From contig JAKCFJ010000001.1 of NCBI GenBank assembly GCA_025041175.1, positions 1,939,526 through 2,003,525 of the forward strand: a stretch of 64,000 bases of DNA, read 5' to 3'. This document shows positions 1 through 64,000 of the stretch, piece by piece. A program made the position numbers and the translations under genes. Origin of the DNA: Halobacteriales archaeon YIM A00010 (GTDB lineage: Archaea; Halobacteriota; Halobacteria; Halobacteriales; Haloarculaceae). The notes under the pieces are model-generated. The model was given only the letters and a program-made list of their open reading frames with translations. It was not told the DNA's origin and searched no databases. The first letter of the stretch is position 1. Every line of letters starts with the position of its first letter.

Positions 1-34
1 TCCGCAAGCCCTTCGAGCGCGCGGGCGGAGTAGC

Positions 35-1213
35 TTACTCCCGTTCGGCGTCCGCTTCCCTCTGTGCGCCAGCGGTGGCGTCGGAATCGAGTCCGTGCGT
101 GATCGCCTCGCCGCTCGCGGTGTCGAAGAGGTGGATCCGCGACCGATCGAGGACGAGACGAACGGGTTCGTCCTCCTCGACATCGGTTTCCGGTGGGACG
201 CTTGCGAGCAGCTGTGTGGCGTCCGGATCGCTGGCGGTCTCGTCCGGTTCCGCGGTCTCCGAGCAGAGGAAATAGACGAACGTCTCATCACCCATCGGTT
301 CGATCACGTCAGCAACCGCGTCGATCGCCGTGGACGGGACCGACAGACCGCTACCGCGTTCGGAGTCAGCGAGATACACGTCTTCGGGCCGAACGCCCAG
401 CGTTACGGCATCAGGACGGTCCGGCGGTGGATCGAACGAAACCCCGATGGCCCTGGAGCCGAACCCCTCGTCCGTCATCGTTCCGTCGATCAGATTCATC
501 CCTGGTGAGCCGATGAACCCCGCGACGAACAGGTTTCGGGGTTCGTTGTAGCAGGCCAGCGGCGGGGCGAACTGTTGGATCTCCCCGTCGTTGATGACCG
601 CGATGCGGTCGGACATCGTCATCGCCTCGGCCTGGTCGTGGGTAACGTAGACGACCGTGGTGTCGAGCTGCTTGTGCAGCCGCTGGAGTTCGGTGCGCAT
701 GTGGCTGCGGAGCGACGCGTCGAGGTTGGCGAGCGGTTCGTCCATCAAAAAGACGTCGGGATTGCGGACGATGGCGCGAGCGATGGCGACGCGCTGGCGC
801 TGACCGCCCGACAGCTCCTCCGGCTGACGGTTTCTCATCCCCTCCAGCTGAACGATCTCCATCGCGCGATCGACGCGTCGTTCGATCTCTGCGGTCTCGT
901 AATCCCGCAGGCGCAGCCCGAAGCTGACGTTCTTGAAGACGTTCAGGTGAGGAAACAGCGCGATGTTTTGGAACACCATCGCAATTCCCCGGTCTTTCGG
1001 CGGAAGCGTCGTCACCTCCCGGTCCCCGATGTGAACCGATCCGTCAGTCGGCTCCGTGAGCCCCGCGATGATCTCTATCGTGGTTGACTTTCCACACCCC
1101 GACGGGCCGACGAGCGTGACGAACTCACCGTCGGTGACGCGAAGACCCAGCTCGTCGACTGCGACGACATCTCCGTAGCGTTTCGTGACGTGATCGAGTG
1201 TGAGGCGTGCCAT
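35..1213 (-). CDS. Sugar-type ABC importer ATPase (MalK/UgpC class)
   Basis: This is the cytoplasmic ATPase that powers the importer encoded just upstream. The protein has 392 residues. Walker A GPSGCGKS lies at about 36-43, the Q-loop near 82, the LSGGQ signature at 134-138, Walker B FLMDEP at about 155-160 and the switch histidine near 192. The C-terminal third has the length and position of the TOBE-type regulatory region of this class. A longer reading frame begins at 1255, but that start would run into the permease gene. The ATG at 1213 leaves a 4-base gap and begins at the usual family N-terminus (MARLTLDHVTKRYG), so I use it. It is the last gene of a four-gene operon. The sugar or polyol substrate cannot be told from sequence. 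Confidence 0.93.
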   Translation of the reverse strand: MARLTLDHVTKRYGDVVAVDELGLRVTDGEFVTLVGPSGCGKSTTIEIIAGLTEPTDGSVHIGDREVTTLPPKDRGIAMVFQNIALFPHLNVFKNVSFGLRLRDYETAEIERRVDRAMEIVQLEGMRNRQPEELSGGQRQRVAIARAIVRNPDVFLMDEPLANLDASLRSHMRTELQRLHKQLDTTVVYVTHDQAEAMTMSDRIAVINDGEIQQFAPPLACYNEPRNLFVAGFIGSPGMNLIDGTMTDEGFGSRAIGVSFDPPPDRPDAVTLGVRPEDVYLADSERGSGLSVPSTAIDAVADVIEPMGDETFVYFLCSETAEPDETASDPDATQLLASVPPETDVEEDEPVRLVLDRSRIHLFDTASGEAITHGLDSDATAGAQREADAERE

Positions 1214-1217
1214 GGTT

Positions 1218-2150
1218 TCACTCTTTGAGCGCGCCAGCGGTGAGTCCGCTGACAATCTTCTCCTGGGCGACAGCCACCAGAATCGCCACCGGAACCACCC
1301 CGATGAGACTGGCGGCCCCCATCAGATTGTACAGTTGAGTATACTGCGTTTGGTAGTTGCGTATTCCATACACTAGTGGCGACCAGTCGGTGAACTCGCC
1401 GCTAGTCATCAGAAACGAGAAGAAGAACTCGTTGTACACGTAGATGAACGTGAGGACGGCGACAGTCGCCACCCCGGGGGCTGACAGCGGAATGATCACG
1501 CGGACGAGCGCGCCGAGTCTCGTCGTCCCCTCGATGCGCGCGGCGTCCTCCAGCCCGTCGGGGATCTGAGCGTAAAAGGTAGTGAGGATGAAAATCGCCA
1601 ACGGCATGAACAGCGCGGTAAAGGGCGGGAGCAACGCGGCAGGCGTGTTGAGCACGTTGGGGCTGCTGAGGCCGAGCAGGGAGACGTTGCCCGCGAACAG
1701 GCGGTACAACGGGACGAAAAACGCTGCCGGCGGGAAATAAGAGATCGCCAACACCACCAACAGCAAGGGTCGTCGACCGGGGAACTCCAGCCGACCGAAC
1801 ACGTATCCCGCGAGGCTCGCAACCACGAGGACAATCGCCGTGGTGCCAAGCGCGAGCATGATGCTGTTTGCCACGTACATGTGGAACGGAACCACCTCGA
1901 ACACTTCGATGAACGACTGCCAGTGGAAGCCGTTGGGAGTGAGTCCCACCGTTGTCAGTAGCTCCCGTGGCGTCAGCGCGATGACCAACAGCCAGTAGAG
2001 GGGAAACAGGGTGCCAAAGAGGAATCCGAGGACAGCGACGTAGAACAACACCCGATAGAGGCGTTCCGGTCGGCGGATCGCGCGGTGTACCGTTCGTTCG
2101 ATCCAGCCTGATTCCGATTCGCCGTCAGCATCCGGCGTCGGCTCACTCAT
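1218..2150 (-). CDS. ABC importer permease (MalG/UgpE type)
   Basis: This inner-membrane permease subunit has 310 residues. A soluble N-terminal stretch of about 35 residues precedes about six hydrophobic segments. The EAA loop that contacts the ATPase is visible near residue 200 (EDAARIEGTTRLGALVRVIIP, showing the EAA...G pattern and the IP that follows). It sits between the first permease (1-base gap) and the ATPase (4-base gap), so the four genes are probably one transcript. The family is binding-protein-dependent sugar transport. Substrate specificity is unknown. Confidence 0.92.
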   Translation of the reverse strand: MSEPTPDADGESESGWIERTVHRAIRRPERLYRVLFYVAVLGFLFGTLFPLYWLLVIALTPRELLTTVGLTPNGFHWQSFIEVFEVVPFHMYVANSIMLALGTTAIVLVVASLAGYVFGRLEFPGRRPLLLVVLAISYFPPAAFFVPLYRLFAGNVSLLGLSSPNVLNTPAALLPPFTALFMPLAIFILTTFYAQIPDGLEDAARIEGTTRLGALVRVIIPLSAPGVATVAVLTFIYVYNEFFFSFLMTSGEFTDWSPLVYGIRNYQTQYTQLYNLMGAASLIGVVPVAILVAVAQEKIVSGLTAGALKE

Positions 2151-2151
2151 A

Positions 2152-3132
2152 TCAAACCACCTCCTGGGCGTACCGAACGATGTAGACGGAGACGAACACG
2201 CCGATGATCACGGCCGTGATGAACGCGATCGCGGCGGCGGTCGCGTACTGGTTCGTCGAAAGGAGGGTCTCGACGACGAGACACGACAGCGTCGGCACGG
2301 TCGAACAGCCCGCGTCCGAGGCCACGACCAGCCCGTAGACCCGCATCGCGCCGATCGTCCGGAACAGAACGGCGACCAGAACCGCCGGGAGGATGAGCGG
2401 GAGCGTCACCCGCCTGAACCGCTGCCAGCGCGACGCTCCGGCCACCTCCGCCACGTCGTACAGATCCCGGTTCACGCTCTGTAGCCCGGCGAGAATCAAC
2501 AGCGCCATGAAGGCCGACGTCTTCCAGATGTCCGCCACGATCACGATCAACAGCGAGCTGGCGCTGTCGTTCAACGGCTGGTCGGCCAGTATCCCGAGCT
2601 GTTGGAGTGGGGCCGACGCAAAACCCACGGAGGGATCGAACATGAGATAGAAGATCATCCCTTGGATGACGACCGGTACCGCCCACGGCAGGATGATGGC
2701 GACCCGTACCCACCGTCGACCCCGAAAAGACCGATCGAGTATCAGGGCCTGGCCGAAGCCGAGGACCGTCTCGAACGCCACCGACACCACGGTGAACAGG
2801 AACGTCACGATGATGGCGCTCTGGAGGGGGTAGTCCAGATCGAACAACGGCCGGACCAGCTCTTTCTCCCCGGTGAGGACCCCGACGTACTGATCGAATC
2901 CGACGAACTCGCCCAGCGGTTCGGTCAGACTGTTCGCGTGCAGCGACATCTCGAACGTGCTCGCTAGCGGCCAGATCGCGACCAGGCCGAGGATGAGAAA
3001 GACTGGTCCCAACAGCAGGTACGCGTACTGGGTTTCGCTCAGCCCCTCGATCCAGCGCGTAAGAAAGACGATCGGACCCGAACGTCGACGCTCCTCCGAA
3101 TCCGTCCCCGTGGACGCTGGCTCCGTGCTCAT
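2152..3132 (-). CDS. ABC importer permease (MalF/UgpA type)
   Basis: This is the first membrane subunit of the importer, 326 residues from the ATG at 3132. The frame is open back to 3444, but that extension is arginine- and glycine-rich, has no membrane character, and would overlap the binding-protein gene, so I reject it. About six transmembrane segments follow a hydrophilic N-terminus. The EAA loop is at YDVAEVAGASRWQRFRRVTLP. A short loop contains two cysteines (AGCSTVPTLSCLV) that could be oxidised on the outer face; this is inference. The gene pairs with the second permease one base downstream. Confidence 0.9.
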   Translation of the reverse strand: MSTEPASTGTDSEERRRSGPIVFLTRWIEGLSETQYAYLLLGPVFLILGLVAIWPLASTFEMSLHANSLTEPLGEFVGFDQYVGVLTGEKELVRPLFDLDYPLQSAIIVTFLFTVVSVAFETVLGFGQALILDRSFRGRRWVRVAIILPWAVPVVIQGMIFYLMFDPSVGFASAPLQQLGILADQPLNDSASSLLIVIVADIWKTSAFMALLILAGLQSVNRDLYDVAEVAGASRWQRFRRVTLPLILPAVLVAVLFRTIGAMRVYGLVVASDAGCSTVPTLSCLVVETLLSTNQYATAAAIAFITAVIIGVFVSVYIVRYAQEVV

Positions 3133-3191
3133 CCCTTCCCCCCCGCGCGAGCCGGTCTCGTTCGTCGTGAGCAGTCGCGTGTCATCGTCGG

Positions 3192-4649
3192 TTATGCGGC
3201 CTCGTTCTCGATCGATTGTAGCCGTTCTTGGAGCTGGGTCACCGCGTTTGTGGCGGGTTTGTCCCCAGCGGCGGCGGCGTTGACCTCCTGGTAGATGGCT
3301 GTTGCCTGCTGGGGCCAGACGGCTGTCGCCGGGCGTGGCATCGCTCTCGTTCCGGCGAACTGGAGCGCCTCCATGTACCGACCCATCGGTTCCTGTTCGG
3401 TGGCCGCCGCCGAGTCGTACAGCTCCGGTTTGGGCGGCATCCACCCCGTGATTCCCAACAGCCCGAGCTGGAAGTCGTCCGTCATAGCGACATCGATGAG
3501 TTCGAGCGCTGCATCCGTCTGCTCGGTGTTGGTGTTGACCGTCATGTGCCAGCCCCCGAGCGCGGCGGTCGATCCGCCGGTGCCTTGTGCCTGTGCCTCT
3601 TCCTCCGAAACCGCGTACGGAAGTGGCATTACTCCGTAATCAGTTCCGAACGCGTCCTCGGCCGCCAGCGAGGCAATACTGTACGGCCAGTTGCGCATGA
3701 ACACCGCAGTCCCGTCTTCCATCGCCCCGAGCGTGTCCTGTTCCTTCCACGAGAGCACGTCGGTCGGAGCGATCGATCCCGCGTAGTCCGTAAGCGTCTC
3801 GTTGTCGGTATCGCCGTTGATGAACTGTCCGACCATGTCGATCGCGTTGATCACCGGTTGGGAGTCGACCGAGATCGGGCGCTCCCCGATCGGACCGAAC
3901 AGGTTCTCGCGGCCACCGAAGTACGCGCCGCCCCACGAACTCATGAACTCGTTGAACGTACAACACGCCAACCCCTCGTAGGTGTCGAACTGGAAGACGA
4001 ACCCATGGTCCGCGTCGGTCCCATCGCGCACGTCCTCGGCGATCGTCGAGAACCGTTTCCACGTCATCGGAGACGTCGCCCATCCTTCGCCCTCCGGATC
4101 GTAGCCGGCGTCAGTCACGAGATCCTTCCGGTACTGCATCGTCGGAAAATCGGGGAACAGCGGAACACCGTAGAGATCGCCCGTATCAGGATTTCTTGCC
4201 GTTTCGACGCTAGCCGTGAAGTAATCGTTCTCGATCGTCGACAGCTGATCGCCCGACAGCTCCTCCGTGAGGTTCAGTAGGTTCTCTCCAACGATGAACG
4301 GAATTGTCCATCCGTTGTCCATCAAGAACACGTCGGGATTGCTCTGGCCGGATTCCAACAGCTGGGTGTAGCGTTGGCGGCGCTGGGTCGAATCCTGACT
4401 GCCCTCCACGAAATCGATCGTGATGTCATCCGAGAGCCCCTGGTCGTGAAACAACTGCTTTATCTCCTCCCCGTTCTCTCTCACCTGTACCGGATCGAAC
4501 CCGAATTGGACAGTGTTCCCATCGTCGTCCCCATCGCCGTAAATACACCCCGCGAGCCCGACGACAATGCTCGATGCACCGACCGACCTGACGAACCGTC
4601 GGCGTGAGATTCGGTGCCCCGGACCTGTGGATGTGGTATCGGCCGACAT
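3192..4649 (-). CDS. Extracellular solute-binding lipoprotein of sugar ABC importer
   Basis: This 485-residue family-1 solute-binding protein captures the substrate outside the cell. The N-terminus has a twin-arginine signal (SRRRFVRSVG), a hydrophobic core and a lipobox ending LAGC, so it is probably Tat-exported and lipid-anchored, as is common in haloarchaea. A start at 4685 is possible, but the ATG at 4649 (MSADTTSTG) puts the Tat motif at the usual distance. A 59-base gap separates it from the first permease. It is the first gene of the operon, with an AT-rich promoter stretch upstream and a divergent stress-protein gene beyond. Confidence 0.92.
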   Translation of the reverse strand: MSADTTSTGPGHRISRRRFVRSVGASSIVVGLAGCIYGDGDDDGNTVQFGFDPVQVRENGEEIKQLFHDQGLSDDITIDFVEGSQDSTQRRQRYTQLLESGQSNPDVFLMDNGWTIPFIVGENLLNLTEELSGDQLSTIENDYFTASVETARNPDTGDLYGVPLFPDFPTMQYRKDLVTDAGYDPEGEGWATSPMTWKRFSTIAEDVRDGTDADHGFVFQFDTYEGLACCTFNEFMSSWGGAYFGGRENLFGPIGERPISVDSQPVINAIDMVGQFINGDTDNETLTDYAGSIAPTDVLSWKEQDTLGAMEDGTAVFMRNWPYSIASLAAEDAFGTDYGVMPLPYAVSEEEAQAQGTGGSTAALGGWHMTVNTNTEQTDAALELIDVAMTDDFQLGLLGITGWMPPKPELYDSAAATEQEPMGRYMEALQFAGTRAMPRPATAVWPQQATAIYQEVNAAAAGDKPATNAVTQLQERLQSIENEAA

Positions 4650-4688
4650 ACTCAGTACCTGACTCGTGTACTCACATATAATCATTGG

Positions 4689-4700
4689 TTTATAATAAAA
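4689..4700 (-). promoter_or_regulatory. TATA element of the ABC importer operon
   Basis: On the minus strand this reads TTTATTATAAA, about 40 bases ahead of the binding-protein start codon. It would place the transcript start about 15-20 bases before the gene. The surrounding 4675-4725 stretch is very AT-rich for this genome. Confidence 0.5.
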
Positions 4701-4797
4701 TTTATCAAATATATCTATTATTTCTGTCAGCGCGTATCGGATTACACACGAGTTGGGTCAGCGACACCTTTATGAATCGTGAGAAAGCTGATACCGT

Positions 4798-5244
4798 ATG
4801 GCACTCGAAACCGTTCTTCTCGCGGTAGGGGGAGGTGACGCCGATCGTACCGATCTGCTCGCCGAGACCGTAGTGGACATCGCTGGCCCGGCCGACGCGG
4901 CGGTTACACTCGCACACGTGTTCACAGGCGAGGAGCTCGAAAACGCCCGCAATCAGCTGGATTACGATCCGGACAGCGCCGTCGATCCGGACGAGGTAGC
5001 GAGTCGGCACGCGACGACCCGCTCCCTCGAAGAGAACCTGTCGAACGCCGGTGTGGCACACTCGGTTCGCGGGTCTGTCGGTCCACACGGGGAAGCCATC
5101 GTCGAGCTCGCCACAGACGTTGGGGCGGATCTCATCGTGGTCGGGGGTCGAAAGCGGTCACCGACCGGGAAAGCCGTCTTCGGAAGCACCGCTCAGGAAG
5201 TGATGTTGAACGCTCCGTGCCCGGTGACGTTCGTTCGAGAATAG
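4798..5244 (+). CDS. Universal stress protein (UspA domain)
   Basis: This single-domain, 148-residue UspA protein is of normal family length. It starts with the beta strand ETVLLAVGGGDADRTD and ends with the family nucleotide-loop pattern (GGRKRSPTGKAVFGSTAQEVMLNAPCPVTFVRE), whose G-2x-G-9x-G(S/T) spacing suggests ATP binding. It is cytoplasmic and its specific role is unknown. It is divergent from the sugar importer and 98 bases before gfcR. Confidence 0.9.
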   Translation: MALETVLLAVGGGDADRTDLLAETVVDIAGPADAAVTLAHVFTGEELENARNQLDYDPDSAVDPDEVASRHATTRSLEENLSNAGVAHSVRGSVGPHGEAIVELATDVGADLIVVGGRKRSPTGKAVFGSTAQEVMLNAPCPVTFVRE

Positions 5245-5342
5245 GAAAGGCGATCGGACCGACCGTTTGCCTCCGATCGTCGCGGGAAAACGCTGTCGCC
5301 ACCTCGAATGTTTATGGCCGTAGCCACGAAACCTCACAGCAT

Positions 5343-5981
5343 ATGAAGAACGTCGACGATCTAATCGAAAGCGCGGCGGATCTCACCCAGCGGGGGTTAT
5401 CGAACGGCGAGATCGCGGACGAGCTGAACGTCTCGCGGGAGACCGCCAGTTGGCTCATCGAACGCGGCAGCGTCGAAGAGACGACGCCGGGAACGGCGGC
5501 CCAGGTCGGCGGTCCACACGACATTCACGTCGACTGGAGCGCACTCGGACGCGATAGCCGCCGCCTGTCGTACGCCGGTGCGGCGATGGCCGACCTCCTT
5601 ACCAAGGAAGGCGATGGGGTGGATCTCACGGTCGGTATCGAGAAGGCGGGAACGCCGCTTGCAACCACGATCGCACGAGAGCTGAACACCGATCTCAGCG
5701 CGTACAACCCCCGAAAACACCAGTGGGAGGAGGGCGACATCGAGGAGCTGGAAGGGTCGTTTTCGCGGAACTTCGCCACGATCCGCGACCGCGACTGCTA
5801 CATCGTCGATGACATCATCACGAGCGGAACGACGATGACCGAGGCGATCGAGGCCGTGCGGGCCGAGGGAGGCTCACCCGTGGCTTGCGTGGTGCTCGCC
5901 GACAAACAGGGCGTCGAAGAGCTCGAAGGGGTGCCTGTGTTCTCTCTGCTCCAGGTTATCCGCGTGGGCAACGACGCGTGA
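5343..5981 (+). CDS. gfcR: GfcR-type regulator (HTH plus phosphoribosyltransferase fold)
   Basis: This 212-residue protein has an N-terminal helix-turn-helix (about residues 15-42, GLSNGEIADELNVSRETASW) joined to an orotate phosphoribosyltransferase-like domain. The PRPP motif CYIVDDIITSGTT is at 152-164. This is the architecture of haloarchaeal GfcR, formerly annotated pyrE2, known in Haloferax volcanii as the activator of glucose and fructose breakdown genes. An upstream in-frame start at 5217 overlaps the stress-protein gene and is rejected. The ATG at 5343 starts at the family's usual MKNVDDLIESAADL. The sugar importer nearby is a plausible target, but this is inference. Confidence 0.88.
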   Translation: MKNVDDLIESAADLTQRGLSNGEIADELNVSRETASWLIERGSVEETTPGTAAQVGGPHDIHVDWSALGRDSRRLSYAGAAMADLLTKEGDGVDLTVGIEKAGTPLATTIARELNTDLSAYNPRKHQWEEGDIEELEGSFSRNFATIRDRDCYIVDDIITSGTTMTEAIEAVRAEGGSPVACVVLADKQGVEELEGVPVFSLLQVIRVGNDA

Positions 5982-6072
5982 AGGGTGGGTGGGAACGGTG
6001 TGCAGTGAACGGATGAAAGGGAAGGGCTTTTGTTAGCCTACGAAATACGATTAGATGCACGCGCCACACCGT

Positions 6073-6157
6073 GCGTGGGTAGCCAAGCCAGGCCAACGGC
6101 GCAGCGTTGAGGGCGCTGTCCTGTAGAGGTCCGCCGGTTCAAATCCGGTCCCACGCA
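6073..6157 (+). tRNA. tRNA-Leu (GAG)
   Basis: The gene is 85 nt and intron-less. The acceptor arms GCGTGGG and CCCACGC pair fully, with discriminator A. The anticodon arm is CAGCG-TTGAGGG-CGCTG, giving anticodon GAG. A long variable arm follows, as expected for leucine, then the T-arm around GGTTCAAATCC. No CCA is encoded. Its 3' end is copied repeatedly downstream (see the repeat entry). Confidence 0.95.
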
Positions 6158-6192
6158 GTGAGGAGCGAAGCAACGAACGAGTCGGACCGGAT

Positions 6193-6454
6193 TTGAAGCA
6201 GGGAGCAGCTTGCTGCGACCGAGGTTCAAATCCGGTCCCACGCACCATTCTGCACGAACGAAATGAGTGTTGTGAGTGTGCGGGCCAGGTTGAAGCAGGG
6301 AGCAGCTTGCTGCGACCGAGGTTCAAATCCGGTCCCACGCACCATTCTACACGAACGAAATGAGTACTGTGAGTGTGCGGGCCAGGTTGAAGCAGGGAGC
6401 AGCTTGCTGCGACCGAGGTTCAAATTGGATTGGTCGACCGTCCCGGTCCCACGC
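6193..6454 (+). repeat. Tandem 97-bp repeats made from the tRNA-Leu 3' end
   Basis: Two full 97-bp units (6193-6289 and 6290-6386) and a third broken unit follow the tRNA. Each contains GGGAGCAGCTTGCTGCGACC, then the T-loop and acceptor strand GGTTCAAATCCGGTCCCACGCA, then a spacer with GCACGAACGAAATGAGTG. In the third unit 17 extra bases (6426-6442) split the tRNA-derived part between CAAAT and CCGGTCCCACGC. The short GCAGC-TT-GCTGC palindrome gives each unit a tRNA-half-like look, but there is no 5' half, so these are not tRNA genes. The rest of 6158-6609 holds no gene. Confidence 0.9.
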
Positions 6455-6609
6455 GTTCCAATTGGTTCGACGCCCACCGTGGTGCTCTGGTCCCTCGCGA
6501 GATCTCCAACACAGACAGCACCCACGCAAACTCCTTCCGGAACACCAACCCAACAGCCGTGAGACTGGAGAGCGACAAGCGCAAGGCGCTCTCGCGTCTG
6601 GGTTCAGGT

Positions 6610-7167
6610 ATGCACCAGCGGATCAAGCGGAACATCCCAGTAGTGACTGGGGTGTTAACAGTACTCTCGCTCGCGTTCGTGTTCGGGGCAGTCCTTCGAG
6701 TCATCCCATCAACCGTGTTTCCGCACGTCTCCAGCCTCATCGCGGTCATTCCGCATCTCAACGCGGTCATCAGCCTCACCGCCATCGGATTGATCAGCGC
6801 GGGGTGGTATTTCATCAGAACCGGTGCGGTCGAGAAACACCGCTTTGCAATGGTTGCGAGCTTCGGGCTGTTCGTCGCATTCCTCGCGTTGTATCTGTAT
6901 CGGGTGATCCTCGAAGGTCCCACGACGTTCCTCGGGCCGTCGGTGGTCAAAACCTACGTGTATCTGCCGCTGCTGGCCGTCCACATCACCCTCGCGATCG
7001 TTTGCGTCCCGCTGTTGTACTACGTGTTGTTACTCGCGGTCACGCGACCCGTTTCCGAGCTGTACGAGACGAACCACCGGCGCGTCGCCCGGATCGCCGC
7101 GCCGCTCTGGCTCGTCTCCTTTTTTCTCGGCGTCGTCGTGTACGTGCTGTTGTATGTGGTGTACTAG
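6610..7167 (+). CDS. DUF420 family membrane protein
   Basis: This 185-residue membrane protein has about five transmembrane segments and histidines near helix ends, as in DUF420 proteins. Related bacterial proteins act in haem-copper oxidase assembly; that role is not shown for haloarchaea. The frame is open back to 6430, but the extra 60 residues come from the tRNA-tail repeat region and are not membrane-like. The ATG at 6610 (MHQRIKRNIPVV) is preferred. It stands alone, downstream of the tRNA-Leu repeat block. Confidence 0.8.
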   Translation: MHQRIKRNIPVVTGVLTVLSLAFVFGAVLRVIPSTVFPHVSSLIAVIPHLNAVISLTAIGLISAGWYFIRTGAVEKHRFAMVASFGLFVAFLALYLYRVILEGPTTFLGPSVVKTYVYLPLLAVHITLAIVCVPLLYYVLLLAVTRPVSELYETNHRRVARIAAPLWLVSFFLGVVVYVLLYVVY

Positions 7168-7347
7168 GCGTGTCACGCGTGTGGAACAGCGACTGACGCT
7201 AGGGACAGCGAAAAACAATGCTGAAGCTGTGAGCGCACGACACAAGAGCACTGTTCAGCCGGGGGTTTGCCACACACGCCGATCGTTCCGGTTGCCGGTA
7301 ACCGTCGAAGAGAACGCTTAACCCCGCACTGTCCCCAAACCACGAGC

Positions 7348-7656
7348 ATGGACTGGCCCCACGACCCGGACGCCGAGGAGGGAAGCGAAGGGATGCGCAA
7401 GTACGGACAGGCGATCCTCGCCAAGAAGGTCGACGAGGACGAGGATTTTCCCCTGTCGAAATCCGAATTCCGAGAGCGCGTCGGCGATCATCCGGTCCGC
7501 ATCGATCACGAGACCGTCGTCAGCGTCGAGGACGTGCTTTCGGGCGTCGATGAAGCGGAGTTCGAAGACATACAGTCGTTCAACCAGGCGATGGGCGAGG
7601 CGCTGCGCAAACAGGGGTACTGGCCCTACGAGATCGGTGGCGCTGGGAGCGACTAA
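7348..7656 (+). CDS. DUF5785 family small acidic protein
   Basis: This small soluble protein of 102 residues begins MDWPHDPDAEEGSEGMRKYG, which I recognise as the start of a family conserved only in haloarchaea. It has no cysteines, membrane segments or catalytic motif, and its function is unknown. A longer frame from 7267 is possible, but the ATG at 7348 matches the family start and lies about 26 bases after a TATA-like GCTTAACC (7315-7322), which fits a leaderless transcript. Confidence 0.82.
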   Translation: MDWPHDPDAEEGSEGMRKYGQAILAKKVDEDEDFPLSKSEFRERVGDHPVRIDHETVVSVEDVLSGVDEAEFEDIQSFNQAMGEALRKQGYWPYEIGGAGSD

Positions 7657-7744
7657 CCGTCCCACCGATCACACTCGTCACAAGCAGCTCGTCCCGTGTG
7701 AACGCGCGCCACACTTATTCAATCAGCACCGCGTACGTGTTGGT

Positions 7745-8104
7745 ATGGCAGTCGATTCCCCGAGTCCAACCGACGCCGGACACAGGTTGCCCGAGACGGT
7801 GGTCGAGGAACTGCTCGCAGAACCGTATCGACGCGCTGTGCTCCGATCGCTCCGCACTCACGACGGATCGATCACCGACAGACGTCTCGCCACCCTCGTC
7901 GTTGCGCGCGAACGATCCATCCACCCCGACGCCGTCCCACCGCGCGAGCGAGACCGCGCTCGGGAACGCCTCTACGAACACCACCTCCCGAAGCTCACCG
8001 CGACTGGCGTCGTACAGTACAACTCCCGAAACGCGAGCGTCGAACTCGACGAGGCCGCCGGCCAACTACTCGATCGGCTTCGACCGATCGAATCTGAACC
8101 GTGA
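7745..8104 (+). CDS. Haloarchaeal winged-helix-like protein (DUF7344 type)
   Basis: This 119-residue soluble protein has the pattern of haloarchaeal DUF7344-like regulators: a first helix LLAEPYRRAVLRSL, then a region ending YEHHLPKLTATGVVQYNSRNASVEL, which looks like the recognition helix and beta wing. It probably binds DNA, but its target is unknown. The start is the ATG at 7745, with a TATA-like ACTTATTCAATC about 30 bases upstream. Frames extending upstream overlap the previous gene and are not credible. Confidence 0.75.
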   Translation: MAVDSPSPTDAGHRLPETVVEELLAEPYRRAVLRSLRTHDGSITDRRLATLVVARERSIHPDAVPPRERDRARERLYEHHLPKLTATGVVQYNSRNASVELDEAAGQLLDRLRPIESEP

Positions 8105-8214
8105 ACGATAACCCTCCGCGAGGTCCCAAGAGCGCCGCTCATGCGGAATCAATGACTCATCCGCTCATCAGCCGAACCCCACCTATTTAGCCCGTTCCAC
8201 CGCTCAATCACGGT

Positions 8215-8760
8215 ATGGTCGGTCGCTACTACGAGGAGTTCGAGATCGGCGAGACGATCGAACACGAGAAACGACGAACGATCAGCGAAAGCGACAACCA
8301 ACGGTTCTGTGACATGACCATGAACCAGCAACCGCTGCATCTCGATCGGGAGTTCGCGGGCGAGACGCAGTTCGGCCGGCGGCTGGTCAACGGCCTGTAC
8401 ACCATGTCGCTCGCCGTCGGGCTAACCATTCCGGACACCACGGACGGTACCATCGTCGCCAACCTATCCTACGACAACGTCGAACACCCGAATCCGGTGT
8501 TCCACGGGGACACGCTCCGCGCACAGTCGACGGTGACGGACAAACGCGAAACTTCCGATGGAGAACGAGGGATCGTCACCATGCACGTCGAGGCGTTCAA
8601 AATCGACGGCGACAGCGAGGCGCAACGCGCCTCAAGCAGCGAGGAACAACGTTCCTCGGGCAACCGGCCTGCGGCCGGTGACAGTCGGGCGGAGCCCGAC
8701 GACGACGACGAAACACTCGTCTGTGACCTCGACCGAACCGCACTCTCGTTGAAAAAATAA
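8215..8760 (+). CDS. MaoC-type hot-dog dehydratase with an inserted hairpin-encoded segment
   Basis: This hot-dog fold protein belongs to the MaoC/enoyl-CoA hydratase-2 family and probably acts on acyl-CoA esters. The N-terminal part (YYEEFEIGETIEHEKRRTISESDNQRF) and the motif NQQPLHLDREFA are typical. Residues about 133-164 (SEAQRASSSEEQRSSGN and on to DSRAEPDD) are low-complexity and polar, are encoded by four short palindromes, and split VEAFKIDG from DDETLVCDLDRTALSLK, which would otherwise be continuous. The frame stays open, so the gene may still make protein. The start at 8215 follows a TATA-like CCTATTTAGCC at about 8182-8192. Confidence 0.85.
   Translation: MVGRYYEEFEIGETIEHEKRRTISESDNQRFCDMTMNQQPLHLDREFAGETQFGRRLVNGLYTMSLAVGLTIPDTTDGTIVANLSYDNVEHPNPVFHGDTLRAQSTVTDKRETSDGERGIVTMHVEAFKIDGDSEAQRASSSEEQRSSGNRPAAGDSRAEPDDDDETLVCDLDRTALSLKK
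8617..8700 (+). repeat. Four consecutive 7-bp/3-nt hairpins inside the MaoC gene
   Basis: Four perfect palindromes stand in a row at 8617-8633 (GAGGCGC-aac-GCGCCTC), 8641-8657 (GAGGAAC-aac-GTTCCTC), 8663-8679 (ACCGGCC-tgc-GGCCGGT) and 8684-8700 (GTCGGGC-gga-GCCCGAC). Each has a 7-bp stem and a 3-base loop, all in the coding frame. The regularity indicates a distinct inserted element. Confidence 0.92.
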
Positions 8761-8785
8761 CATTAATGCACAGATATAGACAGAT

Positions 8786-8802
8786 TTAATAAAATATATT
8801 AA
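8786..8802 (+). promoter_or_regulatory. AT-rich TATA region before the helicase gene
   Basis: TTAATAAAATATATTAA ends 18 bases before the TTG at 8820. A haloarchaeal transcript would start at or just before that codon, consistent with a leaderless mRNA and with the non-ATG start chosen for the helicase. Confidence 0.5.
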
Positions 8803-8819
8803 ACAGTATCTTGTGATAC

Positions 8820-11800
8820 TTGCGTGTGGACGGAAGAAAAATACTGCGAAAGGGGAAGCGAATAACGTGGAGAACAGGAATCGTTTTGGTTGGAATCGCA
8901 GCCATAGTGTACTGGTTTCTCACACAGGTGGGGGTCGTGCTTGCGATCTCTCCGGCGCTCGAATGGATAACGGGAGTGCTGGCGTTTCTCTCCGATCCAC
9001 TGGTGTTGGCAGCGGTTCTCGTAGTAGTGGGAACCGCTGCGGTCGTGGTGTGGCAGCGGGTCGACGACGTTGGGGCCGCGACGGTGGAGCTGTTTGCCCG
9101 GTTGAAAGAGCGGCTCGGCTTCGATAGTCCGGTCGACGTGCGCGGCTCACTCGAACACGAGGATGTTCGTTGGATCGCCCACCACACCCGCGATGGAGTG
9201 ACGACGATAGAACACCGGGCGTGTCCGAACTGTGCCGTGGAACTGGAACAGGAAACGATCCCGTACACGGATCTCAATCGACCGAACACCCCGATAACGG
9301 CGGACGAGACGACACAACAGAGAGAGGAACAAGCGTGGGAGAACGTATTCGGGCGGGAAAAGTCCGGCTCCGAGGAGTTGACTGAAGCGCTCGTCTGTCC
9401 TCGTGAGACGTGTCGGTTTTCGATTCCCGGCGAAAAACACATCAAATCCGGCGAAACCGCCGTGAAAAAACAGTTCCGGATGCATTTCAGGCGAATGCGC
9501 GATGGGAGCAACGATCCGATCAGCAAGTGGCACCATCGCGCCGCTGAACGCCTCGATTCCGATCTCGAACCAACACCAGCAGACGTCTGGGATGCCTACG
9601 CACGCGAGTGTGACGACGAGTCCGTGCCGTTGAACCAATCGTTCGGTCAGGGGCTGCCCGGCAAGGACACGACCATGACGTGCCACGCCCTCAAACTGCA
9701 CAAGAATAATGCGGCAGGGGTCGACCAGCTCATCGAGCTCACCCCGGCCGACTTCGACAAGATACTCGCGTGGCTCGTTCGATCGGAGTATCTCGAAACG
9801 AGACGGGAGATAACAAGGAAAATGAACGAGGAGATCGAACAGTGTCAGTCGACACTTACTACCCTCGAACACGAGCGTGGTTCGGTCGTCCAACAGGTTC
9901 TGGGCCACCGGTACAACCGCACCGAGCCACATATCGATCTCGAAAACGCCGAACACGAACTGGATGGGGCAAACGAGTCCGTTCGTGAACTGCGCGAGGA
10001 TCTCGATTTAGACTATCTCCCCGCCGATCATCAACGGTGGCTGTCAGCGTGTGAAAACGGTGTTGTCGATGCTGTGGAGTACGTCGTGCAACTGCGGGCG
10101 TTCGGAGAGTACCGCGGAGAGATCGAACCGACCATCGAGAAGTTTGAGGAGCGCTTTGAGCCGTACAAGGAGGGTGAAAACTACATGACAACACCCGACC
10201 AGAAATTCCTCGAACAGAGATGCTCGACGATCTGTCAGCTGCTGTCGGATCTTCACCGAGAGGTACAACTCGAACTGCTGCCACAAGAGATGACCGAGTG
10301 GGCCGGAACGCAGAAAGCCCGATTTACCGAACGTTCCCGTCGGCTTCCGACCTACAACAAGGAGTTTGTTGCGCACGAACGAGAGCAGTACGCGGACCTC
10401 TTCGAGACCGAACATGGGCCGCTCAACGAGGAACAACAGAAGGCGGTCGTGCGTAACGATCGGCACAACCTCGTGGATGCGAGCGCCGGTACCGGAAAAA
10501 CGCTAACACTCACCTACCGCTTTCTGTATCTGTACAAGCGAGGCGTACCCCTTGATGACATCGTAGCTGTCACCTTCACTGGAGATGCTGCCGACGAAAT
10601 GGAATCACGGATCGCTGAGGCGCTTGAGGGGGTTGAGCCACACCAACTGAACATCTCCACGTATCACTCATTCGCGGGCAAAATCGTTGCGGACTCAGTA
10701 AGCGGTCCCGTCAACACGGATCTAGATGGTGCCCACGAGCAGTTTGTTGAGAGGATTCTCAGCGGTGATAACAAGCTCAAAGACCGACATCCCGAAGCGA
10801 TGAGCGAATTCGAAAAGTACCACTCGGACTTTCTCCGGGACGAAGAAGACTACATAGACAGACAGAAAGACACGGATCAATCGAGACACGAGTTCCTTTG
10901 CGAGCAGTATTCGGAATTTCTAGAGACTGCACGCAACTTCGATCAGACACCGGATGAGATACGCAGTCGACTTTCAAGGATCAAACTTCTCCAACACCAC
11001 TTCGGGAAGGCCGCTTGTGAGATCCTCAGAGCATTTCTTGACCACGCCGAAGGGACCGACGAACCAGTGGATTTCCACGATATGGTGAAGGGCGCAACCC
11101 GACTCGGAGGGGAGGCCCCCGAACATTTCAGTCAAGAATACCAACACATCCTCTTTGACGAATTTCAGGACGCGGATGGATCTGTTCTCGAATTCGTCAG
11201 TATGTTCCTCGGGGGATCGGGAGACACCCGCCTGTTCGCCGTTGGTGATGATTGGCAGAGCATCTACGGCTTCAAAGGATCGGACCCACGCTATTTCATC
11301 GAGTTTGAAGAACAGTTTGAGGGCGTCAAACACACGCAGCTCGCGGTCAATTATCGGTGTCCGCCGACGATCGTGGAGGCGGGCGAGGAGCTGATGGCCA
11401 ACAGCGAGGACGACCAGAACGAGAAAGACGTCAGGGCGTTCTCCGACGCGCGTGTTACGCCGGAGGTACACAAGCTGAGCGGAGTCTATGAGAACCGAGC
11501 CGCCGTGTACGCCACAAACCTCATCGAAAATGCACTCTCTGATGAGGATATGACTCCAGAGGATGTGATGGTACTCTCGCGCAACGATGGGGCAAGCCCG
11601 TTCATGAACCGTATCCGTTCACAACTGGATGAACGCGAGATTCCACGGATACCAGTCGATGAAGACGATGAAATTGGCGTTTCAGACGGTGTCCAGGTAC
11701 AATCCATTCACAAATCGAAGGGCACAGAAGCCGAATGCGTGATCCTGGTGAATGCAACGGACGATGAGCACCACGGATTGCCACAGCAGAAAAGAGAGAA

Positions 11801-12245
11801 CGAACTGATCACACCGGCCAGCGCAAACCCAGCCACGCATTACGCCGAGGAACGGCGGCTCTTTTACGTTGCCATGACACGAGCAGAGCACAAGCTCCAC
11901 GTGGTTACGCGGCCGGGCCACGAATCAAGATATCTGAAAGAGATAGACGGGTATTTCGAAGAACAACGGTCCGATGTATGGACGGCCACAGGCACTCTCG
12001 GACCGTGGAAGGTCCCTGATACGAACAGCGATATGCCACTGAAGGCTCAGCTGACGTGCAACGGTTACACGGTGAATCTCAAAGCATGGGATACGACGTA
12101 CCTCCGCACGCTCGAATCCGGCGGGCAGTATCACCTCTCGAACATCGACCCACAAAACGACGGGTGGGGAGCACAGATCAAGCTCAATGAATCCGTAGAA
12201 GTCGAGCGTCTCGACCGATCGGACCCACAGCCGGCCGATTCCTAA
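8820..12245 (+). CDS. Membrane-anchored UvrD/HelD-like superfamily 1 helicase with zinc ribbon
   Basis: This is a 1141-residue protein. Two hydrophobic segments at about 17-40 and 60-78 should anchor it in the membrane. Four cysteines follow (135, 138, 193, 198; CPNC and CPRETC) and look like a split zinc ribbon. A long helical region leads to an SF1 helicase core: Walker A ASAGTGKT at about 554-561, motif II DEFQD at 780-784, motif III GDDWQSIYGFKG, motif V QSIHKSKGTEAE and motif VI YVAMTRAEH near 1014. The segment before Walker A resembles DNA helicase IV (HelD). No nuclease motif is visible. The start is TTG at 8820 or GTG at 8826; no nearby ATG keeps the first membrane segment. Neighbours give no functional clue. 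Confidence 0.88.
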   Translation: MRVDGRKILRKGKRITWRTGIVLVGIAAIVYWFLTQVGVVLAISPALEWITGVLAFLSDPLVLAAVLVVVGTAAVVVWQRVDDVGAATVELFARLKERLGFDSPVDVRGSLEHEDVRWIAHHTRDGVTTIEHRACPNCAVELEQETIPYTDLNRPNTPITADETTQQREEQAWENVFGREKSGSEELTEALVCPRETCRFSIPGEKHIKSGETAVKKQFRMHFRRMRDGSNDPISKWHHRAAERLDSDLEPTPADVWDAYARECDDESVPLNQSFGQGLPGKDTTMTCHALKLHKNNAAGVDQLIELTPADFDKILAWLVRSEYLETRREITRKMNEEIEQCQSTLTTLEHERGSVVQQVLGHRYNRTEPHIDLENAEHELDGANESVRELREDLDLDYLPADHQRWLSACENGVVDAVEYVVQLRAFGEYRGEIEPTIEKFEERFEPYKEGENYMTTPDQKFLEQRCSTICQLLSDLHREVQLELLPQEMTEWAGTQKARFTERSRRLPTYNKEFVAHEREQYADLFETEHGPLNEEQQKAVVRNDRHNLVDASAGTGKTLTLTYRFLYLYKRGVPLDDIVAVTFTGDAADEMESRIAEALEGVEPHQLNISTYHSFAGKIVADSVSGPVNTDLDGAHEQFVERILSGDNKLKDRHPEAMSEFEKYHSDFLRDEEDYIDRQKDTDQSRHEFLCEQYSEFLETARNFDQTPDEIRSRLSRIKLLQHHFGKAACEILRAFLDHAEGTDEPVDFHDMVKGATRLGGEAPEHFSQEYQHILFDEFQDADGSVLEFVSMFLGGSGDTRLFAVGDDWQSIYGFKGSDPRYFIEFEEQFEGVKHTQLAVNYRCPPTIVEAGEELMANSEDDQNEKDVRAFSDARVTPEVHKLSGVYENRAAVYATNLIENALSDEDMTPEDVMVLSRNDGASPFMNRIRSQLDEREIPRIPVDEDDEIGVSDGVQVQSIHKSKGTEAECVILVNATDDEHHGLPQQKRENELITPASANPATHYAEERRLFYVAMTRAEHKLHVVTRPGHESRYLKEIDGYFEEQRSDVWTATGTLGPWKVPDTNSDMPLKAQLTCNGYTVNLKAWDTTYLRTLESGGQYHLSNIDPQNDGWGAQIKLNESVEVERLDRSDPQPADS

Positions 12246-12324
12246 CCGATCCCCCAGAAGCCTCGTTCAGTGGGTCCGCCTCAGTCACCCAACAATTATC
12301 ATCCCAGATATGAATGTTTGAGAC

Positions 12325-12921
12325 ATGGATACACCACCAGGGAAGCAGTTCGAGTGGTTGACGCTCGATGAGGACGAGGAGCTGTTGTGGGGGGATACCC
12401 CACATCGTCTCAGTTTGATGCTGTCGGTCGCCGTTGGGATTCCGTTGTGTCTGGTGCTCATCGGCATTCCGATCGTGATCTCCTCGTATCTGCACCACAC
12501 GAACACGAACTACGTGATCACGACCACGGCGGTCTACAAGAAGACGGGGATCTTCTCGCGGAGTGTCCAGCGGGTCGAGTTCGACAAGGTACAGAACACT
12601 TCCTACCAGCAGTCGATGATAGGATCGTATTTCGGCTACGGAACGGTCGAGATCGCCACTGCGGGCACCGGTGGGGTGGAGATGCGGTTTCGAAACGTCG
12701 AGGCACCCCGGGAGAGACAAACGTCGATCAACGAGCGCAGCGCGGAGTCACAGAACGGAACGAACGGGGAGGACGCCGAGGCGGTCCTCGATGAGATTCT
12801 CACGGAGCTGCGGGCGATCCGCCAAGCGATCGACGAACCCACTGATAGCGCGTCGGAATCGGAACAACCAGACCTCTCACAGGCAGAAACGACGGCACAG
12901 GGCACCGAGGAGTCGTCATGA
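12325..12921 (+). CDS. PH-domain (bPH2/YdbS-like) membrane protein 1
   Basis: This 198-residue protein has one membrane hairpin (about residues 29-55) followed by a bacterial PH-like domain (NYVITTTAVYKKTGIFSRS and on to YGTVEIATAG). The C-terminal 70 residues are polar and acidic. Proteins of this class are membrane-anchored and of unknown role. Its last four bases overlap the start of a paralogous gene (ATGA), so the two are translationally coupled and their products may form a pair. It lies 79 bases after the helicase gene. Confidence 0.82.
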   Translation: MDTPPGKQFEWLTLDEDEELLWGDTPHRLSLMLSVAVGIPLCLVLIGIPIVISSYLHHTNTNYVITTTAVYKKTGIFSRSVQRVEFDKVQNTSYQQSMIGSYFGYGTVEIATAGTGGVEMRFRNVEAPRERQTSINERSAESQNGTNGEDAEAVLDEILTELRAIRQAIDEPTDSASESEQPDLSQAETTAQGTEESS

Positions 12922-13499
12922 GCTCGTCGCACCCCGCGCTCGCGCTCGATCCCGAGGAAACGGTCCACTGGTCCGCCCATCCACGGCTGTTGCTCGTTGT
13001 TCCCGACACCGTGGTCGGGGCGATCCTCGTGGTGGCCGGTCTCGCGGCTGTGTTCGTCCCGGAGCTAGGGGAGCCGTTCCTGCCGAGAGAGATCACGCCG
13101 TGGCTGGGGGTGCTCGTTCTCCTCGGCATCACGCTCCCGGCGTGGACGTACCTCACCGTCGTGAACACGGTGTTTGTGATCACCGACCGGGCGCTGTACG
13201 CAAAACGGGGCGTCCTCCGGAGACGGGTCGACCGGATCAGACACACGCGCGTCCAGAACAGCTCGTTCTCACAGGGGTATCGGGAGAAGCTGTTCGACTA
13301 CGGGACGGTGTCGGTCGACACCGCCGGCGTCTCGACGGCGATCCGGTTTCACGACATCGAGAACCCGGGTACGGTCCGCGAGCGCATCGATACGTACGCC
13401 GCCGAAGCGGGAGACGACGGAATTCCGGGCAGCGTCGAGCAGTGGAACGCGGTCCTCGAGGAAGTACGAGCGCTCAGAACGGCGGTCGAATCGCGCTGA
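12918..13499 (+). CDS. PH-domain (bPH2/YdbS-like) membrane protein 2
   Basis: This 193-residue paralogue of the preceding gene has two membrane segments at about 25-45 and 55-75, then the PH-like domain (NTVFVITDRALYAKRGVLRRRVDRI and on to YGTVSVDTAG). The two proteins align through the core but differ at both ends, so they are an old duplication. It starts inside the stop of the first gene. It ends 14 bases before the convergent carboxylase gene. Confidence 0.82.
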   Translation: MSSSHPALALDPEETVHWSAHPRLLLVVPDTVVGAILVVAGLAAVFVPELGEPFLPREITPWLGVLVLLGITLPAWTYLTVVNTVFVITDRALYAKRGVLRRRVDRIRHTRVQNSSFSQGYREKLFDYGTVSVDTAGVSTAIRFHDIENPGTVRERIDTYAAEAGDDGIPGSVEQWNAVLEEVRALRTAVESR

Positions 13500-13513
13500 A
13501 ACGAAACTGAACG

Positions 13514-15220
13514 TTACAACACCGTTCCGTGTTTCTTGTCGGGAAGGTCTTTCTCGATGGTTTCGTAGAAGGCAAACCGGTTCGTGAGCTCCTCGCGCAG
13601 GCTGCTCGGGGGAACGATCTCGTCGATGACCATCTCGCTGGCCATGCGGTGGATGTCGATGTCCTCGCGGTACTCCTCGCGGAGCTGTCGCTCGCGCTCT
13701 GCGCGCTCGTCGGGATCGTCGATCGCGTCGAGCTTGTTGGCGTAGACGGCGTTGATGGCCGCCTCCGGACCCATGATTCCAATTTCGCCAGAGGGAAGAC
13801 CGATCGTGGATTCGGGACCGTAGGCCGGTCCGGACATGGCGTAGATGCCCGCGCCGTAGGCTTTCCGCGCCACCACGCACTGCTTTGGAACCGTCACCGA
13901 GGAGGTGGCGTAAATCATCTTCTTGCCTTTCTCGAGGATCGCTTCCTTCTCGACGCTCGAACCGGCCATAAAGCCCGGCGTGTCGCACAGATACAGCAGG
14001 GGGATCCCGAACGCGTCGCACTTCCAGATGAAGCGGGCGGCCTTCTCGGCCGAGTCGGGGAAGATCGCGCCGGCGCGCTGGGCGGGCTGGTTGGCGACGA
14101 TGCCGACCGGCCGTCCGTCGATGCGCGCGAACGCGGTGATGATCTCCGGACCGAACGACGGCTTGAGTTCGAGAACCGAATCACCATCGACGACGCAGTC
14201 GATGAGATTGCGCATGTCGTACCCCTTGTTGGGATGGTCGGGAATAACGCGGTCGAGGGACGCCGGTGGGGTGGTCGGGGCGACGGAGTCGGCCGACGGC
14301 GGGGACTGCTCGCAGTTGTCCGGCAGATACGAGATCAGTTTGGCGACCAGCTCGCGGGCGTGTTCCTCGTCCTCGGCAATGAGGTCGGCGCTGCCGGACT
14401 GGGTGGTGTGGACCTCCGGCCCACCGAGCTCCTGCATGTCGATCGTTTCACCGGTGACCATCTCCACCATCCGCGGGCTGGCGATCGCCATCGCGGACAC
14501 GTCCCGGACCATGACCGTGAAATCCGCGAACACGGGGGTGTAGGCGGCACCGGCGATACAGGGACCGTACAGCACGCAGATCTGGGGCACCCGTCCTGAG
14601 AGCATCGAGTGGTTGTAGTAGTACTTCCCGATCCCCTCGCGGTTGGCGAAAAAGCCGGTCTGTTGGTCGATGCGCCCGCCCGAGGAATCCATCAGATACA
14701 GCACGGGACGGCCCGTTTCGAGCGCGCGCTGTTGCATCCGGAGGAATTTCTCGACCCCCTTCTCGGCCATGCTCCCCGCCTTCACGGTGAAGTCGTTGGC
14801 CATGAAGTGGACCGACCGACCCTCGAACTCCGCGCCACCGGTGAGGAGACCGTCCGCCGGGAGCTGGTCGTCAGCGTCGAACTCCGCGAATTTCCCGTCC
14901 TCGAACAGCACGTCCTCGAACCAGAGATCGAGCCGATCCCTGACGAACAGCTTGCCCTGCTCGGAGAGGCGTTCTTTGTACTTCTCCGGCCCGCCCTGTT
15001 CGATGCGAGCGATCTCCTCGATGAGCGCGATCTCGCGCTCGGTCGGCCCGATGTCGTCCTCCGGAACGGCGTCCCCAACCTGATCGCCGGCGTGAACGAC
15101 GGCCGGCTCGGATGCGTCTCCGACGTACACTTCGACCTCCTCGACGGCGTGACGAGCGAGCGCAGCAGCAGTGGCGCTCGCTTCCTCCGCGCTCGCATCC
15201 GCATCGATCCGTACCTTCAT
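13514..15220 (-). CDS. Acyl-CoA (propionyl/methylmalonyl type) carboxylase carboxyltransferase subunit
   Basis: This 568-residue biotin-dependent carboxyltransferase subunit moves CO2 from carboxybiotin to an acyl-CoA. It contains both crotonase-fold halves and the family signatures GGRIDQQTGFFANREGIGKYYYNHSML and GIVANQPAQRAGAIFPDSAEKAARF. The first 60 or so residues (MKVRIDADASAEEASATAAA) do not belong to the carboxyltransferase and resemble the small haloarchaeal carboxylase helper PccX; this is inference. No biotin carboxylase subunit lies nearby, so partners must be encoded elsewhere. It is convergent with the PH-domain pair. Confidence 0.9.
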   Translation of the reverse strand: MKVRIDADASAEEASATAAALARHAVEEVEVYVGDASEPAVVHAGDQVGDAVPEDDIGPTEREIALIEEIARIEQGGPEKYKERLSEQGKLFVRDRLDLWFEDVLFEDGKFAEFDADDQLPADGLLTGGAEFEGRSVHFMANDFTVKAGSMAEKGVEKFLRMQQRALETGRPVLYLMDSSGGRIDQQTGFFANREGIGKYYYNHSMLSGRVPQICVLYGPCIAGAAYTPVFADFTVMVRDVSAMAIASPRMVEMVTGETIDMQELGGPEVHTTQSGSADLIAEDEEHARELVAKLISYLPDNCEQSPPSADSVAPTTPPASLDRVIPDHPNKGYDMRNLIDCVVDGDSVLELKPSFGPEIITAFARIDGRPVGIVANQPAQRAGAIFPDSAEKAARFIWKCDAFGIPLLYLCDTPGFMAGSSVEKEAILEKGKKMIYATSSVTVPKQCVVARKAYGAGIYAMSGPAYGPESTIGLPSGEIGIMGPEAAINAVYANKLDAIDDPDERAERERQLREEYREDIDIHRMASEMVIDEIVPPSSLREELTNRFAFYETIEKDLPDKKHGTVL

Positions 15221-15293
15221 ACATAATATTCCTAAACGGACCTAATAGGGCTTTGCGAATTCCCCGCCGGATCCGGCGGCCCACAGCCGGCCG

Positions 15294-16271
15294 TCACCAA
15301 GCGGCTTCGTGGATCTCCCCGACGCCAGGGATCCCCTCGATCACACGATCCCCGAGAGTCCCGTGCCACCGACCGAACGGCTGGACGATGCGGTGTGAGA
15401 GCGGTCCGACGGAGACGGTCCGACGGTGCGTGTGTTCGACGTCGAGAGAGACCGATAGCTCCCCGTCGTCGGTTTCGATCCGCCACTCGTCGGTGGAGAC
15501 GGCTGCGGGACCGATTCCCCTCGGAACCCCGTCGATCCAGACGACGTTGCCCAGTCCATCGGGTCCCGGTCCCACGGTGAAGCCCACAGCCGTCCCATCA
15601 CTCGCGTGTCCGCTGGCGATTGCTCCCTGGCACTCCGTCGATCGATCGAACAGCCCGTGGGAGTAATCGAGCATACCGACAGCGTCGTCGGAAAAGCGGT
15701 GGCGGTGACCGTCGGCGTTGAGCCAGCCCGTTACCGGAAGCGCGGCCGATTTCTGGGAGATCACGACGCGCTGGGGATTCTCGCGGCCGGTGGCAGCCGG
15801 ACGGACGGCGGTCATCGGCTCGACTGCCGGCGTGTCGTAGCCCAGCGTGAGCTTCGTCGTCCCCATCCGTCCCGAAACCCGTGCGGTGTCGCCACGGTTG
15901 TCGAGCGTCATTCGGTGGTCGAGAAACCGCGCGACAACTAGGGGGTCTGCCGTGGGATCGTCGTCGATTTGGACCACAAAGGGCGGCAGCACTGACGCGG
16001 TGTCGACGAGCAAGGACCCTTCGTCGCGGTCGAACACCCACAACGAGACGATTCCGACCGGCCCAGCGTCGACGACCGAACCGTACAGCGCGATCCCCCC
16101 ATCGACCGCCCAAAACCGCTGGAGCGTCTTCTCGTGGCGCAACCGGACGAGCCGCCCGAGGCGAAACCGAAAATCGAGGTCGAGTGCCGTCGAAGAACAC
16201 GATCCCCGATACGTGCCGAACGCGATGTCGCCACCGGAGACGGGAGCGGACGGAGCTGACCCAAGATCCAT
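15294..16271 (-). CDS. DUF2804 family protein
   Basis: This 325-residue soluble, beta-rich protein shows the family's two-part pattern, including DYSHGLFDRSTECQGAIASG and a C-terminal HRIVQPFGRWHGTL. I recognise it as DUF2804. No catalytic residues can be assigned and its function is unknown. It stands between the carboxylase gene and the fructose-bisphosphatase gene, all on the minus strand. The 73-76 base gaps on both sides suggest separate transcription. Confidence 0.75.
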   Translation of the reverse strand: MDLGSAPSAPVSGGDIAFGTYRGSCSSTALDLDFRFRLGRLVRLRHEKTLQRFWAVDGGIALYGSVVDAGPVGIVSLWVFDRDEGSLLVDTASVLPPFVVQIDDDPTADPLVVARFLDHRMTLDNRGDTARVSGRMGTTKLTLGYDTPAVEPMTAVRPAATGRENPQRVVISQKSAALPVTGWLNADGHRHRFSDDAVGMLDYSHGLFDRSTECQGAIASGHASDGTAVGFTVGPGPDGLGNVVWIDGVPRGIGPAAVSTDEWRIETDDGELSVSLDVEHTHRRTVSVGPLSHRIVQPFGRWHGTLGDRVIEGIPGVGEIHEAAW

Positions 16272-16345
16272 ACATTAGTAACACATACGCTATCAAGTAT
16301 GTGTTGTGGTGGTGACGGTTCTCTCACGCCACGTGTTCCGACACG

Positions 16346-17185
16346 TCAACCGTTCAGTGTCTCCTCGAGTCGGTCGATGTACTCCGCGTTGCCCACGTGG
16401 ACGGGGACGCGCTGGTGGAGCGCGGTCGGTGTGACATCGAGCAGCGATCGGGTGCCGTCCGAGGAGCGTCCGCCCGCCGTCTCCACGATGTACCCGATAG
16501 GAGCACCCTCGAACGAAAGGCGGAGCTTCCCCTCGGGATGGGACTGGAGCGCAGGGTAGGCGAAGACGCCGCCGTACGTCATGACCTGATTCACGTCGGC
16601 GATCATCGCACCGCCGTACCTGAGCTTGAGTTCCTGCTCGACCGACGAGGCGAACGCCGAGAAGTCGTCGGGCCACTCCGGAACGCGGCCGCCAAAGCCG
16701 TACACCACCGGCTCGTCGGGCAGCGTAACGTCCTTCCGGACCGGTTTGCGCGCGCCAGCTTCCACGACGTACTCGGTGACGGTGCCGTCGTGGGCGGTCA
16801 TCATGGTCGTGAGCGGACCGTACAGCACGTACGCCGCCGCGACGATGTCACGCCCACCGGCAGGGAACTCGGCGTCGTACACGCCGACGATGGTTCCCAT
16901 GGCGTTGTTGGATTTCACGTTCGAGGAGCCATCGAGCGGATCGACAGCGACCGAATACCCGTCGCCGCTGGTGACGACGTCGTCGCGTTCCTCGCTTGCG
17001 TAGGCACCGACAGAATCGATGGCGAGCAGCCGCTCTTCGAGCAGCTGGTCGGCGTACACGTCCGCCGCGAGCTGTTGCTCGCCGCTCGGGTTTTCCGCTT
17101 CGGCGTACGTGCGCCGGCCGGCCAAGCTTCCCCGGATGTCGTTCGTGCTTGACGCGACGACATCGAAGATCTCCGCTACGCTCAT
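16346..17185 (-). CDS. fbp: Class 1 fructose-1,6-bisphosphatase
   Basis: This gluconeogenic enzyme removes the 1-phosphate from fructose 1,6-bisphosphate. The 279-residue protein carries the metal-binding signature VDPLDGSSN and the C-terminal substrate region GGVFAYPALQSHPEGKLRLSFE. A frame from 17542 is open, but its extra 119 residues are an arginine-rich overlap with the aldolase gene. The ATG at 17185 overlaps the aldolase stop by 4 bases (ATGA) and begins MSVAEIFDVV. The coupling with aldolase places both in one operon for hexose phosphate synthesis. Confidence 0.93.
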   Translation of the reverse strand: MSVAEIFDVVASSTNDIRGSLAGRRTYAEAENPSGEQQLAADVYADQLLEERLLAIDSVGAYASEERDDVVTSGDGYSVAVDPLDGSSNVKSNNAMGTIVGVYDAEFPAGGRDIVAAAYVLYGPLTTMMTAHDGTVTEYVVEAGARKPVRKDVTLPDEPVVYGFGGRVPEWPDDFSAFASSVEQELKLRYGGAMIADVNQVMTYGGVFAYPALQSHPEGKLRLSFEGAPIGYIVETAGGRSSDGTRSLLDVTPTALHQRVPVHVGNAEYIDRLEETLNG

Positions 17186-17970
17186 GCTTCGAGCGCGGTG
17201 TCGACCGACGCCCCCTCGTAGATGATCCGTTCGAGCGAGTCGAGGATCCGTTCGGGGTTCTCGCGCTGCCAGACGTTCCGACCGACGGCAAGCCCCGAAC
17301 CACCGGCGTCCATGACGGCTTTCACGCTCTCTAAGAACGCCCGGTCGGACCGTTTGGAGCCACCACTCATGATGACCTTGGTCTTCCCGGCCATTCGGAC
17401 TGCTTTCTCCATGCCGGCTTTGGAGCCGGGGTATTTCACCTTCGCCACGTCGGCACCGAGTTCGAGCGCGAGCCGGGATGCGTACGCGATGACATCCGAT
17501 TTCGTGTCGTTTTTCAGCCCCTGTCCGCGCGGATACGACCACATCACAACCGGCAGATCGTTCTCGCGCGCGCTCTCTTGGACCTCCCGGAACTCCTCGG
17601 TCATCTCGATCTCGTAGTTCGAACCGCCGTACAGCGTGAATCCGACGGAGCTTGCCCCGACATCGCGGGCGTACTCGACCGAACAGTTGACGGCGCTGTT
17701 CGGCTCGCCCATCCAGAGGTTGGACGTGCCGTTGAGCTTCATGAGCAGGTCGACATCGTCCGAGTAGGAGGGATAGTACGCTTCCGCGATCCCCTTCTGC
17801 ACAGCGACCGACGTGACCGCCGGGTGGGTTGCCGCCTCGAACGTCCGAGACGGGTCGGCGCTCTCGGGCACCTCGGTGAAGTCGGTCGGCCCGTGTTCTA
17901 GCCCGTGATCGTACGCCAAAATGAGTGCCTTACCGTCGCGTGTCAGCGGCGTCTCGTTGATCGGGATCAT
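17182..17970 (-). CDS. fba: Archaeal class I fructose-bisphosphate aldolase (DhnA family)
   Basis: This Schiff-base aldolase of the archaeal DhnA/FbaB type interconverts fructose 1,6-bisphosphate with dihydroxyacetone phosphate and glyceraldehyde 3-phosphate. The 262-residue protein is of usual length. The N-terminal ILAYDHGLEHGP, the lysine-bearing strand GADVAKVKYPGS, the phosphate-binding MSGGSKRSD and the C-terminal GGSGLAVGRNVWQRENP are all typical. It is the first gene of the pair with fructose-bisphosphatase. Its upstream region is shortened by the mobile unit that begins at 18054. Confidence 0.94.
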   Translation of the reverse strand: MIPINETPLTRDGKALILAYDHGLEHGPTDFTEVPESADPSRTFEAATHPAVTSVAVQKGIAEAYYPSYSDDVDLLMKLNGTSNLWMGEPNSAVNCSVEYARDVGASSVGFTLYGGSNYEIEMTEEFREVQESARENDLPVVMWSYPRGQGLKNDTKSDVIAYASRLALELGADVAKVKYPGSKAGMEKAVRMAGKTKVIMSGGSKRSDRAFLESVKAVMDAGGSGLAVGRNVWQRENPERILDSLERIIYEGASVDTALEA

Positions 17971-18045
17971 AGATCCAATCTTGCACAGCGGAGTAATCAG
18001 TCTACCGGCCTGCGGTTTTCGAAATATTAACTCGTTTCGTAATTT

Positions 18046-18068
18046 ATTATTCCGGCTCTGTTAAAATC
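18046..18068. repeat. Left target duplication and terminal repeat of the phosphate-permease unit
   Basis: ATTATTCC (18046-18053) is followed directly by GGCTCTGTTAAAATC (18054-18068). The same 8 bases and the inverted 15-base end, with one mismatch, recur at 20734-20756. Confidence 0.88.
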
Positions 18069-18220
18069 CTCTTCTTTAGATATATACTCTCATGAAAACA
18101 CGGTTCACTACACATGCGAAGTGGCTGTCGTATCACCATCTGGAAGCGACTAATAATGTACAAGAATAGTTCGGGGAGGGTACATCACTTATTTCATCGA
18201 TACTGTCGTACTTTCTGCCG

Positions 18221-19402
18221 ATGGTCGAAACTCTTCTACTGGTAGGTGTCGTTGCGTCGATATTCGTCGGGTTCAATATCGGCGGTTCGTCGACGGGGAT
18301 CACGTGGGGGCCGTCCGTCGGTGCCGGTATCGTAAAGAAGACGACTGCTGCGGCCGTAATGACCGTCTTCGTCTTTCTCGGCGGGATTACCGTCGGGCAA
18401 AACGTGATGGCGACGCTCAGTGAAGGCATTATTAGGACCGATCTTACACTGTCGGCGGGCGTCGCAGTCCTCTTTTTCATCGGATTGGGAATTCTCGTCG
18501 CCAATATCTTCGGCGTCCCCGTTCCGACATCGATGACGACCGTCGGTGCAATCGCTGGACTCGGGTTAGCGACCGACACCCTCAATTACGCGACGGTTGC
18601 GGAGATCATTTCGTGGTGGATCGTCACCCCGATCATCGGCTTCTGGATCGGCGCTGTCATCGGGCGGTACGTCTATCCAGAAATCAATCGACGAGTGAAG
18701 ATCGAGAAATCCGATGGACCGTTGTTGACTCTCGATCGACAGGGAACGGTTCTGAAGCCCGCGTTCGGTCCGAATACGACCTGGCGGGAATTCGGTAGCA
18801 CGACAGTCGCCCTCGCTATCGGCTGCTACATGGCGTTCAGCGCTGGCGCGAGTAACGTTCCGAATGCCGCTGCGCCGCTCGTCGGCGAAGTCGGACTGGA
18901 GGTTAACACCGCGGTCATCATCGCCACTCTTGCTATCGGTTTCGGTGGGTTCACTATTGCCCGCCGCACGATGGAGTCGGTCGGCGGCGAATTGAGCGAC
19001 ATCCCGCTGCTAGCGGCCCTGTTCGTCATGGTGACCGCAGCCACGATCACGACTGCTCTCTCCTATATCGGGATCCCGATCAGCCTCGTGATGGCGACCG
19101 TGATGACGATCGTCGGCATCGGGTGGGGGCGGGCGACCCGGCCGATCACCTTCCGCGAGGCTGTCACCCGCGCCCCCGAGGTGGAGGATCGTGAGATCCA
19201 ACTGGGCGCCATCGTCGCCGAAGAAAAAGAAGACGAGCCGACACCCCCAATCGGCGAGGAAGAGACCGAAAAAGTGCTTCACGGCAGCGACCTCTTCAAC
19301 CCTCGGGCAGTGATCAAGTACGTCTCGATGTGGATCATCGGCCCGTCGATGTCGACACTCCTGGCCTACGGGTTCTTTATTATTTTCCCGGGGGTCACCT
19401 GA
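18221..19402 (+). CDS. Inorganic phosphate transporter (PiT family)
   Basis: This 393-residue cation-coupled low-affinity phosphate permease has about nine to ten transmembrane segments. The two PiT signature halves are visible: FNIGGSSTGITWGPSVG near the N-terminus and AFSAGASNVPNAAAPLVGE in the middle. In the first half the usual N-D is replaced by N-I-G-G-S, a variant whose effect I cannot judge. A soluble loop of about 60 residues is rich in Glu and Asp. A TATA-like CTTATTT (18188-18194) lies about 27 bases upstream, fitting a leaderless transcript. It is cargo of the IS-ended unit. Confidence 0.9.
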   Translation: MVETLLLVGVVASIFVGFNIGGSSTGITWGPSVGAGIVKKTTAAAVMTVFVFLGGITVGQNVMATLSEGIIRTDLTLSAGVAVLFFIGLGILVANIFGVPVPTSMTTVGAIAGLGLATDTLNYATVAEIISWWIVTPIIGFWIGAVIGRYVYPEINRRVKIEKSDGPLLTLDRQGTVLKPAFGPNTTWREFGSTTVALAIGCYMAFSAGASNVPNAAAPLVGEVGLEVNTAVIIATLAIGFGGFTIARRTMESVGGELSDIPLLAALFVMVTAATITTALSYIGIPISLVMATVMTIVGIGWGRATRPITFREAVTRAPEVEDREIQLGAIVAEEKEDEPTPPIGEEETEKVLHGSDLFNPRAVIKYVSMWIIGPSMSTLLAYGFFIIFPGVT

Positions 19403-19443
19403 CGGAGGGGGCACTTACGTCCCTGGCTGCTGTATCTCAGTGC

Positions 19444-19785
19444 ATGCTCTCGCGAATCCCCGTTCCGATGGACGACTCCGATCAGGCAGGTCACACTCTT
19501 GAGTACGCGCTCAAGGACGACATCAACGAGGCGGCCGCCGAACGCGCCGAACCGGTTTTCGACCGCGCCCACAAGATTGTCGACGGGTGGGACCGCGAGA
19601 TCGAGACGATCGTCGGCATCGGACACCTGGTTCGGAACATCATCGACCGTGCCGACGACTACGACGCGATCATGATCGGGAGCCACGGCGCAGATCGAGA
19701 GCGCGCAGTGCGCCGATTTCTGGTCGGGAACGTCGCTGAGACGGTGTCGAAGCGAGTTCAGATACCGGTTACGATCGTCCACTGA
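19444..19785 (+). CDS. UspA-domain protein with an apparent internal deletion
   Basis: This 113-residue universal stress protein homologue is short for the family (about 140). The opening MLSRIPVPMDDSDQAGHTLEYAL is normal, and the second half (DDINEAAAERAEP and on to the nucleotide loop GSHGADRERAVRRFLVGNVAETV) is normal. The second beta strand and linker expected between them are missing, so about 25-30 codons appear to have been lost in frame. ATP binding could survive but the fold would be strained. It starts 41 bases after the phosphate permease and is probably co-transcribed. An upstream start at 19330 overlaps the permease and is rejected. Confidence 0.75.
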   Translation: MLSRIPVPMDDSDQAGHTLEYALKDDINEAAAERAEPVFDRAHKIVDGWDREIETIVGIGHLVRNIIDRADDYDAIMIGSHGADRERAVRRFLVGNVAETVSKRVQIPVTIVH

Positions 19786-19802
19786 CAGTAGTCTTCAAAA
19801 TT

Positions 19803-20159
19803 CTACTGGTCTGACTCGTTCTCGGTCGAGTCCTCAATGATCTCTTCAACTTCGTCCTCCCGAGGGCGACGATCAACGCGTTCATCGACGGCCTGGACCT
19901 GTGCCTGTACTTCTTTGACCTGCTTCTCGACCGTCTCACCGACAGCATCTTCGACCGTTTCCTCGACCGCTTGTGTCATCCAGTCGGGATCGAAGCGGGC
20001 CATCTTCCAGACCACGTGAAGGACGTACGCCGAGAAGACCCCCAGGCCAAAGGCGATCCCGATGCCAAACTCGAGCGTCGCGATCAAGACGATCGCGAGG
20101 ACGATCAACGCACCGTAGGCGAGGTCGACGATTGCGTCGACGCGGATCGGATTCAGCAT
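19803..20159 (-). CDS. Small membrane protein with a charged coiled tail
   Basis: I do not recognise a family. The 118-residue protein has two hydrophobic segments (about residues 10-50), then a long Glu- and Val-rich helix (TQAVEETVEDAVGETVEKQV and onward) that should form a coiled coil, ending in an acidic tail. It faces the stress-protein gene with a 17-base gap and lies within the IS-ended unit, so it counts as cargo. The predicted layout is a membrane hairpin with a cytoplasmic coiled coil. Its function is unknown. Confidence 0.65.
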   Translation of the reverse strand: MLNPIRVDAIVDLAYGALIVLAIVLIATLEFGIGIAFGLGVFSAYVLHVVWKMARFDPDWMTQAVEETVEDAVGETVEKQVKEVQAQVQAVDERVDRRPREDEVEEIIEDSTENESDQ

Positions 20160-20357
20160 TGACGGACCTCATCTACCCCGATCGACCGGGAGCGTTCTCG
20201 GTGGCGACTGACGTGTCCGCCTCGTACGGATCGCTGAGTCGATTCAGTTCGCTGTTGTCCGTTTTGCCACACACGTTCCCGATCAAAACACATAATGTTA
20301 GTACGTAGGGCACTCTCGGTTGAAATTCTTTGGCAAGAATTGCGCGGACAGCGGTCA

Positions 20358-20696
20358 CTAGTCAGGGATTCGACCTGCGGCCCTCGACGAGGCGATAGGC
20401 TCACACCGGTTTAAAATCGATGCATCAAATCGGTCGAACGCTTTGCACAGCGTTGACGGGGCGGGAATCTCGGTCAGGCCGATTACGTTCCGGGTACGGG
20501 GCATTTCGATGAGTTCATCAAGCAAGGTTCGGTAGGTCGTATCCTCCCGGACTTTGAGGCAGAGCAGGACGATGTGTTGGTGAAGTGTATAGCGTCGTTT
20601 CGAGTATTTTGAGAAATATCGTGAAACTGCTCGCCGGGCGAGGTGAAATGCCTGCTCAACGAGTCGGAGTAACTGCGACTTTGGGAGGGTCTGCAT
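20358..20696 (-). pseudogene. IS5-family transposase, N-terminal fragment
   Basis: The first 90 or so residues match the N-terminal part of haloarchaeal IS5-type transposases, ending in IPAPSTLCKAFDRF. The following 22 residues are unrelated, so the gene breaks at about 20425. The DDE catalytic domain is absent. The start codon lies 52 bases inside the right terminal repeat, as in an intact IS. The 20160-20357 stretch between this fragment and the membrane gene holds nothing I recognise. Confidence 0.82.
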
Positions 20697-20733
20697 CCAC
20701 TCGCACTACTAACTGAATCTGTAACTATCCAAT

Positions 20734-20756
20734 GATTTCAACAGAGCCATTATTCC
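20734..20756. repeat. Right terminal repeat and target duplication of the phosphate-permease unit
   Basis: GATTTCAACAGAGCC (20734-20748) is the inverted partner of the left end with one mismatch. It is followed directly by ATTATTCC (20749-20756), identical to the 8 bases before the left end. Confidence 0.88.
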
Positions 20757-20824
20757 CGGTCATGGCGTGTGGATCGGTGATCGAGCCTCGGCAGCTTTAG
20801 GACCGTTCCACGCCCACCGATGGT

Positions 20825-21685
20825 ATGCGCGAACGAGATGCTATCGAGAGCGTTGCCGTCGTCGGCGCAGGCACGATGGGCAGCGGGATCGCTCAAGTGG
20901 TTGGGACGGCCGGCTACGACGTGATCATGCGCGACATCGATCAGGAACGCGTCGAGGAGGGGTTCGACACCATCGACGACAGCCTCTCGCGGCTCGTCGA
21001 CAGCGAGACGCTCACGGAGGGACAAGCGACGGCGGCCCGCGATCGGATCACCGGAACCACGGCGATGGCGGATCTCACTGGCTGTGATATGGCCATCGAG
21101 GCCGCAGTGGAGTCGATGGAGATCAAACGGGATATCTTCGCGGAGCTGGACGACACGCTCGATGAGGAGGTGGTGTTGGCGACGAACACGAGCACGCTGT
21201 CGGTCACCACCATCGCCAGCGCGACCGATCGGCCCGCGCGCGTGGTCGGACTCCACTTCATGAATCCTGTTCCCGTCATGAAAGGCGTCGAGATCGTCGT
21301 CGGGGAGAAAACCGCGCGCGAAACCGTCGATTTCGCGGACGAGTTCGCGATGGGACTGGGCAAGGAGACGTGGGAATCGGACGACAAGCCGGGCTTCGTC
21401 TCGAACCGGATACTGATGCCGTGGATCAACGAGGGGATCCGCGCCTACGACGAGGGCGTCGCTTCCAAGGAAGACATCGATCGCGGCATGAAACTCGGAA
21501 CGAACGTGCCGATGGGACCGCTCGAACTCGCCGATCACGTCGGGCTGGACATCTGTCTCGACGCGACCGAAACGTTGCACGAGGAACTCGGTGACCGATA
21601 CAAACCCGCCTACCTGCTGAAACGGAAGGTCGCTGCTGGGGATCTCGGGAAAAAGACTGGAGAAGGGTTCTACGAGTACGACTAG
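20825..21685 (+). CDS. 3-hydroxyacyl-CoA dehydrogenase
   Basis: This 286-residue enzyme oxidises L-3-hydroxyacyl-CoA with NAD+ in beta-oxidation, or runs in reverse. The Rossmann motif is GAGTMGSG (residues 14-21), the catalytic histidine sits in LHFMNPVPVMKGVEIV, and the C-terminal dimerisation domain ends GKKTGEGFYEYD. It is a stand-alone dehydrogenase without a hydratase domain. It lies about 70 bases beyond the mobile unit, and an acyl-CoA dehydrogenase gene is nearby, which suggests a fatty-acid or amino-acid degradation setting. Confidence 0.93.
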   Translation: MRERDAIESVAVVGAGTMGSGIAQVVGTAGYDVIMRDIDQERVEEGFDTIDDSLSRLVDSETLTEGQATAARDRITGTTAMADLTGCDMAIEAAVESMEIKRDIFAELDDTLDEEVVLATNTSTLSVTTIASATDRPARVVGLHFMNPVPVMKGVEIVVGEKTARETVDFADEFAMGLGKETWESDDKPGFVSNRILMPWINEGIRAYDEGVASKEDIDRGMKLGTNVPMGPLELADHVGLDICLDATETLHEELGDRYKPAYLLKRKVAAGDLGKKTGEGFYEYD

Positions 21686-21734
21686 TAGCGTGCCGAATCG
21701 GTGCTGTTAGGATACTGACTCGGAACGTGTCCGT

Positions 21735-22184
21735 ATGGATGATTCTCGTCTGCTATTTCCGGAGAAGCCGACTAGGCAGCTCCTCTTCTTTCTCAGTGGA
21801 GGCGTAATAAATGGATTCGTGCTCAGTTACCAGCTCACGGAAGCCAACGCTGTGGCGTGGCACTACGTCACTGGAGGGTTTTTGCTCGTGGTTGGCGTGT
21901 TCCTATCGCAGGGTAACTATCCGAATATCTATGCGTATTCTAGCTTCTGTCGCAGGCTCCTATCCATGTGGTCTCAGCTCGGAAGGTACAAGCGATCGAT
22001 TCTCAAGACACTGGTGATCGTGGCGGTGACTGCGGTTCCAGGAGTGGTGCTGCTCAGACGATATCCCGTAACGAACGTCCGATTCTACAGCTACTACCTT
22101 GGATCGACAATCAGTATAACGATCCTCCCGATCGGGATACTCATCCGACGACTCATCATCCAAAGGCAGAGTCCAGCGGTCTGA
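21735..22184 (+). CDS. Four-helix membrane protein of unknown family
   Basis: I do not recognise this protein. It has 149 residues and four predicted transmembrane segments (about 15-32, 42-58, 88-105, 118-138), with a basic loop ([20 protein letters not shown]) between the second and third. Its codons are less GC-rich than those of its neighbours, hinting at a recent arrival. It stands alone between the two beta-oxidation genes, 49 bases after the first. The start is the ATG at 21735. Confidence 0.6.
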
Positions 22185-22263
22185 CCTTCCGTGTGTAACG
22201 GGAGCGGTGAGCAATTCGAGAGTGGATACTAACAATCAAGAGTCGGTAGTACCCACATCGATC

Positions 22264-23406
22264 ATGGACTTTAGCCTCACGGCTGAGCAAAAACAGATCA
22301 AGGAGATGGTGTCGGAGTTCGTTGACGAGGAGATACAGCCCGTTGCAAGCGAGATCGACGCGACCGACGAGTTTCCGGCGGATCTCGTTCGGGAGATGGG
22401 CGAGCTCGGCCTGATGGGGATGCCGTTTCCCGAAGAGTACGGCGGCGCAGGACTGGACTACCATTCCTACGCCATCGGGCTGGCCGAGATCAGTCGGGGG
22501 AGCGGCGGACTCGGAACCGTCGTCGCCGCTCACACCTCGCTGGCGGGCAACATGCTGTATGAGTTCGGTGACGAGCGCCAGAAGGAGGCGTATCTGACGC
22601 CGCTCGCCGAAGGAACGGACGTCGGGGCATTCGCGCTGTCGGAAGCGGGGGCCGGAAGCGACGTGCCCGCCATGGAGACGACGGCCACGAAGGAGGGCGA
22701 GGAGTACGTGATCGACGGCGGAAAGCTGTGGATCTCGAACGGCTCGGTCGCGGACACCGTCACGCTGTTCGCCAAAACCGATCCCGACGCCGGCACCGAC
22801 GGCATCTCCTCGTTCGTCGTCCGGCCAGAGGAAGACGACGGTTTCCACGTGGAAGGAACCGAGCACAAACTCGGGGACAAGGGCTGTCCGACCGCCGAAC
22901 TCCGGTTTTCCGAGCTCCGGATCCCGGCGGATCGGCGGATCGGCGCGGAGGGCGAAGGATTCGTTCAGGCGCTGAAAACGCTCAACGGCGGGCGCATCAC
23001 CATCGCCGCGCGGGGAGTCGGGATCGCACAGGCAGCGCTCGACGAAGCCGTAGCGTACGCCGACCAGCGCGAGCAGTTCGGCCAGCCGATCTCCGGATTC
23101 CAGGCCATCCAGCACAAACTCGCGGACATGGACACGAAAGTGAGCGCGGCCCGCATGCTGATGCACAAGGCAGCCGACCTGAAGATCAGGGACGAGTCGT
23201 TCATCAAGGAGGCCGCGCAGGCGAAGCTGTACGCGAGCGAGGTGTCCCGGGAGGTCGCAAACGAGGGCATCCAGATCCACGGGGGGTATGGCTACACCAA
23301 GGACTTCCCCGCCGAGCGGTTCTACCGCGACGCAAAGCTCAACGAGATCTACGAGGGAACGAGCGAAATCCTCCGGAACACGATCGCACGGCAGTTGCTG
23401 GAGTGA
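22264..23406 (+). CDS. Acyl-CoA dehydrogenase
   Basis: This 380-residue FAD enzyme introduces the alpha-beta double bond in acyl-CoA. The family signatures [18 protein letters not shown] (FAD and substrate loop) and [22 protein letters not shown] are present, with the catalytic glutamate in IYEGTSEI near the C-terminus. A longer start at 22207 adds 19 polar residues. The ATG at 22264 (MDFSLTAEQ) is the normal family start. The exact chain-length specificity cannot be read. Confidence 0.94.
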
Positions 23407-23416
23407 GTACAGACGG

Positions 23417-23893
23417 CTACGTTTCGTCCTCCCAGTACCCGACCTCGGCGTCCGCCCGGAGGAGCTTTCTGTCCGGTGCACCGGGTGCGTCGCCCCAGAG
23501 CCCGACCTTGTCCGAGTCGGGATACACGACGACCTCGGGGTCTTGCATCGTGGAAACGAACAGATACCGCAGCGTCTCGTCGGCGGTGTTGGTGATCCGG
23601 TGTGCGCCCTCCTCGCCGACGGGAAACGCCACGTAGTCGCCTTCGGAAAGCTCCGTTTCGTCCGACGGACCCCTGAGCGTTCCCGTTCCGTCGAGCACGT
23701 AGAGGGCTTCCTCGTTCGCAATGTGATAGTGATAGGGACATTGGCTGCGCCCCGGTGGCAGTTCGTACAGGGTGCATCCTAGACGGTCGCCTCCCGCTGC
23801 CGCCCCGAGTCGTGCTCCCCGGGCGGCAAACGTCTCTCCGTGTGAACGCTCAATCCAGTCCGCGTCGTCGGAATTGACCACGTTTGGTGTCAT
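23417..23893 (-). CDS. Cupin-domain protein
   Basis: This 158-residue protein has a single cupin barrel. Metal-ligand candidates lie in PYHYHIANEEALYVLDGTG (two His and a Glu) and in the second motif GEEGAHRITNT. The C-terminal 40 residues (YPDSDKVGLWGDAPG) are typical of a haloarchaeal cupin subfamily of unknown activity. A start at 23947 is possible, but the ATG at 23893 avoids an unlikely extension. It is convergent with the acyl-CoA dehydrogenase gene (10-base gap). Confidence 0.85.
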   Translation of the reverse strand: MTPNVVNSDDADWIERSHGETFAARGARLGAAAGGDRLGCTLYELPPGRSQCPYHYHIANEEALYVLDGTGTLRGPSDETELSEGDYVAFPVGEEGAHRITNTADETLRYLFVSTMQDPEVVVYPDSDKVGLWGDAPGAPDRKLLRADAEVGYWEDET

Positions 23894-24042
23894 CGTGTTG
23901 GACCTCTCGATCCAATGTGTGAGCAGTGAACGATATAGCTGCGCCAACCACGGTGTAAGTGGAAGTGGTGCGACGCACTGGTCGGCTGCTGAGAGCAGGT
24001 GATGATCGACAGCTACGACAGGTCTCCGGTCGAACGGAAGCT

Positions 24043-24312
24043 ATGGACGAAGTAGAGAACGGCGACATCACGGCTCGCTACTACGAGACCGGCAGCGAGC
24101 GCGTGCTTTCGTTCGAACGCGGAGAGGATACGGCTGCGATCGCACAGAACACCGACGGCTACGCGATGGTCGCGGTTCGACCATCACCGACGGGCGAGGA
24201 GTTAGAGCGCTACTACGGCTTCGACATGGCGCTCGATCACGCCGCCGAGCGCCTCGGCGTTCGAGCGAACGACCTTCCCATCCCCGAGCGCGCGAGCGAC
24301 ATGGGGATGTGA
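24043..24312 (+). CDS. Small haloarchaeal protein (DUF7111-like)
   Basis: This 89-residue soluble acidic protein (MDEVENGDITARYYETGSER at the start, ending LPIPERASDMGM) belongs to a small family that I have seen only in haloarchaea, probably DUF7111. It has no motif to suggest a role. It meets the next gene, on the other strand, with no gap. A longer frame from 23959 is less likely because it overlaps the probable divergent promoter of the cupin gene. Confidence 0.6.
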   Translation: MDEVENGDITARYYETGSERVLSFERGEDTAAIAQNTDGYAMVAVRPSPTGEELERYYGFDMALDHAAERLGVRANDLPIPERASDMGM

Positions 24313-25287
24313 TCACTCACCCACAGCCGACGCTTCGGACGCCGAGCCGTCGTTGGCGGAGGAAATGAGATCGAACGCGGGATTCGTTTTCCGGAGAACC
24401 AGCAGCGAGTAGTATCTGAAGTAAACCACGACCGGGATCTGTATCAGGAACGCGCTCGCCAGCGTGATCAGTACACCAACGAGACCGAACAGCAAGACCA
24501 GAATAAACCCGATGTCCATGGAGAACGCGAAGGTAAGAGCCGTCGGAATTCCTGCCATGACGCCCAGCAACAACACGATGATCGCCATCGCTATCCCCAC
24601 GATGATTCCGACTCCGAGCCGCAGAAACCAGTTGAGCACGACGTACAATGCGTACTGTTTCCATTCTCCTTTGAGCATCGGCCAAAACCGTTGCCAACCG
24701 TCGATAACGCCACAGTCCTCGACGATCATTACCGGTGCGACAAAACTGGTCGTAAATCCGACCAGCACAGCGAGAAGAAACACGACCACGAGAAAGAGCA
24801 CGACCACAACGAACCCCGACAGCATCAGTATCAGGATCGAATCCACCGCAGTCACGGCCATGACGCCCCCAGAAATGACGAGGACAAACGAAAGCACACT
24901 CACCACGGCGACGCCGATTTCGAACAGAAACAGCCGCACACCCTTCCCGAGCCGCTCTCGGAGATACCGCCTGATGTGGATCGAATCAGTGTCGATCGAA
25001 TCCAGAAGCACGAACTGCATGACCGAGCCGATCAGACCGAACAGGACGAACAACGCGAGCAGTATCAGCCCGATACCGATCAACAGCGGAAGATGATTTT
25101 CTAACGGAACGGAGGGTGAAACGTCCGCCGATCCCGTGTTCGGAAGTTGAACGTTTCCGGGCGAAACACTCCCGAGAAAGAAGGCGATCACAGCGAGCCG
25201 GAGCCACCGTCCGATCTCGAACGGGAACAGAAACGAGCGGGTCGTTTCGATCGCTTCGTCGATCGCATCGATCGCATACCAGGACAT
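24313..25287 (-). CDS. DUF7544-type membrane protein, copy 1
   Basis: This integral membrane protein of 324 residues begins MSWYAIDAIDEAIETTRSFL. It has about six long hydrophobic segments and a conserved amphipathic stretch, CGVIDGWQRFWPMLKGEWKQYA. It is a tandem paralogue of the next gene. Their 3' ends, encoding YFRYYSLLVLRKT and the flanking region, are nearly identical in DNA. The start at 25287 is chosen because the paralogue starts at the same residue; the frame from 25419 is rejected. Function is unknown. Confidence 0.75.
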   Translation of the reverse strand: MSWYAIDAIDEAIETTRSFLFPFEIGRWLRLAVIAFFLGSVSPGNVQLPNTGSADVSPSVPLENHLPLLIGIGLILLALFVLFGLIGSVMQFVLLDSIDTDSIHIRRYLRERLGKGVRLFLFEIGVAVVSVLSFVLVISGGVMAVTAVDSILILMLSGFVVVVLFLVVVFLLAVLVGFTTSFVAPVMIVEDCGVIDGWQRFWPMLKGEWKQYALYVVLNWFLRLGVGIIVGIAMAIIVLLLGVMAGIPTALTFAFSMDIGFILVLLFGLVGVLITLASAFLIQIPVVVYFRYYSLLVLRKTNPAFDLISSANDGSASEASAVGE

Positions 25288-25381
25288 AGTAGATGGTAAC
25301 CATTCGAAACTGATAATTGTACTGATGATTGGTGGAATCGGACGACGGCCGGGGCTGCTCGAAAAATGACGAACGACCGGT

Positions 25382-26356
25382 TCACGACGTAAATGTTGAA
25401 TCCGACTCGGGATCGGCATCCGGATCGAAGTGGGGAATCAGATCGAACGCGGCGTGCGTTTTCCGGAGGACCAGCAGCGAGTAGTATCTGAAGTAAACCA
25501 CGACCGGGATCCGTAACACGAGCGCAAACACGAGTAGAAACAGAAAACCGACGACACCCAACAGCAAGAACACGACGAAACCGATCTCGGGGGAAAACGA
25601 GAACGCAACGAGACCCGGAACGGCGATCGTAAAGCCCACGATCGCGCCGAGGATCGCCACGGCCAGAAAGACAGCGAACCCGACCACGAGTCCCAACACG
25701 AATCGGATCACGACGTAGCCCGCGTACTGTTGCCACTCTCCTTTGAGCGTCGGCCAGAACCGCTGCCACCCCTCGAAGACGCCACACTCTTCGAGCACCA
25801 TCACCGGGACGACGAATTCGATCGTGAATCCGAGCAGAACGGCGACGCCCAAACCGAGAACGAAAAGCAACGGAAGCAAAATCAACCCCGAAAGCGCGAG
25901 CGTTGAAGCCGAGGCTCCATCGATCCCGATCGTCCACGCGAGAAGAAGGATCACCAGAACCGGGACCGCTGCCACGAGCACCACACCGATTTCGAACAGG
26001 AACAGCCGGACGCCCGATCCGAACCACCGACGAAAATACTGCTTGAGGCGGATCGATCCGCTGCGAACCGCGTCGACCAACACGAACTGCATGACCGCCC
26101 GGATCAGACCGAACGCCACGAACAACGCGAACAACAACACGGCGATCACCCCCAAGACGACAGCGAAATCACCCGGATGAATCGGGACAGAGAGATCCGA
26201 TCCTCGCGGTGGAGTGGGAACGGTCGCTGACGGAACGCTCCCGAGAAAGAAGACGATCACAGCGAGTCGCAACCATCGCCCGTACGCCACCGGAAACAGA
26301 AACGAACGGGCGACGGCCAGCGACTCGTCGATCGCATCGATCGCGTACCAAGACAT
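25382..26356 (-). CDS. DUF7544-type membrane protein, copy 2
   Basis: This is the tandem paralogue of the preceding gene, with the same 324-residue length and start (MSWYAIDAIDESLAVARSFL). It has about six transmembrane segments, the loop CGVFEGWQRFWPTLKGEWQQYA and the C-terminal YFRYYSLLVLRKTHAAFDL. The copies are separated by 94 bases with no obvious promoter. The mixture of well-diverged middles and near-identical 3' DNA suggests repeated gene conversion. Function is unknown. Confidence 0.75.
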   Translation of the reverse strand: MSWYAIDAIDESLAVARSFLFPVAYGRWLRLAVIVFFLGSVPSATVPTPPRGSDLSVPIHPGDFAVVLGVIAVLLFALFVAFGLIRAVMQFVLVDAVRSGSIRLKQYFRRWFGSGVRLFLFEIGVVLVAAVPVLVILLLAWTIGIDGASASTLALSGLILLPLLFVLGLGVAVLLGFTIEFVVPVMVLEECGVFEGWQRFWPTLKGEWQQYAGYVVIRFVLGLVVGFAVFLAVAILGAIVGFTIAVPGLVAFSFSPEIGFVVFLLLGVVGFLFLLVFALVLRIPVVVYFRYYSLLVLRKTHAAFDLIPHFDPDADPESDSTFTS

Positions 26357-26562
26357 AGTTCATATATTTCTCTCCAAACAGCAATAATTGTACCGACAGT
26401 AGTGTAGAGAACAGAAAGTTCGCACTCGGAGAACAACGCGCATCGATCGTGGGTTTTGCAACGGAACGTCCCACGGGGAGCGACACACCTATCTCATCAG
26501 AAAAATATGGCCGAAACCCACCGGAATAAACCGGAAGGAAGAAACTACCGAAAAGGGCTGTT

Positions 26563-27705
26563 TCACCGGGCACACGCGCCGGAGAGCGCGTTTTTGGCAT
26601 TGGACTTGGACGTTTCGTTCGTGTCGGAAGCGGATTTGACATCGAGCTTCTCCGACTCGATGTTCGCTCCAAACTCCTCGAGGTCGAGCGGCTCGTCGTT
26701 TCGAAGGACATCAATCGGCTGTGAGAGGGTGAGATCGGTGAGCTCACCGGTGTAGGTGTAAGTGTCCTCCCACGGACCGACACCGCCGCTCGCGGTCGAG
26801 CCGTCGAGGGAGTCGCCGTCCTCGAGCGACGACTTCATCGTACGGGTCTGCTTGAATTCGCCCGAAACGGTGAATTCGTAGTTCGCCCATCCCTGAGCGG
26901 AACTGCCGTCGAACGTGATCGTGGTCTCTCCGCTGGCGGAGCCTTCGGACGAACCGCCGCCGGACTTCACATCCTCCTTTTTGTCCTCCTTCGGAAGGTA
27001 GGTTTCCGCTCCCGAAAGGTTCGCCTGAACGAAGCTCAAGAGATCGTTGAGATCGTCCGGCTTCGGACCGACGAAGGTCGAGTCGGCTATTTCGAACGTC
27101 GGGGTGTGTTGTATCTTGAGGTCGACCGACTCCTCGTGGGAGTCTTTGACAAGACTGTCGTATTTCCCGTTGTTCACCTGCGCAACGATGTTCTCGACGT
27201 TATCGACGCCCGATTTGCTCATGACCGACTCGAGCTTCTCGGGTGTCACGGTGCCGCTGATGAGCGGGTCCGCGAACATCGTCTCGAAGTACTTCCAGTA
27301 CGCCTCCGGATCCTCTTCCCATATTCCGAGCGCCGTTGAGCTGATCGTCGGATCGCTGGAGGAGATGAATCCCTCAGACGTACTGTGGGTCGTGCCACGA
27401 CCATACGGGTCAAAGGAGATCGTCCGGAACCGAACGTTCATCTTTCCAGGTTTGACGTACTTCTCGGCGAGATCCGGAAGAACGTTGTTCACGAAGTCCT
27501 GCGTGAACGGGCATTTGAAGTTCCCGAACACAGTTGCAGTCGGGTTCTCCGCGTCCGTTCCCATCGTGGGGTACATCTGCGACACGTTGTCCGGTACAGG
27601 AACGTTACTGATCGGGATGGCTGCACTCGCAGAGCCGACGCCAGCAACGCTCGTAACCGCAGCGCTACCTGTAACTGCCAGGAACTTTCTACGTGATGGC
27701 TTCAT
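26563..27705 (-). CDS. DsbA-like thioredoxin-fold protein, Tat-exported, with C-terminal beta domain
   Basis: This 380-residue protein has a Tat signal (PSRRKFLAVTGSAAV, cleavage likely after ASA). A DsbA-like thioredoxin fold follows (residues about 45-235). The active-site position reads FKCPFTQDF, so the second cysteine of a CxxC pair is replaced by threonine. The cis-proline segment HTPTFEI is present. After a Ser/Gly linker a 100-residue domain of unknown type follows, and one more cysteine lies three residues from the end (GACAR). It is secreted or surface-bound. It may act as a monothiol or isomerase-type protein; this is inference. Confidence 0.82.
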   Translation of the reverse strand: MKPSRRKFLAVTGSAAVTSVAGVGSASAAIPISNVPVPDNVSQMYPTMGTDAENPTATVFGNFKCPFTQDFVNNVLPDLAEKYVKPGKMNVRFRTISFDPYGRGTTHSTSEGFISSSDPTISSTALGIWEEDPEAYWKYFETMFADPLISGTVTPEKLESVMSKSGVDNVENIVAQVNNGKYDSLVKDSHEESVDLKIQHTPTFEIADSTFVGPKPDDLNDLLSFVQANLSGAETYLPKEDKKEDVKSGGGSSEGSASGETTITFDGSSAQGWANYEFTVSGEFKQTRTMKSSLEDGDSLDGSTASGGVGPWEDTYTYTGELTDLTLSQPIDVLRNDEPLDLEEFGANIESEKLDVKSASDTNETSKSNAKNALSGACAR

Positions 27706-27766
27706 CCGTCTACCCCTCCAGCTAACAAGGGTAAAAAAGCAACTGGTCGTTCATAGCCAATTCACG

Positions 27767-27794
27767 ACAGTTTTGACTGTTGCAACTGTTGCAA
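27767..27794. promoter_or_regulatory. Candidate operator upstream of the DsbA-like gene
   Basis: Two adjacent symmetric sites: ACAGT-tttg-ACTGT (27767-27780) and TTGCAA-ctg-TTGCAA (27780-27794). They lie 62-90 bases upstream of the DsbA-like start, beyond a probable TATA stretch (minus strand TTGCTTTTTTACC, about 27730-27742), a position suited to an activator. The rest of 27706-28068 holds no gene. Confidence 0.4.
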
Positions 27795-28068
27795 GGGACC
27801 GTTTAACCGCGAGACGGCGGCCATTTGGGATCCCCTAAACAGCGTCTCGGAGTGGTGGTGACGTAACCGGTCGTCGTACCCGCTACAATGATCGCTACAC
27901 GCTCAAGGATATTATTACTTTTTGTTAAAATATTGAATAAATATGGCGAGGACATGAGACGCTGTCGGAACGTAGTGAGACGACACGCGTTAGGAACGAG
28001 AATCAACCGGGTAGCGACTGGGTGATGGAGATACAAACGGCGAGTGTCGGTGAAAATCCACTGAGAAG

Positions 28069-28141
28069 CGCCCGAGGCGGGATTTGAACCCGCGTCACGA
28101 CCGTGACAGGGTCGTATGATGGGCCACTACACCACCCGGGC
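28069..28141 (-). tRNA. tRNA-Asp (GTC)
   Basis: The gene is 73 nt and intron-less. On the minus strand the acceptor arms GCCCGGG and CTCGGGC pair with one G-T, with discriminator G. The anticodon arm CGACC-CTGTCAC-GGTCG gives anticodon GTC. The T-arm contains GGTTCAAATCC. No CCA is encoded. Confidence 0.95.
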
Positions 28142-28298
28142 ACGCTGCATTCGATGATATTGCACTGTTTTATTTAAGGCTTTCCAAACTGCTTTCGGGT
28201 GCAGGTTTTCCCGTGCTACGGACGTTCACAGTAGTTGGTCAGGTGTGGGTCATCGAACAAGAGTTCGCCAGGCAGCGCGTCGCTAGTCGTCGGTAGTA

Positions 28299-28311
28299 AC
28301 CCTTATGCCGG
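28299..28311 (+). promoter_or_regulatory. Candidate promoter of the RNA polymerase operon
   Basis: AACCCTTATGCCG contains a TATA-like CTTATG about 70 bases ahead of rpoH. It would give a leader of roughly 40 bases. It is the best match in the 28142-28372 gap. Confidence 0.4.
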
Positions 28312-28372
28312 TCGCCCCGATATCCATCTGTAGTATCTCGAGATAGCCTTCTTCATCACTGGCCAGACACAC

Positions 28373-28603
28373 ATGGTAGACGCAACCGAACACGAGCTCG
28401 TCCCAGAGCACTCACTCGTTGACGAACAGAGGCTAGAACAGGTGCTCGACGAGTACAACATCGATCGAACAGACCTTCCAAAAATAAAGAGACTCGACCC
28501 GGCGATCGCCGATATCGACGCGAGCGTCGGTGACGTGATTCGTATCGTTCGTGACTCACGAACCGCAGAAACGGCCGTGATATACCGACTCGTAATAGAA
28601 TGA
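28373..28603 (+). CDS. rpoH: RNA polymerase subunit H (Rpo5)
   Basis: This 76-residue archaeal subunit is homologous to the C-terminal domain of eukaryotic RPB5. The typical [17 protein letters not shown] and the C-terminal [20 protein letters not shown] followed by YRLVIE are present. It helps stabilise the polymerase jaw. It is the first gene of the operon. Its stop overlaps the rpoB2 start by 4 bases (ATGA at 28600-28603). Confidence 0.96.
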
Positions 28604-30162
28604 ACAGGGAAAGTAGACGCGCAATCTCCCGAGAGTATTTCTCCCGTGACCGCCTCGCAGCCCATCACTTCCGCTCGTTCAACGCGTTCCTCGACCGGGG
28701 GATGCAGGAGGTAGTCGACGAAAAGGAGACGATCGACACCGACATCGGCGACAAGGAGGGCCAAGAGCCGGTGTGGGTAGAGCTGGGCAACGTTCGCGTG
28801 ACGACACCGCGCGTGCGCGAGGCCGACGGGAGCGAGGAGCTACAGTATCCACAAGAGGCACGCCTCCGGAACATCACCTACGCCGCCCCGGTGTTCATGG
28901 AGATGACGATCGTCCGTGGGGGTGAGGACGAGGAAGAACACATCGTCGACCAGGCCGAAACGAAGGTGGGACGAATGCCCGTCATGGTCGGATCGAAAAA
29001 ATGTAACATCAACGGCTTCTCCGAGGAGGAACTCATCGAGATCGGAGAAGATCCGGCGGATCCGGGCGGCTACTTCATCGTCAACGGGTCCGAGCGGGTG
29101 TTGATGACCTCAGAGGATCTGGCACCGAACAAGATCCTCGCCGAAGAGGACACGAAGTACGGCGAAACCATCCAGGTTGCAAAGACCTTCTCACAGCGCC
29201 GTGGGTATCGCGCGCTCGTCCTGTGTGAGCGCAACCGCGAGGGGTTGCTGGAAGTGTCGTTCCCCTCGGTGTCGGGCAGCATCAACTTCGTGACGCTCGT
29301 CCGTGCGCTCGGGTTGGAATCGGACGAGGAGATCGTCCACCGCGTGAGCGACGATCCGGAGGTCGTGAAGTTCATGCTCGAGAACTTGGAAGCGGCGGAG
29401 GTCCAATCCACGACGGAAGCGATCGAAACCCTCGGGAAGCGCGTGGCCCAGGGGCAAGGGAAGAACTATCAGCTCAAGCGCGCCAACTACGTCATCGATC
29501 GGTATCTGCTGCCCCACCTCCACGAGGACGGCATTGACGAGGAGGAAGTTCGGCTGAACAAGGCGTTTTACCTCTGCCGGATGGCCGAAGCGTGTTTCGA
29601 GCTCGCGCTCGGCCGCCGGGAGGAAGACGACAAGGACCACTACGCCAACAAACGGCTGAAGGTGTCCGGCGATCTGATGCGCGATCTGTTCAGGACGGCG
29701 CTGAACAAACTCGCCCGGGACGTGAAGTATCAGCTCGAGCGGGCGAACATGCGCAACCGGCAGCTGTCGGTGAGCACCGTCGTTCGCTCCGACGTGCTCA
29801 CCGAACGGCTCGAGCACCCGATCGCGACCGGAAACTGGGTCGGCGGCCGATCGGGCGTCTCTCAGCTCGTCGACCGGACAGACTACATGGGCGTGCTCTC
29901 ACACCTCCGCCGGCTTCGGAGTCCGCTTTCGCGCAGTCAACCCCACTTCGAGGCGCGCGACCTCCACGCGACCCAGTGGGGACGCATCTGTCCCTCGGAA
30001 ACGCCGGAGGGACCGAACTGTGGACTGGTGAAAAACTTCGCGCAGTCGATGGAGCTGTCACAGAACGTCGAGGACGAACGAACCCTGAAACGGGAACTAT
30101 CTACGATGGGCGTGCGTGGAATCGCGGGTATCGACACGCTCGAACGAACAGCGGGTGACTGA
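28600..30162 (+). CDS. rpoB2: RNA polymerase subunit B'' (Rpo2N)
   Basis: This is the N-terminal half of the split second-largest subunit, 520 residues, the usual haloarchaeal size. It includes the protrusion and lobe and ends in the fork region ([37 protein letters not shown]), which contacts template and NTP. The split between B'' and B' after this region is normal in haloarchaea and methanogens. It couples to rpoH upstream, and 8 bases separate it from rpoB1. Confidence 0.97.
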
Positions 30163-30170
30163 CACGGACT

Positions 30171-31997
30171 ATGAGCCAAGGACAAAACGCGAAAGTCTAC
30201 GTTAACGGTAGTTTGGTCGGGACACACCCCGAGCCACAGCGGCTTGCGGGCGACATCCGTGAGGCGCGTCGGCGCGGGGACGTCAGTGAGATGGTGAACG
30301 TCGCGGTCAAAGAACGCACCAACGAGGTCATCGTCAACGCCGACGCGGGGCGTGCGCGCCGGCCGCTCATCGTCATCGAGAACGGCGAGCCACGGGTGGA
30401 CGACGAGGACATCGAGGCGATCAAGGAGGGGACGCTCGAATTCGAGGATCTCATCGCCAGCGGTGCGGTCGAGTTCATCGACGCCGAAGAGGAAGAGGAC
30501 ATCTATGTCGCGGTCGACGAGGAAGAACTCACCGCGGACCACACGCACCTCGAAATCGATCCACAGCTGATGTTCGGGATCGGGGCGGGAATGATCCCCT
30601 ATCCCGAGCACAACGCGTCACCGCGCATCACGATGGGATCGGGGATGATCAAGCAGTCGCTGGGGCTGCCCTCTGCGAACTACCGGATTCGACCGGACAC
30701 GCGCCAGCATCTGCTGCATTACCCCCAACTGTCGATGGTCTCCACCCAGACCACCGAGCAGATCGGCTACGACGATCGGCCCGCCGCCCAGAACTTCGTC
30801 GTCGCCGTGATGTCGTATGAGGGGTTCAACATCGAGGACGCGCTCGTGTTGAACAAGGGGAGCGTCGACCGCGCGCTCGCGCGGTCGCATTTCTTCCGCA
30901 CGTACGAAGGGGAAGAACGACGCTATCCCGGTGGACAGGAAGACCACTTCGAGATCCCCGACGACGAGGTCCGTGGGGCACGCGGCGAGGAGGCGTACAC
31001 CCACCTCGATGAGGATGGACTGGTCAACCCCGAAACCGATGTTGGGGAAAACGACGTGCTGTTAGGAAAAACCAGCCCCCCTCGCTTTCTCGAAGAGCCG
31101 GACGACATGGGCGGGTTGGGCCGGCAGAAACGCCGGGAAACCAGCGTAACGATGCGCTCGGGCGAAAACGGAGTGGTCGACACCGTGACGCTCATGGAGG
31201 GCGAAGACGGCTCGAAGCTCTCGAAAGTGAGCGTCCGCGACGAGCGCATCCCCGAACTCGGCGATAAGTTCGCGTCCCGGCACGGCCAGAAGGGCGTCAT
31301 CGGACACATCGCGCCCCAGGAAGACATGCCGTTCACCCAGGACGGGATGGTTCCGGACCTGATCCTCAATCCACACGCGCTTCCGTCGCGGATGACGGTC
31401 GGTCACATCTTGGAAATGCTCGGCGGGAAAGTCGGCGCGCTCGAAGGGCGGCGCGTCGATGGAACGCCGTTCCAGGGCGAGGACGAGGAGTCGCTGCGGA
31501 CGGCGCTCGAAGACCACGGCTTCAAATCAAGCGGCAAGGAGATCATGTACTCGGGCGTGACCGGCGAAAAGATCGACGCGGAGATCTTCGTCGGCGTCAT
31601 TTTCTACCAGAAGCTCTACCACATGGTCTCGAACAAGATTCACGCGCGCTCGCGTGGACCTGTCCAGGTGCTCACCCGCCAGCCGACCGAAGGACGCGCA
31701 CGGGAAGGCGGTCTTCGCGTGGGAGAGATGGAGCGCGACGTGCTCATTGGACACGGCGCGGCGATGGCGCTCAAAGAACGCCTGCTCGACGAATCCGACC
31801 GGGAACAGGTGTACGTGAGCGCCGACACCGGAATGGTCGCTGTCAACGACGTCAACCAACGACGAGTGTACGATCCGCTCACCGGCGACGAAAGCGACAT
31901 CCACGAAGTAGAGATCAGTTACGCGTTCAAGCTCCTGCTGGATGAAATGATGGCGCTGGGCATCAGACCACGACTCAATCTGGAGGACGCAGTATAA
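30171..31997 (+). CDS. rpoB1: RNA polymerase subunit B' (Rpo2C)
   Basis: This is the C-terminal half of the second-largest subunit, 608 residues. The hybrid-binding and wall regions are seen at [20 protein letters not shown], the active-site lysine region at [15 protein letters not shown], and the C-terminal anchor at [21 protein letters not shown]. The last base of its stop codon is the first base of the rpoA1 start (TAATG), so the two are coupled. Length and content are normal, with no intein. Confidence 0.97.
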
Positions 31998-34936
31998 TGT
32001 CAATCCAAACGCCAAAAGATATCAGTTCGATCGACTTCGGGCTGATGGATCCCGAAACATATCGCGACATGTCGATAACGAAAGTTATCACAGCGGACAC
32101 CTACGACGACGACGGGTTCCCAATCGACATGGGGTTGATGGATCCGCGGTTGGGTGTGATCGATCCGGGGTTGGAGTGTCCGACGTGCGGGCAGCGATCG
32201 GGTTCCTGTCCCGGACACTTCGGTCACATCGAGCTCGCGGCGCCAGTCATCCACGTCGGATTTTCAAAGCGGGTTCGCCGGCTGCTTCGGGGCACGTGTC
32301 GGGAGTGTTCGCAGCTGTTGTTGACGCCGGAAGAGCGGGGTGAGTTCAGGGATCGGCTCCAGCGGACGATCGAGCTGGGCGACGATCAAAGCGACGTGAT
32401 GAAGGCGGCGATCCGTCAGGCCCGAAAGAAGGATCAGTGTCCCCACTGTGGCGAGAAGCAGTTCGACATCAAACACGAAAAGCCGACCACCTACTACGAG
32501 GTGCAGGACGTTCTCACGAACGAGTATCCCGAGCTGATCGCGGCGGCGATGCAGGGTGAGGCCGTGAGAGACGAGGATCCCGAGTCGGTCTCTCGGGAGC
32601 CGATGGCCCCCGAAGAGCTTTCGAAGGAGACTGGGATCGAGCTGTCGCGCATCAACGAGATCCTCTCGGGAACGTTCCGGCCTCGCCCGGAGGATCGCAA
32701 GTCGATCGAGTCGGCTCTGTCGGTCGATCTGACCGAAGAAGACATGAACAAGCTGATGGCGTCGGACATCCGGGACTGGTTCGAGGATATCCCGGACGAC
32801 GATCTCTCCGTGCTGGGGATCGATCCCGACCACTCCCGGCCGGAGTGGATGATCCTCACCGTTCTCCCCGTGCCACCGGTAACGGCCCGGCCCTCGATCA
32901 CGCTGGACAACGGCCAGCGGTCGGAGGACGATCTCACCCACAAGCTGGTGGACATCATCCGGATCAACCAGCGGTTCATGGAGAACCGCGAGGCGGGCGC
33001 GCCACAGCTCATCATCGAGGATCTGTGGGAGCTGCTCCAGTACCACGTGACGACGTTCATGGACAACGAGATCTCGGGGACACCGCCGGCCCGCCACCGG
33101 TCGGGACGCCCGCTGAAAACGCTGTCACAGCGCTTGAAGGGCAAGGAAGGCCGGTTCCGTGGGAGCCTGTCGGGCAAGCGGGTGAACTTCTCGGCCCGGA
33201 CGGTGATCAGCCCCGACCCGACGCTTTCGTTGAACGAGGTCGGCGTTCCCAGACGGGTCGCAAGCGAGATGACCCAGACGATGAACGTCACCGAGCGCAA
33301 CGTGGAAGAAGCGCGCCAGTACGTCCGCAACGGGCCGAACAGCCATCCGGGCGCGAACTACGTGAAGCGGCCGGACGGACGGCGGCTGAAAGTGACCGAA
33401 AAGAACTGCGGGGAGCTTGCGGAGAAGGTCCAGGCGGGCTGGGAAGTGAACCGGCATCTCGTTGACGGCGACATCGTGATCTTCAACCGCCAGCCGTCGC
33501 TGCACCGGATGTCGATCATGGCCCACGAAGTCGTGGTGATGCCGTACAAGACGTTCCGGCTCAACACGACCGTCTGTCCGCCGTACAATGCGGACTTTGA
33601 CGGGGACGAAATGAATATGCACGCGCTTCAGAACGAGGAGGCTCGTGCGGAGGCGCGCGTGCTCATGCGCGTGCAAGAGCAGATCCTCAGTCCCCGATTC
33701 GGTGAGAACATCATCGGCGCGATCCAGGACCACATCTCGGGGACGTACCTGCTCACCCACGAGAACCCCGAGTTCAACGAGACCCAAGCGCTCGATCTGC
33801 TGCGGGCGACCCGGGTTGACGAGCTGCCCGAACCGGATCGGGTCGATTCAGACGGGACGGAGCACTGGACCGGTCGGACGCTCTTTTCGGAGCTGCTTCC
33901 CGAAGGGCTGAATCTCGAATTCACGAGTGCCACGGGTGATACGGTCTCCATTACGGACGGTCAGCTCACCGAAGGAACAGTCGATGAGGACGCGGTCGGC
34001 GCGTTCGGCGGCGAGGTGGTCGACACGATCTGCAAACAGTACAGCACGACCCGGGCGCGGATGTTCGTCAACGAGGTGTCCGCGCTTGCGATGCGTGCGA
34101 TCATGCACTTTGGGTTCTCGATCGGGATCGACGACGAGTCGATCCCGGGCGGTGCCCAGGCGGAGATCGAGGAGACCATCGACAACGCGTACGACCGCGT
34201 CGAGGAGCTGATCGAGGTGTACGAAAACGGTGATCTCGAATCGCTGCCCGGCCGCACCGTGCACGAGACCCTCGAAATGAAGATCATGCAGGCGCTCGGA
34301 AAGGTGCGCGACACCGCTGGTGACATCGTCGGTGACCACTTCGGGAGCGACAACCCCGCGGTCGTGATGGCCCAGTCGGGCGCGCGTGGCTCGATGCTTA
34401 ACCTCACACAGATGGCCGGCTGTGTGGGTCAGCAGGCAGTGCGTGGTGAGCGGATCAACCGCGGCTACGAGAACCGCACGCTGAGCCACTACCAGGAGGA
34501 CGATCTCGGCGCTGACGCCCACGGGTTCGTCGAATCGTCCTACCGTAGCGGGCTCTCCCCACGGGAGTTCTTCTTCCACGCGGTGAGTGGCCGCGAGGGG
34601 CTGGTCGATACGGCGGTTCGAACGTCGAAGTCCGGCTATCTCCAGCGCCGGCTCATCAACGCGCTGTCGGAGCTGGAAACCCAATACGACGGAACGGTGC
34701 GGAACACGAAAGACACGATCGTTCAGTTCGAATTCGGGGAGGACGGCACCAGCCCCGTGAAGGTCTCTTCGGACAAAGAGCACGATATCGACGTCGACGG
34801 CATCGCCGAATCGGTGCTCGAGGCCGAGTTCGAGGACGAGGGAATTGCGTTCCTGGGCGAGGAGCGCGATGAGACCGACACCCGAACGAACCTCTCCGAA
34901 CGCATGGACCCGACGATGGTCCAGGGTGATGACTGA
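31997..34936 (+). CDS. rpoA1: RNA polymerase subunit A' (Rpo1N)
   Basis: This is the N-terminal part of the largest subunit, 979 residues. The clamp zinc sites are [17 protein letters not shown] and CRECSQ with CPHCGEKQF. The catalytic magnesium motif NADFDGD is at 531-537. The bridge helix region includes [19 protein letters not shown]. The split with A'' is normal for archaea, and no intein interrupts the catalytic loop. It overlaps both neighbours by a single base (31997 and 34936), suggesting translational coupling. Confidence 0.97.
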
Positions 34937-36126
34937 TGGCAGTGAGTGACGACATCGAGATCGTCGTGGAGGACACGCAACTCCCGCGACGGCTCAAGGA
35001 CAAGGTGTACAGCGTTATCAACGAAAAGGGTGTGACCGACACCGACGACGCCGATCGGATCGCGCGCCAGGTCGAACGGGAGTACGTCGACACGCGCGTT
35101 GACCCGCTCGATCCCGTCGGCACTGTCAGTGCACAGTCCATCGGGGAACCGGGGACGCAGATGACGATGAACACCTTCCACTACGCGGGGGTCGCAGAGA
35201 TCGACGTGACCCAGGGGTTGCCGCGTCTCATCGAGTTGGTCGACGCCCGGAAGGAGCCGGACACGCCAACGATGACGGTCCACCTCGATGATGAGCACGC
35301 CGATAACCGCGAGAAGGCCCACGAGGTGGTGTGGAAAATCGAGGCGACCCGCATTCTCGCGTTGGGCGACGTTTCGACCAACGTGGCGGACATGCTGGTC
35401 CGGATCGACCTCAACGAGGAGACCCTGCGCGAGCGGTGGCCGACGGTCGGAAGCCTCAGCAGCATCGTCACCGAGATCACGGACACGATCGAGGGCGAGC
35501 TGGGCGTCGAGGCCTACCACCAAGGAACGATGATCGAGTTCGGACCCGAGGAGCCGAGCTACCGGGATCTCCTCCAGCTCGTGGAGGAGCTTCGGGACAT
35601 CGTCTTCAAGGGGATCGGTGACATCTCCCGCGTCGTCATCAGGAAAGAGGAACTCGATGACGGCCAGGAGTTCGTGTTGTACACCGAAGGCGCGGCCTTC
35701 AAGAAGGTGCTAGACATCGAGGGGGTCGACGCGAGCCGAACGACGACCAACAACATCCACGAAGTGCACCGCGTTCTCGGCGTCGAAGCCGCCCGCGAGC
35801 GCATCATCGAGGAGACGATGGACACCCTCGAAGAGCAGGGACTCGGCGACGTGAACATCCGGCATCTGATGTTGGTCGCGGACATCATGACCAACCCGGG
35901 AACGATCGAATCGATCGGCCGGCACGGCATCTCCGGAAACAAAGAGAGCGTCCTCGCGCGAGCTGCGTTCGAGGTAACGGTCAATCACCTGCTTGACGCT
36001 GCTGTCCACGGTGAATCCGACGAACTCGACGGCGTGACCGAAAATGTCATCGTCGGCAAGCCGATCAAACTCGGAACCGGGGACGTCACGCTCCGAATGG
36101 GATCGACCGCAGGCGACGAACGATAA
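34936..36126 (+). CDS. rpoA2: RNA polymerase subunit A'' (Rpo1C)
   Basis: This is the C-terminal part of the largest subunit, 396 residues. The trigger-loop region [20 protein letters not shown] and the cleft-closing [18 protein letters not shown] are intact. It overlaps the rpoA1 stop by one base. In most haloarchaea the next gene is nusA, then rps12. Here no nusA follows, and 704 bases separate it from rps12 (see findings). Confidence 0.96.
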
Positions 36127-36425
36127 CTCGCCCGGACGCTCGACCCAGTCGGGAACGACAGCCTGCTGTTGTCCTTATCGCACTACGAGTATCACACAAT
36201 TAACCGTTACATGATCGTATAGGCAGTGTTCAGATACGGATGAAGTGTAGCCGCATCGGGTGTCTTGTTGTGAGGAGCTCAGGACGCAGTGGAGGGGGTA
36301 TCCTATCGAGTGAATTCAAAAGCAAAATTGCACTAAAACAGTTTTTATCCTCCATACTCACCGTTCTAGCTTCCAAGGATCGATTCTGTCTTGGGACGCT
36401 TCGGACACAGTGGTGTGGGGAACCG
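36127..36425. other. Gene-free stretch after rpoA2
   Basis: There are 299 bases with no credible gene on either strand. Base composition drops toward AT around 36170-36360. I see no KH-domain coding remnant of the nusA gene expected here, and no clear tRNA or repeat. Confidence 0.5.
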
Positions 36426-36698
36426 CTATCGAAGATACGTGCCGATCCACACGACGAGACCGACAAGGACGATAACGCCCGCCAGCGAGTAGGACATTCC
36501 GACGAGGACGCTGACCATCGTCGAGTGTTCGATCAGTCCCGTGTTGATGGCCACCCAGTCGATCAGGCGGCCGAACGCGAGGAGGAAGACGACGAAGAGA
36601 GATAGTTTTCCGACGACGCTGGTGAGAAATCGTTTGAGTTTGTAGCCGGTCGATCCATCGGCTTCGGCTCCCACGTCCGCGTTCGAGGCGTTGGACAT
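36426..36698 (-). CDS. Two-helix small membrane protein
   Basis: I do not recognise a family. The 90-residue protein has a polar N-terminus (MSNASNADVGAEADGSTGYK) followed by two transmembrane segments at about 30-50 and 64-86 and a short basic end. It is on the minus strand inside an otherwise plus-strand polymerase and ribosomal protein cluster. The frame is GC-biased as expected for a real haloarchaeal gene, but the call rests on that and on the coherent membrane pattern only. Confidence 0.5.
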   Translation of the reverse strand: MSNASNADVGAEADGSTGYKLKRFLTSVVGKLSLFVVFLLAFGRLIDWVAINTGLIEHSTMVSVLVGMSYSLAGVIVLVGLVVWIGTYLR

Positions 36699-36796
36699 AT
36701 TGCACCGGTAGTGGAGCAGTCGTAATGAGCGTGGTGATCGGTTCGAGCGCTTCTACCGTTCGATCGAACGAGCAGCGCACAGTATCGAAAAGGGAG

Positions 36797-36806
36797 TCTT
36801 AAGTAG
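36797..36806 (+). promoter_or_regulatory. TATA-like element of the rps12-rps7 operon
   Basis: TCTTAAGTAG lies about 25-30 bases ahead of the rps12 ATG, the haloarchaeal TATA distance for a nearly leaderless mRNA. It indicates that rps12 has its own promoter, needed because the polymerase operon ends far upstream. Confidence 0.5.
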
Positions 36807-36830
36807 CTCGATCGGGTACACGGGCGTACT

Positions 36831-37259
36831 ATGGCGAACGGCAAGTACGCCGCGCGGAAGTTGAAGAAGGACCGCCAGAACCACCGGTGGTCCGACTCGG
36901 AGTACGCGCGACGCGCTCGCGGGCTCGGGGAGAAATCCGATCCGCTAGAGGGCGCTCCACAGGGACGAGGCATCGTACTCGAAAAGGTCGGCGTCGAGGC
37001 AAAACAGCCCAACTCGGCCATCCGGAAGTGTGTCCGGGTGCAGCTCATCAAAAACGGCAAGCAGGTGACTGCGTTCTGCCCCGGCGACGGCGCGATCTCT
37101 TTCATCGACGAACACGACGAGGTTACTATCGCCGGGATCGGCGGGGCGAAGGGCCGTGCGATGGGCGACCTGTCGGGTGTGAACTACAAGGTCGAAAAGG
37201 TAAACGGGGTCAGCCTGATCGAACTCGTCCGCGGGAACGCGGAAAAGCCGGTACGATAA
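36831..37259 (+). CDS. rps12: Ribosomal protein S12 (uS12)
   Basis: This 142-residue small-subunit protein of the decoding centre is of normal archaeal length. The conserved [22 protein letters not shown] and [18 protein letters not shown] are intact. One base separates its stop from the rps7 start, so the two are co-transcribed. Confidence 0.97.
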
Positions 37260-37260
37260 C

Positions 37261-37875
37261 ATGAGCGGCTCAGACACACCGGATCCCGACCAACCGGCAG
37301 GGGGCGACGACATCGATGTCGACGCGCGACTGTTCACTCGGTGGGAGGTCTCCGATATCGCTTACTCCGATCCCTCGACCGAGCGCTACATCACGGTGAC
37401 GCCGGTCGCCCACACGATGGGCCGGCACTCCTCCAAGCAGTTCAAAAAGAGCGAGATCAGCGTCGTCGAGCGGCTCATCAATCGGCTGATGCGAACCGAA
37501 GAGAACACCGGCAAAAAGAGGATGACGACGCGGATCGTCCGCGAGGCGTTCGACATCGTCAACGACCGCACCGAAGAGAACCCGGTACAGGTGCTCGTCA
37601 CGGCGGTCGAAAACGCCGCGCCCCGCGAGGAGACGGTTCGGCTCAAATACGGCGGGATCTCCGTTCCCCAGGCCGTCGATGTAGCCCCACAGCGCCGTGT
37701 CGACCAGGCGCTCAAGTTCCTCGCCGAAGGCGCACACGAGCTGTCGTTCAAGTCGCCGACATCGGTCGAACAAGCACTTGCCGAGCAGCTCGTCGGAGCG
37801 GCCAACTACGACGTGCAAACCTACGCCATCAATCAGAAAGAGGAGAAAGAGCGCGTCGCTGCCGCGGCCCGATAA
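37261..37875 (+). CDS. rps7: Ribosomal protein S7 (uS7)
   Basis: This 204-residue head protein of the small subunit carries the usual haloarchaeal acidic N-terminal extension (SGSDTPDPDQPAGGDDIDVD). The rRNA-binding core contains TIVREAFDIV-like and NPVQVLVTAVENAAPREETVRLKYGG segments. The C-terminal KEEKERVAAAAR is typical. Downstream comes a convergent metallopeptidase-like gene instead of the fusA gene. Confidence 0.97.
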   Translation: MSGSDTPDPDQPAGGDDIDVDARLFTRWEVSDIAYSDPSTERYITVTPVAHTMGRHSSKQFKKSEISVVERLINRLMRTEENTGKKRMTTRIVREAFDIVNDRTEENPVQVLVTAVENAAPREETVRLKYGGISVPQAVDVAPQRRVDQALKFLAEGAHELSFKSPTSVEQALAEQLVGAANYDVQTYAINQKEEKERVAAAAR

Positions 37876-37914
37876 CCGTTTGTTCTTGGATTTCGTTCGG
37901 TGCGATCGAGGCGC

Positions 37915-38658
37915 TTACGCGTTCGTGCTGGCCGTGTACTCTCGTGTCACGTCTACGAGGGCCTTCCGGTACTCGGTTTCGTCGGGATCGGTGGTGAGCG
38001 ATCGGAAACGGGACCTGAACGCGTCCAGATCGACGTTCGGCGCGTCGTTGGCGGCCGCGTGGGCGAGATCGTACAGCTGGTGGTCGGTGCCAACCAGATC
38101 GTGTCGCTCACACAACGCGAGCGCGAACGCCCCGTTCACGGCGGTGATATCGGGATCGGACTCCGCAGTGAGACGAGTCCACACACTCGGAGCGGCTGCC
38201 GGCTGGTTCACCACCGCACTGGCTAACCCCGATTCGAGAAAGGTAACCAGCTTGTTCGGCGGCGTAACGTCGAGCGTGATGTCGTCGGCGTAGATGTCTT
38301 TCATGTGGTTTGCAATCTGGTAACAATGCGCGAAGATCCGTCGATCGACCGATCGGCCTGCGAGCGCGAGGTAGATCGCTTCGGCCGTCGATTGGGTGTG
38401 TGAGGGGTGTTCCTGCTCATTGCGCCGCATGTGGGAGAATTCGTGTAACACCAGCTCGCGCGCCATGGCCGAGCTGGCCGTCTGTACGGACATGTTGAGG
38501 AGGTGGTGGTCGTCGTAATGAGCGGTCCACGTCCGCTCGTCGGGATCGGATCGAACCCGAACGTGGACCCGCCTGTCGAGATCGTACTCCGTCTCGAACA
38601 CGTCACGCGCGCTCAAAAACGGTTCAGTCGGGCCACCACCCTGCACTCGAACCTCCAT
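37915..38658 (-). CDS. DUF5781 family protein with HExxH metalloprotease motif
   Basis: This 247-residue soluble protein is conserved beside rps7 in haloarchaea. It has an HExxH zinc site, HEFSH, at about residues 72-76, in the context LVLHEFSHMRRNEQEHPSHTQ. A glutamate near 93 (TAEA) could be the third ligand. The motif suggests a zinc peptidase, but no substrate is known. A longer frame from 38799 adds a basic, cysteine-containing stretch; the ATG at 38658 (MEVRVQGGG) is the family start. It is convergent with rps7 (39-base gap). Confidence 0.82.
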   Translation of the reverse strand: MEVRVQGGGPTEPFLSARDVFETEYDLDRRVHVRVRSDPDERTWTAHYDDHHLLNMSVQTASSAMARELVLHEFSHMRRNEQEHPSHTQSTAEAIYLALAGRSVDRRIFAHCYQIANHMKDIYADDITLDVTPPNKLVTFLESGLASAVVNQPAAAPSVWTRLTAESDPDITAVNGAFALALCERHDLVGTDHQLYDLAHAAANDAPNVDLDAFRSRFRSLTTDPDETEYRKALVDVTREYTASTNA

Positions 38659-38881
38659 GCGTACGAATACCACGGCTCGAACGGGTATGACTCTTGTGTC
38701 GGCGATGAGAGCTCGGAAAAAAGTTTGTGTTCGAACGCATAGCTCGATCGACAAGCGTGTGAGCGACCGGGAAATCGCGGTTGGATTCGTCACTCTCAAC
38801 GAACAGTGTTCGGCCTCCCGATACTATTCAGATTCATTGCACAACAATTAGGACAGTCCAAGGAGAATCCCGAGACGATCA

Positions 38882-39661
38882 ATGGTCTCCACGGATGCGG
38901 ATGCCGTCGCCATCGAGGCGACCGACCTCCGGAAGACGTACGGGACGGAAACCGCTCTCGACAACGTGTCGTTTTCCATCGAGAGCGGGACGGTGTACGG
39001 CTTTCTCGGGCCGAACGGCGCGGGCAAGACGACCACGATGCGGTTGTTGACCGGGCTGACGCAGCCGACGAGCGGGACAGTCCGGATCTGTGGTGCCCCC
39101 GCCGACGATCGGCGCGCAATCGCGTCGCTCGTGGGCTATCTCCCCGAGACGCCACCGCTGTACGAGGCGTTCAGCGCGCGCGAGCAGCTGGACTACGTTG
39201 CGGAGCTTCGGGACATCTCGTCCGCTGTCGCCACCGAGCGCATCGAGCGGTATCTCGATCAGTTCGATCTCGCTGAGGACGCCGACAAACGCATCAGTTC
39301 CTACTCCAAGGGGATGAAGCAGAAGACCGCGTTCGTCCAGAGCGTGCTGCACGATCCGGCCGTGGTGTTGCTGGACGAACCGACAGCCGGACTCGATCCC
39401 CGCGCCGCCCGCCGGATGCGAGAGTCGATCGCCGAGTTTGCCGACGAGGGAACGACAGTCTTCCTGTCGACGCACATCCTCCCGGTCGTGGAAGCGGTTG
39501 CCGACGAGATCGGCGTGCTGTTCGACGGCCGGTTGGTCACCGAAGGAACGCCGGAAGGAGTGAAGTCGCTGGCCGAAACGGGCGAGGATGGAACGCTCGA
39601 AGACGCGTTTCTCGCCGTCACCGGCGAGGACCAACCGATAGAAAGCACAGCGGACCAATGA
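38882..39661 (+). CDS. ABC-2 type transporter ATPase, first system
   Basis: This 259-residue ATPase of the CcmA/NatA-like exporter class has Walker A GPNGAGKT near residues 45-52, the signature YSKGMKQK near 140, and Walker B VVLLDEPTAGLD. Its stop codon overlaps the permease start by 4 bases (ATGA at 39658). The partner permease is next. Substrate is unknown. It belongs to a different subfamily from the sugar importer at the start of the window. Confidence 0.93.
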   Translation: MVSTDADAVAIEATDLRKTYGTETALDNVSFSIESGTVYGFLGPNGAGKTTTMRLLTGLTQPTSGTVRICGAPADDRRAIASLVGYLPETPPLYEAFSAREQLDYVAELRDISSAVATERIERYLDQFDLAEDADKRISSYSKGMKQKTAFVQSVLHDPAVVLLDEPTAGLDPRAARRMRESIAEFADEGTTVFLSTHILPVVEAVADEIGVLFDGRLVTEGTPEGVKSLAETGEDGTLEDAFLAVTGEDQPIESTADQ

Positions 39662-41265
39662 GCCAGCAACGCGACGTTCGTCACGGGCTACGGATCGGCC
39701 GGACGGAGTTCGTTCGGAGCGTGCGCGAGTATTTCCGGGACAGACGCCGAATCATCGGTTTCGGCTTTGTGTTGTTGGTCTTCGGCGGGAACACCGTGTT
39801 CGCGCTCCCAATTGTGTACGGTGCCGGTCGGGCTGCCCGGTCGGTGACGTCGATTCCGTATTTCGGCTTCGTTGCGACCGCGCTACCGGTCGTTCTCTTG
39901 CTTTTGGCCTCGCTACGAACGGCAGAACGCATCGGAAACGTTGACGCCGAAGAGCTGATCCTGATGACCGTTCACCCTCGGGCGGCTGTTATCGGACTCA
40001 TCAGCTCGGAGATCGCCCTACTGGCGCTGTGGATCGGCCTCCCGCTCGGTGCTGTCGTTATCGTCTTTGCGTTGGGGATGGGAGCGCCCACACTGCCCGT
40101 GACCGCCGGTCTCGTCCTCCTCCCCCTGTTCTGTTGGGCTGCCGTCTGGGGCTACGCGTTCGGGATCGGAGTGTTGCGACTGCTTCGGTGGCTGCCCGGA
40201 CTCCAGCGGATCCTGAAGATCGGATGGGCATTCGTACTGATACCGCTCATGTTCGGCGCACCGTTCATTGGAACCTCCATTGCAGACGGGTCGCTCTCGA
40301 TGGGGGGACTGCTCGCAGCGCTCACGTTCGAACCGCTGCAGTCGTACGCTGAGCTCGCGTTCGTCGGGACCGGTCTGTTCCATACTCCATCGATCGGCGC
40401 GGTGGCGGTCCTCGGTATCCTAGTGGTGCTCACGCCCGTGGGGCTTGCCGTCGCAACGGGACAGGCAACAGCGCTCTGGTTCACTGACGACCCGACTCCC
40501 GCACAACCACAACGGGCCGAAGGCTCCTCAGATGGGTTCGAGACGCCACAACCGCTTGCTTCGACCGGTGCCGGAGCCATCGCGTGGGGCCATCTGCTCC
40601 GGGCCGTCCGACAGCCCCAGGAGTTAGCCCATCTCACGATGATACTGTTCATGCTCGGACCGGGAGCTGCCCCGTTCCTTCGGTCTGCCGAGAACGTCGG
40701 ACCGATCATCGCCGGCATCGGCGTCGTGCTCGCTACGTATCTCGCCGGCGCGACGTTTGGCTTGAACCCCCTCGGCGACGATCGCCCCGCGTTCCCCCTG
40801 CTGTTGCTCACCAAGTTGGGACCACGAACGCTCGTTCGGAGCCGAGTGCTCGCCGGGCTTGCGATCGGCGTCCCGATCGCCGTGGTCGTGCCGCTGGGAT
40901 CGATCGTCGTCGGCAACCCATCGCTACCCGCCGTCGGGTTCGCTGTCGTGGGCTGTGGGATGTGTCTCACTGCAGCGACGTTCGCGGTCGGAATCGGTTC
41001 GGCGTATCCGATCTACGAGGAACGGGAGTTCTGGGGGACCGAAACGGTCGTTCCCTCGACTGGCGTGATGATGGTGTATCTGTTCGTCATCGGGCCCGGG
41101 ACAGTTATTGGACTGCTACTAATGTGGATCACACTCACCGGACCGGTGAATCTCAGTCTACCAGTTGCCATCGGTGTCGGCGTGTATCTCCTGCTGACGG
41201 CTACTATTCCCTATGGGTCGTATCGGTACGCAGTCCGGCGCTACCGCACGTACACCGTACAATGA
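39658..41265 (+). CDS. ABC-2 type transporter permease, first system
   Basis: This 535-residue membrane protein has around twelve hydrophobic segments. The N-terminal RIGRTEFVRSVREYFRDRRR is the pattern typical of ABC-2 exporters, and a polar loop near residue 280-300 holds TPAQPQRAEGSSDGFE. The gene overlaps the ATPase gene by 4 bases, so the two form a complex. Long ABC-2 permeases of this sort in haloarchaea have no known substrate. It ends 110 bases before fusA. Confidence 0.85.
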   Translation: MSQQRDVRHGLRIGRTEFVRSVREYFRDRRRIIGFGFVLLVFGGNTVFALPIVYGAGRAARSVTSIPYFGFVATALPVVLLLLASLRTAERIGNVDAEELILMTVHPRAAVIGLISSEIALLALWIGLPLGAVVIVFALGMGAPTLPVTAGLVLLPLFCWAAVWGYAFGIGVLRLLRWLPGLQRILKIGWAFVLIPLMFGAPFIGTSIADGSLSMGGLLAALTFEPLQSYAELAFVGTGLFHTPSIGAVAVLGILVVLTPVGLAVATGQATALWFTDDPTPAQPQRAEGSSDGFETPQPLASTGAGAIAWGHLLRAVRQPQELAHLTMILFMLGPGAAPFLRSAENVGPIIAGIGVVLATYLAGATFGLNPLGDDRPAFPLLLLTKLGPRTLVRSRVLAGLAIGVPIAVVVPLGSIVVGNPSLPAVGFAVVGCGMCLTAATFAVGIGSAYPIYEEREFWGTETVVPSTGVMMVYLFVIGPGTVIGLLLMWITLTGPVNLSLPVAIGVGVYLLLTATIPYGSYRYAVRRYRTYTVQ

Positions 41266-41340
41266 TCGAACAGTGGAAACGGCGGGAAAGCGTTTTTCTG
41301 TAGCCGTTACACATCCATCCACAGGGGCCATCGGAAACAC

Positions 41341-41350
41341 TATGCTTTTC
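41341..41350 (+). promoter_or_regulatory. TATA-like element of fusA
   Basis: TATGCTTTTC lies about 26 bases before the fusA ATG at 41376. It is close to the TATA-like GTTTTATG seen before the EF-1A gene and fits the usual haloarchaeal spacing. Confidence 0.45.
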
Positions 41351-41375
41351 ACTGCGCTTCTGATATAGCGCGGTA

Positions 41376-43568
41376 ATGGGCCGACGTAAGAAGATCGTAC
41401 AGGAGTGCGAGCGGCTGATGGACAGGCCGGAGAACATCCGGAACATCGCTATTGCCGCCCACATCGATCACGGCAAAACGACACTAACTGATAATTTGTT
41501 GGCAGGTGCGGGGATGATCTCGGAGGATCTCGCTGGCGAGCAGTTGGCGATGGACACCGAAGAAGACGAGCAAGAGCGTGGGATCACCATCGACGCGGCG
41601 AACGTGTCGATGACCCACGAGTGGGAGGAGACGAACCACCTCATCAACCTCATCGACACGCCGGGCCACGTCGACTTCGGTGGCGACGTGACGCGTGCGA
41701 TGCGCGCGGTCGACGGCGCGCTCGTGGTCGTGGACGCCGTCGAGGGGACGATGCCCCAGACCGAGACCGTGTTGCGCCAGGCGCTCCGGGAGGGCGTCAA
41801 GCCGGCGCTGTTCATCAACAAGGTCGACCGGCTCATCAACGAGCTACAGGAAGGTCCCGAGGAGATGCAACAACGCCTCCAAGGCGTCATCCGCGACGTG
41901 AACGAGCTCATTCGCGGGATGGCCGAGGAGAAGTACGAAGAGGAGGGCTGGCAGGTCTCCGTCGAGGACGGCACTGTCGCGTTCGGATCGGCGCTGTACA
42001 ACTGGGCCGTCTCTCTTCCCTCGATGCAGGCGACCGGCATCGACTTCGGTGACATCATCGACTACAACCGACGCGGTGAAGAGGGTATCAACGAACTCAA
42101 AGAGCAGTCGCCGCTGTCGGACGTGGTGTTGGACATGGTCGCAGAACACTTCCCGAATCCGGTGGACGCCCAGCCCGAGCGTATTCCGACGGTGTGGCGG
42201 GGAGACAGCGAGAGCGAACTTGCGATGATGATGCAGGAGGTCGACGAGGACGGTGATGTGGTGTTCATGGTCACCGACATCGGGATGGACCCACACGCTG
42301 GCGAGATCGCTACCGGACGAGTGTTCTCCGGGACGCTCGAACGCGGGCAGGATCTGTACGTCTCGGGCACTGCCGGGACTAACCGAATCCAGTCGGTGGG
42401 GATCTTCATGGGCGGCGAGCGCGAGGAGGTCGAACGCGTTCCCGCCGGGAACATTGCCAGCGTTACTGGACTGCGCGATGCGATCGCGGGATCGACCGCG
42501 TCCAGCGTCGAGATGACGCCGTTCGAGTCGATCGAGCACATCTCCGAGCCGGTCATCACGAAATCCGTCGAGGCACAGCACATGGACGACCTGCCCAAAC
42601 TCATCGAGACGCTCCGGCAGGTGTCCAAAGAGGATCCCACGATCAAAATCGAGATCAACGAGGACACCGGCGAGCACCTCATCAGCGGACAGGGCGAGCT
42701 CCACCTCGAAGTCCAGACCCAGCGCATCGAGCGCAACCAGGGCATTCCGGTCACGACTGGTGAGCCGATCGTCGTCTTCCGGGAAGCGCCCCAGGAGAAC
42801 AGCGAGGTCGTGGAGGGGATCTCCCCGAACCGTCACAACCGATTTTACATCAGCGTCGAAACACTCTCGGAGGATCTCGTCGAACTGTTGAAGCGAGGCG
42901 AGGCGACCAACGACATGCCGGAACTGGAACGGCGAGAGGCCCTCATGGACGCTGGCATGGACAAGGACACCGCCCAGAACGTCGAGCATATCCACAGCTC
43001 GAACATCCTCATCGATGACACGAAAGGGATCCAACACCTGAACGAAACGATGGAACTCGTCATCGAAGGGATCGAAGAGGCACTCGATGACGGGCCGCTC
43101 GCTGCCGAGCCAGTGGAGGGCGCTCTCATCCGTCTCAAAGACGCCAGGCTCCACGAGGACGCGATCCACCGTGGACCGGCACAAGTGATCCCAGCGGTGC
43201 GTGAGGCGGCACACAACGCGCTCATCGACGCGCGGATCTCGCTGCTCGAACCGATCCAGGACGTTCGGATCGACGTGCCCAACGAACACATGGGAGCGGC
43301 TTCCGGCGAGATCCAGGGCCGCCGTGGCCGCGTCGACGACATGTACCAAGAGGGAGATCTGATGGTCGTCGAAGGCGTCGCGCCCGTGGACGAGATGATC
43401 GGCTTTGCGAGCGACATCCGGTCTGCCACCGAGGGCCGCGCGTCGTGGAACACCGAGAACGCCGGCTTCCAGGTGATGGCCGACAACCTCCAGACCGAAA
43501 CGATCATGGAGATCCGCGAACGCAAAGGCATGAAGTTGGAACTGCCGGCCACCGTCGACTACTTCTGA
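41376..43568 (+). CDS. fusA: Translation elongation factor 2 (aEF-2)
   Basis: This 730-residue translocation GTPase has G1 AHIDHGKTT at 28-36, G3 [10 protein letters not shown] and G4 NKVD. The domain IV tip loop [15 protein letters not shown] carries the histidine (about 598) that is modified to diphthamide in archaea and eukaryotes. Its length is normal. It stands alone with its own promoter. In many haloarchaea it lies between rps7 and the EF-1A region, as here. Confidence 0.97.
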
Positions 43569-43855
43569 ATCGCGCCGTTCGGTGCCGGTCTCGACGTTTT
43601 CTTACTGATTCGGGGCGTTCGTGAACTGCCTCGGCCTGCTCCGCCTGTAGAACAAAAAGATCCCGGTGAATCGCTAGACGGTAATCAAGTCGTACGAAAG
43701 AACGGAAGGGGAACCCCCCGATGATTCACGTCGAAGACTTGCCACGTCACGAGCAGGCGATCCGATACGCGGGCTGTCGGAGCTATCCGAACTGCTCCGA
43801 TCGAGACAGATCCAATCACAATGTATTACTGCTGCAGGATTTTCGATAACAAACG

Positions 43856-44278
43856 ATGACAGAAGCTGAGCTGATCGTTTCAACCATCGTCACTATGGTG
43901 GGACTCCTCCCTCTCATCTGGCTTCCGCTTCGCATCCGTGCGGTCTGGCGTGGCGAAAAGTCAGCTCCGCCGATCAATAGACGAAGATATTATTCCTTCA
44001 TTGGTTATCGGGACTGGATAACGGAGCGGACGTTTCCGATGGCTGAGGTATTATTTGCCTGCATGGCTGGACTTTTGGTTTCGATGGAAGCAATAATGGT
44101 ATTGATACAGCTTGGTGTTATTAGGGGGACTGGGCTACTCATATGGCCAATGGCTGTGTTTGTACCACTCGGGATGTTCTTTGGCTTCCTCACACTTATC
44201 ATTAGTCTAATAGGAAAGCCAGAAACGTTAATCCCGCCTTCAGAGCGTGGGAAACCACTCGACGCCGAAGCACCATGA
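43856..44278 (+). CDS. Membrane protein of unknown family
   Basis: I do not recognise this 140-residue protein. It has three predicted membrane segments (about 5-25, 62-82, 95-118) and basic loops, including RAVWRGEKSAPPINRRRYYSF. The codon use is clearly less GC-rich than that of fusA just upstream, which suggests a laterally acquired or relaxed gene. It opens the accessory patch between fusA and the ACT/hom pair. The start is the ATG at 43856. Confidence 0.6.
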   Translation: MTEAELIVSTIVTMVGLLPLIWLPLRIRAVWRGEKSAPPINRRRYYSFIGYRDWITERTFPMAEVLFACMAGLLVSMEAIMVLIQLGVIRGTGLLIWPMAVFVPLGMFFGFLTLIISLIGKPETLIPPSERGKPLDAEAP

Positions 44279-44632
44279 CGTAGTGACCAGTTCGAGACGT
44301 GTTCGGAGAGTTGTGGGAAGGAGCCACCAGAGGTGATCAGTAGCGCAGAGGCACGATGAACCGCTATACAACGCTTGATTCATCTAATTCACAGCCCGCC
44401 AGATGTTGTGAACGATACGCATCAGGACAAGCTCAAGAGATTCACCACCAGGTTCGCGCGCGCACGGCTTCGTCAAGCGTACACTTGATCAAGGGTTTCA
44501 AATGAAGCAAGAGGTTTGCGACATAGAACATCGGCAGTCCCCCGCTTCAACTCCTTTGATTTAGCGGCTCAGTCCAACGCAGTCTGGCAATTCACCAGAG
44601 CCAATAAAAAACGCGGCCGAAAATTACAGTCG
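44279..44632. other. Decayed intergenic stretch
   Basis: There are 354 bases with no intact gene. On the minus strand, broken frames near 44380-44560 read like the end of a membrane or transposase protein (YVANLLLHLKPLIK, then after a frameshift ELVLMRIVHNIWRAVN). This is too short and broken to name. Confidence 0.35.
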
Positions 44633-44815
44633 ATGGATAACTCTGAAAAGCGCTGTCCGGACTGTGCCGTCGAGATGGAGGAGTTGGCGTTGCGAGCGAT
44701 TGGACACAATAACCAGATAGCGGTCGTCACCGACGAACCGCGGGATGGACTGCTCGGACGGTTCGGTCCGAACAAGAAACACCTGAAGTCAGGCAGATGG
44801 ATTTCTCATGCATGA
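44633..44815 (+). pseudogene. Truncated zinc-ribbon protein gene
   Basis: The first 50 residues (MDNSEKRCPDCAVEMEELAL and onward to LLGRFGPNKKH) match the start of small haloarchaeal zinc-ribbon proteins, with one CPDC pair. In intact relatives a second C..C pair follows; here the frame runs into inverted-repeat element copy 1 at 44783 and stops ten codons later. I see no second half on the far side of the element, so the gene is broken. Confidence 0.6.
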
Positions 44816-44887
44816 ACAACATTGGAACAATCTCGGTCTAAATTTCGTATGAGGCCGTGCATGACGAATCGACCTAGCCGACCTCTG
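44783..44887. repeat. Palindromic MITE-like element, copy 1
   Basis: This 105-bp element has ends that are imperfect inverted repeats (about 19 of 27 match; right end read outward-in GAGGTCGGCTAGGTCGATTC). The interior GTCTAAATTTCGTATGAGG matches copy 3 closely. It truncates the zinc-ribbon gene. Confidence 0.75.
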
Positions 44888-45184
44888 ATGGTCGAGACCG
44901 TGGCCACTCGTGGATCCGTTGCTCGTCACTCACTGAATGTTCGACTGGGGAGCGTGTTCCCCGAGTGAGAGAGCACTGCCTATTGGGATGAAGACCAGTG
45001 GCGACTGCCGGATTGGCAGCGAGTGGGGGCGCTGCTCCTTTAAGTAGTTCTGGCGATAAGGTGGAGATATAGACGAGGTTCTGTGCGTGTTCTCCATTGA
45101 TAGGCTTCGAGCCAGATGATTTGTCTCACAGGGAAGGGTCTAGTATCCTCGCGACCACCCGTTGTAGGTTCCGACCGAACGATG

Positions 45185-45293
45185 CTGATGTCGGCTAGAT
45201 GGATTTCTAATGCACGATCAGCCTCAGAATTTATCCCGATAATTTAATTTTTGATGAGGATCGTGTATGACAAATTCACCTAACCAACTTCAG
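45185..45293. repeat. Palindromic MITE-like element, copy 2
   Basis: This 109-bp element has a left end GTCGGCTAGATGGATTTCTA and a right end that is its imperfect inverse (about 20 of 28). The symmetry extends inward: TGCACGATC pairs with GATCGTGTA, so nearly the whole element can fold into one hairpin. It lies upstream of the VWA gene. Confidence 0.78.
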
Positions 45294-45488
45294 GTGATTG
45301 GGGCTGAAGCGAGGAAAGCGACTAATATATCGGTACGTTACACGACAGACACGGGACTTAGACACCTGTGATCGCGCCGCTCGTCGCTTACGGCCCGTAT
45401 TTATTTAATGGTGTGATCAGCGGCTGCCGACGTGAGCAGTCGGTAAGGTAAAGATTTCGTCCAACAATCATCCGGATACCGAGTGAGA

Positions 45489-47207
45489 ATGACCCGCAAT
45501 CCTAACCGTCGACAACTGCTCCAGTGCTGTGCCGTGGGTGCCGTGGCCTCACTCGCCGGCTGTTCGACCCGAACTCCGTCAGGATTTTGGGGCGACTCGT
45601 CGGAGAAAATAGACGACTGGGAGTACTCCCCGCCAAGCGAGGGCATCGATTTGGTCGGGGGGTTATTCGGAGACAACGAGGCCGGGGCGATGGAGGACGC
45701 CGCGAGCGAGAACGTCGGACTGGCGACCGGCGGAGCCGCGGATGTCGGGACGTTCCGGCGCAACGTGTACGAGGAGTACCTGCCGATCCCCGAGAGCATG
45801 GCCTACGAGGGGCTGTTCGGCGAGTACTACTTCGACACCGGCGGAGACGGCTCTTGCGGGTCGCTGTTCTGCCCGACATACACCCCCGCCGTAAGCCTGG
45901 ACCCGCTGTCCGACGAAACCGAGCGCTACCTCACCGTTGGACTCAACTCCGGGTTGTCCCAATCAGAGTTCGAGCGCCCGGCGCTGAACCTCGTGATCGT
46001 CCTGGACATCTCGGGATCGATGGGTGCGAGCTTCGACGACTACTACTACGACGCCCACGGGAACCGACAGGAGACCGAGGGTGACACCACTCGCTCGAAG
46101 ATGGAGGTCGCAAAGAAGGCGCTGGTAAAGCTGACCCGCCACCTCCGACCCGAAGACAGGTTCGGTGTCGTCCTGTTCGACGACGACGCGTACCTGGCCA
46201 AGCCCCTCCACGCGGTCGAGGAAACGGACATGGACGCCATCCGCGGACACATCCAGAAGGACATCGAGCCGCGAGGCGGGACGAATGTCTCCGCCGCGAT
46301 GGAGCTAGGCGAGGAACTCGTTGCAGAATACGACGACGCTGATTCTGGCGAGTACGAGACACGAACTCTCCTGTTGACTGACGCACAGATCAACATGGAG
46401 GAGACAGACGCCGACGAGCTCCGGTCGAGCTTGGAGGAGAACGCCGGACGGGACCACCACACCACCGTCATCGGCGTCGGTGTCGACTTCAACGCGGACC
46501 TGATCAGCCAGATAACGGAGATCCGGGGTGCGAACTACTACAGCGTCTACTCGGAGGACGAGTTCGAGCGCCGCATGGACAACGAGTTCGAGTACATGGT
46601 GACGCCGCTGGTGTACGACCTCTCGCTGGAACTCGACACTGACGGCTACGAGATAACCAAGGTGTACGGATCGACCGCCGCGGACGAAGCCACTGGCGAA
46701 CTCATGCACGTTCGGACACTGTTCCCGTCGCCGCGGACCGATGGCGAGGCAAAGGGCGGTGTCGTGCTGGTGCAGGTCGAGCGGACAGACGGGGAAGAGG
46801 CGTCCGGAACAGAGTTCTCTCTGGAGGCGAACTGGGAGACCCGAGAAGGAAATCGGGAGACCTCGACCGAGACGGTCTCGTTCCCGACGGGCAACGACGA
46901 GGCCTACGGAAACGACACGATCCAGAAAGCGATCCTGCTCGCTCGCCACGCCGACCTGCTGAAGAACTGGACGATCTACGAGCGCGAGGAGACGCTCGTC
47001 GACGACGAGGAAGGGATTTCCCACCCGCCGGACGACGACCACCTCGGCCAGTGGGAACAGCAGTCGGATCCACTAACGGTGTCCAACCGCTACGAGTCGC
47101 GCTTCGAAACCTTTCGGGCCCATTTCGAGGACGAAATGGCGGCCATCGAGGACGAGGAACTCGAGCAGGAACTCGAACTGTTAGGAGCAATCCTTAAGGC
47201 CGCCTGA
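45489..47207 (+). CDS. VWA-domain lipoprotein
   Basis: This 572-residue surface lipoprotein has an N-terminal NRRQLLQCCAVGAVASLAGC, which has a twin-arginine-like start and a lipobox cysteine. A von Willebrand A domain follows, with an intact MIDAS metal site DISGS at about 173-177 and the later threonine loop GGTNVSAAM. The C-terminal half is beta-rich and acidic. VWA proteins of this kind bind partners through a metal ion; the partner is unknown. ATG at 45489 is preferred over GTG at 45483. A TATA-like TATTTATTTAATG lies near 45398-45410. The gene is bracketed by inverted-repeat copies 2 and 3. Confidence 0.87.
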   Translation: MTRNPNRRQLLQCCAVGAVASLAGCSTRTPSGFWGDSSEKIDDWEYSPPSEGIDLVGGLFGDNEAGAMEDAASENVGLATGGAADVGTFRRNVYEEYLPIPESMAYEGLFGEYYFDTGGDGSCGSLFCPTYTPAVSLDPLSDETERYLTVGLNSGLSQSEFERPALNLVIVLDISGSMGASFDDYYYDAHGNRQETEGDTTRSKMEVAKKALVKLTRHLRPEDRFGVVLFDDDAYLAKPLHAVEETDMDAIRGHIQKDIEPRGGTNVSAAMELGEELVAEYDDADSGEYETRTLLLTDAQINMEETDADELRSSLEENAGRDHHTTVIGVGVDFNADLISQITEIRGANYYSVYSEDEFERRMDNEFEYMVTPLVYDLSLELDTDGYEITKVYGSTAADEATGELMHVRTLFPSPRTDGEAKGGVVLVQVERTDGEEASGTEFSLEANWETREGNRETSTETVSFPTGNDEAYGNDTIQKAILLARHADLLKNWTIYEREETLVDDEEGISHPPDDDHLGQWEQQSDPLTVSNRYESRFETFRAHFEDEMAAIEDEELEQELELLGAILKAA

Positions 47208-47304
47208 GAGAGTTCCCCCCGGACGAGACCGCCTGTCGGTCACTGCTCGTGTTCGTCCCGGAACGACCGGAGTGTATCCAATTGGATAACGGTTCCAACC
47301 AGAT

Positions 47305-47413
47305 CTGAGGTCGGCTAGGTGGATCTATCATGCACAGCTTGGCTCGAAATCTATACTGGACGTCTAAATTTCGCAAGTAGCTATGGATGACGAATCCACC
47401 TAGCCAGCTTCTG
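47305..47413. repeat. Palindromic MITE-like element, copy 3
   Basis: This 109-bp element is the best-preserved copy: left end GAGGTCGGCTAGGTGGAT, right end its inverse with about 22 of 28 matches (CGAATCCACCTAGCCAGC). The interior CGTCTAAATTTCGC is shared with copy 1. It lies downstream of the VWA gene. Confidence 0.8.
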
Positions 47414-47500
47414 AGAAACACGAAATCGTTCCGTACGTCTGCCCGGAGTGTGCGCTCACCCGGCTGTATGCGGATATCGATGGGTAAAACCGATATCCAG

Positions 47501-47950
47501 TCACTCGTTCCCGTCGCCGCTCTCGAACACGCTCGCCAACGATTGGAGATCGAACAGGTGCCATCGATCATCGATCTGCTCTGTTACTCCGTCTTCGAAG
47601 CCGGCCTTCGAGAAGAGGGCAAACTCCTCCTCGCGCGCCTCCGTCTTCCACCGCACCTCTGTCGCCTTCTCTTGGAGCTGTTCGACAAGCCCCGTTCCGA
47701 TGGGGGATGTCGTCCATTCGCACTCGCCAAAGAGCACCGACGGCGCTCGGTCGTCGAGCGCGACCAGATCAATCTCCTGCTCGCCGTACCACCAGCGACC
47801 GACGGCTCCGTACGACCCGTGTAGCCGGTCAGTGGTCGTGAGTTTCCAAAGCGCCTCCCGGCACACGTCTTCGAACGTGGCCCCAACGAACTGGTCTCGA
47901 TCGTGCTCCGCACGGAGCGCGTCGAGTTCGTCGGCTCGGTTGTAGAACAT
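47501..47950 (-). pseudogene. Internally deleted archaeal ATPase with DUF234-like C-terminus
   Basis: The predicted product has 149 residues. The first 18 or so (MFYNRADELDALRAEHDRD) match the opening of archaeal AAA ATPases. The protein then jumps to the C-terminal DUF234-type domain (FEDVCREALWKL and WWYGEQEIDLVALDD, then FGECEW), which has a nuclease-like D..E.K-like pattern. Walker A and B and all of the ATPase core, several hundred residues in relatives, are missing without breaking the frame. Loss of ATPase function is certain. Whether the remaining domain is expressed is unknown. A symmetric AT-rich site (GTAATcattATTAC, about 47959-47972) lies just upstream. Confidence 0.65.
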
Positions 47951-48122
47951 TATTATGGTAATCATTATTACGATAATGGCTTAACTGTTTGCTCCCTGGT
48001 AGCTCACGCCGCCTCGACGGAACGAACCACCGGCAAGCATGCGTGAGGAACGAGTCGGTTAAGGCGTTCTCGTGGTTTCTCACCACAATGCGAACTGCGC
48101 TAGCCGTAACGGAGGTGGGCCG

Positions 48123-48653
48123 ATGAGCGAACGAACGGACGTGAGAGCGCACACGGTTCGGCTGGAACTCGACGACGAGCCGGGCGAGCTGTTGAACGCG
48201 CTCGGTCCGATCGCCGAACACGGCGGTAATCTCCTGTCGATCTTCCACGAGCGAGGGAACCGCACACCCCGGGGTCGGATCCCCGTCGAGGTCGATGTTG
48301 AAGCGACGCCGGAACGCTTCGATCGGATCGTCGACGCGCTCCGTCAAACGGGCGTGAACGTCGTGCAAGCCGGCGCGGAGCGCTACAGCGAGGAACTAAC
48401 CGTGCTCCTCATCGGACACCTCATCGAAACGGATTTTTCAGACACGCTGTCCCGATTCGAACGTTGTTCGAGCGCCTCTGTGGCGGAGGTGTCGCTCACG
48501 GTGGCCGACGACGCGACCGACGCCTCCAGCGCCCGGATCCGCCTGGCGGCGCACGCTGGCGAAACCGACCGCGCGCTGGACACCATCCGCGAGGTGGCCA
48601 CGGAGAAGGACATCACGGTGATTTCGCCGCTCACGGGGGGTGATGCCGTATGA
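48123..48653 (+). CDS. ACT-domain amino-acid-binding protein
   Basis: This 176-residue soluble protein has an N-terminal ACT domain (VRLELDDEPGELLNALGPIAEHGGNLLSIFHER) and a second ACT-like half. It overlaps the homoserine dehydrogenase gene by 4 bases (ATGA at 48650), so it is probably the regulatory partner that senses an amino acid such as threonine; the ligand is inferred. A start at 48072 would add a cysteine-containing, unlikely N-terminus. The ATG at 48123 is preferred. Confidence 0.88.
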   Translation: MSERTDVRAHTVRLELDDEPGELLNALGPIAEHGGNLLSIFHERGNRTPRGRIPVEVDVEATPERFDRIVDALRQTGVNVVQAGAERYSEELTVLLIGHLIETDFSDTLSRFERCSSASVAEVSLTVADDATDASSARIRLAAHAGETDRALDTIREVATEKDITVISPLTGGDAV

Positions 48654-49591
48654 GGCTGGCGATCATGGGCGCGGGCGCGGTGGGAGCCTCGGTCGCGGAG
48701 CTGGCGAGCGCGTACGGCCACGAGGTAACGGCGATCGCTGATTCGAACAGCGCAGCGATCGACCCGAACGGACTCGACACCGAGGCCGCGCTCGCCACGA
48801 AGCGAGCGTCGGGGACGGTCGGAGACGACAGCCCCGAGAGCGTGCTCGAGGCGGAGTACGACGTGCTCGTCGAGGCGACCCCGACGACACTGGGCGACGC
48901 CGAGCCGGGGTACAGCCACACAGTCAGCGCGCTCGAACGCGACCGCCACGTCGTGCTGGCGAACAAGGGACCGATCGCAGAGCGCTACGACGAGGTGCGC
49001 GCACACGAACGAAACAGCGAGGGACGCGTGTCCTTCGACGCCACCGTCGGCGGCGCGATCCCCGTCCTCACGACGATCGACGACATCGGTCGATCCAACG
49101 TCACCGCCGTCCGGGGTGTTCTCAACGGCACGGCCAACTTCATCCTCTCACGGATGGCCGCCGAGTCCCTCGACTACGAGCACGTGCTCGCAGAGGCCCA
49201 GGATCTGGGCGTCGCGGAAGCTGATCCGACCTTCGATGTGGATGGGACCGACGCGGCGTTGAAATGCGTGATCCTCGCAAACGTCCTCTTCGGCGGTGGG
49301 TACGCGCTGTCCGACGCCGCTGTCGAGGGGATCCGTGAGATCCCGGGCGCCGCGCTCCAGCTCGCCGCCGAAGACGGACAAACGATCCGCCTCATTGGGG
49401 AGGTCGTCGACGAAGAGATCCGCGTCGGACCCCGACTCGTGCCAGAAACCGGGACGCTCGCCGTCTCTGGCACCCAGAACATCGTCCAGCTTCAAACCGA
49501 ACGCGCGGGCCGGCTGAACATCAGCGGCCGCGGAGCAGGGGGAGACGAGACCGCAACCGCTGTACTTGGAGACATCAACCGTTTGCTGTGA
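48650..49591 (+). CDS. hom: Homoserine dehydrogenase
   Basis: This 313-residue enzyme reduces aspartate semialdehyde to homoserine on the threonine and methionine path. The Rossmann motif GAGAVGAS is near the start. The substrate region includes VLANKGPIA, FDATVGGAIPVL, GVLNGTANFIL and the catalytic EADPTFDVDG. It lacks an ACT tail; that role is likely filled by the separate ACT protein encoded by the overlapping gene upstream. Confidence 0.94.
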   Translation: MRLAIMGAGAVGASVAELASAYGHEVTAIADSNSAAIDPNGLDTEAALATKRASGTVGDDSPESVLEAEYDVLVEATPTTLGDAEPGYSHTVSALERDRHVVLANKGPIAERYDEVRAHERNSEGRVSFDATVGGAIPVLTTIDDIGRSNVTAVRGVLNGTANFILSRMAAESLDYEHVLAEAQDLGVAEADPTFDVDGTDAALKCVILANVLFGGGYALSDAAVEGIREIPGAALQLAAEDGQTIRLIGEVVDEEIRVGPRLVPETGTLAVSGTQNIVQLQTERAGRLNISGRGAGGDETATAVLGDINRLL

Positions 49592-49695
49592 TCGTCGAAC
49601 ACAGCGACACAGGATCGAATCGACGTCGGGCGATCGTGGTATGATCTGTCAAACCGCTGTACGCGAAGGGAACGAGCGGGCTATGCTTTCGAAAT

Positions 49696-49707
49696 CGTTT
49701 TATGAGG
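49696..49707 (+). promoter_or_regulatory. TATA-like element of the EF-1A-rps10 operon
   Basis: CGTTTTATGAGG is 45-57 bases ahead of the EF-1A ATG at 49753. It would give a leader of roughly 20-25 bases. It is the only clear TATA candidate in the 49592-49752 gap. Confidence 0.45.
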
Positions 49708-49752
49708 TTCACCCGGTAGTAACCCCTACAGCGCTTTGCGCGTGAGATATCA

Positions 49753-51018
49753 ATGGCAGACAAACCGCACCAGAATCTAGCGATCATCGGTCACGTCGAC
49801 CACGGGAAGAGCACACTCGTCGGTCGGCTGTTGTTCGAGACCGGCAGCGTTCCCGAGCACGTGATCGAACAGCATCGAGAAGAAGCAGAAGAGAAGGGCA
49901 AAGGCGGCTTCGAGTTCGCCTACGTGATGGACAACCTCGCCGAGGAGCGAGAGCGTGGTGTCACCATCGACATCGCCCACCAGGAGTTCGACACGGACGA
50001 GTACTACTTCACCATCGTGGACACGCCGGGCCACCGCGACTTCGTGAAAAACATGATCACGGGCGCGAGCCAGGCCGACAACGCGGTGCTCGTCGTCGCG
50101 GCCGACGACGGCGTCCAGCCACAAACCCAAGAGCACGTCTTCCTCTCGCGGACCCTTGGCATCGGCGAACTCGTCATCGCCGTCAACAAAATGGATCTCG
50201 TCGACTACAGCGAAGACGACTACGAGGGCGTCAAGGACGAAGTGTCCCAGCTCCTCAAGCAGGTCCAGTTCAACGCCGACAACACCACGTTCATTCCGAC
50301 ATCGGCGTTCGAGGGCGACAACGTCGCGGAGCTGTCCGACAACATGCCGTGGTACGACGGACAGACGATCCTCGACGCGCTCAACGACCTGCCGGAGGTC
50401 GAGCCGCCGACGGACGCGCCGCTCCGGCTCCCGATCCAGGACGTGTACACGATCGACGGTATCGGGACGGTGCCGGTCGGGCGCGTCGAAACCGGCGTCA
50501 TCGAATCCGGTAACAACGTTTCCTTCCAGCCCAGCGACACGGGCGGGGAGGTCAAAACCGTCGAGATGCACCACGAGGAGGTGCCCAAGGCCGAACCCGG
50601 CGACAACGTCGGCTTCAACGTCCGTGGCGTCGGAACGGACGACATCCGTCGGGGCGATGTCTGTGGCCCGGCCGACGATCCCCCATCCGTCGCCGAAACC
50701 TTCCAGGCCCAGGTCGTCGTGATGCAACACCCCAGCGTGATCACCGCCGGCTACACGCCGGTGTTCCACGCCCACACGGCCCAGGTCGCCTGTACCATCG
50801 AATCGCTGGACACGAAGCTCGATCCCGCGAGCGGCGACGTCGAGGAGGAGAACCCCGACTTCATCAAAAGCGGGGACGCAGCGGTCGTCACCGTCCGCCC
50901 GCAGAAGCCGCTGTCGATCGAGCCGTCCTCGGAGATCCCCGAACTCGGGAGCTTCGCCATCCGCGACATGGGCCAGACCATCGCCGCCGGCAAGGTCCTG
51001 GGCGTCGAGGAGCGCTAA
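49753..51018 (+). CDS. tuf: Translation elongation factor 1-alpha (aEF-1A)
   Basis: This 421-residue GTPase delivers aminoacyl-tRNA to the ribosome. G1 GHVDHGKST lies near residue 14, G3 DTPGHRDF and G4 NKMD are present, and the two C-terminal beta barrels include [13 protein letters not shown] and [15 protein letters not shown]. Its length is normal. Five bases separate it from rps10, so the two form one operon. Confidence 0.97.
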
Positions 51019-51023
51019 CATAA

Positions 51024-51332
51024 ATGCAGCAAGCACGCGTTCGGCTGGCGGGGACCAGCCCAAACGACCTCGACACCATCTGTAACGACGTCCGAGAGAT
51101 CGCCGAGAAAACCGGCGTCAGTCTCTCGGGTCCGGTGCCGCTTCCGACGAAATCACTCGGTGTGCCGTGCCGGAAATCGCCCGATGGGGAAGGCACAGCG
51201 ACGTGGGAGCACTGGGAGATGCGTGTTCACAAACGACTCATCGACATCGACGCCGACGAACGCGCGCTCCGGCAGCTGATGCGGATCCAGGTTCCCAACG
51301 ACGTCAGCATCGAGATCGTCCTCGAAGACTGA
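51024..51332 (+). CDS. rps10: Ribosomal protein S10 (uS10)
   Basis: This 102-residue small-subunit head protein has the archaeal pattern [22 protein letters not shown] and [20 protein letters not shown]. It is directly downstream of the EF-1A gene, the classic archaeal arrangement, and is followed by a tRNA-Ala gene. Confidence 0.97.
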
Positions 51333-51452
51333 GCGCGAACCGAGTCGCCCACGGAACCGGGAAACGGTTGCACAGAATCGATACCACGATCTCACGCGCT
51401 CTTGCGCGTGAACGGAAACGGTTAAAGGGAGTCGGTGGCTTGGTCGTACTGA

Positions 51453-51524
51453 GGGCTCGTAGATCAGTGGCAGATCGCTTCCTTCGCAAGGAAGAGGCCC
51501 TGGGTTCAAATCCCAGCGAGTCCA
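51453..51524 (+). tRNA. tRNA-Ala (CGC)
   Basis: The gene is 72 nt and intron-less. The acceptor arms GGGCTCG and CGAGTCC pair and include the G3-U70 wobble that identifies alanine tRNAs, with discriminator A. The anticodon arm CTTCC-TTCGCAA-GGAAG gives anticodon CGC. The T-arm contains GGTTCAAATCC. No CCA is encoded. Copies of its 3' end follow downstream. Confidence 0.95.
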
Positions 51525-51732
51525 TGAGCGAACGAGTTCTACGAAGTGTGCTGGATTTGAGCCAGCGAGTCGCACGCCCGCCCAGCGAGCAGGAACGTCT
51601 CGCCCAGTTCAAATCCCAGCGAGTCTATGAGCGAACGAACTCTTTGGGAGGGAGCGACCGTCTCATGCAGTTTTACGGAGCGAACGAGAGCCAGTGAGTC
51701 GCAGCGCGAACGAAGTGAGCGACCATTCTGCC
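51504..51732 (+). repeat. Degenerate tail repeats derived from the tRNA-Ala 3' end
   Basis: The tRNA 3' end with its following bases (GTTCAAATCCCAGCGAGTC then ATGAGCGAACGA) at 51504-51540 is repeated at 51607-51643, a 103-bp spacing, with few changes. Further weaker copies of the GAGCGAACGA theme run to about 51732 (GCGAACGAAGTGAGCGAC). As at tRNA-Leu, there is no 5' half. The rest of 51525-51856 holds no gene. Confidence 0.8.
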
Positions 51733-51790
51733 CCGTTCGAATTCCAAAGTATCCTGTCGCACTAGCAGACGCGGCTGGCAAACCGACGGT

Positions 51791-51803
51791 GGGTAATATA
51801 CCC
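51791..51803. promoter_or_regulatory. Candidate symmetric operator before the YjiH-like gene
   Basis: GGGTA-ata-TACCC lies 54-66 bases before the start of the permease gene and is followed by GGTACC (51815-51820) and another TACCC. It overlaps the only TATA-like stretch (TAATATAC), so a protein bound here could block transcription. Inference only. Confidence 0.3.
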
Positions 51804-51856
51804 CCCTCCATACGGTACCATACCCCATTTGTCGATCGACGGCTCACACCTAGCGT

Positions 51857-53320
51857 ATGTTCGATGAAACAGCCTGGACGCGTGAGGGACAGGAGACACA
51901 GCGCCAGGAGACGGATCCAGAGTCGAGAACGATCGGGGAGATCGATCTAACGGAGATCCGACGCCGGCCGGTGTCGAAGTTCGTGCTGGCGTTTCTGGTG
52001 GGCGTGATCTTCTTTCTCCTGCCCGTCCCGTGGCAGGGACAGATAACCGTCCCGTTCGACATCGTGGTGAGCTGGTTCACGGGGACATTCCCGACGATCG
52101 CGGGCGCGTACGCGCTGGCGCTCATCGTTGCAGGCGGGGCTTTGACGACGCTGGCGGAGCTATCCAAACGCGGCGTGCTGTCGGTCTCGGACGATCGCGC
52201 CCAGCGGTTGGCGCTGTCGTACTGGGAGACCTCCCGCCCGTTCTGGGCGTTCCGGGTCGCTGGTGCCGTGCTCGCCCCGTTTCTGTTCTTGTCGGTCGGA
52301 CCGGAGTGGATGGTCGCCCCGGAGACGGGCGGACTCGTGTGGGGCGACCTCATTTTGAGCGTCGCGGTGATCATCCCGCTCGGTGCGGTCTTCATCAACC
52401 TCTTCGTCGAGCTTGGTGGGCTCGAATTCGTCGGCACCTTGGCGCGCCCGATCATGCGGCCGCTGTTCGGCCTGCCGGGACGTGCGGCCCTCGACAGCGT
52501 CGCCTCGTGGGTCGGCTCCTACAGCGTGGGACTGTACGTCACGCGGAACGTCTTCGATCGTGGCGAGTACTCAAAGCGGGACGTGTACGTCATCAGCACG
52601 TGTTTCGCGACGGTTTCGATCGGGTTCGTCGGCGTCGTTGCCGCCACCGTCGATCTCCTCGAGCTGTTTCCGATCATCTTCGGGGCGTATCTCGTCTGCA
52701 TCGCTGTCGCGGGCGTCATCTTGGTTCGCGTTCCGCCGCTCAGCAACGTTCCCGAGGCGTACATCGCCGAACCGAACCCCGAAACGCCGTTTCGCGGCTC
52801 ACCGGGCGAATACGCCCGGTTTGGGCTGTCGGAGGCGGTCGAAAAGGCCGAGGAGGGAGAGACCATCGTCGGGGCCTCGGTTCGGGGCTTCATCGACGGT
52901 CTCAAACTCGCCGTGCTCATTCTGGGAACCATCCTGTCGATCGGGCTGGCTGCGGTCGTGATCGCGGAGTACACGCCCACGTTCGACATCATCGCCCAAC
53001 CGCTCGTACCGGTCGTCGAGCTGCTGGGACTCCCGGACGCCGAAGTCGTCGCCCCGGCGATGATCATCGGCATCACGGAGATGTTCATCCCGGCGCTGCT
53101 CGTCGCCGAGGCCAGCGCGATGGCTCGGTTTTTCATCGCTGTGCTCTCCATCTCCCAGCTGATATTCTTCTCGGCGGTCGGTCCCATGATGATGGACATG
53201 TTCGGCGACATCCCGATCCGGTTCCGGGATCTCGTCGTGTTGTTCGTCATGCGGACGATCATCCTCGTGCCGGTTATCGCGGCGATGACCCACCTCGTGA
53301 ACGCGCTCGGACTGCTGTAA
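51857..53320 (+). CDS. YjiH-type nucleoside-recognition (Gate) domain membrane protein
   Basis: This 487-residue membrane protein has about ten to eleven transmembrane segments after a polar N-terminus of about 38 residues. The two Gate-like halves are visible: ALDSVASWVGSYSVGLYVTR in the middle and LPDAEVVAPAMIIGITEMFIPALL near the end. The family is related to nucleoside and small-molecule transporters, with no established substrate for YjiH members. It stands alone, downstream of the tRNA-Ala tail repeats. The start is the ATG at 51857. Confidence 0.85.
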   Translation: MFDETAWTREGQETQRQETDPESRTIGEIDLTEIRRRPVSKFVLAFLVGVIFFLLPVPWQGQITVPFDIVVSWFTGTFPTIAGAYALALIVAGGALTTLAELSKRGVLSVSDDRAQRLALSYWETSRPFWAFRVAGAVLAPFLFLSVGPEWMVAPETGGLVWGDLILSVAVIIPLGAVFINLFVELGGLEFVGTLARPIMRPLFGLPGRAALDSVASWVGSYSVGLYVTRNVFDRGEYSKRDVYVISTCFATVSIGFVGVVAATVDLLELFPIIFGAYLVCIAVAGVILVRVPPLSNVPEAYIAEPNPETPFRGSPGEYARFGLSEAVEKAEEGETIVGASVRGFIDGLKLAVLILGTILSIGLAAVVIAEYTPTFDIIAQPLVPVVELLGLPDAEVVAPAMIIGITEMFIPALLVAEASAMARFFIAVLSISQLIFFSAVGPMMMDMFGDIPIRFRDLVVLFVMRTIILVPVIAAMTHLVNALGLL

Positions 53321-53636
53321 AGCCCGGTGCGGGGACGCGGCTCGGCTTCCTCCATGCCGACGGCGATGGGCCGTCGTGCGGCACGTCCGACCGGCGACGT
53401 GGATCGTCCCACCGCTTCAATGTCCGGTGTTCTCCAACGTGAGGTCACTTCCGGAGGGCGTTAACAACGTCGTCGAGCAGCATCCACCGTTGTTCCCGAT
53501 TCTCATCCGATGTAGCTAATGCCTCTGTCGAGTAGGCGGTACGTATCGAGGCGTCGATGTTCACGTGATGTCACTGACTGAGGTCTAAGGCCATATTGTC
53601 GGACGCGTTCGCTTCTGTGACGAAAGAATCTATTAA
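53321..53636. other. Gene-free stretch between the YjiH-like and CPBP genes
   Basis: There are 316 bases without a credible gene. On the minus strand at 53500-53620 a short frame ending YRLLDRGISYIG resembles the tail of a haloarchaeal winged-helix protein; it may be a remnant. The last 30 bases before 53637 are AT-rich and contain TATTAATTAG. Confidence 0.35.
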
Positions 53637-54311
53637 TTAGATATACTGACTGAGGTACTGAGGAATTATGATGAACGCATAGATGTCGGTAATCGCGTGT
53701 GCGATGATACACGCGATCACGTTTCGTCGCCAGACGTAGAGTAGTGTCAGTAAGACCGCGTTCACACTGATCTGAAGTGCGCCACCTAACCCCCAGTATG
53801 GGATGTGAAAGAGGACGAAAAAGAAGACAGTGATCCCTGCTCCAAGAACAGTACTCCCGGTCAGCTCGATGATTCGTTCGATCGGGAACCCTCGATAGAG
53901 GAGTTCTTCAGTGACCGCAGCGGTGAGAGCGAGAACGAGGACGAACAGAAAAGGATACATTGCCAGTTGTTCGATGCCGCCGACTGTCGTTTCGAATCCT
54001 AGTGACTCCAACAGCGGAGTCGTAAACGGGTAACTTGCTGCACCCAACACGAACACAAGGACTGCGGCACCGACATCACCCCACCTGGGTCGGGTTATGC
54101 CGATCGATGAAAGAGGGCGCCGTTCGATTCGGACAACCATGCCGACGATTACGGCAGCGAACGCCCATTTGACGACAATGTCTCTGATAAAGAGCGCAAG
54201 TAGACTTTCATCCCCAAACCAGAGGCCTGCAACGAGTTCGACGAATGGGATTCCGGCAAGAGCGACAAGTATCGCCCCTGATGAGATGGGGAAGGTGCGG
54301 GCTTCAGCCAT
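53637..54311 (-). CDS. CPBP-family intramembrane protease, copy 1
   Basis: This 224-residue membrane protein has about seven hydrophobic segments and the three CPBP (Abi/Rce1-like) motifs: EELLYRGF, FHIPYW and a C-terminal HAITD. These supply the glutamate and histidines of the proposed active site inside the membrane. Members process prenylated proteins, peptides or signalling factors; the substrate here is unknown. It overlaps the next gene of the same family by 8 bases, so the two are co-expressed. Confidence 0.88.
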   Translation of the reverse strand: MAEARTFPISSGAILVALAGIPFVELVAGLWFGDESLLALFIRDIVVKWAFAAVIVGMVVRIERRPLSSIGITRPRWGDVGAAVLVFVLGAASYPFTTPLLESLGFETTVGGIEQLAMYPFLFVLVLALTAAVTEELLYRGFPIERIIELTGSTVLGAGITVFFFVLFHIPYWGLGGALQISVNAVLLTLLYVWRRNVIACIIAHAITDIYAFIIIPQYLSQYI

Positions 54312-54978
54312 AGACCTGCCCCATTACAGCTAGACACCAAACAAGGACGTGCGAGCCGATCACAGGGAACAAGGTCCTTCGGCGGAGGTAGACGAGAGTA
54401 AAAACCGCCGAAACGGTCGCAACCTGAACGAGGTTCCCTATCGGCCAGACGACTGCGTGGCCGACCGTAAACGTGCCCCAGGAGATCCCACCGGCAATTG
54501 CGGGACTCTCGGAATACCCGATCAACCGCTCAATCGCGTACCCCCGATAGAGCACTTCCTCAACAATTCCGGTCGTCACCGCACCTGCGAACGCGAGCTC
54601 GAGTCCAACGCCAGCAGTCATCGCAGTAGAGTCCTCCGAGACCGGAAGGCCGAGAGCTGTGACGAGTGGATCAGTACCCACAAAGACGAGAAGTGACGCT
54701 ACTGTTGTTCCGATCAAATACACGAAATCGATCTTCGTTGGTCGCCGGAATCCGAGATCGCTACTGGAGCACGCTTCGAGACCAATTGCGACTCCGATGA
54801 CAGTCACAGCGACTACCCATAGGAGAACAATCTCTCCGCTGGGCGGGAGTTCGAGACGAGTCGTCTGCTCAAGCAGAGCGAACATCGGTAGCGCACACAG
54901 TGCAATCACGAGATTCACGACTGTCGATCGGGGAATCTCTGTAACCCAACTGTCCGAGTATCTCTGCTTATAATTCAT
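54304..54978 (-). CDS. CPBP-family intramembrane protease, copy 2
   Basis: This 224-residue membrane protein has the motifs EEVLYRGY, GHAVVW and a C-terminal GSHVLVW. It is the same length as its neighbour but well diverged, so the pair is an old duplication or two related acquisitions. The third motif has lost the HxxxD form seen in copy 1, so activity is less certain. It is the first gene of the pair, transcribed leftward. Confidence 0.85.
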   Translation of the reverse strand: MNYKQRYSDSWVTEIPRSTVVNLVIALCALPMFALLEQTTRLELPPSGEIVLLWVVAVTVIGVAIGLEACSSSDLGFRRPTKIDFVYLIGTTVASLLVFVGTDPLVTALGLPVSEDSTAMTAGVGLELAFAGAVTTGIVEEVLYRGYAIERLIGYSESPAIAGGISWGTFTVGHAVVWPIGNLVQVATVSAVFTLVYLRRRTLFPVIGSHVLVWCLAVMGQVYG

Positions 54979-55157
54979 TATTCATTCCAGATATGACGTA
55001 CTGGTCGATGAGATGGCCAGAAAGCGTTTCTGAGAGCATTTCGGGCTGATCGTTCGGATCAGATTAATATCATTCTGTTGGATAGTCAAAACGAATTTTG
55101 AACGAGACGGTCTCGCAAGACCCGCCGACCATCCGAACAGTTCACTAGAGAGATGCG

Positions 55158-56003
55158 TTAGCTGAGGGTAGAACGGATATATATTTGTATCCCGACGCAG
55201 TACCAAACGACAGCAGTCAGCCACTGGAACTGGGTCTTGAGGATGTCGAAGCCGGGAATCGACGACACAGAGTGCCCACTGACGATAGCAAGCTCAGCAA
55301 ACACGTCCGGAGCTGTAATCGTCACAGTGAAACTCACGAGGAAAAGACAAACCCGTCGCCAGTGGACGCTAGTAATCCGCCAACTCAACCGGAGTGCTGT
55401 TATCGGTCCTTCGTCCCCGACGACACAGATATCGGGAGCTATCCAGAATTTATAGAACACCGGCGCGAGGATTGATCCAAACAGAAGAGTCGGCATTATC
55501 CCATCGAATATCGTGGGACTGAACAGACCAAGATCAAACACGAGGATGGAAACGACAACGATCGATACACCGAGAGTCCCTCCCAGGATCAGGAACAGGC
55601 CAATAAATGTGAGAAAGAGCGGGACAAGCCGATGAGTAGTGTATGAAACGACTTGCCGGGTGAGCGTCTGTCGGCCGGTTACCTCATTAGCGACGACCGC
55701 GCCGAAATATCCGCGGAGAAAGATAACGAGAAGGAGTGCATACACCGTGTTATGTATGATGGTGGTGACCCGAGCACCTAGCCCTATCGCTGGCGTAACC
55801 AGTGTTATAGCCGGGGTGGAAACCGTCCAAAGGAACGCCAATCCAGCAACGAGTATGAGGAGCAACGGACGCCGCTGAAACAATCGGAGGCTCCAACGGA
55901 GATCGTCAGCAGTCGATCGTCGGACGAGAGCCGGATCAACGTCACGACACCGGATACAACCACAGCCGTCATTAGCTTCTCTCCGCTTGATCGCCGTGCC
56001 CAT
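55158..56003 (-). CDS. Membrane protein with cysteine-rich N-terminus
   Basis: I do not recognise the family. The 281-residue protein starts with a soluble stretch with a tight cysteine cluster (DGCGCIRCRDVD, residues about 12-23) that could bind a metal. About six transmembrane segments follow. The region GPITALRLSWRITSVHWRRV resembles a short amphipathic loop seen in haloarchaeal DUF7544-like proteins. It is divergent from an HTH regulator gene with 143 bases between them, suggesting a shared control region. Confidence 0.65.
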   Translation of the reverse strand: MGTAIKRREANDGCGCIRCRDVDPALVRRSTADDLRWSLRLFQRRPLLLILVAGLAFLWTVSTPAITLVTPAIGLGARVTTIIHNTVYALLLVIFLRGYFGAVVANEVTGRQTLTRQVVSYTTHRLVPLFLTFIGLFLILGGTLGVSIVVVSILVFDLGLFSPTIFDGIMPTLLFGSILAPVFYKFWIAPDICVVGDEGPITALRLSWRITSVHWRRVCLFLVSFTVTITAPDVFAELAIVSGHSVSSIPGFDILKTQFQWLTAVVWYCVGIQIYIRSTLS

Positions 56004-56146
56004 CGTAGTTATACAGAATACTGGCTCTGTGTTTATTCTACTGAAACCGTGGACTACAGCGAGTAGTGTTGACTGTTCAAAATTGGTTTTTATCCAACCG
56101 AATCCATATCAGACTACCATTCAAAAGTGGTATTCAGATCGAACCG

Positions 56147-56599
56147 ATGTCTCGCCTATTCCCAACACATTCGGATGTCACGGTTGATCGCTCGGATGAG
56201 GCTGAGTTATTATGTATCGATGATGATCAGACGACTGAGATCCTCGCCACACTCTCCTCGGACACAAGTCAGAATATTTTCCGACAAGTGAACCAAGAAC
56301 CAAAGACAGCTACGGATCTTGCCCAAGAACTCAACACATCTGTACAGGGCGTCACATATCATCTCGCTAATCTCCAAGATGCAGGCTTGGTCGAAGTCTT
56401 GGATACGTGTTACTCTGAAAAAGGCAGAGAAATGGACGTTTACGGTCCTTCAGAGAGACCATATCTTGTATTTTTAGGTATGTCAACTGATAAACCAGGA
56501 TTAACAGCGGCTTTCAAGCGATTCGCTCACTCTATCGGCCCTGTCGGGATATTCTTCGCAATTAGCGGCGCGCTCTCAAAGCTGCTTAGTGAAGACTGA
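56147..56599 (+). CDS. ArsR-like winged-helix regulator with short hydrophobic tail
   Basis: This 150-residue protein has a winged HTH at about residues 30-110 (LSSDTSQNIFRQVNQEPKTA and LAQELNTSVQGVTYHLANLQ), followed by EVLDTCYSEKGREMDVYGPS, a pattern shared by many haloarchaeal regulators of unknown signal. A hydrophobic stretch near the end (PVGIFFAISGALSKLL) may be a membrane anchor. Relatives often have longer tails, so it may be shortened. The ATG at 56147 is the family start. It is divergent from the cysteine-cluster membrane protein, a likely target. Confidence 0.8.
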   Translation: MSRLFPTHSDVTVDRSDEAELLCIDDDQTTEILATLSSDTSQNIFRQVNQEPKTATDLAQELNTSVQGVTYHLANLQDAGLVEVLDTCYSEKGREMDVYGPSERPYLVFLGMSTDKPGLTAAFKRFAHSIGPVGIFFAISGALSKLLSED

Positions 56600-56721
56600 C
56601 AACGGTGCTGAACGCCCTGAAAATCGCCCGTGCATCACGAACGGAACGGGGTAGATCACAAAAATATTCAGAATAGCTATATTTGAGTTATCGCGGGTCC
56701 GCCGTCAGTTTCCGAAGGGTG

Positions 56722-57459
56722 TCACAGTTCGTCCCACGCTTCTCGGATCGTCCGGCCGGGGTTTCTGATCAGTTTGTCGAACGCCTCTCGCGCCACCTCG
56801 CCGGGGTGTCTGAGTAGTTTCTCGAAGGCCGGGAGGATGTCGTATTTCAACACCTTTGCTCCCGTGATGAGCACCCAGCCGAGGAAGCTCACGGCGAAGA
56901 GGGCCAGAAAGAACGTGGGCAGCAGTCGTAGTCCGCCCGGGACACCAAACGGTGCGGCACCAAGGCTGACCACCAGGAACACCGGAATGAACGCACTCAT
57001 TCCGAGTTTCGCCAACCTGCTCGCCCGCCTGTCCCACCTGCTTCCCTCGTGTCGTTCCTCGACGTCGGCTTCCGCTTGTCGTCGGATCTCGGCCGCGGTT
57101 CGCAGATCGATCCGTTGGAGGGACTCGGTTCCCCTCATATCCGCCACGTCGTCGGTACGGCGGCGGGCGGATTCGATCAGTTCCGCTCGCTCGTATCCGT
57201 GGAGTTCGCGGAGTCGATCGACAACGAGCTGCGTATCCGCAAGCGCGGTCAGCAGTTCGTCCTCGGGAACGTCATCGAACGTCAGTTCGAACTGCCGGTC
57301 CGGATAGTCGACGAGCAATCGGAAATCGAAGAGTCCCGATCCGACGCGTTCTCGGATCCGTTGTTGATCCCGACGCTTTTTGGTCACGTCGAGTTCGTCG
57401 AACTCGTCCCGAATCCGGTTTCGCTGGGTCTGCGTGAGAAGTGACGCCGATCTGCTCAT
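56722..57459 (-). CDS. Haloarchaeal coiled-coil membrane protein
   Basis: I do not recognise a named family, but the form (SASLLTQTQRNRIRDEFDEL at the N-terminus, helical charged region to residue about 150, then two membrane segments and an amphipathic tail) is familiar in haloarchaea. The 245-residue protein has a helical N-terminal half and a C-terminal anchor. Function is unknown. It is divergent from the second ABC-2 system. Confidence 0.7.
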   Translation of the reverse strand: MSRSASLLTQTQRNRIRDEFDELDVTKKRRDQQRIRERVGSGLFDFRLLVDYPDRQFELTFDDVPEDELLTALADTQLVVDRLRELHGYERAELIESARRRTDDVADMRGTESLQRIDLRTAAEIRRQAEADVEERHEGSRWDRRASRLAKLGMSAFIPVFLVVSLGAAPFGVPGGLRLLPTFFLALFAVSFLGWVLITGAKVLKYDILPAFEKLLRHPGEVAREAFDKLIRNPGRTIREAWDEL

Positions 57460-57681
57460 ACGCTAGATACCACAGGTACGTATCTTAACACCTCCGTTCG
57501 ACACACAACAAGTCTCCGAGGTGTATCGCTATATCGTCTCGAACGTCTCTGAAATCGGACCGTACACAATCAATTTTGATATGTCCTATACCCTTGAAAT
57601 CGAGCGTGTACGCCGATATCAAGCCTATATCCGATACAACGATCAGCTACGTTTAATACAGGATCGGGAAAAGCCCCGATC

Positions 57682-58662
57682 ATGCCCGCGATCGAAACGA
57701 TAGGGTTGACAAAGCGGTACGACGGCGTGACTGCCGTGAACGAACTCGACCTCGTGGTGGAGGAGGGCGAAGTGTTCGGCTTTTTGGGCCCGAACGGTGC
57801 CGGGAAGTCGACGACGATCGACGTGTTACTCGACTTCACCCGACCGACGAGCGGTACCGTCACCGTGCTCGGCGAGGATGCCCAGCGCGAGAGCCAGAGT
57901 ATCCGCCGGCGCACGGGCGTCCTCCCGGAAGGGTGTGACCTCTACGATCGGCTGACGGGCCGGCAGCACCTCCGGTTCGTCAACGAGTCGAAAGACGCGG
58001 ACGACGATCCCGATACGATGGCCGAGCGGGTCGGCATTCCGGAAGCGATCGATCGGAAAGTCGGAGGCTACTCGAAGGGGATGAAACAGCGTCTCGCCTT
58101 CGGCGCAGCGCTAGTCGGTGAGCCGGAGCTGTTGATCCTCGACGAGCCGTCCACGGGTCTCGATCCCAGCGGGGCGCACGAAATGCGCGAGATCGTCCAG
58201 GAGGAGTCCGCCCGCGGTGCGACAGTCTTCTTTTCGAGCCACATCCTCGGGCAGGTCGAGGCGGTCTGCGATCGGGTCGGTATCCTCCACGACGGTGAAC
58301 TCGTCGCCGAGGATACGATGGAGGGGCTGCGCAACGCCATGGACAGGGAAGCAGTGCTCACCGTCGAGGTCAACCGGGTTCCCGAGGACGCGATCGCCGC
58401 GGTCCGCGCGCTACCGGGCGTCTCGGGGCTGACCACAGACGGAACCACCCTCAGCGCGCACTGTCGGGACGGGGCGAAGGCCGCGGTGATAAACGAACTC
58501 GAAGCCGCGGGCGCATCGATCGAGGACTTCGGTCTCGAAACGGCCTCGCTCGAAGAGCTGTTTCTGGCCTACACCGGCGACCGACCGTCCCGGCCGATCG
58601 ACAAACCAACCGTAGCTGCCGGGATCGACGCAGCCGGTGAACGAACGGAGGGCCACCGATGA
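57682..58662 (+). CDS. ABC-2 type transporter ATPase, second system
   Basis: This 326-residue exporter ATPase has Walker A GPNGAGKS near residues 37-44, the signature YSKGMKQR near 130, Walker B LLILDEPSTGLD, and a C-terminal 100-residue extension typical of NosF/DrrA-like ATPases. The stop overlaps the permease start by 4 bases (58659-58662). Substrate is unknown. Confidence 0.92.
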   Translation: MPAIETIGLTKRYDGVTAVNELDLVVEEGEVFGFLGPNGAGKSTTIDVLLDFTRPTSGTVTVLGEDAQRESQSIRRRTGVLPEGCDLYDRLTGRQHLRFVNESKDADDDPDTMAERVGIPEAIDRKVGGYSKGMKQRLAFGAALVGEPELLILDEPSTGLDPSGAHEMREIVQEESARGATVFFSSHILGQVEAVCDRVGILHDGELVAEDTMEGLRNAMDREAVLTVEVNRVPEDAIAAVRALPGVSGLTTDGTTLSAHCRDGAKAAVINELEAAGASIEDFGLETASLEELFLAYTGDRPSRPIDKPTVAAGIDAAGERTEGHR

Positions 58663-59504
58663 GCACGCTCGCCGTCGCTAAAAAGGAGTTCCACGACGGC
58701 ATCCGCTCGCGGGTGCTGGCCGGGCTCACCGTCCTGTTCGGGGCGTTCATGGCCGGGGCGGCGTACTATTACACGGAAATCACCCCACCGGCGGGGATCC
58801 AGAGCAGTGCCGAGCCGCAGACAATCGCTGTCATCAACTCGTTGATCATTCCGACGTACATTCTGCTGCCGATCATCGGGACGATATTGGGGTACAAATC
58901 GATCAGCGGCGAGCGCGAGTCGGGGAGTCTGAAGTTCCTGCTCGGTCTTCCGCACACCCGCCGAGACGTGGTGTGCGGAAAGCTGCTCGGCCGGTCGGGG
59001 ATTATCACTGTCTCGGTCCTCGTGGGGTTCGCCGTCGGGGGACTGGCCCTCTACGCGCTCACCGACGCGTTCCAGATCGTCGACTTCGCCGTTCTCACGG
59101 GCGTGTCGATTCTCCTCGGGATGGTGTTCGTCTCGATCGCCATCGCGTTCTCCTCGGCGGTGCGCTCTTCGACCATAGCGACCGCGGGCGCGATCTCGCT
59201 CGTGTTGGTGTTTCTGTTCTTTTGGAACGTGGTCCTCACCCTGGTGGGCTACGTCGCCCAGGAGCTCTCGCTGATCGAGACCGCCCAGTCACAGACACCC
59301 ACGTGGCTCCAGTTCTTCGCGTCGCTCAACCCCACGGGTGCCTACCAGACGACGAGCATATACCTCCTCGACAACGGTACTCGTAGCGTCCCGTCGAACC
59401 CGCCGTTCTACCTCGAAGAGTGGTTCGGGTTCGTGATTCTCGCGTTCTGGCTGGTCGTCCCGATCGGACTCGCGTACCTCCGCTTCGACCGCACGGATCT
59501 CTGA
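58659..59504 (+). CDS. ABC-2 type transporter permease, second system
   Basis: This 281-residue permease has about six transmembrane segments. The N-terminal VAKKEFHDGIRSR is the usual start of NosY-like and other ABC-2 permeases, and the loop SGERESGSLKFLLGLPHTRRDV is a conserved cytoplasmic feature. It overlaps the ATPase gene, so the two form one exporter. In NosY-like systems the role is copper-site maturation or lipid export, but nothing nearby supports either. Confidence 0.9.
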   Translation: MSTLAVAKKEFHDGIRSRVLAGLTVLFGAFMAGAAYYYTEITPPAGIQSSAEPQTIAVINSLIIPTYILLPIIGTILGYKSISGERESGSLKFLLGLPHTRRDVVCGKLLGRSGIITVSVLVGFAVGGLALYALTDAFQIVDFAVLTGVSILLGMVFVSIAIAFSSAVRSSTIATAGAISLVLVFLFFWNVVLTLVGYVAQELSLIETAQSQTPTWLQFFASLNPTGAYQTTSIYLLDNGTRSVPSNPPFYLEEWFGFVILAFWLVVPIGLAYLRFDRTDL

Positions 59505-59599
59505 GCATACGGGAAGTGTTGCCAGAGGCCAACGCCGCCGGTCATCCAGTCTGGTAGCAAGAGAACGACGATGATCGGCGACAACGTGACGCTGGTCGG

Positions 59600-59860
59600 G
59601 GAGGACACGGCGCTCCGACGTCGATTTCCCGTTGCAAACCGCCCGCATGGCCGACGATGACGATGGTCTCGATTCCACGAACGATGAGCTCTTCGACGAC
59701 ACGGGCTGTCGCCGGCCACCGATGCCGAGTTCGCCGACCGCACCGACCTGCCTCACAGACCGTTCGGAAAGCACGTAGAGGCTGTACCGCGGGTGAGGAG
59801 GGTCCTCGAGGTATCCTTCGTAGGTGGTCCGAGCGTGCTCGTAGACCTGCGGTTGGAAAC
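59600..59860 (-). pseudogene. Decayed nucleoside-phosphorylase-like gene fragment
   Basis: On the minus strand two frames together read TYEGYLEDPP then GELGIGG, then after a shift RVVEELIVRGIETIVIVG and HAGGLQREIDVG. The glycine pattern and VEEL motif match uridine/purine phosphorylases (TYEG, STGIGG, EEL, VGTAGGLQ). Frameshifts and missing ends make it non-functional. The assignment is tentative. The remainder of 59505-60184 shows no gene. Confidence 0.4.
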
Positions 59861-60184
59861 ACAAAATGACCGCTCGGGAAACGAGCCATCCGTGTCACAG
59901 AACGTGGATGGGTCCGTCGCTGAAGGATCCGCGTGTTTCCCCGAATGGAGTGAATACGACATGACGGGGTATCGTTCCGACGAATGTTAGATTTTCATCC
60001 CAAACGAGGAGTGTGCAGACGTATTTGGCGGCCGATCAGTATGAAGACAGCACGAGCGTGTAAAGTACAGTCAGAGTTCATAGAGCAAGTGTTTCTACAC
60101 GAGCGGATTTGCTCCAGTACCGATGCCTAGGGGACAAATTATCCATAAATGGTAAGTTGAATAAAGGCGAGTTCCAATTCAGCT

Positions 60185-61030
60185 ATGGCCGAACTCCGAC
60201 GGATCACGACCTATCCGATCAAAGCCCTCGATCCATTCGAGAGGACAGAGGGACGGATCACTGAGGGAGGAACGATCGAGCACGATCGCGAATACGCCAT
60301 CCTTGCCAAACCAGCTGATGAGCCCTATGAGCCGGAAACGGAATCCGCTTCGAGTGGCGACTACATCAATGGGAAGCGGACCGACGCTGTCCACCGATTG
60401 CGCTCGCTATTCGATCCAGGGGCTCGCACTCTCACGCTGCGTGTTCGAGGCGAGATCGACTCCCGGACGTTCGATCTCGAAGACCGAACCGAGTTGAATG
60501 CGTGGCTGACCGACTATTTCGACCACCCGGCAAGTGCCCGTCGATACACGGCTAGTGGTCATCATGATCTCCACAAACACGATATTTCGGGACCATCGGT
60601 CATCAGCACTGCGACGCTCCGCGAAGTTGCATCGTGGTTCCCCGATATCGGTCTCGACAGCATACGCCGACGATTTCGCGCAAACCTCGAAATCGATGGC
60701 GTGCCCCCGTTTTGGGAGGATCGTCTCGTTGCGGATCACGGTGAGGCGGTTGCCTTCCGCATCGGTGATGTCAAGTTGGAAGGTATTGAACCATGTGAAC
60801 GATGTGTCGTTCCCTCGCGGGATCCTGACACCGGAGAGGTGTACGACGGTTTTAGTCGAAGATTCACACGCAAGCGCGGAGAAACCCGTCCCGAGTGGCT
60901 CGATAGCGATCGCTTCGATAATGATTTCCGCTTGATGACGGTAACAAATATCCCTGAGAGTGAGTGGGGTAAGACGCTTCACGTGGGAGACGCCGTTGAG
61001 GTCATCGGAACCCACCCATACACATTCTAA
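60185..61030 (+). CDS. MOSC-domain molybdenum-cofactor-type protein
   Basis: This 281-residue protein has an N-terminal beta-barrel MOSC-N part (YPIKALDPFERTEGRIT) and a C-terminal MOSC domain with two cysteines, C204 and C207 (CERCVVPSRDPDTGE). In mARC-like and YiiM-like enzymes the cysteine holds the molybdenum cofactor; here the surrounding motif is good. The reaction is unknown, possibly reduction of N-hydroxylated compounds. It is flanked by decayed genes on both sides. The start is the ATG at 60185. Confidence 0.86.
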   Translation: MAELRRITTYPIKALDPFERTEGRITEGGTIEHDREYAILAKPADEPYEPETESASSGDYINGKRTDAVHRLRSLFDPGARTLTLRVRGEIDSRTFDLEDRTELNAWLTDYFDHPASARRYTASGHHDLHKHDISGPSVISTATLREVASWFPDIGLDSIRRRFRANLEIDGVPPFWEDRLVADHGEAVAFRIGDVKLEGIEPCERCVVPSRDPDTGEVYDGFSRRFTRKRGETRPEWLDSDRFDNDFRLMTVTNIPESEWGKTLHVGDAVEVIGTHPYTF

Positions 61031-61129
61031 TATTTACTGGTGACAGGATACTTCCGTGGTTGTAGAGTGGATCCGTTCGATCTGACAGCGCTCTTGTCCA
61101 CTCATTCTTCCGAAATACGTCATCCCAGC

Positions 61130-61340
61130 CCGAAGTCAAGCGCAGTTCCGTTGAGAAATGTTCGTGAGATAGCCGCGAGTCCCTCGTCGACCTCCTGCTC
61201 GTATGCAGCCGTACCGCGAGACTGAGCCTGGATAGACACCGACAACTTCGGCGACCTCTCGACGCCGTCCCGAGCTCGTGCAGATCAACCGCGCGGCGTC
61301 TACGCGCTTCAAGTTCGGCTTTGGTGTCGGTCGTGTCGTA
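61130..61340 (-). pseudogene. Remnant of an IS630-like transposase N-terminus
   Basis: On the minus strand, three frames together give ELEARRRRAVDLHELG, then REVAEVVGVYPGSVSRY, then AAYEQEVDEGLAAI. This is the helix-turn-helix pattern of IS630-type transposases with frameshifts. No catalytic domain or clear terminal repeats are found. The 61031-61686 stretch contains no other recognisable gene. Confidence 0.4.
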
Positions 61341-61686
61341 GCCAACTGTTCATTTGGGAGCGCTATGGTTCTTCGGACATCGGGATATCGAGCGAGCGCG
61401 CGAGCCATAGAGCGAGATTTGGCAAGAATGACGCTTAACGGTCGTCCAAAACTGACTGCTCGAACATCCAGTTTTTGGGCAAAATACAACCTTATATTGT
61501 TGTTATTCTATAGCAAATATCTCATTCGTACGCTTATCAAGGATGAAACCCAATATCTTCAACTCAAGTCTTATGTATAACCGTTCCGTGCCCTTTTGAC
61601 GTGAAACGCTACTGGAATAGGAAGTCGGTCGGTGAAATGGTGGACGAACATCAACAACGCTCGGGAGAAGACCGGGAGATGATTCG

Positions 61687-63372
61687 ATGAACGAGCTGTT
61701 GTTGCAGGTCGATCCGACGGCGGTGACCGAGTCGGTCAACTACGTGTGGGTGCTCGTGGCGACGTTCCTGATCTTCTTCATGCACGCCGGCTTCGCGATG
61801 TTGGAGGCCGGGCAGGTGCGTTCGAAGAACGTTGCCAACCAGTTGACGAAGAACATGCTCACGTGGAGCATCGGCGTCGTCGTGTTCTTCCTGATCGGTG
61901 CGGGTGTCGAGGCGTTCACTGCCACGCTGACGAGCAGGGGTGAGTACGGCGGTTTCTTCGCCGTTCTCTCTCCCGAACACACGCTGGGCTGGGTCGACTG
62001 GCTGTTCGGCGCGGTGTTTGCGATGACCGCCGCGACGATCGTCAGCGGGGCGGTCGCTGGGCGGATGAAGCTGCGGGCGTACGTCACCTACACCGTGGTG
62101 TTGGCGGCGGTGATCTACCCGGTCGTGACGGGACTCACGTGGACCGGTGGCTGGCTCGACAGCTTCGGGTTTACCGACTTCGCGGGCGGAATGATTGTCC
62201 ACGGAATGGGCGGCATCGCTGGGCTTACGGCCGCGTGGATCGTCGGACCCCGGATCGATCGGTTCAACGAGGATGGCACAGCGAACGTCATTCCGGGCCA
62301 CTCGATCACGTTCGCGGTGTTGGGGACGTTGATCCTCTGTTTCGGCTGGTACGGGTTCAACGTCGGGACGGCCGCCGCCCCGCTTGCGGAGGGAGCAACG
62401 GAGCTCGCTGATTTCGGTTTCGTCGGTCGTGTGGCGCTCACGACGACGCTCGGGATGGCTGCGGGTGCCATCGGTGCTGCCGGTATCTCACTCTGGAAGA
62501 CGGGGAAGGTCGACACGCTGTACGTCGCAAACGGCATGTTGGCCGGACTGGTCGGCATCACGAGCAACACGAACCTGATCACGTGGTACGGGGCGCTGTT
62601 CATCGGTGCCATCGCGGGCGCACAGCTCCCGATCGTGTTCGAGACGATCGAAAAGCGGCTGAACGTCGACGACGTGTGCGCGGTCTTTTCGGTTCACGGC
62701 AGCGCGGGCGTCATCGGCGCGCTCCTGGTGGGCGTTCCGGTGTTGACCGTTCCGGACGCAGGCGTGAGCATCACGAGTCAGCTGGTCGGGGTGGTCGTCA
62801 TCGCCGGATGGACCGTGCTCACCACGGCGCTGGTCTTCGGCGTGCTGAAAGCCATCGGGCAGATCCGCGTCTCCCAGGCCCACGAGCACGACGGGCTCGA
62901 CATCAGCGAACACGGCGTGGAAACGTATCCGGAGTTCGGACCGGAGGAGACGCCGGCGGCCGACGGGTCTGGCGTCGTCGCCTCGGGCGATGGCACGCCC
63001 CGGACCGACGGTGGACAGCCCAACGAGAGTGAAATCAAGATGGTTATGGCGTACGTCCGTCCGGACAAACTCGCCGCGGTCAAACGCGCGCTCGCCGACG
63101 TCGGTGCGCCATCCTTGACCGTTACGAACGTCTCCGGTCGTGGTTCTCAGCCCGCGAAAAAGGGCCAATGGCGCGGCGAGGAGTACACGGTGGATCTTCA
63201 CCAGAAGGTAAAAATCGAGTGTGTCGTTGCCGACGTGCCGGCCCAAGACGTCGCAGACGCGATCTGTGACGCCGCAAGAACCGGTGAGCCTGGCGACGGG
63301 AAGGTGTTCATCCTCCCTGTCGAGGCAGCCACACAAATACGAACCGGCAACACCGGCCACGACGCGGTCTGA
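61687..63372 (+). CDS. Ammonium transporter with fused C-terminal PII (GlnK) domain
   Basis: This 561-residue protein consists of an Amt channel (residues about 1-410, eleven membrane segments) followed by a linker (about 411-445) and a complete PII signal-transduction domain (446-561). The Amt part shows the twin pore histidines, VHGMGG and VHGSAG. The PII part has [19 protein letters not shown], the T-loop around [23 protein letters not shown], and the B-loop [19 protein letters not shown]. Normally GlnK is a separate gene that plugs the channel when nitrogen is plentiful. Here the plug is covalently attached. No separate glnK is in the window. Confidence 0.93.
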
Positions 63373-63646
63373 TCCCACACCGAGACGAACACCACCGAAC
63401 TCGATTTTTATGACGGGCAAATTCGACACGCTGAACAGACGCATTACAATCAAAAGTAGTTCATCGCTGATCACGAGCGTGTGCCCGTGTGGCCCTGTCC
63501 GGACGAGACATCCACGCGTTCACGAAAGCGATCGGAACCAGACAGACGGCGATGCTCATCCAGTCTGTAGTGATGTGTTCGGGAGAGTCCAACACAGTCG
63601 GTCCGGATCCAAACCTCTTAACGCGTCGACCGGCTTCGTTCGCGTA

Positions 63647-64000
63647 ATGGGACTCATCCGGGTAGTGTGGGGTAGCGCACACGCTCCGACGGCGATGGCG
63701 TCGTACGACGCCGCGCTCGCGGACGCGAACATCCACAACTACAACCTCGTCGGGGTTTCGTCAGTGATACCGGAAAACGCGGCGGTCGAGGCGGTGGGGA
63801 CCGCGCCGGATCTGGGACCGGCGGGTGAGCGCCTCACCGTGGTGGAGAGCCGGAAAACCGTCGTGCAGGGGCAGGCCGTTGCGGGCCTCGGATGGGCAAC
63901 CGAGCCGTCGGGGCGGGGCATCTTCTATGAGACCAGCGGCACCGATCCCGAGAGCGTCACGGGCCGACTCGGCCGCGGACTCGACGCCGGGCGCGCGCTG
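63647..64000 (+). CDS. Pyruvoyl-dependent arginine decarboxylase (partial, runs off the window)
   Basis: This is the first 118 codons of a PvlArgDC-family enzyme, which makes agmatine from arginine. The self-cleavage site is in GVSSVIP, with Ser38-Ser39; cleavage would leave a pyruvoyl group on the second serine. The family patterns MASYDAALADANIHNYNL and EAVGTAPDLGPAGERL are clear. The end is not included. Agmatine is used in archaea to make agmatidine for tRNA-Ile2, and in polyamine synthesis. The start is the ATG at 63647. Confidence 0.9.
   Translation, partial: MGLIRVVWGSAHAPTAMASYDAALADANIHNYNLVGVSSVIPENAAVEAVGTAPDLGPAGERLTVVESRKTVVQGQAVAGLGWATEPSGRGIFYETSGTDPESVTGRLGRGLDAGRAL

Follow-up and report, generated by a model that had tools for sequence, protein, structure and literature searches.

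In the usual description, PII is a soluble hub with many targets. The locus studied here, which lies in a window of 64,000 nucleotides (the whole stretch of DNA that was analysed) from Halobacteriales archaeon YIM A00010, raises the question of whether an ammonium channel (Amt) and a PII (GlnK) regulator are truly encoded as one chain, and what a PII tied to its channel might do. The original prediction of an Amt channel, a 35-residue linker and a full PII domain within one ORF was borne out by the reading frame itself, by Pfam searches and by alignment, and the Amt-PII fusion is confirmed as an observed feature of this locus. Its parts are laid out as follows:

61687..63372, + strand: Amt-PII fusion gene, 561 aa, a single uninterrupted ORF from ATG to TGA (PF00909 and PF00543)
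61744..62928, + strand: Amt channel domain, residues 20-414 (PF00909, E 1e-99; alignment to solved structures)
62929..63033, + strand: acidic/Gly-rich linker, residues 415-449, in which RTDGG (439-443) is a (T/A)DGG-type motif; mostly within a stretch of pLDDT below 50
63034..63369, + strand: PII (GlnK) domain, residues 450-561 (PF00543, E 2e-24; PDB and structure matches)
63136..63177, + strand: T-loop, the 14 residues 484-497, with Q488 (= GlnK Q39) and R496 (= R47), by alignment to E. coli GlnK and 98 fusions
63280..63303, + strand: B-loop TGEPGDGK, residues 532-539, ATP-phosphate binding, with K85 replaced by E (alignment to E. coli GlnK)

The Ammonium_transp profile (Pfam PF00909) was matched over its full length (1-399 of 399) by residues 20-414, with 334 bits against a curated cut-off of 23.2, and the Amt part also scored above the TIGR00836 cut-off (348.5 versus 343.3 bits). 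The P-II profile (Pfam PF00543) aligned with residues 451-554 (profile 2-101 of 102; 86.6 bits against a cut-off of 25), and the best PDB sequence match of the PII part was Hfx. mediterranei GlnK2 (4ozj, E 1e-59). According to Pfam, the C-terminal domain consists of PII only, without a fused enzymatic transducer domain. An AlphaFold2 monomer model, for which an alignment of 51 fusions served as input, predicted two folded domains (mean pLDDT of 77) and gave scores below pLDDT 50 for both the linker (405-446) and the T-loop (483-504). Structure comparison of this model matched residues 10-412 to Amt structures, including AmtB as solved together with GlnK in the AmtB-GlnK complex (Z 44). It also matched residues 445-561 to Hfx. 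mediterranei GlnK2 with ADP, AMP and ATP (Z 16.0).

The source genome (5.97 Mb, 99.7% complete, with Halocatena as closest named relatives at 87% and 83% identity) contained exactly two PII and two Amt matches. Each PII match shared a long frame with one of the Amt matches, so that both copies are fused. A search for separate glnK genes, proposed along with the original prediction, found no free glnK/PII gene among all PII matches in the genome. Because PII is encoded here only as a fusion, the C-terminal part qualifies in sequence and fold as a PII domain but not as a free PII protein, and it falls outside the class of free, diffusible PII trimers. The second fused copy heads a cluster on the - strand (L207, G000:C4:76000-90000, 568-10058) that includes an Lrp/AsnC regulator overlapping the end of the fused gene, a glutamine synthetase two genes downstream of the fused copy (one of two glutamine synthetases in this genome), a nitrate-reductase-like molybdopterin oxidoreductase and an MFS transporter. 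The window copy is flanked by a MOSC-domain protein upstream (60185-61030) and a pyruvoyl-dependent arginine decarboxylase downstream (L208:6747-7646), neither of which is an Amt/PII partner gene.

Among the 80 best named relatives, a set that was picked by match to the fused query and is thus biased towards fusions, 74 carried Amt and PII in one frame, and the remaining six were all Haloferax. Two haloarchaeal families were then surveyed from complete PII lists, with fusions called from open frames of at least 551 aa and checked on sampled loci. The first family had PII fused only in 49 of its 56 PII-bearing genomes, split only in five and in both forms in two, and the second had PII fused only in 20 of 27, short only in three and in both forms in four. 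Taken together, 69 of the 83 PII-bearing genomes of these families encoded fused PII only. Listed PII outside the haloarchaea, in a phylum-wide sample, occupied frames of ~104-172 aa and is thus free. Across much of the haloarchaeal class, fusion is the prevailing arrangement, and many genomes there are without free PII. In the genomes of L045, L051, L056, L067 and L079, which hold both free and fused PII, a split amt-glnK pair was located directly upstream of the fused gene. At L020, L028 and L089, the fused gene was closely followed by another PII frame of 160-254 aa, placing fused and short PII in tandem.

Fusions with the same domain order and of similar length were also encountered in Bacillota, namely in Enterococcus raffinosus (WP_222227351.1, 591 aa) and Ruminococcus albus (WP_013483901.1, 601 aa). 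Both reside on large plasmids (L203 and L204, respectively) and are annotated only as 'ammonium transporter'. Since their identity to the present gene is ~32-36%, and since their linkers are longer and unlike, they probably represent separate, independent fusion events.

The history of the haloarchaeal fusion was followed in a tree of the Amt plus PII sequence, with the linker left out, which was rooted on methanogen-type relatives. This tree contained two haloarchaeal Amt paralogue lineages: lineage A, weakly supported (41), with 26 of 28 rows split, and lineage B, which holds the window gene and has a support of 100, with 76 of 93 rows fused. Split relatives were mostly nested within the fused lineage or were members of another paralogue. 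Parsimony with equal costs, or with gains made dearer, yielded 3 gains and 8 reversions, while charging reversions at double cost yielded 14 gains and 2 reversions. The event count thus depends on the cost weights, and what is firm is the existence of one large lineage in which fusion predominates. Within this old haloarchaeal Amt lineage fusion is the default state, most simply explained by one gain there and several reversions. Split amt-glnK pairs, in which the gene order (amt, then glnK) is the same as the domain order of the fusion, usually have an overlap of 4 or 8 bases between the two genes. In Haloferax, lineage-B amt and glnK stand in one shared frame with one stop codon and 3 bases between them (L043, L059 and other Haloferax loci), which is what the renewed splitting of an earlier fusion should leave behind.

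An alignment of fusions across haloarchaea, likewise suggested with the original prediction, was made on 98 fusions and showed the pore residues and most ligand-site residues to be invariant. Specifically, F111, W152, D164, H172, F224 and H337 of the Amt part correspond to E. coli AmtB F107, W148, D160, H168, F215 and H318, and these six pore residues (Phe gate, W, D and twin His) were invariant in 98/98 fusions; the position of AmtB S219 was Thr in all haloarchaeal rows. In the PII part (where the fusion protein residue equals 449 plus the E. coli GlnK number), the equivalents of Q39, R47, K58, T83, G87, D88, G89, K90 and R103 were invariant in all 98 as well, that of G84 was kept in 96, and that of Y51 (Y500) was Tyr in 90 and Phe in the rest. 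K85 and R101, which have become E and Q in the window PII, are also replaced in most free haloarchaeal GlnK. Column entropy of the T-loop in fusions was mostly equal to or lower than that in split PII; relaxation of the T-loop in fusions was rejected, since the fused form shows no less conservation of this loop than the split form. The T-loop variant singled out by the original prediction is the ordinary haloarchaeal GlnK T-loop; it is not peculiar to the fusion, as free GlnK has the same. The crystallised Hfx. mediterranei GlnK2 (4ozj, 4ozl, 4ozn), with 78% identity to the PII domain, has Ser in place of G493 (AKKSQWRG) in an otherwise identical T-loop. Unlike the fused PII, GlnK2 is a free protein from its own gene, and Haloferax relatives have the in-frame stop between amt and glnK.

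Across the family, the linker is a flexible tail of ~20-74 residues, acidic and rich in Gly (leaving out one value of 460 that stems from a domain-boundary failure). It corresponds to the cytosolic tail of Amt: one to several (T/A)DGG motifs were present in the linkers of 98/98 fusions, and many tails of split Amts (among L005-L172) had them too. The glutamine synthetase in the second copy's cluster (L207:5515-6918) also carries a TTDGG, at its N-terminus.

The conserved pore and PII residues, together with the co-precipitation of free Haloferax GlnK with AmtB1 after ammonium shock (PMC3831643), lead us to regard the fusion as probably being an assimilatory ammonium channel with GlnK/PII tethered to its cytosolic C-terminus, i.e. 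a tethered Amt-GlnK plug. In such a complex, three chains would form the Amt trimer, with the three PII domains gathered beneath it as a PII trimer. At high ATP and 2-oxoglutarate (nitrogen hunger), ligand-bound PII would tuck its T-loops away and hang on the flexible linker. Upon arrival of ammonium and the ensuing drop in 2-oxoglutarate, the T-loops would extend and R496 would enter each pore exit, so that the channel would be shut at once, with no diffusional search by PII. We infer the trimer-on-trimer docking within one complex, the gating and the ligand logic from separate Amt-GlnK pairs elsewhere. The AmtB-GlnK pairs (E. coli 2NUU/2NS1; Hfx. mediterranei AmtB1-GlnK1/2) belong to the same families and have the same conserved pore and T-loop residues, but they are separate chains, whereas the present gene encodes one covalent chain in a genome without free PII. 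Gating at a fixed 1:1 ratio by the fused trimer would be plausible; trimer-to-trimer binding is also seen in the E. coli pair, whose proteins are separate. The accompanying claim that the fused PII could not be released was too strong, because a flexible linker of this length range would let PII undock while remaining tethered.

In the two surveyed families, the attached Amt is the sole sure PII partner in those genomes with fused PII only, and the T-loop nonetheless stays conserved. The gene content of the second copy's cluster, with its Lrp-type regulator, glutamine synthetase and nitrate-reductase-like genes, was counted in favour of the tethered plug. Counted against it were the receptor type of the closest Amt structures and the replacement of K85 and R101.

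The tether would be compatible with other PII partners as well, among which glutamine synthetase is a known target of Haloferax GlnK (as cited in a passage of PMC11218638). It might accordingly be asked whether the fused PII mainly serves such other targets, above all glutamine synthetase, recruited near the channel exit so as to couple uptake to assimilation. Direct regulation of glutamine synthetase by Hfx. mediterranei GlnK, which passages of PMC11218638 and PMC3831643 cite, would fit this reading, as would the presence of two glutamine synthetases (one near the second fused copy) in a genome that lacks free PII, and the unrelaxed T-loop. However, docking to the channel explains T-loop conservation equally well, and in the other named loci the 3 kb around the fused gene held no glutamine synthetase gene, so fused amt and glutamine synthetase were not seen to be linked in named relatives at that distance. 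We deem it rather unlikely that such targets are the main role of the fused PII.

Another reading takes the Amt part for an ammonium receptor that does not transport, like Ks-Amt5, with the fused PII as its output or signal-integrating domain. The closest solved Amt structures, by both sequence and fold, were indeed the receptor-type Ks-Amt5 (6eu6) and Sd-Amt1 (8qj3/8qj4/8qpf), whose depositions name them sensors or receptors and which are Amts with an extra C-terminal signalling sequence (a histidine kinase in Ks-Amt5). The pore of non-transporting Ks-Amt5 is closed by F27, Y30 and F34 (PMC5764959), and F36 of the fusion is bulky like F27. The other two of these three bulky residues are absent here, however, with L39 and Q43 taking their place, and the partner is PII instead of a histidine kinase; PII is not an enzyme and is without an obvious output of its own. 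Moreover, Haloferax amt genes act as uptake genes induced by nitrogen starvation (PMC3831643; PMC6801745), and the split haloarchaeal Amts tested carry the same F, L and Q at these three positions. As all tested haloarchaeal Amts, fused or split, share F36/L39/Q43, the receptor question is unrelated to the fusion. Receptor status is not favoured on these residues, and we consider this reading unlikely.

Free GlnK might also be made from the fused gene, via an internal translation start or via cleavage of the linker. In split pairs, glnK begins at an ATGA overlap or close by, and 73 of the 98 fusions have an in-frame ATG at PII position 3. Yet Met occupies that position in 36 of 62 free GlnKs too, which do not normally start there, and 25 of the 98 fusions have Leu instead; within the linker, an in-frame ATG or GTG occurs in only 29 of 98, at scattered positions. 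A conserved internal start for free PII was thus rejected, as no linker position is conserved and the position-3 ATG is nearly as common in free GlnK, and production of free GlnK from the fused gene seems highly improbable. That an assembly or sequencing error joined two separate genes, which the original prediction had named as what would undo it (along with separate starts in relatives), deserves practically no credence, given the second fused copy in the same genome, the independently sequenced single-ORF fusions among named relatives, their recurrence in dozens of genera, and the alike make-up of the linkers.

The fusion is not a new kind of protein, since its two domains come from textbook families and public annotation already shows the joined gene; the gene is an ordinary member of an architecture that is widespread and apparently unstudied. 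No papers on natural Amt-PII fusions were found in the open full-text literature, and earlier remarks may exist in subscription papers. The fusion is also a caution for annotators: the annotated Bacillota fusions bear the plain label 'ammonium transporter', and one paper (PMC11218638) regards an annotation that joins amtB2 to glnK2 in Hfx. mediterranei as a misannotation. For structural and kinetic studies of Amt gating, the fusion would fix the stoichiometry.

The main interest lies in the many genomes without any free PII. Haloarchaea in which PII occurs only fused to Amt, with a T-loop that has not relaxed, make the question 'does PII need to be free?' testable. More speculatively, and with little confidence on our part, many members of whole haloarchaeal families may have abandoned PII as a diffusible hub, their only PII being fixed to Amt, with the fusion acting as a membrane platform that would both gate ammonium entry and, by way of its tethered PII, control glutamine synthetase at the channel exit.
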